A DNA stretch of 52,140 bases from Deltaproteobacteria bacterium. Lineage in GTDB: Bacteria; Desulfobacterota; Dissulfuribacteria; Dissulfuribacterales; UBA3076. A program made the position numbers and the translations under genes. Under the pieces are notes generated by a model, which worked only from the letters and a program-made list of their open reading frames with translations, ran no database searches and had not been told where the DNA came from. Position 1 is the stretch's first letter. Each line of letters starts with the position of its first letter. Of the stretch, positions 1 to 52,140 are shown piece after piece. The stretch covers positions 1-52,140 of the forward strand of contig JAGYNZ010000020.1 of the NCBI GenBank assembly GCA_018399745.1, in the 5' to 3' direction.

Positions 1-1
1 A

Positions 2-1639
2 AAGCAGGAAAAAAATATTCCAGAACCCTTTTCAGTAGACCAGGGTCTGCCCGCAACCAACATTCCCAATTGGGATTCTAAAAAAGAGAAATGGAATATC
101 CATGACCTGATCGACCTTGAGTATTTCCTTCATGGGGATGAAGAAAAAGATGAGGAAGGCCTGATACGACGTGACCGCGCTATTTTCCTGAAAATCATTC
201 CCGCCAAGGGTACACACCTGCCGTCCCGGCGTTCTCTTATTCGGCGCTGGCTTGAGGTAAGAAAGAGACACGACCAGGAGTCGATTTTGCCCGGTACTGC
301 CTTTCAGGAGACCCTGGTCCTGCTCAAATGTGTCGTTATTGTCATGGGAATTTTTTCCGGCGGAGGACTGGCCCTTTCATTGTTACAATACAAAGGTGTT
401 CAGCCTGTCAATGTGTCGGGCTATGTGGGTTTGCTCATCGTTCTTCAGGCTGTTCTCCTTTTGATCCTGTCCGGGGGATTCTTTTTGCGCCGTTTTTGCC
501 GGTTTTCGCGTCGCAAGACCTTCTCCGGCACTTTCTGGGGGACCTTGCTTTACGCCCTGGCCAGACGAGTAGCTGCCAGCGGAATGAATCGCTTGACGGA
601 AGACCGCCGGTCGCGCCTGCAGGCAACGCTGGGCCTGCTGAAAAGGCGTCGTACGGTTTATGGAAATCTTTTTTTCCTCCCTGTTTTTATGCTCAGCCAG
701 CTTTTCGGACTGGCCTTTAACATCGGGGCACTGTTGGCAACCCTCGCAAGGGTGTTCACCTCGGACCTGGCCTTTGGCTGGCAGACAACCCTCCAGGTCG
801 GACCGGGAATAATCTACAAACTGATACAAATCCTGGCTTTACCCTGGTCATGGCTGGCCCCGGAGGGAACAGGATTTCCAACCCCGGTTCAGATAGAAAA
901 CAGCCGCATTATCCTGAAAGAGGGGATCGCTCACCTGGCGACGCCTGATCTGGTTTCCTGGTGGCCTTTCCTCTGTCTGGGGATTGTATTTTACGGCGTC
1001 CTGCCGCGACTCTTAATATGTCTGGCCACCTGGTTGTTATGCCGGATTACCCTGAGGAAACTCGATTTTTCACATGCCGCCTGCGACAGTCTCATGAGGC
1101 GTATGCAGACTCCTCTTCTCGAAACCCTCCCCCTGGACAGGGAGGAGGAAAGAGAAGAATTATCAATTTGTGAAGGCCCCTCTGAAATGCCGGAAATCCT
1201 CCAGACGGAATCCAGTTCGGGCGTTGTCTTGATGAACGAGGAATTGGCGGCGCGGGCTTCCCGGGCGGATATAGTCCGCGTCGCTGAGGCCTATTTCGGC
1301 ATGAGCATCGGCGAAATCCTTGAGGTCGGCGGCCAGCTCGACCAGGACCGGCAGGTTCTCGAACACCTGAAAGACAGGAATTGGGAGGGAAGACAAAGCG
1401 GAGTACTCCTGGTCCAGGAGGCTTGGCAGCCGCCGATACTAGAAACACTTGCGTTTATCCGCCAGCTCCGCAGAAGTCTGCCGGAAAAGGGGAAAATCGC
1501 GGTTCTGCTAATCGGCAGACCGGACAGGAAAACCGTTTTCACTCCTCCCGGGAAAATCGACCGCAAGGTCTGGGAAGAGCAACTTCAGGCGCTAGGCGAT
1601 CCATATCTCGGGATCGCCTGTCTCCGAAAAGGAGCGTGA
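2..1639 (+). CDS. DUF2868 family membrane protein (5' partial)
   Basis: The reading frame is open from the first full codon of the window (position 2) to TGA at 1637-1639, so the gene is cut by the left edge. The first in-frame start-like codon is a TTG at 287, but it lies well inside the conserved part and is not the real start. The upstream segment encodes a W-N-I-H-D-L-I-D-L-E-Y-F pattern typical of the N-terminus of DUF2868 proteins. Hydrophobic segments follow at about 310-480, 660-760 and 960-1050 nt, so this is an integral membrane protein with a soluble C-terminal part. Its function is unknown. DUF2868 genes are commonly found beside DUF3482 GTPases, and here such a gene starts only 4 nt downstream, which suggests an operon and a shared membrane-associated role. 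Confidence 0.8.
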   Translation, partial: KQEKNIPEPFSVDQGLPATNIPNWDSKKEKWNIHDLIDLEYFLHGDEEKDEEGLIRRDRAIFLKIIPAKGTHLPSRRSLIRRWLEVRKRHDQESILPGTAFQETLVLLKCVVIVMGIFSGGGLALSLLQYKGVQPVNVSGYVGLLIVLQAVLLLILSGGFFLRRFCRFSRRKTFSGTFWGTLLYALARRVAASGMNRLTEDRRSRLQATLGLLKRRRTVYGNLFFLPVFMLSQLFGLAFNIGALLATLARVFTSDLAFGWQTTLQVGPGIIYKLIQILALPWSWLAPEGTGFPTPVQIENSRIILKEGIAHLATPDLVSWWPFLCLGIVFYGVLPRLLICLATWLLCRITLRKLDFSHAACDSLMRRMQTPLLETLPLDREEEREELSICEGPSEMPEILQTESSSGVVLMNEELAARASRADIVRVAEAYFGMSIGEILEVGGQLDQDRQVLEHLKDRNWEGRQSGVLLVQEAWQPPILETLAFIRQLRRSLPEKGKIAVLLIGRPDRKTVFTPPGKIDRKVWEEQLQALGDPYLGIACLRKGA

Positions 1640-1643
1640 CCGC

Positions 1644-3086
1644 ATGAGTGATTCCGTCCCCCTGCGTTTCGCCATTGTTGGTCACCCCAATGAAGGCAAG
1701 TCTTCCGTGGTCTCCACCCTTGCCGAAGATGATACCGTTCCCGTGAGTCCGTTTCCAGGTGAAACCCGGACCTGCCATGTCTATCCGGTAATCATAGACG
1801 GCCGGATTATAGTCGAATTCATCGATACGCCCGGGTTTCAGAATCCACGCCATACGCTGGCCTGGCTTGAGGGGCATGCCGAGTCGGACGAAAGCGCCGT
1901 TCGCGCGTTCCGGGAGGCCCACCTTGCGCTCCCGGCATATCAACACGAATGCCAACTTCTGCAGCCGATCGTGGCCGGTGCAGGGGTCATTTTCGTTGTT
2001 GACGGCTCCCGCCCCATGCGCAGGGACGACCTGGCAGAGATGGAAATTCTGCGGCGGACGGGTCGTCCCCGAATGGCCGTTATCAACTCCAAGGAATACG
2101 GAGAGGAATATCTTGATGAATGGAAGACGGCCTTTCGCAAACACTTCAATTCAGTGCGGGTATTCAATGCCCACCACGCCAACTATGCGGAACGCATGGC
2201 CCTGCTGGAGACCCTGAGAAGCATCGACCAGGACTGGCAGCCTGCCATGGAACAGGTTATCAGGGCCTTCCGCGAGGACTGGGAGCGCCGCATCGCGGAT
2301 ACCGCAGACCTGATCGGAGAGTTGTTGAAAACTTCCACAAATCATGTGGTACTGGCTGACTGCGGCGAGGAAGGCGACAAAGAGTCAGAGGAACGTCTCA
2401 AGGAGCGCTTTCAAAAGGAACTCAGAGAGATGGAACGCCGCTTCCACCAGCGAATTCGAAGGCTTTTCAAGCACAACATTTTTCATTATGAACCTCCCGC
2501 TGAATCTGCCCTGCAGCAGAACCTTTTCAGCGAAAGGGTCTGGAAGGTCCTGGGCCTTGACCGGACACAGCTGATATGGGCCGCAGCCCTGGCGGGCGGA
2601 ACAGGAGGCGCCGGCCTGGATGTGCTTTTTCACGGGATAAGCGCGGGAGTTTTTACAGCGAGCGGTGCACTGCTCGGGGGTCTGAGCGCCTATTTCGGCG
2701 GGGAGCGCCTGGCCAGGGTCAAGGCCTCCGGCCCACGCCTGATGGGGCTCGACCTTTCCCGCCGGCTGGGTCGTACACAGTTGAAGATCGGCCCGATGCA
2801 CAACCTGCAGTTTTTTTTCGTTCTCCTTGACCGGGCTTTGATCTTTTTTTCCCATGTCATAAACTGGGCCCACGGCCGCAGAGAAGACCTGCCGGATGAT
2901 GAAGCGGGTAAAAAGACCGAGGGATATACTGCCGGATGGACCAATAATCAACGGCGATCGGCAACCCGATACTTTGAAGCCCTGAAGCATCTGGACGATG
3001 TTGAAAACCTGGAGCGCGTCCTCAAGGAATTTCAGGAAATTCTCCGCCAGGTCCTGGCCGTGATGTCGGTTGCAAAGCGCCCATAG
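1644..3086 (+). CDS. DUF3482-type GTPase, Era/TrmE-like G domain
   Basis: 480 aa. The N-terminal G domain shows a P-loop GHPNEGKSS at residues 13-21, a Thr in PGETR (39-42) as candidate switch I, and DTPGF (61-65) as switch II. The usual NKxD specificity motif is degenerate: the equivalent strand ends in NSKEYG. The middle region is charged and helical, followed by a glycine/alanine-rich hydrophobic stretch near residues 312-355 that could insert in or lie against the membrane. ATG is 4 nt after the DUF2868 stop. The DUF2868/DUF3482 pair is a known conserved neighbourhood of unknown function. A GTP-regulated membrane process is inferred; the nucleotide preference is uncertain because of the unusual G4 motif. 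Confidence 0.82.
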   Translation: MSDSVPLRFAIVGHPNEGKSSVVSTLAEDDTVPVSPFPGETRTCHVYPVIIDGRIIVEFIDTPGFQNPRHTLAWLEGHAESDESAVRAFREAHLALPAYQHECQLLQPIVAGAGVIFVVDGSRPMRRDDLAEMEILRRTGRPRMAVINSKEYGEEYLDEWKTAFRKHFNSVRVFNAHHANYAERMALLETLRSIDQDWQPAMEQVIRAFREDWERRIADTADLIGELLKTSTNHVVLADCGEEGDKESEERLKERFQKELREMERRFHQRIRRLFKHNIFHYEPPAESALQQNLFSERVWKVLGLDRTQLIWAAALAGGTGGAGLDVLFHGISAGVFTASGALLGGLSAYFGGERLARVKASGPRLMGLDLSRRLGRTQLKIGPMHNLQFFFVLLDRALIFFSHVINWAHGRREDLPDDEAGKKTEGYTAGWTNNQRRSATRYFEALKHLDDVENLERVLKEFQEILRQVLAVMSVAKRP

Positions 3087-3095
3087 GAGAGATTC

Positions 3096-4088
3096 ATGGA
3101 TTCCAAACACACGGCAGAGTCAATTCTCAGTATGGCTCGCGATTTTATGGCCAGCCGTGTCATCCTCAGTGGGGCGGAGCTCGATCTGTTCACACTGCTG
3201 GCGCATAAACCATTGAACGCCGAACAGGCGGCCGAAGCCAAAAACGCCGACCTGCGCGGGATGACCATTCTTCTCGACGCCCTGGCCGCCCTGGATTTCC
3301 TTATAAAAAAAGACGGTTGTTATCGCCTGGAGGCGTCTCTGGCGCCACTGTTGTCCGCCGATGGCCCTGATTCGGTTCTCCCCATGATTCTGCATCTGGG
3401 CACGGTCTGGAATAACTGGTCGCGACTTACGGATATTGTGTCGGGAAAAGCCACGGTCCACATGGAAAAACAGGGTGTCCTTTCCCATGAGCACATTGAG
3501 GCTTTCATCGGTGCCATGCATGTTGTCGGGTCGAAAACAGCTCCGCAGGTGGCGGCAGTCATCAATCCCGGAAGGGCCCGCAGATTCCTCGACGTCGGGG
3601 GCGCTTCGGGGACTTATACCCTGGCTTTTCTGGCTGCCGCTCCCAAACTGAAGGCCACTCTTTATGACCTGCCCCAGGTCGTCGAAATGGCCAGAAAGCG
3701 TATTTCTAATGCGGGGATGGCGCATCGCGTCACCTTTGTTTCCGGAGATTTCAATAATGACCCTCTCCCCCCGGGACACGACCTCGTTCTTCTGTCGGCT
3801 ATTATTCATCAGAACAGTCTGAAACAGAACAACAACCTCTTCGAAAGGATTTTCCAGGCCTTGGAGCAGGGTGGGCGGATCGTGATTCGCGACTATGTCA
3901 TGTCGCCGGATCAAACCGAGCCTCGGAGTGGAGCCCTGTTTGCGGTAAACATGCTGACCGGCACTGCAGGGGGGAATACCTATACTTTTGAGGAAATAAA
4001 AAAAGGCCTGACCGAGGCGGGCTTCACCCGCATCAATGTGATTCAAATAAAAGAAATGTCGTCCCTGGTCGAGGCGTTTAAGCCCTGA
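3096..4088 (+). CDS. Class I SAM-dependent O-methyltransferase-like protein
   Basis: 330 aa, about the normal length for the O-methyltransferase family 2 fold (plant COMT, CrtF-like). The N-terminal third is a winged-helix dimerisation-type domain (RVILSGAELDLFTLL, then a strand ending FLIKKDGCYRL). The SAM motif I is LDVGGASG near residues 165-172, followed by an acidic strand in YDLPQVVEMA. The catalytic-region motif reads LLSAIIHQNS, retaining a His in the place of the family general base. ATG follows the GTPase stop by 9 nt after a GGAGAG ribosome site, so it is probably cotranscribed with it. The substrate cannot be read from sequence. Bacterial relatives methylate small phenolic, polyketide or carotenoid hydroxyls. 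Confidence 0.8.
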   Translation: MDSKHTAESILSMARDFMASRVILSGAELDLFTLLAHKPLNAEQAAEAKNADLRGMTILLDALAALDFLIKKDGCYRLEASLAPLLSADGPDSVLPMILHLGTVWNNWSRLTDIVSGKATVHMEKQGVLSHEHIEAFIGAMHVVGSKTAPQVAAVINPGRARRFLDVGGASGTYTLAFLAAAPKLKATLYDLPQVVEMARKRISNAGMAHRVTFVSGDFNNDPLPPGHDLVLLSAIIHQNSLKQNNNLFERIFQALEQGGRIVIRDYVMSPDQTEPRSGALFAVNMLTGTAGGNTYTFEEIKKGLTEAGFTRINVIQIKEMSSLVEAFKP

Positions 4089-4190
4089 AAATGTGATTTG
4101 GAATGTTCCTTCGAGTCTGTTCATTGTACCGGGGAGTTCCGGTTCAGCACAAATCGCGAAAAACAATTTTCTATCAGCAGGAGGTATACC

Positions 4191-5240
4191 ATGGCCTATC
4201 ATTTTCGAAATCTGGTGTTCGAAGGCGGAGGGGTGAAAGGCATTGCCTATGTGGGGGCGATGGAGGTTTTGAAAGAGAAGGGAATCCTGTCCGACATCAT
4301 ACGGGTGGGCGGGACATCGGCAGGTGCTATCAACGCCGTGCTTGTGGGTCTGGACTATAAATCCGCCGAAACACGGCAGATCCTGAACAGGATGGATTTT
4401 GAAAAATTTATGGATGAAGACTTTGGTATCATGCGGGACGTCAAGCGATTATTGTCCGATTTCGGATGGTATAAGGGAGATTTTTTTCGGGAGTGGATCG
4501 GTGATCTGATCGCTCAAAAAACCGGAAACCCCAATGTGACTTTCGCCCAGATACAACAGCAGAAAAAAATTAAGGGATTTCGGGACATGTATTTCATGGG
4601 GGCCAACATTTCCACCCACTTTGCCGAGGTCTTTTCCCACGAGCATACTCCGCGTATGTGCCTTGCCGATGCGGTGCGCATTTCCATGTCGATTCCATTA
4701 TTTTTCTCATCCCGCCGAAGCCCCCGGGGCGATATTTACGTGGATGGCGGGGTGCTGGACAACTACCCGGTCAAACTCTTCGACCGCAAGCGTTATATCG
4801 AAGCAGACAATTTTAAGACTCACGGTCTGCTGACCAATTACTACAAAGAACACAATACCAGGCTCAAAAGGAAAAAGCTTGACATCAGTCCCTACATTTA
4901 CAACAGGGAAACGCTTGGATTTCGTCTGGATTCCGAGAGGGAAATCGCCACTTTCCGCGATCAGGCCGAACCGGTTGCCGAACCCATTGATGATTTTTTC
5001 GACTACACTCGCAATCTGCTGAAAACCATGCTGGATGCCCAGGCCAACTATCACTTGCATAATGACGATTGGCAGCGGACCATATACATAGACACCATGG
5101 GTGTGAGAACTACTGAATTCAAGATAACAGACTCCAAAAAAAAGGCGCTTATCGATTCCGGCCGCAAGGGAGCCGAAACCTATTTCAAGTGGTACGAAAA
5201 TCCTGAAAGCAGGCCGGTCAACCGATTAGATAAAATATAG
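4191..5240 (+). CDS. Patatin-like phospholipase
   Basis: 349 aa from ATG 4191, chosen over upstream in-frame codons because AGGAGG lies 8 nt before it and homology begins here. Residues 11-17 EGGGVKG form the glycine-rich oxyanion motif, G41-T-S43-A-G45 is the GxSxG nucleophile elbow, and Asp185 in DGG completes the Ser-Asp dyad. These are all the catalytic elements of the patatin family, which hydrolyses acyl esters of phospholipids. No signal peptide is visible, so it is probably cytoplasmic or peripheral, or exported by another route. It follows the methyltransferase by about 100 nt and could be the last gene of the left-hand operon. The C-terminal third (after residue 200) is charged and family-specific. 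Confidence 0.88.
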   Translation: MAYHFRNLVFEGGGVKGIAYVGAMEVLKEKGILSDIIRVGGTSAGAINAVLVGLDYKSAETRQILNRMDFEKFMDEDFGIMRDVKRLLSDFGWYKGDFFREWIGDLIAQKTGNPNVTFAQIQQQKKIKGFRDMYFMGANISTHFAEVFSHEHTPRMCLADAVRISMSIPLFFSSRRSPRGDIYVDGGVLDNYPVKLFDRKRYIEADNFKTHGLLTNYYKEHNTRLKRKKLDISPYIYNRETLGFRLDSEREIATFRDQAEPVAEPIDDFFDYTRNLLKTMLDAQANYHLHNDDWQRTIYIDTMGVRTTEFKITDSKKKALIDSGRKGAETYFKWYENPESRPVNRLDKI

Positions 5241-5293
5241 AGGACTGCGTGTCCGGAATTCCGGCCTCAGGCATTCAATGGGGGCCGGACAAC

Positions 5294-5467
5294 TCAGGAT
5301 TCATGGCTAGGTAAGGAACAAGGCTTCCCATTACCCGATTTGGCGGCAGATTGTTTTCTAATTACTTTTCCAGCGCTTGAATTTGCAAGTGAGAGACAGG
5401 CCTTTTTCAATTGGTTGACAGTTTTTAGGCGACTGGTAATCGCTTTTGCACTCATATCAATCTTCAT
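5294..5467 (-). CDS. Small basic protein overlapping nucleotidyltransferase gene
   Basis: 57 codons, read leftward from ATG at 5467-5465 to TGA at 5294-5296. The start lies inside the last codons of the upstream nucleotidyltransferase, with an 11-nt overlap, the arrangement expected for translational coupling. The product is short and lysine-rich (MKIDMSAKAITSRLKTVNQL...), with no membrane segment, ending in a low-complexity Ser/Gly/Lys tail. I do not recognise a domain. Short basic proteins of this kind directly after minimal nucleotidyltransferase genes would fit a two-gene accessory module, but this is inference. It could also be a chance frame. Confidence 0.45.
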   Translation of the reverse strand: MKIDMSAKAITSRLKTVNQLKKACLSLANSSAGKVIRKQSAAKSGNGKPCSLPSHES

Positions 5468-5921
5468 AGATTAATTCTCTCAAATATTCAATATCATCTC
5501 TGTCTTGACCGCTATTCCTTAATAATTTAAGCATAATCAAGCCTTTTGGAGACAAAACTTTTAATATTCCTCCTTCCCATTCGACTGAAATTCTGCTGTC
5601 CCAGCAAATTCTGGTCTCCGGAGTAACAATCAATAAGTCCAATGGCAGGTGTTCCCCGGATTCATTGTCAATTTTTGTCATACGATGGATTTTAACCACA
5701 CTACCCTTGAATGTCATGGGCATAGCGGGAATATTGAATCCGAGATCTGCTACTAATTGTTTGATCTTATCCAACAAATCAGGTTGAACCATAATATCAA
5801 TGTCAAGGGTAGCTCTTGGTCTTGCATATACAGCTAAAGCCAACCCGCCACACAGTGCATAATCTATTTTTTCTTTATCAAGTACCTTGATGAGATTTTT
5901 TAATTCAATCAATAAATCCAT
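5457..5921 (-). CDS. Minimal nucleotidyltransferase (AbiEii/MNT-like)
   Basis: 154 aa. Residues 24-42 carry the nucleotidyltransferase core: the GG turn (Gly25-Gly26) followed by Asp40-x-Asp42 in TLDIDI, and a later LPLDLLIV strand that could give the third carboxylate. This is the pattern of small DNA polymerase-beta-fold enzymes that act as antitoxins or toxins (MNT of MNT/HEPN, AbiEii) or as aminoglycoside-type transferases. The neighbourhood, an isolated minus-strand unit with a tiny overlapping partner and a long non-coding flank, is typical of mobile accessory modules. No HEPN or AbiEi partner is visible. It is AT-richer than the genes to its left. The fold assignment is fairly sure; the biological role is open. 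Confidence 0.72.
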   Translation of the reverse strand: MDLLIELKNLIKVLDKEKIDYALCGGLALAVYARPRATLDIDIMVQPDLLDKIKQLVADLGFNIPAMPMTFKGSVVKIHRMTKIDNESGEHLPLDLLIVTPETRICWDSRISVEWEGGILKVLSPKGLIMLKLLRNSGQDRDDIEYLRELIYED

Positions 5922-6479
5922 TGTGGTCTCTGATGGATATAGTGGACACTAAGACTTTCATGGCGCTGCTTTTGGCATAAAAATGTCTCTCATATAAGAA
6001 AGATGATAAAGAGGCAAGCGTTTCTGATATCTTTACCTATTACCTATTATAGGATACTTCTATATGTTCAGTAATGGTACTGTCAAATTTTTTTGCATGG
6101 ACTTATCATAGGATAATTCTTTAAAGAATAGCACGTTGTTATACACTTTTCCTATTGGATTTGAGTTCCCTAATGGATCTCTCAAGACAGGCTGCGGCTG
6201 AAGGAATGGTGCACCTTTATCTCTTTTTTACTCTTGTAAGGATTTTTTGAATTTGACAATGTATAACCTTAAGGTCCATACTAAAGACTGGAAAGAGACA
6301 AAAAACTTGACTCAATCCGGTTACTAAGGAATTTTCAGATTTTAAGTGCCGTTGGAACAGAGTGGGCGGCCGGATAACGCAGGATGGAGCGGCTGGATTC
6401 CTGAAAATCAGGAAAACGGCAATATACTCAAAGCCGGTTTTTCAGATCCGCCTGTCCTGAGAAAGGCAGTGTGACATAA
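5922..6479. other. Non-coding stretch between accessory genes
   Basis: 558 nt without a supported gene. It is AT-rich on the left half and more GC-balanced after about 6340. Around 6036-6055 there is a tandem ACCTATT repeat running into TATAGGATA, and a related CATAGGATAATTC lies near 6105-6120, which may be remnants of duplication. No tRNA, terminator or strong promoter was recognised. The right end should contain the promoter for the methyltransferase fusion gene at 6480. Confidence 0.5.
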
Positions 6480-7682
6480 ATGCAGGGCGCTGATCAGGCA
6501 TCGATAGAATTTTCAGTCAACTGGCAGGGAAGGTGTGCCGTTCACAGGGACAGATACTTCGCCGGCAAGGTGGATCCAGTGTGCGACATATTTCCAGGAG
6601 ATATGGGGCGGCATGTCGCCGCACTTAATGAAGGCGAATGTTATAAGGAAGACTTTGAGGCGGGTGCATTGGTCCCTCCTTTTGAACCAAGAAAGATCAT
6701 AGAGTTCAAGGACTCACAGTTTGTAAGAAGACACGAGGGAAAAACCGTCGTACCGAGGCTTGGTCGTTTTTATCCCAAGGGATTCGCCTGGTCCGTCCTG
6801 AAGAGCTACAGTGAAAACCTTGATCCCTTCCGGCTTATCAAAATCGATAACGGTGTATTGACTGCTGATACTAATCACCCGCTTGCCAACTACCCTCTGA
6901 TTCTGGAAGCAAGATATTTGGAAAAGCTCGGCTCTGTTCAGGATTACGGCGGATTCTGCAATGACATCTCGGAGATGGTTACGAATAGAGGACCTGGAAT
7001 GCAGATGCCTTACCCTGGCATTGCTACGGATTTTTATTCCGAATACCCGTTCAGAAGAAAGAATGAGGATGACGACGCCTCATTCTACGGGACTCCAAGG
7101 CTTGTTAATCACCTTGACCACAAGGCGATAGATCAGGTCAAATCAATCTACACCAAGTTGCTCCCGGACGGCTCAAAGATACTGGATCTTATGAGCAGCT
7201 GGATATCATATCTGCCGGATACACTGGAGGACTATGAATCCATAGGACTGGGCCTGAATGAAGAGGAGCTTAAGGCAAACCGGCAGTTATCCGGTTTTGT
7301 ACTCCACGACCTGAACCGGAGCTCTGAACTGCCTTTTGAGAACAATGAATTTGACGCGGTGATTTGCACGGCGTCCATTGAATACTTGGTACGGCCGATC
7401 CAGGTCATCACCGAAGTCGCCCGGGTTACCAAACCGGGCGGGGTGTTTATCAGTACATTTTCAGACCGATGGTTTCCCGGCAAAGAGATCCTGCCATGGC
7501 CGGATATGCATCCCTTTGAAAGGCTGGGTCTCCTGCTTGACTATTACCTGAAGACCGATATGTTTGAAAATCTGTATACTGAGTCAATAAGAGGTCTGCC
7601 AAGGCCTCCGGATGACAGACATATAAAAGAAACTGTTAGCTCAGATCCTATATTTGCAGTGTGGGGAAATGTAAAGGTTTAA
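6480..7682 (+). CDS. Fusion of FKBP/SlyD-like domain with SAM methyltransferase
   Basis: 400 aa. The C-terminal half is a class I methyltransferase: KILDLMSSWISYLP (SAM strand 1 region, lacking the classic GxGxG), an LNRSSELPFENNEFDAVICTA segment (motifs II/III of UbiE-like enzymes) and TKPGGVFISTFS after it. The N-terminal 150 residues are unusual. Residues 132-136 NHPLA followed by a hydrophobic LILEARYLEK strand match the NHPLAG...F.V.V ending of SlyD-type FKBP domains, preceded by a PRLGRFYPKGF segment and an early FPGDMG that parallels the FKBP gate region. I infer a divergent FKBP-like domain that may bind the substrate protein or peptide. The ATG at 6480 has only a weak GGCAG upstream. 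The target of methylation is unknown. Confidence 0.7.
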   Translation: MQGADQASIEFSVNWQGRCAVHRDRYFAGKVDPVCDIFPGDMGRHVAALNEGECYKEDFEAGALVPPFEPRKIIEFKDSQFVRRHEGKTVVPRLGRFYPKGFAWSVLKSYSENLDPFRLIKIDNGVLTADTNHPLANYPLILEARYLEKLGSVQDYGGFCNDISEMVTNRGPGMQMPYPGIATDFYSEYPFRRKNEDDDASFYGTPRLVNHLDHKAIDQVKSIYTKLLPDGSKILDLMSSWISYLPDTLEDYESIGLGLNEEELKANRQLSGFVLHDLNRSSELPFENNEFDAVICTASIEYLVRPIQVITEVARVTKPGGVFISTFSDRWFPGKEILPWPDMHPFERLGLLLDYYLKTDMFENLYTESIRGLPRPPDDRHIKETVSSDPIFAVWGNVKV

Positions 7683-7833
7683 ATCTATAGGCCCTTGTTC
7701 TGCCGGATACCCGGTCCACCCTTGGGGGTTGGCAGCAAGTGCTAAACACGGTCGATTCATCTGTACATGTTCAACTCACTGGTATAATGAGGCAATTTTA
7801 GAAATAAATTTAAAGGTAAAAAGGCCCTTATCT

Positions 7834-9876
7834 ATGCCAAGAGATATCCCCGTAGGCAATGGGAAACTGTTAATCTGCTTTGATCGGGATTATCGAATCA
7901 GGGAGCTTTATTTTCCTCATGTGGGCCAGGAGAATCACATGGGCGGCAAGGTGTGCCATTTCGGGGTATGGGTGGACCGCCAGTTTTCCTGGGTGGACGA
8001 AAACTGGCAGAAGGAGCTGTTTTATCTTCAAGATACCCTGGTTACCGAGGTGAAGCTGTATCAACCAGATCTGGGACTGCGCTTTATTTGCCACGACGTG
8101 GTGGATTTTCATGAAAATATTTACTTGAAAGAAGTTATTGTAGAGAACCTGGTGCCACGGACGAGGGAAATCCGCCTGTTCTTTCACCTTGACATGGGAA
8201 TAGCCGGCAATGATCTGGGAGATACCGCCGGGTTTGACCCTAAGACCGGGGCGGTGATCCACTATAAAGGGGCCAGATACTTCCTCGCCAGTGGCCTGAG
8301 TATTAATGGAGATGGTATCAGACAGTATGCCGTGGGGCATAAAGGGAGTACGGACAGGGAAGGCACCTTCAGAGATGCGGAAGACGGGGTCCTTTCCGGC
8401 AACCCGATTGCCCAGGGTTCGGTGGACTCAGTATTTTGTATAGACCTCACCCTGGAGGGAAACTCAAATGCCTCGGCCTACTTCTGGATTGCAGCAGCCT
8501 TTGAATGGCTGGAAGTAAATCGTCTGGACCGGCTGGTAAAATACAAACACCCCCGGAGATTGATTAAACGTACAGAGGATTACTGGCGCCTTTGGATTCG
8601 CAAAGAGAATCCTCCTTTGGAACTTTTGGAGAAAAAGCTCGCGGAGTTTTACCGTCGCAGCCTGATTATTATAAGGACCCAGATTGATGCGCAAGGAGGT
8701 ATCCTGGCGGCTAATGATTCGGATCTGGTCTATTTTAACCGGGATACATACTCCTATGTCTGGCCCCGCGACGGAGCCCTGGTAGCCCATGCCATGGACC
8801 TGGCAGGCCACCCCACGGTTTCCAGGAATTTTTTTCGATTCATTTCCAGCCTCTTACAGCCGGAAGGCTGTTTGCTCCACAAGTTCAACCCGGACGGTAC
8901 CCTGGCCTCGTCCTGGCACCCCTGGAGTCATGATGGACAGGAGCAGCTTCCCATACAGGAAGATTCCACTGCCCTGGTAATTTGGGCGCTCTGGCAGCAT
9001 TTCGTACTCTACCGCGACCTTGATTTTATTAAACCCCTCTATGCGCCCCTGGTAAAAAAGGCCGCGGATTTTATGTGCCGTTATCGGGACGATGAAACAG
9101 GGCTGCCGGCGCCTTCCTATGATTTGTGGGAAGAGCGCCGGGGTATTTTAAGTTTCACGGTGGGGGCGGTATTCGGGGGGCTTACAGCTGCCTCCCTTTT
9201 CTGCAAAGTCTTTGGAGAGGACGACAAGGCCTCTTACTACCGGCAGGTGGCAGCGGAAATTCGAGATGCCGCCTCCAATTTTCTTTGGCGGGAGGACTTA
9301 CACCGATTCTGCCGCATGGTCTACCGAAACTCAGGGGGTGACCTGAAGGTAGATGCCACCTGTGACTCCAGTATTTGGGGCCTGTTTGCCTTTGGAATGT
9401 ACAAGGCAGACGATGCCCGATTGGTTGTCAGCATGGAGACGTTGCGCAAACGATTATGGGTAAAGACTCCGGTAGGCGGCATGGCTCGTTATGAAGACGA
9501 TCCTTATCAGAGGGTAAGTCGGGAGGTAACCGGGAATCCCTGGTTTATCTGCACTCTCTGGCTGGCGGACTTCCTGCTGGAAAAGGACGATAGCGATGAG
9601 GGTACTGGTCAGGCAATGGAAATCCTCTCATGGGTCACTGATCATGCCCTGCCTTCAGGTGTCTTGGCAGAGCAATTAAATCCCTTTACTGGAGAACCCC
9701 TTTCTGTCTCGCCCCTGACTTGGAGCCATGCGACCTATATCACCACCATTCATCGTCTGCTCGGCCATTTGAGCGAGAGAGGGACGTTTCCTGATGCACA
9801 TTTAAGTCGGGAGGATTGGATGACCCGACTCTTTAACCAGACCTGTGATTCTATTCACGGCATCTGCAAAATTTAG
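7834..9876 (+). CDS. Glycoside hydrolase family 15 (glucoamylase-like)
   Basis: 680 aa from ATG 7834. An upstream TTG at 7729 would add 35 residues that do not look like family sequence. The N-terminal beta-sandwich (residues 1-270) starts MPRDIPVGNGKLL, as in bacterial GH15 enzymes. The catalytic (alpha/alpha)6 barrel has YVWPRDGAL at 308-316, the general acid region DLWEERRG at 430-437 and the general base region LAEQLNPF with Glu613. It therefore should cleave terminal alpha-glucosidic bonds of maltodextrin, glycogen or trehalose-like substrates, releasing glucose. There is no signal peptide, so it acts in the cytoplasm, fitting storage polysaccharide turnover. The exact bond specificity is not visible. 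Confidence 0.9.
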   Translation: MPRDIPVGNGKLLICFDRDYRIRELYFPHVGQENHMGGKVCHFGVWVDRQFSWVDENWQKELFYLQDTLVTEVKLYQPDLGLRFICHDVVDFHENIYLKEVIVENLVPRTREIRLFFHLDMGIAGNDLGDTAGFDPKTGAVIHYKGARYFLASGLSINGDGIRQYAVGHKGSTDREGTFRDAEDGVLSGNPIAQGSVDSVFCIDLTLEGNSNASAYFWIAAAFEWLEVNRLDRLVKYKHPRRLIKRTEDYWRLWIRKENPPLELLEKKLAEFYRRSLIIIRTQIDAQGGILAANDSDLVYFNRDTYSYVWPRDGALVAHAMDLAGHPTVSRNFFRFISSLLQPEGCLLHKFNPDGTLASSWHPWSHDGQEQLPIQEDSTALVIWALWQHFVLYRDLDFIKPLYAPLVKKAADFMCRYRDDETGLPAPSYDLWEERRGILSFTVGAVFGGLTAASLFCKVFGEDDKASYYRQVAAEIRDAASNFLWREDLHRFCRMVYRNSGGDLKVDATCDSSIWGLFAFGMYKADDARLVVSMETLRKRLWVKTPVGGMARYEDDPYQRVSREVTGNPWFICTLWLADFLLEKDDSDEGTGQAMEILSWVTDHALPSGVLAEQLNPFTGEPLSVSPLTWSHATYITTIHRLLGHLSERGTFPDAHLSREDWMTRLFNQTCDSIHGICKI

Positions 9877-9993
9877 CGCCGATTTATACGAAATCAGCAC
9901 CAGCAATATTATTTTGATTGCACAATCAATACAGACAGGCATAAAATCGTGACCATGGTTGCACTTTCCATGGATTTACCAAGGGAGGACAAA

Positions 9994-10447
9994 TTGACAA
10001 AAACCTTTGTCTTGTCGCAGGTGCTTCAGGATCTCTTTGCCTCGCAAGGATCAGCAGTTCTGGCCACTACGGAAAGCGGTCGGCCCTACCTCAGCCTAAT
10101 GGCCTTTGCAGCCAGTGATGATCTCAGGTTTCTAGTGGTAGCAACCCCGAAGGCGAGCCGCAAACATCGTAATTTGATGACCGATCCACGGGTGGCCCTT
10201 CTTGTGGACAAACCGTACGAATAAGCCTGATGACGTGAAGCAGGCCATGGCCGTAACTGTAATGGGCGTGGCCGAAGAGTGCTCTACAGCGGAGGCGGAG
10301 TATTTTCTCGGCCTCTATCGGGACAAACACCCACATTTGGTAGAATTTGCCACCTCGTTGGAAAATGTCCTGGTGAAGGTAAAGGTGGACAGATACTACT
10401 TGGTAAGCCGATTCCAGGAGGTCAGGGAATATTCCCCTGGCTCTTGA
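9994..10447 (+). pseudogene. Pyridoxamine 5'-phosphate oxidase-fold protein, frameshifted
   Basis: Two overlapping frames together make one PPOX/flavin-reductase-like split barrel of about 150 residues. The first runs through ...AVLATTESGRPYLSLMAF and DPRVALLVD, then stops at 10224; the second resumes as RTNKPDDVKQAMAVTVMGVAEE to 10447. Removing one A from the AAA at 10210-10212 would restore D-N-R-T-N-K, the expected turn of this family, so the break is a single +1 insertion. I place the start at TTG 9994, which has GGGAGG 6 nt upstream; in-frame GTG/ATG at 9949/9955 are alternatives. Such proteins bind FMN or F420 or heme-like cofactors. It may be a recent pseudogene or a sequencing error in a short A run. 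Confidence 0.75.
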
Positions 10448-10529
10448 GTCTTTTTTTCAGAAAAGGGTCTCCTCCAACAGTCTATTGAGAATTTGATGAC
10501 CTGTCTGATGCCGGCGACATCTGTCCCGG

Positions 10530-11090
10530 TCAGGCTGAATGGAATACGGGGAGAAGTTCCCTGGGGATCTCCTTTAATTTTGGACTTTTGCTGTCCTTGT
10601 CGGATAGGATCGGGGTTTTTATGGGCCAGTCGATATCTATGGTCGTATCTGCCCAAAAGATCCCGTAATCATCCCCAGGTGTATAGAAATCAGTACACTT
10701 ATATATAACATCGGCGCTTTTACCCAGCACCACGAATCCGTGGGCAAAACCCTCCGGTATAAAGATCTGTCGCCTGTTCTCTGCTGAAAGACAGGCCCCG
10801 AACCACTGCCCGAAATTAGGTGAGCCAATCCGTATATCTACGGCAATATCGAATATTTCCCCTGTTATTACAAATACCAGTTTACCTTGGGCGTTTTTGA
10901 GTTGATAGTGAAGTCCTCGTAGAACGCCATTCCCGGAGTGGGAATAGTTATCCTGGACAAACACCGGATCTATTCCGCCTTCTGCATATCTTACCCGGTT
11001 GTAGGTTTCCATGAAAAAGCCACGGGTGTCTGCGAATACATCCGGCTCAATCAGAAAAACACCGGGAAGACCTGCCTTAGTAAAATTCAT
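10530..11090 (-). CDS. rmlC: dTDP-4-dehydrorhamnose 3,5-epimerase
   Basis: 186 aa, normal length for RmlC. It epimerises C3 and C5 of dTDP-4-keto-6-deoxyglucose on the way to dTDP-L-rhamnose in the cytoplasm. Visible signatures are [13 protein letters not shown] near the N-terminus, the active-site LRGLHYQ with its catalytic His, [12 protein letters not shown], and [16 protein letters not shown] holding the catalytic Tyr. It overlaps the end of rmlA by 14 nt and is the last gene of a leftward nucleotide-sugar operon. rmlB and rmlD are not in the window, so the pathway is completed elsewhere, or the product is another 6-deoxysugar. Confidence 0.93.
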
Positions 11091-11964
11091 TGGTTGCTTC
11101 CTCTGGAACGATCTTCATAAGGTACTGGCCGTAATTATTTTTCAACATATCTTTGGCGAGTTCTTTGAGCTGCCCTTGGTCTATATAGCCAAGACGAAAG
11201 GCAATTTCTTCAATGCAGGCAATTTTGAGTCCTTGCCGTTCCTGAATGGCCTGTACAAAATCGTTGGCCTGCAGAAGTGATTCATGGGTACCGGTATCAA
11301 GCCAGGCAAATCCCCGTCCCAGGAGTTCTACTCGAAGTTGACTGCGCCGCAGGTATTCCAGGTTCACATCGGTGATTTCAAGCTCTCCGCGGACTGAGGG
11401 CCGGAGGCCTTCTGCTATTTCTATTACTTCATTATCATAAAAATAGAGTCCGGGAACGGCGTATTTGGATTTGGGTCTTGCAGGTTTTTCCTCGAGCCCT
11501 ATAACATTGCCCTGTTGATCAAATTCGACCACACCGTAACGCTCAGGATCACGAACCAGATATCCGAAGATAATGCCGCCTTTTTCCAGTGTGCTGCATC
11601 TCCTGAGTATATCGGGAAGCCCGTGTCCGAAAAATATGTTGTCCCCAAGGACAAGCGCCACTTTATCACTACCTATAAATGACTTTCCTATAATGAAGGA
11701 CTGGGCCAGTCCCCCAGGGCTCGGTTGTTCTGCATAAGAGATGGAAAGGCCGCATTGTGAACCATCATGGAGAAGTTCTTTGAACCTGGGCAAATCCTCA
11801 GGAGTGGATATAATAAGTATCTCACGTATACCTGCCAACATCAGCACTGATAATGGATAATATATCATTGGCTTGTCATAAACAGGCATAAGCTGTTTGC
11901 TTACCACGCGGGTGATCGGGTACAGGCGCGTTCCGGAACCCCCGGCCAGAATTATTCCTTTCAT
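11077..11964 (-). CDS. rmlA: Glucose-1-phosphate thymidylyltransferase
   Basis: 295 aa, the usual length. It couples dTTP and glucose-1-phosphate to dTDP-glucose plus pyrophosphate. The N-terminus has the nucleotide-binding [11 protein letters not shown] and [29 protein letters not shown] carries the metal-binding Asp; [20 protein letters not shown] and LEITDVN are also family signatures. It starts 17 nt after the sugar dehydrogenase gene and overlaps rmlC, so the three form one transcription unit. The products feed O-antigen, exopolysaccharide or glycan synthesis. Confidence 0.95.
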
Positions 11965-11981
11965 AATCTTATGTCCCTGTT

Positions 11982-13361
11982 TTATAATGGTTTGATAGCC
12001 ATTGCGCCCACTGCTAGATAGCTGAATCCCTTGGAAACCATCTCTTCGAAATCAGGAATCATGCGCCGCCCGTCCATCACGAGATAGGGTGGTTTAACGC
12101 TTTCCTCTACAGTCCGTGAAAGCCCCCTGAATTCTTCACAGTCAGAGGAAATGAAAAGCGCGTGAGATTCTTCCAGCGCCTCTCTGGCTGTATAAAAATA
12201 GCTGATTTTTTCAAAAAGGATGTTTTTAGATGTGGAAAACTCGGCCCTTGCAGTATCAATTGCCAAAGGGTCATAAGCCTTTATGTTGGCCACCCCTTTC
12301 CCCAAGAGAGATTCGATGACCTTGATTGAAGAGGCATCCCGCATATCGTTGGTGTGCTTCTTAAAGGCCAGCCCCAATACAGCGATTGTCTTGTTATTAA
12401 ACTGAAATCCCACCTCGGTTATGGCCCTGTCAATGAGATAGACCTTTTGAAATTCGTTTACTTCATAGGAGGCTTCAAGCATCTTCGTGCTTACGTTTAC
12501 CCTTCGCATTTGGTAGATTAGTGAAGCGATATCTTTCCCAAAACAGCTTCCACCCGCTCCGTTGCTTACAAAAGATCCCCATGTACTGATCCTGTCGTCT
12601 GCCGTAACCCCAAGTCTGAGGTCATCTATTTTGACGTTTGGAAATTTTTCCCCGATCTTTGCCCCGACACCATTCCAGAAAGATATGTAGGTAAGAAGCA
12701 GGGTGTTGGCAACGTATTTAATTGCCTCCGCAGACTCCGGTGTGGTCTCTATGTATTTTATTCGGACGTGATTGATGAATTGGGAATATACCCTGCGAAG
12801 GATTTTAAAATCTTCTTCATTATCACAGCCCACCACAACCCTGTCCGGACTTCGTGCCTGAGCAACGGCTGTTCCCTCTGCCAGGAATTCTGGATTTGAA
12901 GCAACACCAAAGTTTTCCACACCATGGGTGTTCATGATCTCCTGCAGGTGTCGAGCTGTCCCAATAGGCACGGTACTTTTATTTACAAAGATAATCCTGC
13001 GCCTGTCCTTTCTTTTTGCAACTGCCACTGCAAGATTTTCAGCCGCGGCATTGTAAGAAATAAGATTGGTGGAGCCGTCCAGATTCGGAGGGGTCGGCAG
13101 ACACATGAAAATAGCATCAGTACCCTCTATTACTGAGTCCAAGTCCGAAATAAAGAACAGGTATTTACCAATTGTTTCCTTGATAATATTAGTCAATCCA
13201 GGCTCATTGACGTATTTTTCAATCTCTTCGGTCTGACCGGTTGAAAATGCCTTAATCTTGTTGGAGTCAATGTCATATGCATATACTTCGTGACCATACT
13301 CTGAACACACCGCAGCATGTACAAGACCCACATAACCGGTTCCTGCAACGATTATTTTCAT
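11982..13361 (-). CDS. UDP-glucose 6-dehydrogenase family protein
   Basis: 459 aa. The NAD-binding Rossmann motif GTGYVGL occupies residues 7-13; STVPIGTA and [10 protein letters not shown] are family signatures; the catalytic cysteine is Cys273 in [10 protein letters not shown]. The normal bacterial version is GFGGSCFPKD, so both the Phe before GG and the Pro after CF are replaced. The surrounding ALIYQ-like sequence resembles the animal-type UGDH more than short bacterial Ugd. It should oxidise UDP-glucose (or a related UDP/GDP sugar) to the uronic acid with two NAD+. It heads the rmlA-rmlC operon, so it supplies acidic sugar for surface polysaccharide. The exact sugar is uncertain. Confidence 0.9.
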
Positions 13362-13402
13362 AGCTACCTCTTTTTAGTACGGGCTTTATCGTACCGTTCT
13401 AT

Positions 13403-14434
13403 TTACCATCCGGTTAAATAGCCTGCCAGTCCCACGCCTAAACCTACAAATAAATTAATGCCCTTGATCTTGAAAAAGTCCAGACGTGATTCGGCAAGCA
13501 TGGGCAACATGCCATGACCATCCTGCACCACGGAGCTTGCCAGGAGGATGCTGAAGGGCAGGGCATTTTGATAAAACAGGGTAAGAAATATCATGTGCGG
13601 CCCTGATTCAGGGATGAGCCCGACCAGGCACGCAATTGCCAATACGATTAGCTGATTTTGCTGTATCCAGCCTTCAAGATGAAGTTGATCAATCAGTATG
13701 TGCATCAGGAATAATGCCGCAAAGGTCCAGAGGAATATTCGTAAAACGTGGACTTTTGCTATATGCTCCCACAGGTGTTCCTCCAGGAAATGTTCCGGTA
13801 CGGTGGATACGATAAAAAGTGCTACTGCTGTGACTATGAAGAGGGTGATCCTGATCCAGTTCCATGTGGAAGGCCCCAGTTTGCCGCTGAGTATAACGAA
13901 AAGGAACAATAAAAGAGTGACGGACAATACTCCGCGGGCCATGGAACAATGTCTCCATTGCTCTTTAATGCTCCCCCATGGGAAACAGTGGCACACCTCT
14001 TCTTCATGTAGTTCGAATTTCTGTTGACATCCAGACCGGCGGATCGCCTTGTCCCCGAGCAAAAGATCGATCAGAAAACCTGAAAAGACACCTAACAAAA
14101 ACAGGATGAGAAAGATTAACATGGCCTTTTTCGGAATCAGAGACAACATGACAAAGGCCTCATCTCCACTGGTGGAAATCATGGCTGTCACCAAGGCACC
14201 CATGGTGAATACTCCATGCGAATAAAGGGCTACTGCCGCGAACGCCCCGAGACAACCAGGGGTTGCCCCTAAAAAACCAGCCAGCAGATACTGTTTTAAT
14301 CGGCTGCCGTGGAGTTCCTCATGAAAGAGACCCCTGGAAAGGACGTTCAGATACTCGATCACCAGCATCATCATAAAGACAAAGCCGGTAATCATGAGGG
14401 CGTGACTAAGGCTCTGCTCTAAAAAATCTAACAT
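13403..14434 (-). CDS. Putative heavy-metal permease (ArsP_2/10-TM family)
   Basis: 343 aa from ATG 14434; a GTG at 14488 would add a proline-rich stretch and neither start has a clear ribosome site. The protein has about nine to ten hydrophobic helices in two halves with similar motifs: AGFLGATPGCLGAF in the first and IACLVGLIPESGPHMIF in the second, the repeated G-x-x-P-x-C/G-G signature of the ArsP_2 putative 10-TM metal exporter family. A cytoplasmic loop around residues 135-170 holds CQQKFELHEEEVCHC, a possible metal-binding site. It sits 41 nt upstream of the sugar dehydrogenase on the same strand but shares no obvious role with it. The substrate (arsenic, manganese or another ion) is not deducible. 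Confidence 0.72.
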   Translation of the reverse strand: MLDFLEQSLSHALMITGFVFMMMLVIEYLNVLSRGLFHEELHGSRLKQYLLAGFLGATPGCLGAFAAVALYSHGVFTMGALVTAMISTSGDEAFVMLSLIPKKAMLIFLILFLLGVFSGFLIDLLLGDKAIRRSGCQQKFELHEEEVCHCFPWGSIKEQWRHCSMARGVLSVTLLLFLFVILSGKLGPSTWNWIRITLFIVTAVALFIVSTVPEHFLEEHLWEHIAKVHVLRIFLWTFAALFLMHILIDQLHLEGWIQQNQLIVLAIACLVGLIPESGPHMIFLTLFYQNALPFSILLASSVVQDGHGMLPMLAESRLDFFKIKGINLFVGLGVGLAGYLTGW

Positions 14435-14975
14435 TGGCTCAGGATCGGGAATTTGATGTTGAGGGCCCTGCAAACCGGGCAATGGCACAATGTGACTTCA
14501 TGGTATAGGATCTTTTCGGAATACAGATTATCAAACCTTTGTAATTTACGTATAACATCAACTGAATATGTCGACAAAAATCTGTTTTTTTTTTAACCTG
14601 TCATTTGTATGTTTGGACACGGCGTTATGAAAAAAGTAACTGTATAATATAATCAGTACATGTCGCCTCAGGCAACCCTATTTTCAATTCCAAGGGACCA
14701 CAAGGGATACATGAAAAGGGCCTCTCTATCTTCGGCCGCAGATAGCATTATGCCCTTGATTTGATGCGGGTTAAATCACATAAGTAGACGATACGGCCAT
14801 TTTAGAAAATTATTTTTCTTTTTTCATGTCTATTATTGCATTTTTCTGATTTCAGACCCGTTGAAAAAAGTTTTAAGGGTAGCGAAGACTTTCTGGGATT
14901 CATTCGTATCAAAATATAGAGGCATGCATGCAACTTTGAAAGGACTATGTAAGAACCCAAAGAGAGGTAACAATT
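14435..14975. other. Divergent intergenic region before metal-stress island
   Basis: About 540 nt between the leftward permease and the rightward ZraP-like gene. A TATAAT lies at 14643-14648 but without a good -35 at normal spacing. An AGAGAGG ribosome site at 14960-14967 serves the gene at 14976. The GCATGCATGC near 14922 is a short palindrome. A promoter for the ECF sigma factor encoded at 15751 would be expected here, but I could not define one by eye. Confidence 0.45.
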
Positions 14976-15428
14976 ATGAAGAAAAAGGTGGTAGTATCGG
15001 CACTGATTATGGCGGTGTCTATGTGGTCGGTGGCTTATGCATATAATGCAGTCGGACCCATGGGATGCTGTGGCAAAGGGTCCTTAAGACAGGATTTGCT
15101 GGCTCAGCTTCCAGCGGAAAAAGAGACCCTTTTCCATCGGACGATGAGAGAGGCCCGGGAAAAGGGTTCTGAAATTCGTGAACAAATGAAGATAGTTCGT
15201 CAAGAAATCGAAGAGATAATTGTTGCAGAACCTTTTGAGGAGGATCTGTTTCGTGAAAAAACACGTGACATGCATAACCTTCAAAAGAGAATGCATTCTA
15301 TCACGGAGGATGCCGTGGCGACTTTGGCAACACAGTTTACGGCGGACGAGCGCAAGGTCTTGATTAAACTGCTTCCGGACGGAATAGGCTATCATGGCCG
15401 CCATGCAACGAAATGGGGGCATAAATAG
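14976..15428 (+). CDS. Soluble periplasmic ZraP/Spy-like metal-stress protein
   Basis: 150 aa. A signal peptide (MKKK, hydrophobic core, cleavage after AYA at residue 22) exports it. The mature part begins with MGCCGKG, a potential metal-binding cysteine pair, and continues as long amphipathic helices with the LPAEKETLFHRTMREA pattern of the periplasmic heavy-metal sensor/ZraP family, and ends in a His-rich tail (YHGRHATKWGHK). It is clearly homologous to the membrane-anchored sensor encoded at 16763 (compare LPAEKETLFHRT with LPDEKATLFFKT). It is probably a periplasmic chaperone or metal buffer that belongs to the regulon of the sigma factor next door. Confidence 0.8.
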   Translation: MKKKVVVSALIMAVSMWSVAYAYNAVGPMGCCGKGSLRQDLLAQLPAEKETLFHRTMREAREKGSEIREQMKIVRQEIEEIIVAEPFEEDLFREKTRDMHNLQKRMHSITEDAVATLATQFTADERKVLIKLLPDGIGYHGRHATKWGHK

Positions 15429-15750
15429 CCACAGAATAGATCTGTGAAGGTCTTTCCTGGTTTTGTGTAACACAACATCGGCCCAATTCCTTGAAAGCAA
15501 TGTTAATCCTTTATGTTGTAATATTGTGTGCGGAATTCATTGCGAGTGCTGTACGGAAAATTTGGGGAAAGGGCCGATGTTCTTTACCTTTCGGGAAAGA
15601 TGGGGATATTGCATCTCCTGTATTGTTAAGGGATTGAGATAAACGATTTCAGAGTCCTGCTCTACGCCTTGGGCCTGCGGTATTCACTTTTTTTAAAGAT
15701 TGGGGTCCGCCCTCACAACATTTTTGCGTTAACTTCAGGTTACACCAGAT
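15429..15750. other. Leader region of sigma-factor operon with inverted repeat
   Basis: 322 nt without a gene. AACATCGGCCC at 15474-15484 is matched by its exact reverse complement GGGCCGATGTT at 15571-15581, an 11-bp stem closing an 86-nt loop. A smaller TCTTT...AAAGA hairpin follows at about 15581-15600. There is no U tract after the stem, so it is not an obvious terminator. It may be a structured leader or a regulatory site for the operon starting at 15751. Confidence 0.5.
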
Positions 15751-16320
15751 ATGCATGTAGATCCTACAGATCTCGATGACTCACTGCTGCTCCAGCAGAT
15801 AAGACAGGGAGGCCATGAAGCATTCGCTGTTCTTGTAAATCGTTACGCCGATCGATGTTACCGTATTGCTTATCGTCTTGTCTCCAGCAAGGACGATGCG
15901 GAGGACATTGTGCAGGAGGCGTTTTTGAAGCTATGGCGCAGACCGAAGTTGTGGGACCCTTGCAAAGGTGCCAAATTTACCACGTGGTTTTATAGAGTAG
16001 TCATAAACCTCTGCGTTGATCACCAGAGAAAGAAAAGGCCGCTTGGTTTTCTGGAAGACATGGAATTTGCGGATGGAAATCCGGGGCATGATGCATTATT
16101 GGACAATCATCAGAGACAGTCTTTACTGGAGCGTTTCATCAGCGATTTGCCGGATCGGCAGCGGCAGGCCCTTGCTCTATGTTTTTATGAAGGTGTGAGC
16201 AACCATGATGCAGCGGATATGATGGGCGTGACATTAAAGGCACTGCAATCTTCCATCATGCGTGCCAAGATGACATTGAAAAAGAAAGTGAAACTATACT
16301 TAGGTGGAGGTTCGACATGA
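15751..16320 (+). CDS. ECF-type RNA polymerase sigma factor
   Basis: 189 aa, typical size for an extracytoplasmic-function sigma factor. Region 2 is visible as YRIAYRLVSSKDDAEDIVQEAFLKLW with the TTWFYRVVINLCVDHQRKK segment behind it; region 4 is LPDRQRQALALCFYEGVSNHDAADMMGV followed by the recognition helix LQSSIMRAK. It directs RNA polymerase to stress promoters when freed from its anti-sigma factor. Its stop overlaps the next start by 4 nt, and the third gene is a periplasmic sensor, the same logic as CnrH/CnrY/CnrX, although here the order is sigma, anti-sigma, sensor. Targets probably include its own operon, the ZraP-like gene upstream and the efflux genes downstream. Confidence 0.93.
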   Translation: MHVDPTDLDDSLLLQQIRQGGHEAFAVLVNRYADRCYRIAYRLVSSKDDAEDIVQEAFLKLWRRPKLWDPCKGAKFTTWFYRVVINLCVDHQRKKRPLGFLEDMEFADGNPGHDALLDNHQRQSLLERFISDLPDRQRQALALCFYEGVSNHDAADMMGVTLKALQSSIMRAKMTLKKKVKLYLGGGST

Positions 16321-16766
16321 GAATGGACCCGAAACAGTTCAGGGAGTATGTGCTTATACACGGTACGGATATCCTTGGCTGGCCTGAAGACATAAGAACG
16401 CCTGGGCTGAAGGCCCTGGAGTCCTCTTTGGAGCTACAGGCCCTCTTGGAAGATGAAGAACGTTTCGAAAGGGTTCTCAAAGAAAGGAGATATGAAGATC
16501 CCCGTCCGGAGCTGGCGGAATGTATTATCTCTGCTTCACGGCGGAAAAAGGATAAAAGGCCCCATTCGATTGTCGTGTTTTTCTCAGACCTGTTTTGGGA
16601 ATTCGGGGTGCCAAATCGGGCGCTTACTGCGTTTTCAGTCTCCCTTCTTATTGCACTGATCCTGGGATTTGCTATTGGCTTTTTCTATCCGTCAGGGGCC
16701 ATTTCTTCAGAGCAAAACCAAATAAACCTGGAGGCGTTTTTGTACTGTGAAGGGGATGTGCTATGA
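16317..16766 (+). CDS. Single-pass anti-sigma-like membrane protein
   Basis: 149 aa. The cytoplasmic N-terminus has the WPE-type signature (MDPKQFREYV...GWPEDIRTPGLKAL...LQALLEDE) known from small proteins encoded next to ECF sigma factors with a periplasmic heavy-metal sensor. A single hydrophobic helix lies at about residues 100-122 (ALTAFSVSLLIALILGFAIGFF), with a short periplasmic tail. It overlaps the sigma gene by ATGA and the sensor gene by 4 nt, so the three proteins should be made in fixed ratio. I infer that it sequesters the sigma factor and receives the signal from the sensor. It has no zinc-binding HxxxCxxC motif, so it is not a ZAS-type anti-sigma factor. Confidence 0.75.
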   Translation: MRMDPKQFREYVLIHGTDILGWPEDIRTPGLKALESSLELQALLEDEERFERVLKERRYEDPRPELAECIISASRRKKDKRPHSIVVFFSDLFWEFGVPNRALTAFSVSLLIALILGFAIGFFYPSGAISSEQNQINLEAFLYCEGDVL

Positions 16767-17269
16767 GTAAAAAAATGAAAATTCTGGTATTTGGTTCGTT
16801 TCTCTTGAACGTATTGCTCGTCGGGTTCATCCTGGGTGGTTTGTACCATCGCTTTGGTGGGCCGGACTTTACAGGCAGGCATGACTTTATGGGTAGACAG
16901 AGTCGAGAACTTGCGTCTAAATTGCCTGATGAAAAGGCGACATTGTTTTTTAAAACCCTGGAAGAGGTGCGTCTGGAGAATCGGGAGGCGCACAAACAGA
17001 TTCGAGAGGCAAGAGAGCGGGCGATGAAGATAATGGCTGCACCTGTTTTTGATGAGGCATTCTACTGTGCAGAGGTAGCAAAGCTGCAAGAACTCCGCAG
17101 TCAGATGAAACGGCGGTTTGCCGATGCCACTATCGAATTGGCGAGACGTTTTGGTCCGGAGGACAGAAAGGCCTTGGCGCAATACCTGAGAAGTGCTCGA
17201 AAACCGTTTCGGGAGGCCGGGCCCCAACTGCGGGGACATGGTCCTTCACCTGTTGAAGGGCATCAATAA
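16763..17269 (+). CDS. Membrane-anchored periplasmic heavy-metal sensor (CnrX/ZraP-like)
   Basis: 168 aa. One N-terminal hydrophobic segment (residues 7-27) without a cleavage motif anchors it, leaving a periplasmic helical hairpin. The LPDEKATLFFKTLEEVRLENREAHKQI pattern and the later FGPEDRKALAQYL are signatures of the heavy-metal sensor family; His residues lie near the membrane (YHRF, GRHDF) and at the C-terminus (RGHG, EGHQ). By analogy with CnrX it should bind a metal or sense misfolded envelope proteins and relay this to the anti-sigma factor. It is a paralogue of the soluble protein at 14976. Confidence 0.82.
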   Translation: MSKKMKILVFGSFLLNVLLVGFILGGLYHRFGGPDFTGRHDFMGRQSRELASKLPDEKATLFFKTLEEVRLENREAHKQIREARERAMKIMAAPVFDEAFYCAEVAKLQELRSQMKRRFADATIELARRFGPEDRKALAQYLRSARKPFREAGPQLRGHGPSPVEGHQ

Positions 17270-17418
17270 GGAATTAAGCCTCTTTCCAAAGAAAAAATAC
17301 TTTCCCTGTACATTGAAGGCCATATGGACTGCTATGGACATAACCTTTTTTAACGGGCAGGATGTTTTGCTTACATATGCCGAAAAGATAGAAAGTATGT
17401 ATGACATAGAGGTATGTA

Positions 17419-18900
17419 ATGGGGAAAAAACAAGATATTATCGTTTGGCCGGCACGATTGGCTGGTATCAGCATATTTGTTGTTACACTTGTGTGTGCTG
17501 GATGTGCGGCCGTGGGGCCTGATTATGTGCCCCCTGAGACTTCCGTGCCCGAATCATGGCATGCACATCTGCCTGCAGATATACTTGCAGAAGAGAATTA
17601 CAAGGAGATCTTGGCCCGCTGGTGGTCAACACTCCAGGATCCTGTATTAGAGGATCTGATAGAAAGTGCTGTGATGGAAAATCTTGATGTAAAGGAGGCC
17701 CGTGCAAGGGTTCGCGAGGCCCGTGGCCGCCGAGGCATGAGCAAAGCAGACCTTTTCCCATCGGTCGATACCGGTGGTTCGGTCAGGTTGAGCCGCAGTA
17801 GCGAAGAAACGGGAAGCGGCGGCGAGAGAAAGCTCTACGCTGTTGACTTTGATGCAGCATGGGAGCTGGATATTTTTGGCGGCAGACGAAGGGCACTGGA
17901 GGCGGCTGAAGCCGACCTGCAGGCAAGTGAAGAGGAATTGCGGGACGTACTTGTCAGCCTTCTTGCCGAAGTTGCCCTGAATTATGTGGATGTCCGCTCG
18001 TTCCAGACCCGTTTGATGGTTGCCTTTGCCAGTCTTGACACGCAACAGGAGACATTCAACATTACACAATGGCGTTTTGAGGCAGGCCTGACCACGCAGC
18101 TTGACGTAGAACAGGCTACGTACAATCTGGCGCAGACACAATCCAAGATCCCCGGTTTTCAAATTGGTCTTGAGCAGGCCAAAAATCGCCTGGCCGTGCT
18201 GCTGGCAAAGTCTCCAGGGTTTCTGGAAGACAACCTTGCCGAACCACAGGCCATACCGTCGGCCCCTCTGGAGATCGCCTTTGGGGTGCCTGCCGAAGTT
18301 CTGCGGCGTCGGCCGGATATTCGACGAGCCGAGCGCAATCTGGCGGCACAGTCGGCCATGGTGGGCGTTGCTACTGCAGAGCTTTATCCCAAATTTTCAC
18401 TCTTGGGCTCCGTTGGTCTTGAAGCGCTGTCATCAGACAGTCTTTTTTCAGCCGGGAGTCGAACCCACAGTATCGGTCCATCAATTACCTGGCCTCTATT
18501 TGACGCAGGTACTATCCGGAATAATATCGCAGTGCAATCCGCTCTGCAGGAACAGGCCTTTATTCGATATGAGGCCACAGTGCTTATGGCATTTGAAGAG
18601 GTTGAAAATGCCCTTATTGCCTATGCGGAAGAACAAAGCCGCAGAGAGTCTTTGAGCCGGGCGTGCAGGGCTGCACAACAGGCCGTTGATCTTGCGCATA
18701 ACCAGTATGTTTCCGGACTGATCGATTTCAATACGCTTCTGGACGCCCAGCGATCGCTTTTATCGTTTCAGGATCAGTTGACAGTCAGCGAGGGAGACGC
18801 GATTGCAAATCTTATAACCCTTTACAAGGTTCTTGGAGGCGGCTGGTCATCTTTTGAGCCGGAGGTAAAAAACAAGGTCGTACCGGAACGAAAGTCATGA
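17419..18900 (+). CDS. Outer-membrane efflux lipoprotein, NodT/TolC family
   Basis: 493 aa. The signal sequence ends in a lipobox LVCAGC, so the mature protein is lipidated and goes to the outer membrane. The family signature VGPDYVPPE follows directly, then ARWWSTLQDPVLEDLIESA, and two long coiled-coil helices per half (ARARVREARG..., and EVLRRRPDIRRAERNLAAQSAMVGVA). Trimers form the outer-membrane duct of a tripartite pump. The gene starts about 150 nt after the sensor gene and overlaps the adaptor gene by ATGA. It is probably part of, or controlled with, the sigma-factor operon. Confidence 0.93.
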   Translation: MGKKQDIIVWPARLAGISIFVVTLVCAGCAAVGPDYVPPETSVPESWHAHLPADILAEENYKEILARWWSTLQDPVLEDLIESAVMENLDVKEARARVREARGRRGMSKADLFPSVDTGGSVRLSRSSEETGSGGERKLYAVDFDAAWELDIFGGRRRALEAAEADLQASEEELRDVLVSLLAEVALNYVDVRSFQTRLMVAFASLDTQQETFNITQWRFEAGLTTQLDVEQATYNLAQTQSKIPGFQIGLEQAKNRLAVLLAKSPGFLEDNLAEPQAIPSAPLEIAFGVPAEVLRRRPDIRRAERNLAAQSAMVGVATAELYPKFSLLGSVGLEALSSDSLFSAGSRTHSIGPSITWPLFDAGTIRNNIAVQSALQEQAFIRYEATVLMAFEEVENALIAYAEEQSRRESLSRACRAAQQAVDLAHNQYVSGLIDFNTLLDAQRSLLSFQDQLTVSEGDAIANLITLYKVLGGGWSSFEPEVKNKVVPERKS

Positions 18901-20189
18901 CATTCGACATGCAGACAAAATCACATATCAATCAAACCTTAGGCCTGAGGCAATCACAGGGCTACAGAAAATATATGAAATGGCTTGTCTTGATCTTGCT
19001 GGTTATGGGAGGCGTCATTATTGCCGTGATGTGGATGCGTTCCGAGGACTCTGAGGCCGTTGTTTACCGAACTCAGGAAGCTAAGAGAGGAAATCTCATC
19101 GTGACTGTGACTGCCACGGGAAACCTTGAGCCGACTGACCAGGTGGATGTAGGCACCGAGGTGTCTGGGACTGTTGAGACCGTAGAGGTGGACTACAATG
19201 ACCCGGTGCAGGTTGGCCAGGTCCTGGCGCGACTGGACCTTACAAAATTTCATGCCCAGGTTCTTAAGTCTAAGGCCGCCCTGGAAGCGGCACAGGCAAA
19301 GGTTATGGAGGCGGAAGCCACGGTAAGTGAAGCGCAAAAGGAGCTTGCAAGGTTGGAGAGGGTGCGGGGATTGAGCAACAACAAGGTGCCGTCAGAACAC
19401 GAAATGGATAGAGCGGTGGCGGCGCTTAGACGGGCGCAGGCCCTTGAGGCCAGCTCAAGGGCACAGGTGCTCGAGGCCCAGGCCACTCTGGAATTTAATG
19501 AAACGGATTTGGCAAAGGCGGTCATCCACTCACCAATTAACGGTATTGTGCTTGACCGCAACGTAGAACCCGGCCAGACCGTGGCAGCGTCTTTACAGGC
19601 CCCTGTGTTATTTACATTGGCGGAGGACCTGACCCGTATGGAACTCCACGTGGCGGTAGACGAAGCGGATGTGGGCCACGTGAAAAAGGGGCAAGAGGCT
19701 GTTTTCACCGTCGATGCTTATCCGGATAGGCGTTTTCCTGCGCGGATCAGTCAAGTCCGTTTCGGTTCACAGACAGTCAGCGGGGTAGTTACTTACGTCA
19801 CGGTATTAAATGTGGATAACTCAGATCTGTTTCTGCTGCCCGGATTGACTGCTACTGCAGACATCACGGTTAAGAACGTGGAAGACGCTGTGCTGGTGCC
19901 CAATAGTGCGCTTCGATTCACCCCTCCTTTAAAAGAAAACGAAAGCCAGTCCGATGAGGGAGGCATAGTAAACAGCCTCCTTCCCAGGCGGCCCAAATCC
20001 TGGAAAAAACAGCGCAAAGACACGACGGCTAAAAACACGCAACAGCGCGTCTGGGTCGAGCGAGATGGAGAACTTGTCGCTGTTGCCGTCACGACAGGGG
20101 CCACAGATGGCATCCTGACCGAGATTGTCGATGGGGATATTGAACCGGGCATGGCCGTAGTGGTCGATATCATGGAAGCTGGTAGATGA
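18897..20189 (+). CDS. MacA-type periplasmic adaptor (HlyD family)
   Basis: 430 aa. A membrane anchor lies at residues 29-47, then a barrel-sandwich hybrid half (VTVTATGNLEPTDQVDVGTEVSG), a long coiled-coil hairpin (residues about 115-190) and the second lipoyl half (VIHSPINGIVLDRNVEPGQTV), followed by a beta-barrel domain. This is the MacA architecture, linking an inner-membrane MacB-type transporter to the outer-membrane factor. A basic insertion near residues 360-385 (RRPKSWKKQRKD) is unusual. Starts and stops overlap by ATGA on both sides, so it is translationally coupled to the duct and ATPase genes. Confidence 0.93.
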   Translation: MTFDMQTKSHINQTLGLRQSQGYRKYMKWLVLILLVMGGVIIAVMWMRSEDSEAVVYRTQEAKRGNLIVTVTATGNLEPTDQVDVGTEVSGTVETVEVDYNDPVQVGQVLARLDLTKFHAQVLKSKAALEAAQAKVMEAEATVSEAQKELARLERVRGLSNNKVPSEHEMDRAVAALRRAQALEASSRAQVLEAQATLEFNETDLAKAVIHSPINGIVLDRNVEPGQTVAASLQAPVLFTLAEDLTRMELHVAVDEADVGHVKKGQEAVFTVDAYPDRRFPARISQVRFGSQTVSGVVTYVTVLNVDNSDLFLLPGLTATADITVKNVEDAVLVPNSALRFTPPLKENESQSDEGGIVNSLLPRRPKSWKKQRKDTTAKNTQQRVWVERDGELVAVAVTTGATDGILTEIVDGDIEPGMAVVVDIMEAGR

Positions 20190-20911
20190 ATAAAGGGTTA
20201 TCTGCGCAGACAAAGAGGCTTCCCCTTATCGTCCTGCGAGGGATAACAAAGGTATATGGTTCGGGCCTGGCGGCGATGGCTGCACTTCGAGGTATCGACC
20301 TTAGTATCGAACAGGGAGAGTTCGTGGCTGTTATGGGACCAAGCGGGTCCGGCAAGTCCACCTGCATGAATATTTTGGGCTGTCTGGATACACCGACTGC
20401 AGGGGCCTATGTGTTTGAAAATGTGAACGTGGAAAACCTGTCCCGCAATCAACGGGCACTATTGCGGCGTCACTACCTGGGGTTTGTGTTTCAGGGCTTT
20501 AATCTTCTCAACCGCACTTCAGCGCTGGAGAATGTAGAACTGCCTCTCATCTATCGCGGTATACCGGCGGGCGAGCGAAGGGTTTACTCTCTTCGGGCAC
20601 TTGAAACGGTCGGGCTCAAGGGATGGGAAAAACACACACCAAGCGAACTGTCCGGTGGGCAGCAACAACGAGTAGCCATCGCCCGGGCTATTGTTACAAA
20701 TCCGAAGGTCCTTCTGGCGGATGAACCTACCGGGAATCTGGATTCGGCCTGCAGTCGTGAAATCATGGAGGTGCTGGTTACTCTTAACCGTGAGTTGGGT
20801 ATTACCCTGTGCATGGTCACCCATGATGCTCAGATGGCGGTCTTTGCAAAAAGGACCATCCACTTTCTCGATGGCGTGATCGATGCCGATGAGCAAAACG
20901 GGGGGGCTTGA
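20186..20911 (+). CDS. MacB-type ABC transporter ATP-binding protein
   Basis: 241 aa. Walker A is GPSGSGKST (near residue 50), the Q loop is FVFQGFNLL, the signature is LSGGQQQRVAIARAI, and Walker B is VLLADEPTGNLD, with a switch His in MVTHD. This is the MacB/LolD subfamily of MacB-type ABC ATPases, which power mechanotransmission rather than classical transport across the membrane. In E. coli MacB the ATPase and membrane domain are one protein; here they are encoded by separate adjacent genes. Confidence 0.94.
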   Translation: MNKGLSAQTKRLPLIVLRGITKVYGSGLAAMAALRGIDLSIEQGEFVAVMGPSGSGKSTCMNILGCLDTPTAGAYVFENVNVENLSRNQRALLRRHYLGFVFQGFNLLNRTSALENVELPLIYRGIPAGERRVYSLRALETVGLKGWEKHTPSELSGGQQQRVAIARAIVTNPKVLLADEPTGNLDSACSREIMEVLVTLNRELGITLCMVTHDAQMAVFAKRTIHFLDGVIDADEQNGGA

Positions 20912-20913
20912 TC

Positions 20914-22125
20914 ATGGGGTGGGAAACCATACTATTGGCCTTACGGGAAATCCGCCGTAACCTCATGCGCTCATCTCTGACGATTCTGGGCATTATCATA
21001 GGTGTCGCCGCCGTTATTACCATGGTGACCTTAGGTGGAGGGGTAACGGCAAAGGTGACCTCTGACATTGCCAAACTGGGGACCAATCTGCTTTTGGTCA
21101 GACCCGGTCAAGGGCACCATGGCCCCGGGGGTACAAGGTCAACGGCCGATACATTTGAGGTTTCGGATGCAGAGGCCATTGCGCGGGAGATCTCCGGACT
21201 GGCCGCTGTGGCACCTATGGCTTCTCAGGTCGTACAGGGCATTTACGGAAACGAAAATTGGTCAACAACTGTCACGGGAAGTACAAACGCCTACTTAACG
21301 GTTCGGGACTGGCCCCTTGAAAGGGGACGCACGTTTGCTGACAATGAAAGCCGTGGCAGTAAGTCCGTATGCATTCTCGGGGCCACTGTGCGCAGAGAAC
21401 TCTTCGGCGATCAGGATCCTGTAGGAGCTATAATTCGACTAGGAAAACTTTCTTTTCGAGTGGTCGGTTTGCTTGCTGCAAAGGGGCAATCAAGTTTCGG
21501 CACGGATCAGGATGACTTCGTGCTGATACCCCTGCGAACCTTTCAGCGACGCATTGCAGGCAATACGGATGTGGACAGGATTTATGTCTCTGCAAGAGAC
21601 GGCGTGTCAACAAAGAAGGTTCAAAGGGACATAGAGGCGCTTATGCGCGAGCGTCGTCATATTGTCCCTGGAGATGATGATGATTTCCATGTCAGAGACA
21701 TGCAGGAACTCCTCAGCACGATGACGGGAACCACCCGCGTGCTTACCGGACTACTGGGGGCTGTGGCGGCTGTAAGCCTTCTGGTAGGGGGGATAGGCAT
21801 TATGAATATTATGCTCGTATCGGTGACGGAAAGGACGCGGGAAATCGGAATTCGTCTTGCTGTCGGCGCTCTGGAGCGGGATGTATTGATGCAGTTTCTG
21901 GTAGAGGCAGTGGTCCTGTCGTCCTGCGGTGGGCTCATCGGTGTTGTTCTTGGGATTGCCGCTGCCATAATAGGGGCGCATTTTCTCTCCGTGCCCTTTG
22001 TGTTTAATCTTGGGATCGTATTGATCGCGTTTGTATTTTCTGGTGCCGTTGGTGTTGTATTTGGTTATTTCCCGGCCAGGCAGGCGGGTCAAATGGATCC
22101 CATAGAGGCGTTACGGCACGAATGA
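20914..22125 (+). CDS. MacB/FtsX-type ABC transporter permease
   Basis: 403 aa from ATG 20914, two nt after the ATPase stop and behind a run of seven G; a TTG at 20908 is an in-frame alternative. The N-terminal helix (IIIGVAAVITMV) is followed by the large periplasmic MacB_PCD domain (residues about 45-270) and three C-terminal helices, the first with the conserved GGIGIMNIMLVSVTERTREIGIRLAVGA. The protein ends with FPARQAGQMDPIEALRHE, as in MacB. With the ATPase, MacA-like adaptor and NodT-like duct it forms a tripartite pump for a toxic compound, peptide or siderophore-like substrate. Confidence 0.93.
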   Translation: MGWETILLALREIRRNLMRSSLTILGIIIGVAAVITMVTLGGGVTAKVTSDIAKLGTNLLLVRPGQGHHGPGGTRSTADTFEVSDAEAIAREISGLAAVAPMASQVVQGIYGNENWSTTVTGSTNAYLTVRDWPLERGRTFADNESRGSKSVCILGATVRRELFGDQDPVGAIIRLGKLSFRVVGLLAAKGQSSFGTDQDDFVLIPLRTFQRRIAGNTDVDRIYVSARDGVSTKKVQRDIEALMRERRHIVPGDDDDFHVRDMQELLSTMTGTTRVLTGLLGAVAAVSLLVGGIGIMNIMLVSVTERTREIGIRLAVGALERDVLMQFLVEAVVLSSCGGLIGVVLGIAAAIIGAHFLSVPFVFNLGIVLIAFVFSGAVGVVFGYFPARQAGQMDPIEALRHE

Positions 22126-22438
22126 CCCCTTTTCTTCAGATCTCAGCCTGAACTAATTCCCTGTCTGAAATTTCAATACACCCCCAATCAATTTACCCTA
22201 TTTTTTTTACTGTCTTTTTCAGACTATTCGCTGAGGTTGATCTGTACCCAGTCGTGTTGCAGAGCTATATACCGTCATGTGTCTCTTGAAGCGCCTTTAA
22301 AACAGGCGGAATTGTGGCACAATCTATCCAACTCATTTTTACTTGCCTCCTACCTTGCATGATCAAGGAAAGAAAGGTAATCCTGAAGGATGAACTTTGA
22401 ACCTGTGAACAGTTACAAATATCCTCAGGGAGGTTTTG
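22126..22438. other. Intergenic region upstream of aroE
   Basis: 313 nt without a well-supported gene. On the minus strand a 23-codon frame (22265-22336) begins with ATG 9 nt after AGGAGG and reads MSWIDCATIPPVLKALQETHDG, ending at TAG. It is the only coding-like signal here and may be a small protein or chance. No terminator with a clear stem and U tract was found after the pump operon. CAGGGAGG at 22426-22433 is the ribosome site of aroE. Confidence 0.4.
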
Positions 22439-23308
22439 ATGAAAGATATTAGATCAATCAGTCCCAGTACCCAGGTTTGCTCTGTAATCGGCAATCCGAT
22501 TGCGCACAGTCTTTCACCGGCTATTCATAATGCCGCTTTTCTGGAGCTCGACCTGGATTTCGTTTATGTAGCTCACCGGGTAGAGGATGTAAAAAATGCA
22601 TTAGCAGGTATGCGGGCGTTAAATAATTTTCGAGGCATGAGCGTAACTATTCCGCATAAGACTGTAATAATAAAATATATGGATGAAGTAACAGAGGTGG
22701 ATCGTTCAATCGGTTCGATTAATACGGTTATTAATGAACATGGCAAATTGCTGGGGTTTGGCACGGATGGGCCGGGTGCCCTGAAGGCCATTATTGATGC
22801 CGGAGTAGAGATTGAAGGGAAAAGGGTGCTGATGTTGGGCTCAGGCGGCGCGGCACGGGCGATTTCATTTACCCTGGCCCGCAATACCAGGCTGGGGGAA
22901 TTGTCAATTTTGGACGTTAATAAAAGTATGCTCCAGCAGTTGTCGGCTGATCTAAGTGCAGGCACTGATGTATTTATTAAATCCGAGTTGTTAACCGATA
23001 AATCTCTTGGATTAGCGATGGAAAATGCTGATATAATTCTCCATTGTACGCCCATTGGCATGCAGCCAAACCAAGATGCTTCCCTGATTCCCGCTGGACT
23101 TTTTCGACCTGAGCAGGTTGTCTTTGATGTTGTATATACGCCTCTTGAAACAAAACTTCTTGCCGAGGCAAGGTCCTGCGGTCTTAAAGTGATTTCCGGA
23201 ATCGATATGTTTGTCAACCAGGCGGTGTTGCAATTTGAGCGTTTTACAGGCGTTGATGCACCTGTCGACGTTATGCGCCGGATAGTAATGGAGAGATTGG
23301 GACCATGA
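22439..23308 (+). CDS. aroE: Shikimate dehydrogenase
   Basis: 289 aa from ATG 22439, which sits 5 nt after a strong GGGAGG. It reduces 3-dehydroshikimate to shikimate with NADPH. Visible are the substrate loop SLSPAIHN (24-31), catalytic Lys74 in TIPHK, catalytic Asp110 in GTDGPG, the NADP Rossmann loop GSGGAARAI and the C-terminal GIDMFVNQAVLQFE. The usual NTD before Asp110 reads GTD (Gly108). The gene overlaps aroK by 4 nt. The dehydratase (aroD) giving its substrate is not in the window. Confidence 0.94.
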   Translation: MKDIRSISPSTQVCSVIGNPIAHSLSPAIHNAAFLELDLDFVYVAHRVEDVKNALAGMRALNNFRGMSVTIPHKTVIIKYMDEVTEVDRSIGSINTVINEHGKLLGFGTDGPGALKAIIDAGVEIEGKRVLMLGSGGAARAISFTLARNTRLGELSILDVNKSMLQQLSADLSAGTDVFIKSELLTDKSLGLAMENADIILHCTPIGMQPNQDASLIPAGLFRPEQVVFDVVYTPLETKLLAEARSCGLKVISGIDMFVNQAVLQFERFTGVDAPVDVMRRIVMERLGP

Positions 23309-23820
23309 ATATAGTACTGATCGGTTATCGTGGAACGGGGAAAAGTGCGGTGGGAAAAATCCTCGCTGCAAGCCTTGGGATGCAGTGTATAGGCATGGAT
23401 GCGGAGATAGTAAAAAGGGCAGGCATGTCAATTCCGAAAATTGTGGAAAAATATGGTTGGCAGAAATTTAGAGACCTGGAGTTCGAAGAGGCACTGGAAT
23501 TATCCAGGGCCGATAATATAGTAATTGATACCGGTGGCGGGGTTATGGAAACGCCTGGAAATATTGAGGCATTGGAGACAAACTCCTGCATATTTTGGTT
23601 GAAGGCCTCGGCGGATGAGATAGTCTCACGGATTCAAGGAGATACTGAACGGCCTTCCTTAACACCCGGGAAGACCTTTACTGAAGAGGTTAAGGAGGTC
23701 TTAGAGCGAAGAACTCCAAAATACAAAAGTGCCGCTCAATACGAAATTGATACAGACGGATTAGCTCCGGAGCAAGTCGCAGACAGGATTATCGAAATCT
23801 GGAATGAGCATAGTGCGTAA
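23305..23820 (+). CDS. aroK: Shikimate kinase
   Basis: 171 aa, the normal size. It phosphorylates the 3-hydroxyl of shikimate with ATP. The P-loop is GYRGTGKS (7-14), the shikimate-binding Asp lies in GMDAEI near residue 34, TGGGVMETPGN holds the GGG motif, and ERPSL is the adenine-binding LID region. ATGA overlap with aroE indicates translational coupling. Together the two genes perform consecutive steps of aromatic amino acid synthesis. Confidence 0.94.
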   Translation: MNIVLIGYRGTGKSAVGKILAASLGMQCIGMDAEIVKRAGMSIPKIVEKYGWQKFRDLEFEEALELSRADNIVIDTGGGVMETPGNIEALETNSCIFWLKASADEIVSRIQGDTERPSLTPGKTFTEEVKEVLERRTPKYKSAAQYEIDTDGLAPEQVADRIIEIWNEHSA

Positions 23821-24149
23821 GGGGGAAAAGAGGCATTATAGGTCATTATGAAGAGTTGAGACAAGCCGGTTTGGATCGTCTGAATAACTGTAATCATTAA
23901 ATGGAAGGTTTGTTTTTTTTATGCCGTACAGAGTCCTTTCCACATTTATAAATTCTATTAAGGTTTAACATGCCTTTGTCGAGGGAGGGTTCAAGAATCG
24001 TCCTTTTAGGCCATAGTTCTTTAGGGTCCGAGCTCTTAAGTTATTGTGTATTTGAAGGCTTTTTGTTAAAAGGAGCCGATGTGTTTTGCCAACGAGTACG
24101 TACTATCCAATAAAACTTATAGTCTTGAAAATTTTGAGCAATTCAGAAC
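23821..24149. other. Intergenic region between aroK and the EF-G gene
   Basis: 329 nt. No tRNA, hairpin terminator or recognisable ORF was found. There is an oligo-T stretch near 23910 without a preceding stem. The promoter of the EF-G gene must lie here, but no clear -35/-10 pair was seen, and the ribosome site before 24150 is weak. Confidence 0.4.
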
Positions 24150-26186
24150 ATGACGAGTGAAAATCGAATAAGACAGATCCGCAATATAGGAATAATTGCC
24201 CACATAGATGCAGGAAAGACCACTCTTACTGAGCGTATTCTGTTTTACACGGGCAAAACCCATAAGATGGGCGAAGTCCATGACGGCCAAGCTACTATGG
24301 ACTGGATGCCCGAAGAACAGGAGAGGGGAATTACAATTACCTCTGCGGTTACGACCTGTTACTGGTTGGGAAAAGAGATTCACATAATAGATACTCCGGG
24401 CCATGTGGATTTTACAATAGAGGTGGAGAGGTCCTTGAGGGTATTAGATGGTGCAGTCGGGGTTTTCTGTGCTGTTGGAGGAGTGGAACCACAGTCAGAG
24501 AAGGTATGGCACCAGGCAGACAAATACAAGGTCCCCAAGATCGCCTTTATCAATAAAATGGATCGGCTTGGTGCCGATTTTCCGGGCGTTGTTGAACAGA
24601 TGAAAAAATTATTGGGAGTTTATCCACTTATTTTGACACTGCCTATTGGTTCTGAGGATTCTTTTCAAGGTGTATTTGATCTCATTAAAGAAAAAATGAT
24701 TGTATGGGACGAAGCCACTCAGGGAATCGTGCTTAAAGAAAGTTCCATACCGGAAGAGTATAGAGAAGAGGTGTCAGAGGCCAGAGAAAATTTGCTTGAG
24801 GCCCTTGCCGGCCTGGATGACGCCATAATGGAAAAGTACTTGGAAGAAGAGCCCATAAATGACAATGAATTACATGAAGCCATCAGGCGTGCGTGTGTTG
24901 GACTCCAGTGTGTGCCTGTTTATTGCGGTTCTGCACTTAAAAACAAGGGGGTACAGCCATTACTGGACGGCATAACCAGATATCTGCCAAGTCCTCTGGA
25001 AGTGCCGCCGGTAAAAGGCATAAACCCGGTTACCGATAATGTTGAAAAACGTCTTAGCCGAGACAATGCTCCGCTCTCTGCCCTTGCTTTTAAAGTCCAG
25101 ATGGACCAGGGACGTAAGATGACCTACGTGCGTGTCTATTCCGGAAAATTGGCGACGGGAGACGAGGTTTGGAATCCTGGGAAAAAATACAAGGAAAAGG
25201 CGGCCAGGATCTTACAGATGCATGCCAATAAGAGAGAGAGGATCAAAGAGGCCGAAGCAGGTAACATAGTGGCTGTTATGGGTCTTAAACATACTTCAAC
25301 GGGAGATACACTTTGTGATCAGAAACACCCTATACTACTCGAGCCTATTGAGTCATATCAGCCTGTTATATCTGTCGCTGTAGAGCCTAAAACTATAGGG
25401 CAGCAAGAAAAAATAGATGCGGCTTTCAGTAAGTTGTCTGAGGAAGATCCTACTTTCAATGTGATGTTCGATGACGAGACCGGCCAGACAATTATTTCCG
25501 GTATGGGAGAGCTTCACCTGGAAATCCTTGTTCACAGGCTGCTAAGAGAGTTTAATGCCTGTGTAACAGTTGGTAAACCCCAAGTGGTCTATAGGGAGAC
25601 TGTTCAGAAGTCCGTAAATATAGAAGAGCGATTTGACAGGGAAATAGGCGGCGCACGCCAGACAGGCACTATAATCCTTCAGGTGTCTCCCAGAGAAAGG
25701 GGGCTCAATAATCGTGTGATCAGTGAGCTTGAGCCTGAGTGCCTGCCCGAGGGTTATGAAGCCCTGATTCTGGATACAATAGCTCAAAGACTTGAAAGCG
25801 GTGTTTTAAAGGGTTTTCCCGTCATAGACGTTGAGGTAGTACTAAAAGGAGCTGTCTTTGAAGAAGGTCTCTCTACTGATGTATCTTTCAGGGCCGCTGC
25901 TTCTATAGGAGTGCAACGGGCCTGTGAACAAGCCGATCCTGTGCTCCTTGAACCCATTATGAGTCTGGAAATCTTGATACCGGAATTATTTATGGGTGAT
26001 GTAATCGGTGATTTAAACAGCCGTCATGGCAGGGTGGAACGAATTGAGCCGAGAGGACCAATCCAGGTTGTTAAGGCAATTGCTCCGCTTTCAAGAATGT
26101 TCGGCTATTCTACAAAACTTCGGTCCATGACCCAGGGCAGGGGCACCTTCACTATGGTATTTTCTCATTATGATCCTGTTTCTTAA
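24150..26186 (+). CDS. Elongation factor G, class II (paralogue)
   Basis: 678 aa, slightly short for EF-G. The G domain shows AHIDAGKTT (17-25), RGITI in switch [10 protein letters not shown] and NKMD. The G' insertion, domain II, III, IV and V are all present. In domain IV the canonical KQSGGRGQ of main EF-G is replaced by [16 protein letters not shown], and the AGYP loop reads [11 protein letters not shown], features of EF-G II proteins rather than the housekeeping FusA encoded in the str operon. There are no ribosomal protein genes next to it, which fits a second EF-G. It may act in elongation or in ribosome recycling; sequence alone does not say which. Confidence 0.9.
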
Positions 26187-26290
26187 TACTATTATGATGT
26201 AAGTCTTTTCATGCCAAAGCTCGCGGTTACTTGCTCTAGTGCAGTATAATTGGCGGCATATCTTTATTTGTACGTTTCTATTTTTTTGAT

Positions 26291-26319
26291 TTGACAAGAA
26301 GCTTAAATAGTACAAATAT
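26291..26319 (+). promoter_or_regulatory. Possible promoter of DUF5335-ycaO unit
   Basis: A perfect TTGACA lies at 26291-26296. The 17-bp-spaced -10 position reads AAATAT, a poor match, within a very AT-rich stretch. It sits 50-80 nt upstream of the ATG at 26369, which follows a GGAGG. Good -35, weak -10. Confidence 0.3.
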
Positions 26320-26368
26320 TTATATGTATTTTTTATTCACTTGTTAAATTATTTGCGGAGGCAAAGAG

Positions 26369-26860
26369 ATGAAAAAGACGCGGATATTGAAGAATGAATG
26401 GCCGAGTTTTGTCAAAGATTTTAATAGTCAAAATCAGTTCAGAAGGGCCACTCTGACCTTGGGAGAAGACGCAGTAATTGGAGAACCCGGTTTGCCGCTG
26501 GTTGGACTGTCCTATGATGAAGAGGAACGAAAATTAGATGTCTATCTGGGATGCCTGGATACTAAAAATCTGGCACATTTAAGCCATAGTGTCGAAGTCC
26601 CCAGGGCCGTTTATCTTATCACTGACCAAGAGGCCCCTAATCCCGTAATCGGAGCGCAGATCCAGGGATCTCCGGGGACAGGAATGGCTTATTTGATTTT
26701 TAAAGATGAGAGGCCTGAAAATGTAAGATGCCAGTGGATAGCCAACGTGGCTTATAGCCTTTTTGAAATAAGGGGTGGAAAAATCCATGGCGAAGACCAG
26801 AAAGACTGGTATGATGCCGAGAGGCTGGTAGATGAGACTACTACGCCTTTTGTGGGGTGA
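26369..26860 (+). CDS. DUF5335-like protein upstream of YcaO
   Basis: 163 aa, soluble, no signal peptide. The opening MKKTRILKNEWPSFVKDFNSQ and the alternating pattern of short beta-strands (PLVGLSYDEEERKLDVYLG) resemble the small DUF5335 family; I am moderately sure of this. The start follows GCGGAGG. Its stop overlaps the GTG start of the YcaO gene, so both are translated together. Function is unknown; the tight coupling suggests an accessory or substrate-presenting role for the YcaO protein. Confidence 0.7.
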   Translation: MKKTRILKNEWPSFVKDFNSQNQFRRATLTLGEDAVIGEPGLPLVGLSYDEEERKLDVYLGCLDTKNLAHLSHSVEVPRAVYLITDQEAPNPVIGAQIQGSPGTGMAYLIFKDERPENVRCQWIANVAYSLFEIRGGKIHGEDQKDWYDAERLVDETTTPFVG

Positions 26861-28620
26861 GTCTCTTCAGAAGCTATCAGATCATGGGTTTTTTAAAAGA
26901 CAGTTTCAAGGGGTCGGACACTGCGTTTGATAAAGCAAGGCCGGCGGATGAGACCTTGAAATGGGTTCGGAACCGGTTTAGCAGACTGGGAATGCCTATT
27001 ATCCAGAATACCGAACGTGTAGATAAGGGCAGGCTCGGGATACCGGTATATGTGAGCAGATATAGTCCGTCCATCAGTCATCTCACCGGTACGCCGATGC
27101 AGATGGGTAAGGGTGCTACTCCAGCCCAGGCAGAGGCAAGTGCTGTAATGGAGCTGGTAGAACGCTTCAGCCTTTTTAACTTCGTAAAAGAAAGGAAACA
27201 CCGTTTTTGCAGGCGCATGGATTTTGAGACGGGCGCAGTCTCTTTGGAAGACATGCTTAGGGCTCTGCATCTTAAAGACCAAAGCGAGGAGGCTGTCTCG
27301 AAGGCCGGCGGATTGATCGAGACCCTGACTTTTAATTGGGTAAGGGCCTTTTGCCCTGCGGGTGGAGAAGAGTTTTGGCTCCCGTTATCGTGGTTTTGGC
27401 CCTTAAACGAGTATAATGGTTCAGCCTCTGGAAATTCATTTGAAGAGGCGGCCGTACAGGCCCTTTCAGAGGTAGTTGAACGTCACGTTTGTTCCATTAT
27501 TACCCATAAAAGACTATCTACTCCGACCATAGAACCTGATAGCATCAAGGATCCCGTTGCCAGAGAACTTTTGGCAAAATTTCAGCGCCTGAATATAGAG
27601 CTTGTGCTGAAGGACTTTTCTCTGGATCTCGGTATCCCCACGGTTGGAGCCATTGCGTGGGATCCGTCGACTTTTCCAGCCAGTAGCGAGATAGTTTATA
27701 CTGCAGGGACAGCACCTGATCCTCAGCGGGCCGTAATAAGGGCACTTACAGAGGTGGCACAACTGGCGGGAGACTTCGATAGAGAAGGTAGATATGTTGA
27801 GAGTGGATTGCCTAAATTTTCCAGTCTGGACGAGGCTTCATATGTGCTTGATGAGAATGTCCGGGTCTGTTTGGAATCAATGCCGAATTGTTGCTCAGAA
27901 AATTTCAGACTCGAGGTCGAAAGGCTGTGCCGGGCACTGTCTGATGTCGGCTTAAAGGCATATCTGGTTGATATCACACACCCTGAGTTGGGAGTCCCTG
28001 CAGTCTATGCGATAGTATCCGGGAATCACTTCCGGGACCGAGCCAGAAATCTTGATGTGGCATTCCATTGTGCCCGACTGGTTGACTCCGTTGAACGCCC
28101 ACAAAAAGCACTATCTATCCTGAAGGCGATGGATGATCTGTATTCAGAACGTTACGATATAGCCTTTTATACGGGACATGCACATGAAAGGCTTGGGGAT
28201 TATGCAGAGGCGCTAAAATGGTATGACAGGGCATTTATGCTCAATCCTTTATCCGATGAGGTGGCAAGCATTTATTGCCACCGTGGAGCGTGTTATAAGG
28301 AATTGGAGGATTTTAACAAGGCCATAGAGGAGCTTGTCCTTGCAAGAGATTCAAATCCGGAACTGAAAGAAATCCATAATCTTCTGGGATACTGCTTTTA
28401 TCGTTTAGGAGAACATGTCAAGGCCATAGAGGCCTTTGAACAGACAATATCTATCGACCCCGGATCTGCAATAGATTATGCCAATATAGCCAGCAACCTC
28501 CGAGAATTGGACATGAAGGATGCGGCAATCAAGTGGTATGAGATGGCCCTTGAGTTAGATCCGGACCTCAGCTGGGCCAGAGATAAGATGAGGGAGCTCC
28601 AGTTTATCTCTCAGGATTAA
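26857..28620 (+). CDS. YcaO-domain protein with C-terminal TPR repeats
   Basis: 587 aa from GTG 26857; ATG 26884 is a possible later start. The YcaO domain (about residues 70-400) carries the ATP-binding helices AEASAVMELVERFS and EAAVQALSEVVERH, both with the E-x-x-ER/Q type ATP/Mg motif, and RAVIRALTEVAQLAGDF. YcaO enzymes activate a backbone amide with ATP to form azolines or thioamides. The C-terminal 160 residues are about four TPR repeats (for example GHAHERLGDYAEALKWYDRAFMLNP) instead of a proline-rich tail, and should bind a protein partner. dsrC lies 300 nt downstream. No TfuA and no RiPP precursor is visible, so the target is unknown; the location suggests a role in sulfur metabolism. 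Confidence 0.88.
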   Translation: MSLFRSYQIMGFLKDSFKGSDTAFDKARPADETLKWVRNRFSRLGMPIIQNTERVDKGRLGIPVYVSRYSPSISHLTGTPMQMGKGATPAQAEASAVMELVERFSLFNFVKERKHRFCRRMDFETGAVSLEDMLRALHLKDQSEEAVSKAGGLIETLTFNWVRAFCPAGGEEFWLPLSWFWPLNEYNGSASGNSFEEAAVQALSEVVERHVCSIITHKRLSTPTIEPDSIKDPVARELLAKFQRLNIELVLKDFSLDLGIPTVGAIAWDPSTFPASSEIVYTAGTAPDPQRAVIRALTEVAQLAGDFDREGRYVESGLPKFSSLDEASYVLDENVRVCLESMPNCCSENFRLEVERLCRALSDVGLKAYLVDITHPELGVPAVYAIVSGNHFRDRARNLDVAFHCARLVDSVERPQKALSILKAMDDLYSERYDIAFYTGHAHERLGDYAEALKWYDRAFMLNPLSDEVASIYCHRGACYKELEDFNKAIEELVLARDSNPELKEIHNLLGYCFYRLGEHVKAIEAFEQTISIDPGSAIDYANIASNLRELDMKDAAIKWYEMALELDPDLSWARDKMRELQFISQD

Positions 28621-28921
28621 TGTTACCATCCAAGATTTTATGGATTCCGGGCCCGCGGAAGATCTAAGTTCTTAGAAAAACAGGTATTCAGCTGTCATTA
28701 ACCACGAATTATATGGATATATTTAAATCTGGTAGATGTTTAAAGGTATTTTCGAGTTTAACTATCTATAATCAAAAGAAAATATTGCATATCGATTTTT
28801 TAAAAGAGAAGTTCGATTTTCTTGACAAAAAATTTATGTTATAGTATGCAGTCATTATTTCGAAGCATGGAGATGCCTTGCTGCTTGTAATCATGCAAAC
28901 TAATTCTTTAAGGAGGACGAT
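28621..28921. other. Intergenic region carrying the dsrC promoter
   Basis: 301 nt, AT-rich, no ORF. A GGGCCCGCGG palindromic stretch lies at 28650-28659. The main identifiable element is the promoter near 28822 and the AGGAGG ribosome site at 28911-28916. The region separates the YcaO-TPR gene from dsrC, so dsrC can be expressed independently and strongly. Confidence 0.5.
28822..28850 (+). promoter_or_regulatory. Probable sigma-70 promoter of dsrC
   Basis: TTGACA at 28822-28827 is a perfect -35. A 17-nt spacer leads to TATGCA at 28845-28850; an overlapping TATAGT at 28840-28845 is closer to consensus but only 12 nt away. Transcription would start near 28858, about 65 nt before the dsrC ATG, which follows a perfect AGGAGG. 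Confidence 0.6.
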
Positions 28922-29242
28922 ATGGCAGAACTTGAATTTGGAGGGGAGACATTCGAGATTGACGAGGACGGTTTTCTTTTGGGGGGCATTGATTCCTGGA
29001 ACCGGACATGGGTGGACTATGTGAAATCGACTGAGGGTATTGACGAATTAACTGAAGAACACTGGAAGCTTGTAAATGTTCTACAGGACTATTACAAAAA
29101 GAACGGTATTGCACCCATGGTACGTATCCTCTCGAAGGCAACCGGTTTTCCCTTAAAGAAGGTCTATGAACTATTCCCATCCGGCCCAGGAAAGGGAGCC
29201 TGTAAGATGGCTGGCCTTCCGAAGCCGACTGGTTGTGTCTAG
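28922..29242 (+). CDS. dsrC: Dissimilatory sulfite reductase-associated protein DsrC
   Basis: 106 aa, the standard length of DsrC/TusE. The C-terminal arm has both functional cysteines, Cys94 and Cys105 (GACKMAGLPKPTGC), ten residues between them. True DsrC uses both to carry sulfur as a trisulfide between DsrAB sulfite reductase and membrane DsrMKJOP, whereas TusE-like relatives often keep only the last one. IDELTEEHWKLV and GIAPMVRILSKATGFPLKK are family signatures. The gene has its own promoter and a hairpin terminator, as expected for a very abundant protein, and is not beside dsrAB here. This is the strongest metabolic marker in the window. Confidence 0.96.
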   Translation: MAELEFGGETFEIDEDGFLLGGIDSWNRTWVDYVKSTEGIDELTEEHWKLVNVLQDYYKKNGIAPMVRILSKATGFPLKKVYELFPSGPGKGACKMAGLPKPTGCV

Positions 29243-29284
29243 GCATTTAATCCCTTCGCCGTAAGGCGATCCAGGCTTACTGAT

Positions 29285-29316
29285 AAGCCCTTACTTAATG
29301 GTGAGGGCTTTTTTTA
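29285..29316 (+). terminator. Rho-independent terminator of dsrC
   Basis: AAGCCCTTAC (29285-29294) pairs with GTGAGGGCTT (29301-29310) around a six-nt loop with only one G-T wobble, and the stem runs directly into a T tract (29309-29315). It ends the monocistronic dsrC transcript 43 nt after the stop codon. Confidence 0.9.
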
Positions 29317-29329
29317 TTGAGTTTTCCGG

Positions 29330-31039
29330 GTGTCTGATGTGTCAAATTATATTGGTGAGACCCTTTACTTTTCCAGAATAGTCGGTCTTTTAATTTGTTG
29401 TATACTTTTACAGGCTGTTTTAGTTTATGCGAAGGAGCCGTGTACCGTATGTTCATACGATCAAATGCTGAAAGACTTCGCTCCGCTGTCTGCCTTGGTC
29501 GCTGGAGTATCGGAGTATTCCCTGATATTGGACAAAGGGAAGGTCCATGGTGTTAATTTGGGGGATCTTTTTGAGGTGTATGGTAAAGGGGCTCCGGTTC
29601 TCGATCCTGATGTAGGAGAGATAATCGGGTATATCAAGAGACCGCTGGCCACTATTCGAGTAATCCAGTCTGAAAACAGCAAGTGCATATGTGAAGTAGT
29701 AAAGGCCCAGGGGCCTCTAAGTGTTGGACAACCAGCAATGCGCTATAGTGACATGGCAGCGGCCTTTGTGGACAGATCAAAACGCAGCTCGGGTCCGGAA
29801 GAGTTTCGCCATGACTTAGTGCATGCCTTTCCGGGTCTTGTTTGGCTGGATCCCTCTGATGTCCCTTCTGGTGTGCTGGATGCCGAATCAATGAAGGCAC
29901 TGGGAATTGTTTTGCTCTTTGCTCTAGAGCAGGACAGTTTGAAGGTTTATGGTCCTGAACTGGATCTATTACATATGTATCCTGTTGTCAGGGCAAAAGG
30001 TCCGGAAAGACAGGAGTACAGCACGGACATATTTGAAGGAATAGATTATATAGGAGATCAGCATGAGACTGAGAACCGAAAATTAAAGGCGCATCCAGAG
30101 TCCTTTGATCTGGACAATGCACGTATTGTGGGACGTCTTCCGGAAAGCGCGATTCAGATCGATATTCTTGACCTCAATGGAGACCAGGAACTCGAGATAG
30201 TTTACCTTTTGCCATCGGGTCTATATATCAGTCGTTATGAAAGTCCTGGGGAGCTTGCCCATTATGGGTTTGCGGGTCCTGGACGATTGGTTGGTTTTTC
30301 TGCGGTAAACACGGATGGATGGATAGTCTTGAATGTCCTGCTTGAGGGGGCGGGTCTGCGCTCAATATTGTTAATCTATCAGGATTTTACATTGAGCCTT
30401 ATTCAGGATGAAATTAATTTGTGGCTTGCCTTTGTAGACAGGGATGGAGACGGTTTAAAGGAGTCACTTCTTGGACAGAGTTTCGATGTTGATGTTATGT
30501 TCGGGACAAAGGTCTATCTTATGGAGCCCGGCCATGAAGGGCTCAAGTACAGACACCGCGTAGCAAGCCCAAAGAATTTTTCTGTGATCAGGTCAACATG
30601 GTCGGACCTGAATGGAAACGGCCTGCCGGAGGTCTGTGTAATTGACTATAGCGGCAAACTCTCCATCTATGAAATGGAGCAATTGCTATGGTCTTCCTCA
30701 AATCCAGTTTCCCCGCAGTTGCCGAAAGGCGGGTTTCCAAAATGGTATATTTCTACCGACTTGGATGGAAATGGTCTGCCGGAACTATTGTTTCCCGGGG
30801 TACCGGGAGAAGAAAGCACGCTGGTGGGTGACTGGCTGATGCTTGTCGGATGGGAAGACGGAAGCTATGTCCTTAAATCAATGATGCAACCTGTTGAGGC
30901 AAGCATATGCGGTCTTGTTGTGATGCAAGATCAATTGATAACAGGAATCGCCCGGCCGCCGCAACAGTTAGAGGGAAAAGGTGAGAGTTTTTTGTATTCG
31001 TTTGGTCAATTCGGTGCAAATCATCATATATCTGATTAG
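29330..31039 (+). CDS. Exported FG-GAP/VCBS-like repeat protein
   Basis: 569 aa from GTG 29330, placed a few nt after the dsrC terminator; no good ribosome site is seen and the start is uncertain (GTG 29339 is another option). Residues about 15-34 form a signal peptide (VGLLICCILLQAVLVYA), followed by a CTVC pair. Calcium-loop-like repeats recur at residues 281 (DLNGDQELE), 370 (DRDGDGLKE), 426 (DLNGNGLPE) and 477 (DLDGNGLPE), each followed by a short hydrophobic strand, the pattern of FG-GAP/VCBS beta-propeller blades. The first 130 residues hold a beta-rich domain. It is probably periplasmic or surface-bound. The function is unknown. Confidence 0.78.
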   Translation: MSDVSNYIGETLYFSRIVGLLICCILLQAVLVYAKEPCTVCSYDQMLKDFAPLSALVAGVSEYSLILDKGKVHGVNLGDLFEVYGKGAPVLDPDVGEIIGYIKRPLATIRVIQSENSKCICEVVKAQGPLSVGQPAMRYSDMAAAFVDRSKRSSGPEEFRHDLVHAFPGLVWLDPSDVPSGVLDAESMKALGIVLLFALEQDSLKVYGPELDLLHMYPVVRAKGPERQEYSTDIFEGIDYIGDQHETENRKLKAHPESFDLDNARIVGRLPESAIQIDILDLNGDQELEIVYLLPSGLYISRYESPGELAHYGFAGPGRLVGFSAVNTDGWIVLNVLLEGAGLRSILLIYQDFTLSLIQDEINLWLAFVDRDGDGLKESLLGQSFDVDVMFGTKVYLMEPGHEGLKYRHRVASPKNFSVIRSTWSDLNGNGLPEVCVIDYSGKLSIYEMEQLLWSSSNPVSPQLPKGGFPKWYISTDLDGNGLPELLFPGVPGEESTLVGDWLMLVGWEDGSYVLKSMMQPVEASICGLVVMQDQLITGIARPPQQLEGKGESFLYSFGQFGANHHISD

Positions 31040-31274
31040 GAAAAGGCGTATTCAGCGCAGTTTGGAACTGACGCTCTTTGACACTTCTTGACATCCCGGC
31101 CTTTCGTAAAGTAGTGTTTTACCCAAATATGTCACTTAATGTTGGCTTTTCCAAATGGCGGAGAACAGCAATTTTTTTATTTGATTTAGACCTGTCTGTT
31201 CTAGGCATGTTTTAATCAAAAGGTAATGTTTTGAAATTATCTCAGAACATAAAGAATATTCAGGGGGAGAGGGC

Positions 31275-32075
31275 ATGATAGGCAAACAGGTCAGGCTGGA
31301 AAGAATCATTAATCGCAACACAGGGAGGACAATAATCGTCCCTATGGATCACGGCGTAAGCGTGGGGCCTATAGAGGGTGTAATTAACATGAAGACTACT
31401 ATTGACAAAGTGGCAACAGGCGGCGCCAATGCCATCCTGATCCACAAGGGTATTGTGCGGGAAGGACATCGTGGAGAAGGAAAAGACGTGGGGATGATCG
31501 TACATCTTTCTGCGAGCACATCGCTTACCACAAGACCTAACAGAAAGACCCTGGTGTGCAGTGTGGAAGAGGCCATAAAGTTGGGAGCTGATGGAGTATC
31601 GGTTCATGTAAACATAGGAAGCGGTATGGAAAGTGATATGCTCTATGATCTTGGGGCAATCTCCGAATCTGCTATGGAGTGGGGAATGCCTCTCCTTGCA
31701 ATGGTCTATCCAAGGGGAGAGAAGATCAAAGATGAACATGACGTAGCCGTAGTAAAACATGCAGCAAGGCTTGGGGCTGAACTAGGGGCTGATATTGTAA
31801 AAGTCAATTATACCGGAACTCCAGAGACTTTCAGAGAGGTTGTGGAGGGGTGTCCGGTGCCGGTAGTGATAGCAGGTGGCCCAAAAATGGACTCAGACAG
31901 AGACGTTCTGACAATGGTAAAAGATGCCGTTGATGTGGGCGGGGCCGGGGTTTCTATCGGGAGGAATGTCTTCCAGCACAAGGATCCTACCAGCATAGTA
32001 AAGGCCTTTGACTTGATTATTCATCAGAATGCGTCGGTTGACGATGCCGTCGATCTCTTAAGAGGAGAAGAATAA
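31275..32075 (+). CDS. aroA': 2-amino-3,7-dideoxy-D-threo-hept-6-ulosonate synthase
   Basis: 266 aa, a class I aldolase of the DeoC/FbaB-like family. The Schiff-base Lys is Lys176 in [14 protein letters not shown] (23-27) is the substrate-binding start and MVYPRGE carries the catalytic Tyr. In archaea and many Desulfobacterota this enzyme condenses 6-deoxy-5-ketofructose-1-phosphate with aspartate semialdehyde to ADH, replacing DAHP synthase in the shikimate pathway. A GGGGGAGAGGG precedes the ATG. It overlaps the class II 3-dehydroquinate synthase gene (TAATG), which settles its role better than sequence alone, since class I FBP aldolases look alike. Confidence 0.9.
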
Positions 32076-33067
32076 TGAAAGAGGTTTGGGTAAAGGCTGA
32101 ACCCTGGAACAAAAAGCTGGTTACAACCGCTCTGGAAAGCGGGGCGGATGCAGTTATGGTGCCTGAAAAATATACGGCCAAGGTAAAAGAGCTTGGTATT
32201 ATCCGCACTATCTCCAAAGATGGAGACCTTAAATATGGTCGGGATATAGTCGAATATGAGATCAAAAGCGGCAAAGATGAAAAAGAGATTGTAAAACTTG
32301 CCAAGACCAAAAAGGTTATTGTGAAGACAACTGATTGGACGATTATACCGCTGGAAAACCTTATTGCTCAGACAGGCAATCTATACGCAGAGGCAAAAAC
32401 TTTGTCTGAGGCAAAGGACTTTCTTTCCATACTCGAAAAAGGCGTGGACGGTGTCCTGGTAGCGACAAATGACATAAATGAATTAAAGAAGATCATCCGT
32501 GAAGTCAAGAGTGCAGGAGAGATGATTCCCTTGGTTACGGCAAAGATCCTGGGCGCCAAGTCCCTCGATATGGGAGACAGAGTCTGCGTTGACACCTGTA
32601 CGTCAATGCATATGGGAGAAGGTATGCTCATAGGGAACTCCAGCGCTGCCATGTTTCTGGTGCATTCTGAAAGCATTGAAAATCCATATGTCGCTCCCCG
32701 TCCTTTTCGTGTAAACGCCGGTCCTGTGCATGCATACATCCGGGTGAGCGAAGGCAAAACAAAATATCTGTCTGATCTTAAGGCGGGTAACGACGTGCTT
32801 ATAGTCGACTTTAATGGAAAGGCCAAAAGGGCCGTTGTGGGAAGGCTGAAAATAGAAAAGCGCCCCCTTATGCTGGTCGAGGCGGAAATCGACGGGGCTG
32901 TGATATCGACCATTCTCCAAAATGCGGAGACTATCCGCCTCACAAAACCCGACGGATCACCGATTTCGATAGTCAGCCTGAAAAAGGGAGATGAGGTGCT
33001 TGTGGCTGTCGAAAAAGCTGGAAGACACTTTGGCATGAAGATCGAAGAGACGATAGTGGAAAAGTGA
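32075..33067 (+). CDS. aroB': 3-dehydroquinate synthase II
   Basis: 330 aa. It converts ADH to 3-dehydroquinate by oxidative deamination and cyclisation with NAD+. Family signatures include EVWVKAEPWNKK at the start, KKVIVKTTDWTIIPLENLIAQ, and the long conserved block MGDRVCVDTCTSMHMGEGML with SENP-like and RPFRVNAGPVHAY sequences. It is unrelated to normal AroB. It follows the ADH synthase with one shared nucleotide, so the pair forms the archaeal-type entry into the shikimate pathway. Confidence 0.95.
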   Translation: MKEVWVKAEPWNKKLVTTALESGADAVMVPEKYTAKVKELGIIRTISKDGDLKYGRDIVEYEIKSGKDEKEIVKLAKTKKVIVKTTDWTIIPLENLIAQTGNLYAEAKTLSEAKDFLSILEKGVDGVLVATNDINELKKIIREVKSAGEMIPLVTAKILGAKSLDMGDRVCVDTCTSMHMGEGMLIGNSSAAMFLVHSESIENPYVAPRPFRVNAGPVHAYIRVSEGKTKYLSDLKAGNDVLIVDFNGKAKRAVVGRLKIEKRPLMLVEAEIDGAVISTILQNAETIRLTKPDGSPISIVSLKKGDEVLVAVEKAGRHFGMKIEETIVEK

Positions 33068-33117
33068 TAATACATTTTTGTGATGGGCATTTACATCAGT
33101 GGAGATTATGACAGATT

Positions 33118-33176
33118 ACAACCATGGCTTCATGCCCTGGTTGTTAAGAGGCCTTTTGAAAAAAGGGGATTTTTAG
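33118..33176. terminator. Hairpins between convergent genes
   Basis: ACAACCATGGC (33118-33128) and GCCCTGGTTGT (33134-33144) form an 11-bp stem with one mismatch and a 5-nt loop. A second small hairpin CCTTTT/AAAAGG at about 33152-33167 is followed by GGATTTTT. They lie between the rightward aroB' and the leftward ATP-grasp gene and probably end the plus-strand transcript. Confidence 0.55.
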
Positions 33177-33180
33177 ATAA

Positions 33181-33960
33181 TCACCATGTGCGAGATATGG
33201 ACTTAACGAAGGCTGTCTCCATAGCCTTTATTCGTTCTTGATATTCCGGCCCGGAGATTTTGGCGCCTTTTAGGCCTCCTCTGAGGTTTATTTCACCGAA
33301 ATAAGTGGTACCGTCCTCAGTAACCATTAAATCTATATGGGCATTGGGGAATTTTCCCCTCTGCATTACATTTTGGCAGAGATCCCACTGCTCAGATGAA
33401 AGCCTTTGCTCACCACTATTCCCACCGCAAAACATGTTATTACGAAATGAGTGGGGGTTGCTTCGCCAATACGACTCAGAATAATCTCCTATTATTATGA
33501 CCCTCACATCGATCGCCGCCTTTACAAAGGGTTGTATTACAAAAGGATATTCAAGAGAGCCAAAACATACCTGATTATAGGCCTCTTCAATTGACGACCA
33601 CAGGTGTATACCAAGGCCGCAATTAAAACGATTTTGTTTTGTTACCACTGATCCTATTTTTTCGCGCCCATAGATATTTATTTGTTTAATCATGTCATGG
33701 CGGTCTCTGGCCACAAAGGTATGGGGCACCATCCACTTTTTGTAGACAAGTGCCTGCAGACACTTTGATCTGCTGAGTTGCTGCGCTAAAGCTGGCGGAA
33801 ATAAACGGATACCTCGTTCTACAAGATCCAGAAACAGGACTTGCTCTGTGGGCTTGATGTTTAATAATCCGACCACCGTGTCTCCAGAACCGAGTTCTGA
33901 AAGATGTGTTCTAAAAGAGCGGTTGTCTGTGAGGACCAGTGGAGGTCGGCCGAGATTCAA
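33181..33960 (-). CDS. ATP-grasp ligase (RimK/LysX-like)
   Basis: 259 aa. The start is TTG 33960: an in-frame TAA lies a few codons upstream and no ATG occurs before the core, while GGAG inside the previous gene gives a ribosome site. Residues about 85-130 form the ATP-binding strand pair (GSVVTKQNRFNCGLGIH), FVIQPFVKAAIDVRVIIIGD is the middle strand of the fold, and FGEINLRGGLKGA carries the metal-binding Glu and Asn. The ATP-grasp family forms amide or thioester bonds by acyl phosphate. It shares 4 nt with the upstream zinc-ribbon gene, so the small protein is a natural candidate substrate or carrier. The substrate is not known. Confidence 0.83.
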   Translation of the reverse strand: MNLGRPPLVLTDNRSFRTHLSELGSGDTVVGLLNIKPTEQVLFLDLVERGIRLFPPALAQQLSRSKCLQALVYKKWMVPHTFVARDRHDMIKQINIYGREKIGSVVTKQNRFNCGLGIHLWSSIEEAYNQVCFGSLEYPFVIQPFVKAAIDVRVIIIGDYSESYWRSNPHSFRNNMFCGGNSGEQRLSSEQWDLCQNVMQRGKFPNAHIDLMVTEDGTTYFGEINLRGGLKGAKISGPEYQERIKAMETAFVKSISRTW

Positions 33961-34256
33961 AAAAGCATCTCCAAGAATCTGTTATGAAATTCGCTTAGAT
34001 CTGCCTGGCACTCCCCACAGTAAAGTTTTACTTCTCCAAGGATTCTGGAGTCATCGTTAAGGGGGGTAAAGCTTCCGTCGGCATTTTGTATATACCGCGT
34101 GGTTAGTTTAACTTCCTCTGCTATTTGGTAAAAGTTCCATTCGTTTCCACAGTGTGGACAAATTATACGGCGACCCAGATGCGGGTTCATCTGGGTATAT
34201 TTAGAACCGGCTTTAGCCTTTTGCGTGCGCTTGCTTTTGGAAATTATCGCGGTCAT
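33957..34256 (-). CDS. Small zinc-ribbon protein coupled to ATP-grasp gene
   Basis: 99 aa. Cys33-P-H-Cys36 and Cys80-G-E-Cys83 form one CxxC/CxxC zinc ribbon; between them lies a 43-residue loop with LTTRYIQNADGSFTPLNDD. The N-terminus is lysine-rich and disordered (SKSKRTQKAKAGSK); the C-terminus ends FHNRFLEMLF without the acidic EDWGE tail of LysW. ATG 34256 follows AAGGAGT by 13 nt. The stop lies inside the start region of the ATP-grasp gene. Possible roles are an amino-group carrier, a peptide substrate of the ligase, or a regulator. None can be proved from sequence. Confidence 0.75.
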   Translation of the reverse strand: MTAIISKSKRTQKAKAGSKYTQMNPHLGRRIICPHCGNEWNFYQIAEEVKLTTRYIQNADGSFTPLNDDSRILGEVKLYCGECQADLSEFHNRFLEMLF

Positions 34257-34583
34257 GTTTTATATAGTACTCCTTTATAATGTTCGGTCTGAACATTGAT
34301 ATGTTTGCGAGGTCAACGGCCAAAATAACCAGTTAACCTCGATTCTGCGAGTATGTGCCCTTGAGGCGCTAATTCATATGTAAAAAATATGAGAATGAGG
34401 AGCTGACTAAAGATCTTTGATAATATTATCATAATTGTTTAATATAAAGTCCTGCAAGAGAAAAATCTACTATTTCGTGAGTCTCTGCGACACAAATTAT
34501 TTGCAGTGCCTGTGTATATGACTTAAAGTTCCAAGGTTAGTTAAATCCAGAAAAAAAATAGTATGGGGTGAGGAGGGTCTAGG
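34257..34583. other. Divergent intergenic region, zinc-ribbon pair and isomerase
   Basis: 327 nt between leftward and rightward genes. It contains the palindrome at 34280, a minus-strand ribosome site AAGGAGT near 34269-34275, and AT-rich sequence around 34400-34450. A strong AGGAGG at 34571-34576 serves the GTG start at 34584. No tRNA or ORF was seen. Confidence 0.5.
34280..34296. promoter_or_regulatory. Operator-like palindrome ATGTTC-N5-GAACAT
   Basis: Two perfect 6-bp arms, ATGTTC and GAACAT, separated by GGTCT. On the minus strand it lies directly upstream of an ATTATAAA stretch that could be the -10 of the zinc-ribbon/ATP-grasp unit, 24-40 nt before the start codon. Its place suggests a repressor site. 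No matching regulator gene is adjacent. Confidence 0.4.
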
Positions 34584-36269
34584 GTGTTTCATCGTCCATC
34601 ATATCTATCAAGTGTTGAAAAAGAGGCATTCATTTCACGTTTCTGGAAAAAAGATCCGTCTATTTGGGCCAGAGACAGGGAAATTCAAGAGCAGATCACA
34701 AATCGTCTTGGGTGGTTGGATGTTATTCCAAAAATGAGAGAAGCCCAGGCGGAAATAGAGGGTTTCGCACAAGCTGTGAGACAGCGAGGCATTAAACGGA
34801 TAGTGCTTCTCGGCATGGGGGGATCCAGTCTCTGCCCTCTGATTTTAAGTCAGGTCTTCGGGTCTAAAGAAGGTTTTCCCATATTAAAGGTCCTGGACAC
34901 GACCGATCCAGATGAGGTAGCGCTTGTTGCCACAAGCGGAGACTGGAAAACGACACTCTTTTTAGTGGCCAGCAAATCCGGTACTACGCTGGAACCAAGT
35001 GCCCTGTTTAATTACTTCTGGCCGTTGCTTGAAAACGAGTTATCTGACCCTGGTTTGCATTTTGTGGCTATCACAGACCAGGGAACTCCCTTGGCGGATT
35101 TGGGAAATGATCGAGGCTTTTTAAAGGTTTTTCTTAATCCTTCTGATATAGGAGGAAGATATTCAGCACTTTCTTACTTCGGCCTGGTCCCGGCGGCTTT
35201 GATCGGGGTGGATATTGACCGGCTCCTTCGAAGGGCTGAGGATATGGTCAGCAAGTGCGGTCCGGATATGCCATTGGATACAAATCCAGGCTACAGACTT
35301 GGTGAATTCTTGGGAGAATTCGGGGTTCAAAGCAGGGACAAATTGACTATCCTTACTGATTCATCCATTAAGCCCTTTGGCCTTTGGTTGGAGCAGCTTG
35401 TGGCAGAGAGTACCGGCAAAGAGACCAGGGGTCTGGTACCCATTATTGGCGAATCCACCGGGATTCCAGGATTTTATGGCGGAGAACGTATTTTTGTTTA
35501 CCTGAGGATTAAAGAGAACCCGGCTGAGGATTCTTTGCAAGATTTTGTGTCAGAGCTACGTAGGTCTGATTTTCCAGTCTACGAGTTGTGGATAGAAGAT
35601 TTGTATGACTTGGGAGCCCAGTTTTTCCTCTGGGAAATGGCTACCGCCCTGGTCTCCTATTTTCTGGGTGTTAATCCTTTTGATGAACCGGATGTCCGAC
35701 TTTCAAAAGAAAAGACCGGGGCAATTCTTGATGTCTATCGAGTTGAAGGCAAGATGCCTGTAAAATTTTGGGTAGATCCAAATAGTCAGATCCATTTTCG
35801 GGCTTCAGAGATGCTGGCCGCGTCCATGAAGAGTCTGCCCAGGGCAATAAGAGACATATTTCATGTCTTGCCGACTTGGGGCTATTTGGCATTTCTCCCT
35901 TATCTCCCCTATGACCCTGAGATGGAAGACGTAATAGGGAAAATGCGGTATCTTGTGAGAGAGGCGAAGGGGTGCGCTACGACCATGGGCCATGGTCCGA
36001 GGTATCTCCATTCAACCGGCCAGATTTACAAAGGTGGCCCCAGTTCCGCGGCTTTTTTGATGTTTACTCGAAGAAGGGCAAAGGACTATCCGGAGATCCC
36101 GGATTTAGGTGTTTCTTTCTGGCACATCCAGTTTGCCCAGGCGGTTGGAGACTTCGAGGCCCTTTCCGATGGAAGACTCAGAGCTATTCATGTGCATCTG
36201 CCCTCTGATTACCTGATGGGGTTAAAGGATTTTAGCAAAGTCCTTTCAAGATCAATTGGCATGAAGTAG
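34584..36269 (+). CDS. pgi: Glucose-6-phosphate isomerase (Tal-Pgi type)
   Basis: 561 aa from GTG 34584 behind AGGAGG. It interconverts glucose-6-phosphate and fructose-6-phosphate. Sugar isomerase domains are shown by LLGMGGSSLCPLI near residue 80, ASKSGTTLEP near 135 and DIGGRYSALSYFGLVPAAL near 195; TMGHGPRYLHSTGQIYKGG near the C-terminus is the other active-site block. The sequence type is that of the isomerase half of transaldolase/isomerase fusions, but there is no transaldolase part. It stands alone in its transcription unit. Confidence 0.9.
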   Translation: MFHRPSYLSSVEKEAFISRFWKKDPSIWARDREIQEQITNRLGWLDVIPKMREAQAEIEGFAQAVRQRGIKRIVLLGMGGSSLCPLILSQVFGSKEGFPILKVLDTTDPDEVALVATSGDWKTTLFLVASKSGTTLEPSALFNYFWPLLENELSDPGLHFVAITDQGTPLADLGNDRGFLKVFLNPSDIGGRYSALSYFGLVPAALIGVDIDRLLRRAEDMVSKCGPDMPLDTNPGYRLGEFLGEFGVQSRDKLTILTDSSIKPFGLWLEQLVAESTGKETRGLVPIIGESTGIPGFYGGERIFVYLRIKENPAEDSLQDFVSELRRSDFPVYELWIEDLYDLGAQFFLWEMATALVSYFLGVNPFDEPDVRLSKEKTGAILDVYRVEGKMPVKFWVDPNSQIHFRASEMLAASMKSLPRAIRDIFHVLPTWGYLAFLPYLPYDPEMEDVIGKMRYLVREAKGCATTMGHGPRYLHSTGQIYKGGPSSAAFLMFTRRRAKDYPEIPDLGVSFWHIQFAQAVGDFEALSDGRLRAIHVHLPSDYLMGLKDFSKVLSRSIGMK

Positions 36270-36467
36270 ATATCTGCTTATAGTAAACGAACGTTGCTAA
36301 AAGCCGCTGCAGATCTTTTTGGCATTACGGTTTTTTTGTCGACAGGGGAGATTAAATTGAATGCCTTTTGTGACTATATTGTCAGAGAAAGTGATTCAGT
36401 GTTTACCCCGGGGAGCAAAGACGGACTTGAAGTATGCCCTTAGAGACCACGCTTAATTCCTGATGGT

Positions 36468-37067
36468 TTATTTTACGATATTTGTGTTGCGATTGCACCT
36501 CAGCGTTTCTCTTTCCGTTACGATAATGTCCATTCTCTGGTCATGCTTTTCCATGGAGATTTCCGGAAGGACCTGAAGGCTGAAGGCAAGACCTATACGG
36601 AGCGCTTGCGGGGTTTCTATAGATAAAAAACGGTCGAAGTATCCTCCGCCATATCCTTGCCGGCCGCACTGGCGGTCAAATACACTGCCTGGAATCACTA
36701 TCGTATCTATTTGGGATGGCTGTATTAACGAGGCCGTTTCTGTATCCGGTTCTAATATTCCATAGGCCCCGGGTCTGAGGTCTTTCCCCCAATCTTTTAA
36801 GAGAAAAGCTTCCAGCCTCCTGTTTACGACATCTGTCTTAGGTACAGCTACTTCAAGTCCACTGTTCAGCCTTTCTTTGATGAGTTGATGTGTATCCACT
36901 TCGCTCCTGAAACTGACATAGATAAACAGGATTCTGCTGGCATGGTATTCCTCAAGCCCCTTTAGATTGTCAGTAATTATTTTACTCAGACAGTTTACAG
37001 TTGATTGGGAAAGACAGTCCCGCTTGGAAAGGATTTGGCCACGAGAATAATAATCAGAAAAGGACAT
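36468..37067 (-). CDS. 5-formyltetrahydrofolate cyclo-ligase
   Basis: 199 aa, typical length. It converts 5-formyl-THF to 5,10-methenyl-THF with ATP. The signatures are YVSFRSEVDTHQLI in the N-terminal half, the variant LRPGAYGILEP of the usual G-x-x-G-I-x-E-P motif, and the ATP-binding GRQGYGGGYFDRFL. It is the downstream partner of the exported OB-fold gene (21 nt gap), likely only by chance. Confidence in the family is high. Confidence 0.92.
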   Translation of the reverse strand: MSFSDYYSRGQILSKRDCLSQSTVNCLSKIITDNLKGLEEYHASRILFIYVSFRSEVDTHQLIKERLNSGLEVAVPKTDVVNRRLEAFLLKDWGKDLRPGAYGILEPDTETASLIQPSQIDTIVIPGSVFDRQCGRQGYGGGYFDRFLSIETPQALRIGLAFSLQVLPEISMEKHDQRMDIIVTERETLRCNRNTNIVK

Positions 37068-37088
37068 GTATTGAAAAAATTAGGCTGA

Positions 37089-37556
37089 CTACTGAGGTTG
37101 ATAAAATATATGAATACAGGAGGATTCCCGTAAACAGGAATTTTGCCATACAGGCTTGCAACTCCTGTCTCTTAGCACAATATTTCTGCCCGAGGAGAGA
37201 AATCTCAAAGATCTTGCTGATAGACAAAGACATCCGTCTCTGCCGAAAAATTTTGATCCCACCACTTCCACGTTTGTTCCATCATTGAGTTTGAGTCCGA
37301 TTCGCCTAACAAACCACTGTGGCGCAACGATGACCCTGAAAACCCTGGTTCTGGTCTGAAGAGTAAAACACTGGAGCGTCATGTAGGATCCTGCCGAACA
37401 CTGTTTTATGGTTCCCCTGACTACTATCTCTGTATTTTCATCGTAACCGATGCTCTTGGCATGAACAGAGTCGGGATGGGTCAATAATAAAAGGGTAAAT
37501 AAGAAAAAAAAGGAAGAACAGACAACTTTTGGCTCAATCGCCTTATAGGCATTCAT
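37089..37556 (-). CDS. Exported OB-fold protein of unknown function
   Basis: 155 aa with a signal peptide (residues 10-33, ending VHA). The mature part shows the pattern of a small exported OB-fold family: a first strand VVRGTIKQC, then FRVIVAPQWFVRRIGLKLNDGTNVEVVGS, then a LSARSLR... strand and the family ending LRDRSCKPVW. The normal family tail reads LRD-x-x-G-x-P-x-W, so the motif is preserved although Gly is replaced by Cys. Several extra cysteines (six in the mature protein) and an extended C-terminus are unusual and might form disulfides. It is probably periplasmic. Function is unknown. Confidence 0.72.
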   Translation of the reverse strand: MNAYKAIEPKVVCSSFFFLFTLLLLTHPDSVHAKSIGYDENTEIVVRGTIKQCSAGSYMTLQCFTLQTRTRVFRVIVAPQWFVRRIGLKLNDGTNVEVVGSKFFGRDGCLCLSARSLRFLSSGRNIVLRDRSCKPVWQNSCLRESSCIHIFYQPQ

Positions 37557-37980
37557 GGCTAATTAGTGTGTGCCTCCGGTTGAGTTTGGAGAAAAGCTCG
37601 CAACATTCTCCTCGACTGAAATTATTCGTGTATATATGCATATTGCGTACCTTTTTGATATTCATCCATTATTAAGTCAGCTTACTGAAAATATCCAAAA
37701 TTTTTTACCATTTCGGAATATTTATATACGGATTATGACAGACAAAACATGCAATTATTGCAGATTTATGCAATTATTGCGCTTGTTGACTGCATTTTTT
37801 GCACCAACTCAGGGCTGTATATTTTCCGGTGTATCTGATCGGCATTCAGGAATTTCTGATTCAAGGCCTTCTGGGACTCCACCTTTTTTAATTTAAGTCC
37901 CTGGAATCCATGAGCCTGCCAGTATGCTGATGCCTTTGAAGGTAATCCCGGAATTCTTGGTGGAATGATACGGTACAGCA
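37557..37980. other. Non-coding stretch with direct repeats
   Basis: About 420 nt between the exported protein gene and the terminator of the NtrC-type gene. Its main feature is the direct repeat at 37749-37780. Open frames crossing it on either strand show no protein-like composition. It should hold the minus-strand promoter for the exported protein and cyclo-ligase genes. Confidence 0.45.
37749..37780. repeat. Pair of 13-bp direct repeats, 19 bp apart
   Basis: ATGCAATTATTGC occurs at 37749-37761 and again at 37768-37780, with 6 nt between. Each copy is nearly palindromic (TGCAAT/ATTGC). The 19-bp period places them roughly on the same face of the helix, as for cooperative regulator binding. 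The nearest gene it could control is the exported OB-fold gene, about 195 nt away on the minus strand. Confidence 0.5.
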
Positions 37981-38019
37981 AAAAGAAGGCCTGCTTGAAG
38001 AATTTCAAGAAGGCCTTCG
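37981..38019 (-). terminator. Rho-independent terminator after NtrC-type gene
   Basis: GAAGGCCTGCTTGAA (37986-38000) and TTCAAGAAGGCCTTC (38005-38019) make a 15-bp stem with one mismatch and a four-nt loop. Read on the minus strand the stem is followed by TTTTT (37985-37981). It lies 80 nt after the stop of the regulator gene at 38099. Confidence 0.85.
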
Positions 38020-38098
38020 GGGAGAGGAGGGTTGGGAGTAAAATGGATTTTTTGATTATTGTTCGTATGCCTTTACACTTAAGCAAACAGCGTGCCAT

Positions 38099-39451
38099 TT
38101 ATTTTAAAAGACCATATTCCTTTAACTTATACTGAAGTGTTCTAATTGAAATACCTAATATTTTTGCCGCATTGCGTCTATGTCCATCTGTTTCCCGGAT
38201 GGTTGTCTCAATCGCTTCTTTTTCCAGGTCTCGTATACTGCGAAGCTGTTTGGTGGCCGACACAGAGATGTCTTCGATAAAAGGGGATGTTAACTGCGGC
38301 AGTGTCAGCTTGGAGTTCCGGCTTAAAATGATGGCTCGCTCAATAACATTATGTAATTCCCTCATATTGCCTGGCCATTCGTAAGATTTGATCTGTTTTA
38401 AGGAATCAGTTGATATGTCAGAGACCTTTTTCCCCACCCTCATGGATATCGATTGTACAAGGTAATTAGTCAGCTTTTGTATTGCCCCAAGGCGCTTTCT
38501 CAGAGGAGGAAGGGTGACTGGAAAGACATTCAAACGATAGTAAAGGTCTTCTCTAAAACGTTTTTCACGTATGCCTGTCATCAGATCCTGGTTGGTAGCG
38601 GCAATTATTCTTGCCCTGGTATTGAGGGTAGTAGTGCCGCCTACCCTTTCAAATGTCCTTTCCTGTAATATTCGCAGAAATTTTGCTTGAGCGGATAGGG
38701 GCATTTCCCCTATTTCATCCAGGAATATGGTCCCATTTTGAGCAAGCTCGAATTTCCCCCTCTTGGTCTTGATTGCTCCGGTAAAAGCGCCTTTTTCGTG
38801 TCCGAAGAGTTCGGACTCAATAAGTGTTTCAGGCATTGCAGCGCAATTAAGCTCTACAAACGGACCTTTTCGCTCACTCAAATGATGAATAGCCTTGGCT
38901 ACAAGGCTCTTTCCTGTACCGCTTTCTCCCTGAAGTAACACTGTGGCGTCTGTTTTGGCAACATGCTGTATTTCTCTCCAGACCTCTTCCATACCCGCGA
39001 AAAGTACATCGGTAGGTGGAAGGCCTTCGGCAAGCTGGTCTCTCCATATGGTGTTTGCCGCCATGAGGGTCTGGCGTTCCAACACCCTGGATACTGCCAT
39101 TCGTAATTCATCCGGATTTTTGAGAGGCTTTATTAGATAGTCTAAAGCCCCTTTCTTCATTGCCTCCACGGCATTTTCCACAGTGGCATAAGCTGTAAGT
39201 ATTATGAAATCGATTTCCGGTTTTTCTGATTTTACCTTTTTCAAGAGATCAAGACCGCTTATATCAGGCATTTTGAGATCAGTGATTACAAGGTTGGGAG
39301 AAAATTCATCAATAGTGCTCAGGGCATTGATGCCGCTACTGGCGGATTTAACTTGATAGCCTGACCGAGTTAGAATCCGGGTAAGGAGAACAATCAATGA
39401 TCTTTCGTCGTCTACTACCAGAATACGAAAATTATTAGGTTCCATAGTCAT
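38099..39451 (-). CDS. Sigma-54-dependent response regulator (NtrC family)
   Basis: 450 aa with three domains: receiver (residues 8-125, acidic pocket Asp14-Asp15 and phospho-acceptor Asp58 in VITDLKMPD), AAA+ central domain (Walker A GESGTGKS, GAFTGA loop that contacts sigma-54, Walker B GTIFLDEIGEMP, arginine finger region) and a C-terminal Fis-type helix-turn-helix (NAAKILGISIRTLQYKLKEYG). It activates sigma-54 promoters when phosphorylated. No histidine kinase gene is adjacent. It is divergent from the lipid kinase gene, with only 47 nt between. Confidence 0.95.
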   Translation of the reverse strand: MTMEPNNFRILVVDDERSLIVLLTRILTRSGYQVKSASSGINALSTIDEFSPNLVITDLKMPDISGLDLLKKVKSEKPEIDFIILTAYATVENAVEAMKKGALDYLIKPLKNPDELRMAVSRVLERQTLMAANTIWRDQLAEGLPPTDVLFAGMEEVWREIQHVAKTDATVLLQGESGTGKSLVAKAIHHLSERKGPFVELNCAAMPETLIESELFGHEKGAFTGAIKTKRGKFELAQNGTIFLDEIGEMPLSAQAKFLRILQERTFERVGGTTTLNTRARIIAATNQDLMTGIREKRFREDLYYRLNVFPVTLPPLRKRLGAIQKLTNYLVQSISMRVGKKVSDISTDSLKQIKSYEWPGNMRELHNVIERAIILSRNSKLTLPQLTSPFIEDISVSATKQLRSIRDLEKEAIETTIRETDGHRRNAAKILGISIRTLQYKLKEYGLLK

Positions 39452-39498
39452 TTTTTTGTTTCTAATCTAATTATTTAAGCTTATTCTAGCAAGTCATT

Positions 39499-40551
39499 AT
39501 GGATTGTCTTTTTCTTATAAATCCCATAGCAGGAGGCCGCACCGGGAAAAAAATTGCCGATGAACTAAGGCGTGGCATTCATGTACGGGATTTTCGCAAT
39601 CATGTTTTTTTTACTAATCCCGAACTGATTGAAACTCAGATACCGTCATTGGCTTCAGGCCGTGACCTGATTGTGGTTGCAGGAGGTGATGGCACGGTAT
39701 CGGCGATTGCGTGCGTACTTGGTACTCTTGACAGGCCACCGCCCCTTGCCGTTTTGCCACTTGGTACTGGAAACGATCTGGCAAGAAGCCTGGGTTGGTG
39801 GGAAGTATGGAAACACGGTAGCCTTGACTATTTCTGGTCAGGAATTATCGCAGGAAAGGTTGAAGCGATGGACCTCTGGTCCTGCAAAGCGGATTCCAGA
39901 TTTATAGGTTATGCAGGTTTTGGCCTTGACGCGAGGATAGTGGCTTCTGTTTCCAGAATACGCATGAAAAGTCTATGTCATAATTTTGGCAAGAGATGGA
40001 ACCAGTTTCTTTATGTTGCCTTTGGCCTGAAACATATACTTTTGCTTATGCTAAAACTTGGTGCGACCGGGATGGAAGTCTGTTTCTTTGATAAAAAAGG
40101 CGATATAAATAGAATCAGGCTGAGGGATCATGCCGCTTTAATCCTTTCTAATATTGATCGCTATGCGGGAGGGGGCGCTCTTTCATCTACATCTTGTTGG
40201 AACGATGGAAAATTAGAAGCCTATGTCATTCCAACCATCAGGGCATATCTGGGACTGCTATTGAGGGGTCGTGTTGCTTATCTTGCAAATCCCAGGGCCA
40301 CTTATCAGGCCTGTTCTGTAAAAATCATTGGCAAACAAGATCTTCCTGTACAGCTTGACGGTGAATGGATAAAAGAATGCGCGGAAGGAGATGCCATTAC
40401 AATACAACATGTGAGGGCTTTACCAGTACTCGTACCTCCGGCCGACTTTACTGTAAAGGAAACTATCGGCAGTTGCTGGTCCAGAAGCCCTATCCTAAAG
40501 AAGGATAGTTCATCGATACTGCCGGATCCTGCTGGAACTGGACGTAATTGA
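39499..40551 (+). CDS. Diacylglycerol/lipid kinase family protein
   Basis: 350 aa. NPIAGG (8-13), GGDGT (62-66) and LPLGTGNDLARSLG are the nucleotide-binding signatures of the DAGK catalytic domain; the LQLDGEW-type C-terminal block (VQLDGEW here) is also present. Such enzymes phosphorylate diacylglycerol, ceramide or sphingosine-like lipids with ATP, close to the membrane. There is no transmembrane segment, so it is a soluble DgkB/YegS-like kinase. The exact lipid is unknown. Confidence 0.9.
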   Translation: MDCLFLINPIAGGRTGKKIADELRRGIHVRDFRNHVFFTNPELIETQIPSLASGRDLIVVAGGDGTVSAIACVLGTLDRPPPLAVLPLGTGNDLARSLGWWEVWKHGSLDYFWSGIIAGKVEAMDLWSCKADSRFIGYAGFGLDARIVASVSRIRMKSLCHNFGKRWNQFLYVAFGLKHILLLMLKLGATGMEVCFFDKKGDINRIRLRDHAALILSNIDRYAGGGALSSTSCWNDGKLEAYVIPTIRAYLGLLLRGRVAYLANPRATYQACSVKIIGKQDLPVQLDGEWIKECAEGDAITIQHVRALPVLVPPADFTVKETIGSCWSRSPILKKDSSSILPDPAGTGRN

Positions 40552-40673
40552 ACTTTTTTTAAAAAATTTGTCTCAAGCTGCGTTCTGTCCGAAGAGTAAA
40601 ATAAACAGTCAACAGAATTTCAACAGGTATTTCTTGTAAATAGTGAACAGATATCTATTCCGGGAGGATTGTC

Positions 40674-41099
40674 ATGCCTGAAAGACGTAAAATACCGCGT
40701 TATCCCGCCAAGTTTCGTGTATATTTCCCAAGTTTCAATATATGGGGAAATACTTCCAATATCTCATTAGATGGATGTTATGTGGCGGTAGATGTCCCCA
40801 TGTCTCAGGGGTTCATCACTGACTTGCTGCTTGAATTGCCCGTAGTGGGGGTAATCGCTCTTAAGGGTTATATACAGCATTTAGGAAAGGAGAATTCAGG
40901 AGCCGGCCTTCAGTTTGTCCAGGTGAGGTTTGAGTTTGCCGAGTCAGATTACTTCAATTTATACTCACAATTTTTAAAGACTATATCTCAACTTGAGAAA
41001 ATAAGAGCAGATTACATGGATCTGGTACACCAGGATCGGCTGAAACTTTGTACCATGCCAATTGAGCCGGAAAACGCCGAAACTCCTTCAGCCTCTTGA
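40674..41099 (+). CDS. PilZ domain protein
   Basis: 141 aa. RRKIPRY near residues 4-10 corresponds to the RxxxR c-di-GMP motif and NISLDGCY near 34 to the (D/N)xSxxG motif, so c-di-GMP binding is likely. About 30 further residues at the C-terminus are helical. The ATG follows GGGAGG. Its place before prepilin peptidase and a NtrC regulator suggests a link to pilus or surface behaviour, though this is inference. Confidence 0.87.
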   Translation: MPERRKIPRYPAKFRVYFPSFNIWGNTSNISLDGCYVAVDVPMSQGFITDLLLELPVVGVIALKGYIQHLGKENSGAGLQFVQVRFEFAESDYFNLYSQFLKTISQLEKIRADYMDLVHQDRLKLCTMPIEPENAETPSAS

Positions 41100-41143
41100 A
41101 AGATTCAAGATTTTAGCAAGAGATAAAAGAGTGAGGAAACGAT

Positions 41144-41932
41144 TTGATTAATTTGCTGACATTCATTTGGCCCGCTCTGGTCTTTTTGCTGGGTACCTGT
41201 ATAGGCAGCTTTTTGAATGTGTGCATATGCCGGTTGCCTCAGAATATGTCGATAGTAAAACCCGGTTCTGCCTGCCCGAAATGTGGTCACAGGCTGAAAT
41301 GGTGGGAAAACATCCCGATACTGAGTTTTTTGTTTTTAAAGGGTAAATGCAGATCTTGCGGGACGAGGATCTCCTTGAGGTATCCCACAGTAGAATTATT
41401 AAGTGGTCTTCTGGCCCTTGCGCTTTGGTACAGGTTTGGCTTTGGCCCTGAAATTTTTATTTATTTTTATTTTTCAGCATGTCTCATAATTGTCACATTT
41501 GTTGATCTTTCGCATCGAATCATTCCGGACGCCGTGTCTTTGTCTGGAATCGCCATTGGTTTCCTTTCCTCCTTTTTGCTTCCTGGATTGTCATGGTGGG
41601 ATTCTCTGCTGGGTATATTAATGGGTGGTGGCATCCTGTTTCTTGTGGCATGGGGATATTATATTTTAGCTCATCGGGAGGGAATGGGAGGCGGAGACAT
41701 CAAACTCCTTGCTATGATAGGGGCCTTTTTGGGCTGGCAGGCAATACCGCTTGTGATCCTTTTGAGTGCTGCGGTGGGTTCAGTTGCTGGGTTGGCTTTA
41801 ATGTCAGTCCAGAAAGGAGATAGACACATGGCTATATCTTATGGTCCCTTTTTGGCTGGGGCTGCTCTCATAACGCTGTTTTGGGGACGTGAACTTACAG
41901 CCTGGTATTTGGTTTTTATCTCCAGAGGCTAA
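41144..41932 (+). CDS. pilD: Prepilin peptidase / N-methyltransferase
   Basis: 262 aa from TTG 41144 after GAGGA. Eight hydrophobic helices are visible. The N-terminal cytoplasmic loop has the zinc site Cys44-P-K-Cys47 ... Cys69-R-S-Cys72. The aspartyl protease dyad is the Asp in FVDLSHRIIPD and the Asp in GGGDIKLLA. It cleaves the leader of type IV pilins and type II secretion pseudopilins at the inner membrane and methylates the new N-terminus. Pilin assembly genes are not next to it, so it works for loci elsewhere. Confidence 0.94.
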   Translation: MINLLTFIWPALVFLLGTCIGSFLNVCICRLPQNMSIVKPGSACPKCGHRLKWWENIPILSFLFLKGKCRSCGTRISLRYPTVELLSGLLALALWYRFGFGPEIFIYFYFSACLIIVTFVDLSHRIIPDAVSLSGIAIGFLSSFLLPGLSWWDSLLGILMGGGILFLVAWGYYILAHREGMGGGDIKLLAMIGAFLGWQAIPLVILLSAAVGSVAGLALMSVQKGDRHMAISYGPFLAGAALITLFWGRELTAWYLVFISRG

Positions 41933-41952
41933 AGGCGTTCTGTAAAAAGAAA

Positions 41953-43377
41953 ATGTTAAGAAAGTTTTCTGATCAGGAAAATGCCGTGGGTAAACGTCGA
42001 ATTCTGGTTATTGATGATGAATATGACGTAAGGAATATAGTTACCGGCATATTGACCTCTAAAAAGGCCGGATATGATGTTGTCCAGGCGGCTAATACCA
42101 TTGAAGGACTAGATTTGGCACAAAAACAGTCCTTTGATCACATAATTAGTGATATTTACATGCAGCCTGAGGACGGGCTCCAATTTCTAAAAAAAGCCAA
42201 GGACGCCGGCATATCGGCCAATATCATCATGATGTCCGGCCAGGCCGATATTGATATGGCCCTTGAGGCTATAAAGATAGGGGCGTGTGATTTCATCTTT
42301 AAACCCCTAGTGTCGGAACATCTGCTTTTCGTATTGCGCAGGGCTGAGGAAAAGACCATAATCCTAAAAGAAAATGCCTTTTTAAAGGCAGAGGTACAAG
42401 AAAAATATTCGTTTCACAATATTGTTGCCAAGAGTCCTCAGATTAGACACATTTTTGAGGTCATTCAAAGGGTATCGGATTACAAGACCACTGTACTGAT
42501 AACCGGTGAGAGCGGGACAGGAAAAGAACTTGTAGCCAAGGCAATTCACTTTAATAGCATCAGGGCGAAGGCACCTTTTGTACCAATCAATTGCGCGGGC
42601 ATCCCTGAGAATCTGCTTGAGAGTGAACTTTTCGGTTATGTAAAAGGGGCCTTCACAGATGCTGTCAAGGCCAAAAAGGGACTCTTTGAAGAGGCCAATA
42701 AGGGGACCCTGTTTTTAGACGAGTTGGGTGAGATGCCTTTGGCTCTGCAGGTCAGGCTTTTGAGGGTACTGCAGGAAGAAGAGGTGAGACCTCTGGGCGA
42801 TACGCGCTGTATCCAGATAGATGTGCGGATAGTGGCGGCCACTGCAAAGGATCTTGCGCGAGAGGTTAATAAAGGCAATTTCAGAGAGGACCTGTTTTAC
42901 AGAATAAACGTGCTCACAATAGTTATACCTGCCCTGAGAGACAGGAAAGAGGATATTCCATTACTGGTTGATCACTTTATAGAAAGGTATAATTTCCGCT
43001 TAAATAAGAAGGTGGAGGGGGCCAGTCCTGAGGTGATGCACCTTTTTCTGGAATACAAGTGGCCAGGGAATGTCCGTGAGCTTGAAAATGCCATAGAAAG
43101 AGCAATGGTCTATTCGGATACCTCAATGATACGTACAAGGGATCTTCCGCCTCATATAAGGGCAGGTCTTGAAGACGAAGGCACGCCTCTTACATCAGGC
43201 CTTGATATATCAGATTTTTCCATTAAGAAGAGCAGCAAGGTGCTGGAGCGAGAACTGATAATAAAGGCCCTCAACAAAACCAGGGGTAATAAGACCAAGG
43301 CCTCCCACCTTCTTGAGATCAGCCTGCCTGCCCTTTTATACAAGATGAAGGACTATGGTCTTGAGGCAGAATTTTAG
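41953..43377 (+). CDS. Sigma-54-dependent response regulator, GAFTDA variant
   Basis: 474 aa: receiver (Asp21-Asp22, phospho-acceptor Asp67 in ISDIYM), AAA+ domain (Walker A GESGTGKE, Walker B GTLFLDELGEMP) and Fis-type helix-turn-helix at the C-terminus (KTKASHLLEISLPALLYKMKDYG). The sigma-54-contacting loop reads GAFTDA (232-237) instead of GAFTGA; the fifth-position Asp is a known natural variant of active regulators. It starts 20 nt after pilD, so it is probably cotranscribed with pilZ-like and pilD genes. It lacks an adjacent kinase gene and may control pilus genes. Confidence 0.93.
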   Translation: MLRKFSDQENAVGKRRILVIDDEYDVRNIVTGILTSKKAGYDVVQAANTIEGLDLAQKQSFDHIISDIYMQPEDGLQFLKKAKDAGISANIIMMSGQADIDMALEAIKIGACDFIFKPLVSEHLLFVLRRAEEKTIILKENAFLKAEVQEKYSFHNIVAKSPQIRHIFEVIQRVSDYKTTVLITGESGTGKELVAKAIHFNSIRAKAPFVPINCAGIPENLLESELFGYVKGAFTDAVKAKKGLFEEANKGTLFLDELGEMPLALQVRLLRVLQEEEVRPLGDTRCIQIDVRIVAATAKDLAREVNKGNFREDLFYRINVLTIVIPALRDRKEDIPLLVDHFIERYNFRLNKKVEGASPEVMHLFLEYKWPGNVRELENAIERAMVYSDTSMIRTRDLPPHIRAGLEDEGTPLTSGLDISDFSIKKSSKVLERELIIKALNKTRGNKTKASHLLEISLPALLYKMKDYGLEAEF

Positions 43378-43422
43378 TATACAAAAGACCTTTCGGCAGA
43401 AACCAGTAATCAGCAGTAATTA

Positions 43423-44145
43423 CTAAATCAATCCCACTGACTTCTTCAGTGATTTTACTTCGGAGTCAGTCAATATTCTGTATTTGCCTGGTTGTAATTT
43501 CCCAAGTTTTACTGTCCCTATTTTAATACGTACAAGTCTGATTACTGGATGGTTTACCTTATTTAACATCAACCTTATCTGGCGTTTTCTGCCCTCCTTC
43601 AGCACAATTTCCAAAACTGTTGAGCGCCTTGTAGTTTTGCGTACACTTATTTCACAAGGCAATGTCATTCTGCCTTCTATATCTACACCCTGTCTGAGGA
43701 GGTCCAGCACCGCCCGTGAAGGTCTTTCGCTCACGGTTGCAAGGTAAGTCTTCGCAGCCTTGTGGCTTGGATGCAATAGCCTGTGGGTCAATGTCCCGTC
43801 ATTCGTGAGGAGGAGCAATCCCTCACTGTCTTTGTCAAGACGTCCTACGGGATAGATTCGCCAGGGGACTTTTCCAAGCAGATCCATTATAGTGGTCCGT
43901 CCGTAGGGATCATGAATTGTAGTCAGCACCCCTTTGGGTTTGTTAAGCAAAAGATAGATGGGCGACCTTTTACAAAGGATCTCGGTCTTGTCAACACAGA
44001 TGACATTCATGTATGGATCGACCTTTGAGCCAAGTTCTGTAACAATTTTGTCATCTACAGTGACCCGGCCTGAGCGGATGAGTGTCTCTGCTTTTCTTCT
44101 GGAGCAAACACCGGCATCGGCAAGGTATTTTTGCAGTCTTATCAT
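43423..44145 (-). CDS. rluB: 23S rRNA pseudouridine synthase, RluB/RsuA family
   Basis: 240 aa. An N-terminal S4 RNA-binding domain (RLQKYLADAGVCSRRKAETLI) precedes the catalytic domain with Asp104 in GRLDKDSEGLLLLTNDG, and the KLILEGRKRQIR-like region (KEGRKRQIRLML). It converts a uridine of rRNA to pseudouridine; RluB (23S) is more likely than RsuA by length and S4 domain, but the position modified is not certain. It converges on the regulator gene to its left and is followed by a short region without a clear terminator. Confidence 0.9.
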   Translation of the reverse strand: MIRLQKYLADAGVCSRRKAETLIRSGRVTVDDKIVTELGSKVDPYMNVICVDKTEILCKRSPIYLLLNKPKGVLTTIHDPYGRTTIMDLLGKVPWRIYPVGRLDKDSEGLLLLTNDGTLTHRLLHPSHKAAKTYLATVSERPSRAVLDLLRQGVDIEGRMTLPCEISVRKTTRRSTVLEIVLKEGRKRQIRLMLNKVNHPVIRLVRIKIGTVKLGKLQPGKYRILTDSEVKSLKKSVGLI

Positions 44146-44512
44146 AACTGGCCTATAGTGATCGTCTGGAGCAGCGAATATGATATCATAATTCTACTTT
44201 AAAAAGGCAACATGCGTGCATTGCTTTAATTTTGCAGGCGGTGAGACATATGATAGCGAGCAATTATCAGATGTGGGAATTTTTACGCCTTGCATCTCGG
44301 TCCTTTTGAGCAGGGTAATATTTTTAAAGGTTCTGGTCCTTTAATCATATCATAAATTTGGAAATTATTGTTTTTCAATGCTATGTCCATATTTTTCAGT
44401 TTTTCTGATAATCCATTTGGTGCCACATTTCAGGAAAGTGGTTGTGAGTTTCCCCGGTACGAATTACATCTAACCGGAAGACCGTGAAAGAAATATAAAA
44501 TGTGATAAAGGC
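44146..44512. other. Divergent intergenic region, rluB and waaA
   Basis: 367 nt between divergent genes. No ORF, tRNA or strong hairpin was found. The plus-strand ribosome site before the waaA start is weak (AAAGG). Promoters for both genes should lie here but no convincing -35/-10 pairs were picked out by eye. Confidence 0.4.
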
Positions 44513-45823
44513 ATGGCTCTGACACGACCATTACTGATGATATATAACCTTATTCAGGCTGCGGCCCTGCCGTGCTTGGGTCCTCTGGTCCTGCTATATT
44601 TTTTTTCCAGGTCCAAGTATAGGGGCCATTTGGCAGGAAGGCTCGGAAGGCTTCCCGACCTCTCTCCCCTCAAAGGGCGGTCTCCAAGAATATGGGTTCA
44701 TGCCTTGTCAGTTGGGGAAGTAAATGCAGCGTCGGCCCTGGTAAAGGCTATTTCGCAAAGATGGCAAGGGGCAGGGATAATCTGTTCTGCCACCACAGCC
44801 ACGGGGCTCACTACTTTAAAAAGAAAGCTGGGCCATACTGCCCATGTGATAACAACAACTCCTTTTGATCTGCTGCCTTTAGTAAATAAAGTACTAAAGG
44901 AAATCTCGCCTGACTGCTTTATTCTGGTTGAGACGGATATCTGGCCCAACCTGATATGGAGCATGAGAAAATCAGGTATCCGTACAATGTTGGTAAATGG
45001 CAGCCTCTCTTCCCTTTCAGCGGGTAGACTTTCACATCTGGAACCTGTTAAGGACATACTGTACGGAGGCTTTGATTCGCTCGCCATGCAGTCATCTTAT
45101 GACAGTAGACGGCTCTTGAAGCTTGGTTGTAATCCGGACAAAGTGAGTGCTCCCGGAAACCTGAAATACGATATTGAAGTGCCCAAAATTGAAGAATCTG
45201 AAAAAGTGCTTCTCAGAAAGGTCACAGGTCTTAAGGACATGTCACCACTCTGGGTGGCTGGAAGCACGCATCCTGGAGAGGAAGATTTGATATTTGCCGC
45301 CCATAGGGACCTTAAACAGGTATTCCGGGAGCTACAACTTCTCATAGCTCCGAGGGACCCGAAACGTGGATTCGAACTGGAAGCTTCAGCTAAAGGAATG
45401 GGTTTTAAGGTTGTAAGGCGGAGCAGTATGGTTGCGAAGCCGAGTGATGTAGACATAGTAGTATTGGATACCTTGGGAGAACTTTTAAAATTTTACAGTC
45501 TCTGTGATATTGCATTTGTAGGCGGGACCCTGGTGAATATCGGGGGTCATAATCTTCTTGAACCGGCAGCTTATGGAGTACCGGTAATCTTTGGTCCTTA
45601 TGTCGAAAGCGCACGTTCAATAGCTGAAGATCTTCTGGCCTGTGGAGGGGGTAATCGTGTATCTGGGGAGAAAGAACTGAAAGAGGTTCTAAATAGGCTT
45701 CTGAAAAACTCTGGTGAGCGCACAGATATGGGCAACAAGGCAAAAGCCCTTTTACAAAAAAATCAGGGTGCTGTCGCCAAATATCTGGACCTTATAGCGA
45801 AAACTCTTGGAAGGATTCCGTGA
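44513..45823 (+). CDS. waaA: 3-deoxy-D-manno-octulosonic acid transferase
   Basis: 436 aa. An N-terminal membrane-anchoring helix (residues about 10-30) precedes the GT30 glycosyltransferase fold: WVHALSVGEVNAA with the catalytic Glu, VETDIWPNLIW, and in the C-terminal half AGSTHPGEE and FVGGTLVNIGGHNLLEPAAYGVPVIFGP, the CMP-Kdo site. It transfers Kdo to lipid IVA, building the inner core of LPS at the cytoplasmic face. lpxK follows 15 nt later. The two genes show that this organism makes lipid A with Kdo. Confidence 0.96.
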   Translation: MALTRPLLMIYNLIQAAALPCLGPLVLLYFFSRSKYRGHLAGRLGRLPDLSPLKGRSPRIWVHALSVGEVNAASALVKAISQRWQGAGIICSATTATGLTTLKRKLGHTAHVITTTPFDLLPLVNKVLKEISPDCFILVETDIWPNLIWSMRKSGIRTMLVNGSLSSLSAGRLSHLEPVKDILYGGFDSLAMQSSYDSRRLLKLGCNPDKVSAPGNLKYDIEVPKIEESEKVLLRKVTGLKDMSPLWVAGSTHPGEEDLIFAAHRDLKQVFRELQLLIAPRDPKRGFELEASAKGMGFKVVRRSSMVAKPSDVDIVVLDTLGELLKFYSLCDIAFVGGTLVNIGGHNLLEPAAYGVPVIFGPYVESARSIAEDLLACGGGNRVSGEKELKEVLNRLLKNSGERTDMGNKAKALLQKNQGAVAKYLDLIAKTLGRIP

Positions 45824-45838
45824 TTGGGTGGATGATTT

Positions 45839-46936
45839 ATGTTGTTGAACCACAAAACCTTATCACTTCTCCTGGCACTCGGCAGGCCTCTTTCGCCCTT
45901 GTACAGCAGCCTCATGAAGATAAGGGCATTGGCCTACAGGAGGGGATACCTTGCCACGAGGAGACTCCCTTGCCCTGTGATAAGCATAGGAAACCTTTCC
46001 TTTGGCGGAACAGGAAAGACCCCACATGTATTGGCCGTTGCTAATTGGCTGAAGAACAGGGGTGTCATTCCGGCTGTTGTGAGTAGAGGGTATGGAGGAA
46101 GGGTAGGGAGTAGTCCTCTTATAGCCTCCGATGGTAAGGATGTGCTGGTTCCCCCGCGGGATGCCGGAGATGAACCTGTAATGATGGCCCAGGTCCTTCT
46201 CGATATCCCTGTTGTAGTCGGTTCAGACCGGTATGCTGCTGGAAAGCTTGCCATAGAACGCTTTGGCATACAGGCAATCGTCCTTGATGATGGTTTCCAG
46301 CATATGGCCCTTTTTCGGGATATTGATCTCGTATTGTTGCCCGCGATAAATTTTTTTGGCACGCGGTGGGTATTTCCAGGGGGGGATCTCAGAGAGCCTG
46401 TATCGGCCCTTTCAAGGGCAACTGCGCTTCTCCTGACCAGGGCAAATGCGCTATCTCTTGCCGACCAGGAATTATGCAGGCGAGAGCTTCATGCGATGAT
46501 CCCTGGCCGCCCCGTATTTCTGAGTGAGATGCGGCCTGTGAGATTCATTTCAATGGAGGCGGAAGTTGCAAGTCCTGACGAAATGCAAGGTAAGCCGCTT
46601 TTTGCCTTTTGTGCCCTGGCCGATCCTGAATTCTTTTTTGCAACCCTGGAAAATCTCAAGGTTGATTTAAAGGGTAGGGCAGCTTTTCCCGACCACTATT
46701 CTTATAAGAAGAAAGACTTGATTAAGCTCATGACACAGTCCCGGAGGCAGGGAATAAAGGCCCTTGTGACTACAAATAAGGACAGGGTGAAGGTAGAACC
46801 GATCCGGCGTCAACTTGCAGCCAATGGTGAAGAACATCTTCCAATCTGGGTATTGGAGATAGAGGCCAGGCCCGAGAGGGGGCTCTGGAATATGCTAGAA
46901 GCAAGTCTAAATATTGAAGGAATAGGGGGTAAATAA
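45839..46936 (+). CDS. lpxK: Tetraacyldisaccharide 4'-kinase
   Basis: 365 aa. The P-loop is SFGGTGKT (54-61), preceded by PVISIGNLS, and VLDDGFQH is the catalytic Asp region. It phosphorylates the 4' position of the lipid A precursor at the inner membrane. The N-terminal 25 residues are hydrophobic and anchor the protein. ATG 45839 follows the waaA stop closely; the two are clearly cotranscribed. The next gene, a M42 peptidase, starts 5 nt after lpxK and belongs to the same unit. Confidence 0.95.
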   Translation: MLLNHKTLSLLLALGRPLSPLYSSLMKIRALAYRRGYLATRRLPCPVISIGNLSFGGTGKTPHVLAVANWLKNRGVIPAVVSRGYGGRVGSSPLIASDGKDVLVPPRDAGDEPVMMAQVLLDIPVVVGSDRYAAGKLAIERFGIQAIVLDDGFQHMALFRDIDLVLLPAINFFGTRWVFPGGDLREPVSALSRATALLLTRANALSLADQELCRRELHAMIPGRPVFLSEMRPVRFISMEAEVASPDEMQGKPLFAFCALADPEFFFATLENLKVDLKGRAAFPDHYSYKKKDLIKLMTQSRRQGIKALVTTNKDRVKVEPIRRQLAANGEEHLPIWVLEIEARPERGLWNMLEASLNIEGIGGK

Positions 46937-46941
46937 GAGAT

Positions 46942-47985
46942 ATGGATATCAGCCTTTTGAAACGCCTGACCATGGCACCCGGCATTTCCGGTGGGGAAGG
47001 AGCGGTAAGAGATATTGTAGAGGAAATCCTCAAAGGGCTGGCACCAGAGGTCAACACGGATGCCATGGGTAGCCTTATCGCAAGGGTTCCGGGAGAAGGA
47101 CCAAGGCTGCTTATCGATGCCCACATGGATGAAGTCGGACTCATGGTGCAGTATGTTGATGAGTTGGGTTTTATAAGGGTAATAACTGTGGGCGGTATAG
47201 ATCCTCGGGTGTTATACGGCCAGTCAGTTATTGTCTGGGGGACTAAGCCTTTACCCGGGATTATAGGCTCGGTGCCCCCGCACCTTCTGTGTGAAAAAGA
47301 AGGGCAAAAGGAAAGGGTAATTCCTGTGGATGAGCTGTTTATAGATTTGGGCTTGCATCCCGAAGAAGTTAGATCTTATGTCAAGGTCGGCGATCCAGTG
47401 ACCTTTCCGGGTACATGGTCTGAGAACGACGGCTTTCTTCAGGCCAAGGCCTTTGATGACCGTGCGGGGCTGTTTGTGATGCTTGAGGCCTTGAGGCTGA
47501 TTCCAAAGCCGGAATGCGATCTGTATCTTGTGGCCTCGGTCCAGGAGGAAGTGGGTCTGAAGGGTGCAGGACCTGTTGCAAGGAGGATTGATCCTGACCT
47601 GGTGCTGGCGCTTGAAGGTACTATGGCCAATGACCTTCCAGGAGTGCCGTCCCATCTTATATTTGCCAGGCTTGGAGAAGGTCCTGAAATCAGATTAAGC
47701 GATGGAAGATTTCTGGCAGACAGGGCATGGAGTAATTTCCTGATCCATCTGGCCGGAGAAGCGGAAATTCCGCATCAAGTAGTGGTAAAAAAGGTTGGAG
47801 GTACAAATGCCGCGGCTTTGCAGGTGGAAGGTACAGGGGCAAGGGCGGCCGCACTGTCTGTCCCTGTAAGGTATATTCATGCCCCGGTAAGCTTGTTAAA
47901 TAAGTCAGACCTGGAGGCTGCTATTGCTCTGGTGGCAAGAGTGTTTAAGGAAGTGAAACATTTTGAGCCTGATTTTTTTTTATGA
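46942..47985 (+). CDS. M42 family metallo-aminopeptidase
   Basis: 347 aa. Metal and catalytic residues of the M42 fold are visible: His in DAHMDEVG, bridging Asp in AKAFDDRAG, EE in SVQEEVGLKG (general base and ligand), and the C-terminal His in PVRYIHAPV. At the place of the expected Asp ligand the sequence reads LALEGT, so Glu appears to stand in for Asp. M42 enzymes are dinuclear peptidases that remove N-terminal residues from peptides, forming dodecamers in the cytoplasm. It is part of the waaA-lpxK unit by spacing but has no obvious lipid A role. Confidence 0.9.
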   Translation: MDISLLKRLTMAPGISGGEGAVRDIVEEILKGLAPEVNTDAMGSLIARVPGEGPRLLIDAHMDEVGLMVQYVDELGFIRVITVGGIDPRVLYGQSVIVWGTKPLPGIIGSVPPHLLCEKEGQKERVIPVDELFIDLGLHPEEVRSYVKVGDPVTFPGTWSENDGFLQAKAFDDRAGLFVMLEALRLIPKPECDLYLVASVQEEVGLKGAGPVARRIDPDLVLALEGTMANDLPGVPSHLIFARLGEGPEIRLSDGRFLADRAWSNFLIHLAGEAEIPHQVVVKKVGGTNAAALQVEGTGARAAALSVPVRYIHAPVSLLNKSDLEAAIALVARVFKEVKHFEPDFFL

Positions 47986-48110
47986 GCTTCTTATAACCCC
48001 GTTATGAGCAGCCCTTGAGAATATTGCCTCGAACTTTGAGAAAGGCATATCTACAGAACAAAGAATGTCTTAAACCACATCTTATCATTACGCTGCATCA
48101 TGCCTACCTA

Positions 48111-48734
48111 TCAAGATATCGTCTTTTGATACATTGAAATGACGACCCCATTAAATAACCTTTTGTTGGCTTTAATAAGTGTAAATTTATCCTTTTTTAT
48201 TAGACTCAATAACCCCCTATTCCGTATGTAGTTTTTAAAGTTATTATAATGTTCTTTTCCCCCTAGTCTCTCAATTATGTTTATTCCTATTTTGATCAAT
48301 TTATCTGTTTTTTTATCAAAATTATAATCAACAACAAGTACAAATCCTTCTTTTTTTATGAGTCTATATACTTCTTCTATAATTTTTTTTTGAGTAATTC
48401 TATTCTTTTCATGTAACGCAAAACTGATAATTACAATGTCAAATAATTCATTTTTAAAGTTTGTTTTTGTTGCATCTTCATTATAAATTTTAATCGTTAA
48501 ATTCTTTTTTCTTGCTATTTCCAGCATTTTATTGGATATATCCAGACAATGAAGGTCTTTGAACCCATTTTTTTCTAGTAATTTAAGCTGATTGCCAGTA
48601 CCACAACATAAATCTAAAATTGATTTTTCTTTATATTCCAAAAGCATATTCATTACTGCAATTCTTATTGGCTTAAGAAAAATATAAAGAACTGGATCAT
48701 ATATTATGGCTATGAAATCATACTCGCTTTTCAT
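48111..48734 (-). CDS. AT-rich class I SAM methyltransferase
   Basis: 207 aa. SAM motif I is ILDLCCGTGN (39-48), followed by LHCLDISNKML (acidic loop) and FDIVIISFALHE. The fold is that of UbiE/Coq5-like small-molecule methyltransferases. The gene and its surroundings are much AT-richer than both flanks and rich in Lys/Ile/Asn codons ending in A or T, which points to recent acquisition. It has no close partner gene (125 nt to the left, 100 nt to the right). Substrate unknown. Confidence 0.8.
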   Translation of the reverse strand: MKSEYDFIAIIYDPVLYIFLKPIRIAVMNMLLEYKEKSILDLCCGTGNQLKLLEKNGFKDLHCLDISNKMLEIARKKNLTIKIYNEDATKTNFKNELFDIVIISFALHEKNRITQKKIIEEVYRLIKKEGFVLVVDYNFDKKTDKLIKIGINIIERLGGKEHYNNFKNYIRNRGLLSLIKKDKFTLIKANKRLFNGVVISMYQKTIS

Positions 48735-48837
48735 TTTATGTGAAATTTATTTATATTATTAGATAGATATTGAAAAAGTCTGAAAAATGATTGCCAAAGG
48801 CCAAAAAAATCAATAAATACCGAATGGGTGTAAACTA

Positions 48838-49491
48838 TTAAACCAAATCTATCCTGCCTCCGTTCATCTGGCAGTATTTATTGGACATCGCTTCTATTGT
48901 GGACTGAATCTGCGATATCATTATCCATGCCCTGACCGGATAGTTTTGCAGCACAGAGATAAGACGTTTTCCTGTTTTTTCGTCAAGACCGTTTGTCGGC
49001 TCATCCAACAAAAGGATCTTCGGTCTCATTGACAATATGGTTGCCATGGAGGCCAAGCGTTTTTCCCCGCCTGAGAGTTGATAGGGAACCCTGTTTCTGA
49101 GATGGAATATCCCCAGTTTATCCAGTGTCCGCTCTGCCCTGTCTGTTGCCTCATGACGTTTCATTCCCATATTTAATGGCCCGAAGGCCACGTCTTCCAA
49201 TACAGTGGGACAGAAGAGCTGGTCATCAGAGTCCTGAAAGAGCAGGCCTATTGCGCCTCGGATTTTTTTAAAGTCCTGCTCGGTTTCGCACCTTTTCCCG
49301 AATACGGTTATTTCCCCCTTAGCAGGCTTAAGAAGGCCAAGTATTATGTGGAGTAAAGTTGTTTTACCTGCACCGTTTTCTCCTAAAAGACCGATTTTAT
49401 CACCCTCTTCCAGACGTAAGCTGAGCCCTTTCAGCACAAGATTTCCATTCGGGTATGCAAAGGATATTCCGTTAAGATCTATCAACGCCAT
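48838..49491 (-). CDS. nikO: Nickel/cobalt ECF transporter ATPase
   Basis: 217 aa from ATG 49491; a GTG at 49500 is a possible start three codons earlier. Walker A is GENGAGKTT (37-45), the Q loop is FQDSDDQLF, the signature LSGGEKRLASMATIL and Walker B ILLLDEPTNGLD. It is the CbiO/NikO type ATPase of energy-coupling-factor transporters, driving uptake of Ni2+ or Co2+. It overlaps the membrane component gene by about 10 nt and is the last gene of the operon. Confidence 0.93.
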   Translation of the reverse strand: MALIDLNGISFAYPNGNLVLKGLSLRLEEGDKIGLLGENGAGKTTLLHIILGLLKPAKGEITVFGKRCETEQDFKKIRGAIGLLFQDSDDQLFCPTVLEDVAFGPLNMGMKRHEATDRAERTLDKLGIFHLRNRVPYQLSGGEKRLASMATILSMRPKILLLDEPTNGLDEKTGKRLISVLQNYPVRAWIMISQIQSTIEAMSNKYCQMNGGRIDLV

Positions 49492-50240
49492 GGTGACCAC
49501 TCAACTCCAATTACGAAAAAGAGGTATGCAGTTGCAAGACCCACCAGGCAGATGTCTGAAGGGCGGAGTCGAAAATGGGAAAGCAGCCAGAAAGTGCCGT
49601 CAAAACCACGACATAACATCGCCTTTTGCACGCTTTCGCCCCTTTCAAGGCTTTTGATAAACAAGGTCCCAATAAGATGACCATAAGTTCGATAGGTATG
49701 CAGGTTAGACCCCGGTTTGAATCCTCGGATCTTGATAGCCTGATTCATACGATGGAATTCAGAATCGATAACGTGAAAGTACCTCCAGGAAAAAAATATG
49801 AGTTGCACTATCTTGGAAGGGACTCGAAGGTGTGCCAGGGCATGCGCCAGTGAAAATATGGTCGATGTAGATAGCAGGGCAAGGTTTGCAAGTATTATCG
49901 CGTTGCATTTGAGAGTTATTGAAAAGGCAAGGTTTATACCCTCGAATGTAATTATAATAGGTCCCCAGTTGACGATGCCGGACCCGGTTGTTGCCCAGGG
50001 AAGTATGAGCCACAACATCATGACAAAGAGATTAACAACAAACAGACGACGGAATATTTCCTTTAAAGAAAGGCGGGCCGCCATTACCAGGAGTAAGCCG
50101 CCCAACAGGGCAAGGATCTGTCCTTCCTGACTTTCGAGCCCCACTGTTACAAAGGCATATAGCACTGCCAGCAGTATCTTTACTCTGGGATCTGCGGAAT
50201 GAAGTATCGATTTCCCCGAGGCAAAACGTTCGCAGATCAC
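49482..50240 (-). CDS. nikQ: Nickel/cobalt ECF transporter T component
   Basis: 252 aa from GTG 50240, sharing 4 nt with the gene before it. The N-terminal SADPRVKILLAVLYAF is the CbiQ/NikQ start; several hydrophobic helices follow; the cytoplasmic coupling helices contain the Ala-Arg-Gly-type motif here as QAIKIRGF and KAMLCRGF. It links the substrate-binding NikM to the ATPase. Its family and neighbours are clear; which metal is carried is not. Confidence 0.9.
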   Translation of the reverse strand: MICERFASGKSILHSADPRVKILLAVLYAFVTVGLESQEGQILALLGGLLLVMAARLSLKEIFRRLFVVNLFVMMLWLILPWATTGSGIVNWGPIIITFEGINLAFSITLKCNAIILANLALLSTSTIFSLAHALAHLRVPSKIVQLIFFSWRYFHVIDSEFHRMNQAIKIRGFKPGSNLHTYRTYGHLIGTLFIKSLERGESVQKAMLCRGFDGTFWLLSHFRLRPSDICLVGLATAYLFFVIGVEWSPWR

Positions 50241-50866
50241 TTCTTTCGCTTTCTCTGAGCGAAATATATTGCCAGGCCCATCAGCCCGGCAATATATCCC
50301 AACCCGGCGACCACGTCTCTGAATTTCACTCTATCACCCTGTTCAGCCAACCTGAACAGCTGCTCCTTTATGGGGTTGAGTTTACGGTCAAGAATCTGTT
50401 CAAACTCTTTGCTGTTAAAGGCTGTCGTCCCTTTGCCGGCATCTTCAGACGCTTTAAACTCTTCTTGGAGTTCAGAATCCTCAGTGGTCTGCAGACCTGC
50501 GTGTCCTGCTTCTAATACCCCGGTATGTGATTTCAGATCCTTCACAGATACCAGTGCCTCGGCCCTGTGTCCCATACCTGCCTCAAGGACGAGGCGGTAG
50601 TCGCCGTCTCGTGGCGGCTGAAAGCAAAATTCTCCCTTTTTGTCTGTCGTTCCGTGAAAGACCTCTTTGCCTTCGGAGTCAAAGACCATGATAGTGGAAT
50701 TTACAGCCTTTTTACCGCTTGAGAAATAGCCCTCAGCCATAATCATATTGCCTTCATACCAGGCAAACAAGTTGACTCTATGGGCCTGTGCCGAGCTGCA
50801 AAACATAACCAAAATCGGGATTATAATTATGGAAACGAACATTGATTTAACGGCGTGGAAGTTCAT
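50237..50866 (-). CDS. nikL: NikL-like accessory membrane protein
   Basis: 209 aa. A signal peptide ending SAQA is followed by mature HRVNLFAWYEG, so a His lies at the new N-terminus as in NikL/NikN-type subunits. A short beta-sandwich of the carboxypeptidase-regulatory type (YFSSGKKAVNSTIMVFDSEGKE..., GDYRLVLEAGMGHRAEA) and a coiled region are followed by one C-terminal helix (GYIAGLMGLAIYFAQ). It occupies the place of NikN in the importer. Starts 11 nt after nikM. Confidence 0.85.
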   Translation of the reverse strand: MNFHAVKSMFVSIIIIPILVMFCSSAQAHRVNLFAWYEGNMIMAEGYFSSGKKAVNSTIMVFDSEGKEVFHGTTDKKGEFCFQPPRDGDYRLVLEAGMGHRAEALVSVKDLKSHTGVLEAGHAGLQTTEDSELQEEFKASEDAGKGTTAFNSKEFEQILDRKLNPIKEQLFRLAEQGDRVKFRDVVAGLGYIAGLMGLAIYFAQRKRKK

Positions 50867-50877
50867 ATTACGCTTGC

Positions 50878-51480
50878 TTAATAATTTCTAATTACTTCAG
50901 GTTTTGTCTTTAAGAGAACAGATATTATCAAAACAGAGAGTATGCCTTCAACAATGGCAATCGGAATGTGGGCCACAAAGATGAGCCTGCTCACCGGAAT
51001 AAAAGGATCCCCGGATAGCGACAGAGAGCCTGCTACCATAGCTGCGCTCAGAATAATCGCACCTGCTCCGGCGACGGCTGCCATAACGAGTGCAGATAAA
51101 CCCGAATCACTGCGAAAGGCAGGTCTTGCCAGGGCACCCATTAGTACAGCAGGAACTGCCATATTCAATGTGTTGACACCAAGAGTAGTAAATCCGCCGA
51201 ACTGAAAGAGCACTGCCTGGAGAACCAGACCTATGAAAATTGCAGGGAAGGCGGTCCATCCCAACATGATCCCAATAATTCCGTTAAGTACGAGGTGAGC
51301 GTTGGAAGGGCCTATAGGGATATGTACAAGTGATGCCACAAAGAATGCCGCAGTGAGCAGGGCTACCTTGGGTATTTCCTGAACATCCATGCGGCGTAAT
51401 CCGATAGCAAGGCCCAGCATTGCTGCGCCTCCCCCGGCCAGTAACACAGGGGCTATTAAGACCCCTTCTGAAATGTGCAT
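50878..51480 (-). CDS. nikM: Nickel/cobalt ECF transporter S component
   Basis: 200 aa. It starts MHISEG, where Met1 and His2 form the metal site together with later His residues; the start is therefore fixed. The following helices contain VHIPIGPSNAHLVLNGIIGIMLGW with the conserved His, and FTTLGVNTLNMAVPAVLMG. It binds the metal ion outside and passes it to the T component. CbiM (Co) and NikM (Ni) cannot be separated reliably by eye. The NikK/NikL context favours nickel, needed for hydrogenases and CO dehydrogenase. Confidence 0.92.
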   Translation of the reverse strand: MHISEGVLIAPVLLAGGGAAMLGLAIGLRRMDVQEIPKVALLTAAFFVASLVHIPIGPSNAHLVLNGIIGIMLGWTAFPAIFIGLVLQAVLFQFGGFTTLGVNTLNMAVPAVLMGALARPAFRSDSGLSALVMAAVAGAGAIILSAAMVAGSLSLSGDPFIPVSRLIFVAHIPIAIVEGILSVLIISVLLKTKPEVIRNY

Positions 51481-51661
51481 CTTTCTTTTTTTATCCGCAA
51501 TATTGGTATAATTCCATATGGCTTTTGATTCCGGGACGAGGAATTTATCTCGAGATCAAAGAAACTGACTGATTGCGCGGTGACCGCTTTTCGTATATCG
51601 TACAGGCAATTCCTCAAGGTGTACGCCTCGATAGGGGGAAAGGGCATTTCCCGGAGAGAAA

Positions 51662-52140
51662 TCACTTCATGTCCGCCACATATACCCATAAAACAGCGCC
51701 CAGCTCAACCGGTACCTCTCTGCCCTCGTGTTTCTTTTTTTCATTTGCTTCATTGAGTGCAGCAAACCCCCACCATCCCTCTTTCGGCATAGAATAGAAA
51801 AAGATGCCCTGCTGATCTGTGTGTACAACCTGGGTCACATATGGGCCCGCCGGTGCCTCAATCTTTTTGTCCTTATTATAAAATTCTATCTCGATCTCAC
51901 TGTTCGGCGCGGGTTTTCCGTCCAAGAGTACCTGCCCGACGAAGACATTGCCTGTCCACAGGCCATACGGCCGGGTTAAAGGTATGATCTCAGTTTTCGG
52001 GCCAATCGGCTGATCCCAACCCTCTTCCAGCCCGAACGCATTTACCACTACTTTGGTGAAGTGTTGGATATAGCAGTCTTCCGCAGGCTCCCAGTATGGC
52101 TGCGGGACGAAGTAGAAGATATGATCTCCGGGACTCCCCA
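51662..52140 (-). CDS. nikK: NikK-like DUF4198 periplasmic protein (5' partial)
   Basis: The frame is open to the right edge of the window (first complete codon at 52138), and no true start is inside it; GTG 52048 lies within the conserved region. Residues encoded near the edge read [18 protein letters not shown], then [22 protein letters not shown] and [16 protein letters not shown], all typical of DUF4198/NikK. It should be an exported domain that helps present metal to the importer. It precedes nikM by about 180 nt of non-coding DNA. The gene is cut by the window edge and its N-terminus is unseen. Confidence 0.87.

Follow-up and report, generated by a model that had tools for sequence, protein, structure and literature searches.

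A small zinc-ribbon-like protein (ZR) and a RimK-clade ATP-grasp ligase are encoded by a real, widely conserved, and undescribed gene pair, and neither protein scores as a member of a named, characterized family. The pair lies in a 52,140-nt stretch, hereafter the window, of contig JAGYNZ010000020.1 from Deltaproteobacteria bacterium GCA_018399745.1, a sulfate-reducer-type host. Both open reading frames were confirmed at the positions given in the preliminary description of this DNA, as was the 4-nt sequence, TTGA, that is shared by the ZR stop and the ligase start (Table 1). Among congeners, ZR is 81–96% identical and the ligase 85–95% identical, and homologues are recognizable throughout the order, which identifies the two as genuine genes. 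Of the 60 nearest genomes, 38 have ZR and 44 have the ligase, and the usual order is ZR followed by the ligase with a gap of −64 to +24 nt, most commonly −4. Natural ZR–ligase fusions were considered and rejected, as the long ZR frames at several loci (L170, L177, and others) are read-through without protein-like sequence. Plasmid spread of the ligase was likewise rejected, as a tblastn search of a plasmid collection with the ligase gave no match.

Table 1. Positions of the gene pair and surrounding features in the window
Feature	Position	Strand	Remarks
YcaO domain fused to TPR repeats	26857-28620	+	Adjoins dsrC
dsrC	28922-29242	+	106 aa; C-terminal CKMAGLPKPTGCV; PF04358, 116.6 bits
ADH synthase and 3-dehydroquinate synthase II	31275-33067	+	Archaeal-type early shikimate steps; between the ligase and the dsrC side
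RimK-clade ATP-grasp ligase	33181-33960	-	259 aa; TTG start; PF08443 match
ZR	33957-34256	-	99 aa; zinc-ribbon-like; C33xxC36 and C80xxC83; invariant QNxDGSF hairpin; C-terminal EMLF
Palindrome AATGTTC-N5-GAACATT	34279-34297		Exact; upstream of ZR; single copy in the whole genome
PEBP (PF01161) gene remnant	34316-34435	-	By tblastn; middle deleted, with the signal-peptide portion at the N terminus and the final 16 codons left
Phosphoglucose-isomerase-like protein	34584-36269	+	561 aa

Of 395 Desulfobacterota genomes, 66 carry ZR and 62 carry the ligase; the two genes occur together in 53, ZR alone in 13, and the ligase alone in 9. At the genus level the corresponding numbers are 28, 5, and 7, with 206 genera carrying neither (p = 2e-25), and the association is also seen among dsrA-bearing genera (p = 2e-15) and families (p = 4e-8), none of these values being fully phylogeny-corrected. 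In 39 of the 53 genomes with both, ZR immediately precedes the ligase on the same strand, and in the remaining 14, which come from two families, the two genes are unlinked. The immediate arrangement recurs in about 14 families while the outer neighbors vary by lineage: PEBP, acylphosphatase-like, M48-peptidase-like, or other genes are found upstream, and an FG-GAP protein, dsrC, or RNase III–Era–LpxC downstream. The neighborhood survey that the preliminary description had proposed as a check therefore finds the relatives co-located and the coupling not accidental, since the pair holds together over these families while its flanks change, and its two genes co-occur throughout the phylum. Several of the genomes compared are incomplete bins, and some ZR-less loci (e.g., G009, G011, and G016) lie in them. 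A separate scan, covering named genomes, returned 183 relatives, of which 80, mostly from records labelled Deltaproteobacteria or Thermodesulfobacteriota, were kept; besides a SeepSRB2 bin that is close to the window, these include Desulfocapsa, Desulfurivibrio, and Desulfobacca, and the ligase is downstream of ZR in 52 of the 80 loci.

All four cysteines of ZR are invariant among the homologues compared, and the long loop between the two cysteine pairs that had been noted earlier amounts to 43 residues. The predicted structure comprises a four-stranded sheet and a C-terminal helix, with a mean pLDDT above 90 over residues 31–90. A fold search with this model returned no meaningful solved match (best VIA Z of 4.3), and none of the curated profile families was reached by the sequence; the score against the LysW profile TIGR01206 is 14.0 bits (cut-off 53.2), and the best score of that profile anywhere in the whole genome is 16.1 bits. 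The C terminus reads M-[L/I]-F-COOH exactly in 80 of the 80 kept loci and is never extended.

The ligase matches PF08443 with 42.8 bits (Pfam gathering cut-off 21), and its scores against the RimK subfamily TIGR00768 (39.1 bits; cut-off 143.4) and LysX/ArgX TIGR02144 (18.1 bits; cut-off 275.6) fall below the respective cut-offs. It is far under all NCBIfam subfamily and equivalog cut-offs, among them those for the RimK family, LysX, MptN, CofF, GAK, and glutathione synthase. A firm grouping with a known small-molecule ligase, which according to the preliminary description would deprive the coupling of special meaning, was thus not found. The ligase model has a pLDDT of 93.4, and its nearest folds, RimK and ArgX/LysX, are tied (ArgX 3vpb: VIA Z 17.8, rmsd 3.8, 238 residues aligned; RimK 7qys: VIA Z 17.1, rmsd 4.1, 235 residues aligned). 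RimK, ArgX, and LysX are all among the closest folds, with Foldseek E of about 1e-12 and VIA Z of about 16–18, and synapsin falls in the same Z range. The model has the ATP-grasp fold, and the catalytic residues are kept among 92 ZR-linked members, the conserved residues being K108, D151, R153, R166, R173, N175, D210, and E223.

In terms of known systems, LysW is defined by a C-terminal EDWGE whose terminal Glu is the acceptor, and its cognate ligases carry a GSWGR motif (PMC10433800). As in LysW/LysX and ArgW/ArgX, a small CxxC/CxxC protein with an invariant C terminus stands here beside an ATP-grasp ligase of the same fold. Unlike those proteins, ZR ends in M-[L/I]-F, the stretch between its Cys pairs is far longer than in LysW, and a search of the ligase sequence for GSWGR found the motif absent. 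The preliminary description had already remarked on the missing acidic tail and on the lack of lysine or arginine biosynthesis genes near the pair, and both remarks hold: EDWGE is absent from the ZR sequence, and inspection of 20 kb revealed no lys/arg genes. RimK, the ribosomal protein S6 glutamate ligase, is the closest relative of the ligase by sequence and has conserved DxR, FRxN...GG, and D...ExN residues in common with it, whereas the ligase is shorter and paired with ZR. The GAK-system, MptN, CofF, and GshB ATP-grasp ligases belong to the same superfamily and give weak profile matches, and their partner genes were not recognized near the pair. A search of one literature collection returned nothing joining an ATP-grasp protein with a zinc ribbon in sulfate reducers.

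The two genes differ further from LysW/LysX and ArgW/ArgX in that each also persists alone. The ligase is absent genome-wide from 23 of the 27 ZR-bearing genomes in which no ligase is adjacent, so that the cognate ligase expected of a LysW is missing from these genomes, and all 23 retain the ZR sequence and its M-[L/I]-F tail; in an additional ligase-free family, f25, the protein ends in EMSF or EMVF. In another family, f39, 11 of 11 ZR proteins lack the tail despite an adjacent ligase. The alignment columns with 97% conservation among the 92 ZR-linked members each show at least 80% agreement in the ligases from 12 loci without a detected ZR. This mismatch of tail and ligase, together with the retention of ligase residues where ZR is absent, makes the conserved features of each protein independent of the other. 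The ZR tail, which its invariance in 80 loci had made a promising ligation site, was rejected as such on the evidence of the ligase-free genomes and f39.

Upstream of ZR, the palindrome described earlier as operator-like is indeed an exact repeat, but only one near-copy was found among the congeners and the others are without it; as it is not retained, there is no evidence of a conserved operator, and we rejected this assignment. Intact PEBP genes precede the pair in congeners and directly precede the ligase in several ZR-free genomes. The shikimate genes appear to be a recent insertion, as their placement between the ligase and the dsrC side is restricted to the window and two congeners. The 561-aa phosphoglucose-isomerase-like protein is similar to bifunctional transaldolase/glucose-6-phosphate isomerase over the C-terminal half of the latter only (570.8 bits; cut-off 712). 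In one genus (L089, L079, L099, and relatives), the pair is followed in the same direction by genes for RNase III, an Era-like GTPase, and LpxC, a context that is a possible hint at ribosome maturation.

We interpret the pair, tentatively and with slightly less than even confidence, as a two-gene module, conserved among dsr-bearing Desulfobacterota, in which a RimK-type ligase acts on a third substrate and ZR is a mechanistically separable partner in the same process. Judging from its RimK/LysX fold and retained residues, the ligase would be an active RimK-type amino-acid ligase that uses ATP to activate a carboxylate for coupling to an amine. This carboxylate would most likely belong to a protein or peptide, though not to ZR. 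ZR, in turn, would be a stand-alone predicted zinc-binding protein with a conserved job of its own, which possibly docks on or regulates the ligase or acts in the same pathway. The gene structure, the co-inheritance, the conserved order of the genes, the intact ATP-grasp residues, and the mutual independence of the conserved features are observed, whereas we infer the ligase chemistry, a common process, and a third substrate.

Co-inheritance could come in part from shared ancestry and operon retention, and the genes might be merely co-transcribed, with an ordinary small-molecule ligase and an unrelated ZR joined by ancestry. The persistence of each gene alone is consistent with such an account, as is the location of the unlinked ligase among housekeeping genes (pyruvate:ferredoxin oxidoreductase-like, phosphoribosyltransferase, purD, and Sua5), yet we consider it rather unlikely, given the strong genus- and family-level co-occurrence, which includes the two families with unlinked genes, and the lack of any above-cut-off match of the ligase to curated small-molecule ligases. 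The preliminary description had instead proposed a carrier-protein or peptide-tailing system, in which ZR would be a LysW-like carrier or substrate and the ligase would add an amino acid to a ZR carboxylate, located either at the C-terminal Phe or on a conserved acidic side chain. The tight operon with ZR first, a ligase fold equally close to RimK and to ArgX, which was solved with LysW, and the unextended, invariant ZR C terminus all point in this direction; that C terminus, however, is as invariant in ligase-free genomes and is missing in f39 beside an adjacent ligase, the ligase residues are conserved where ZR is absent, neither EDWGE nor GSWGR is present, and none of the downstream pathway genes able to use a carrier were seen. 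Because each gene also persists alone across genomes, these comparisons suggest that ZR is probably not simply the carrier of the ligase; a carrier role is possible, but it has become the less likely reading and we regard it as unlikely.

A connection with dissimilatory sulfite reductase also has to be weighed. In the window, dsrC is convergent with the ligase at a distance of about 4 kb, and of 124 neighborhoods, 50 have a true dsrC with both C-terminal cysteines no more than four genes away from the pair, a count reached by no other gene and spread over several lineages. Moreover, dsrA is present in 65 of the 66 genomes with ZR and 61 of the 62 with the ligase, compared with 190 of 395 overall. 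These observations are consistent with a module that services the Dsr system, e.g., through action of the ligase or ZR on DsrC or another Dsr component, but ZR is found in only about 17 of 55 dsrA-bearing families, and the convergent dsrC is not co-transcribed. Since the dsrA and dsrC links may partly reflect clade history, and since ligA and acylphosphatase-like genes are also retained as conserved neighbors, which weakens the linkage to dsrC as proof of function, the sulfur link is suggestive only, and we judge a service to Dsr improbable. More improbable still is the specific proposal that the ligase, with help from ZR, would add amino acids C-terminally to a Dsr-linked protein, for instance DsrC, and so tune dissimilatory sulfur metabolism; if true, DsrC-type tailing would be an undescribed protein-modification module of sulfite-reductase-bearing bacteria. 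A search of the same literature collection returned nothing joining dsrC with an ATP-grasp protein, and the dsr papers searched make no mention of such genes. The YcaO–TPR protein is kept beside dsrC across the order (18 loci) and may have a sulfur-related role, which is putative.

The pair, which we take to be separable partners in one process, ties two uncharacterized families to each other and to dsr-bearing lineages, including SeepSRB2-type bacteria. The comparative data reveal which partner can be lost and convert a vague analogy with LysW into testable predictions, which concern the target of the ligase in ZR-free strains and the role of the M-[L/I]-F tail in ligase-free strains.
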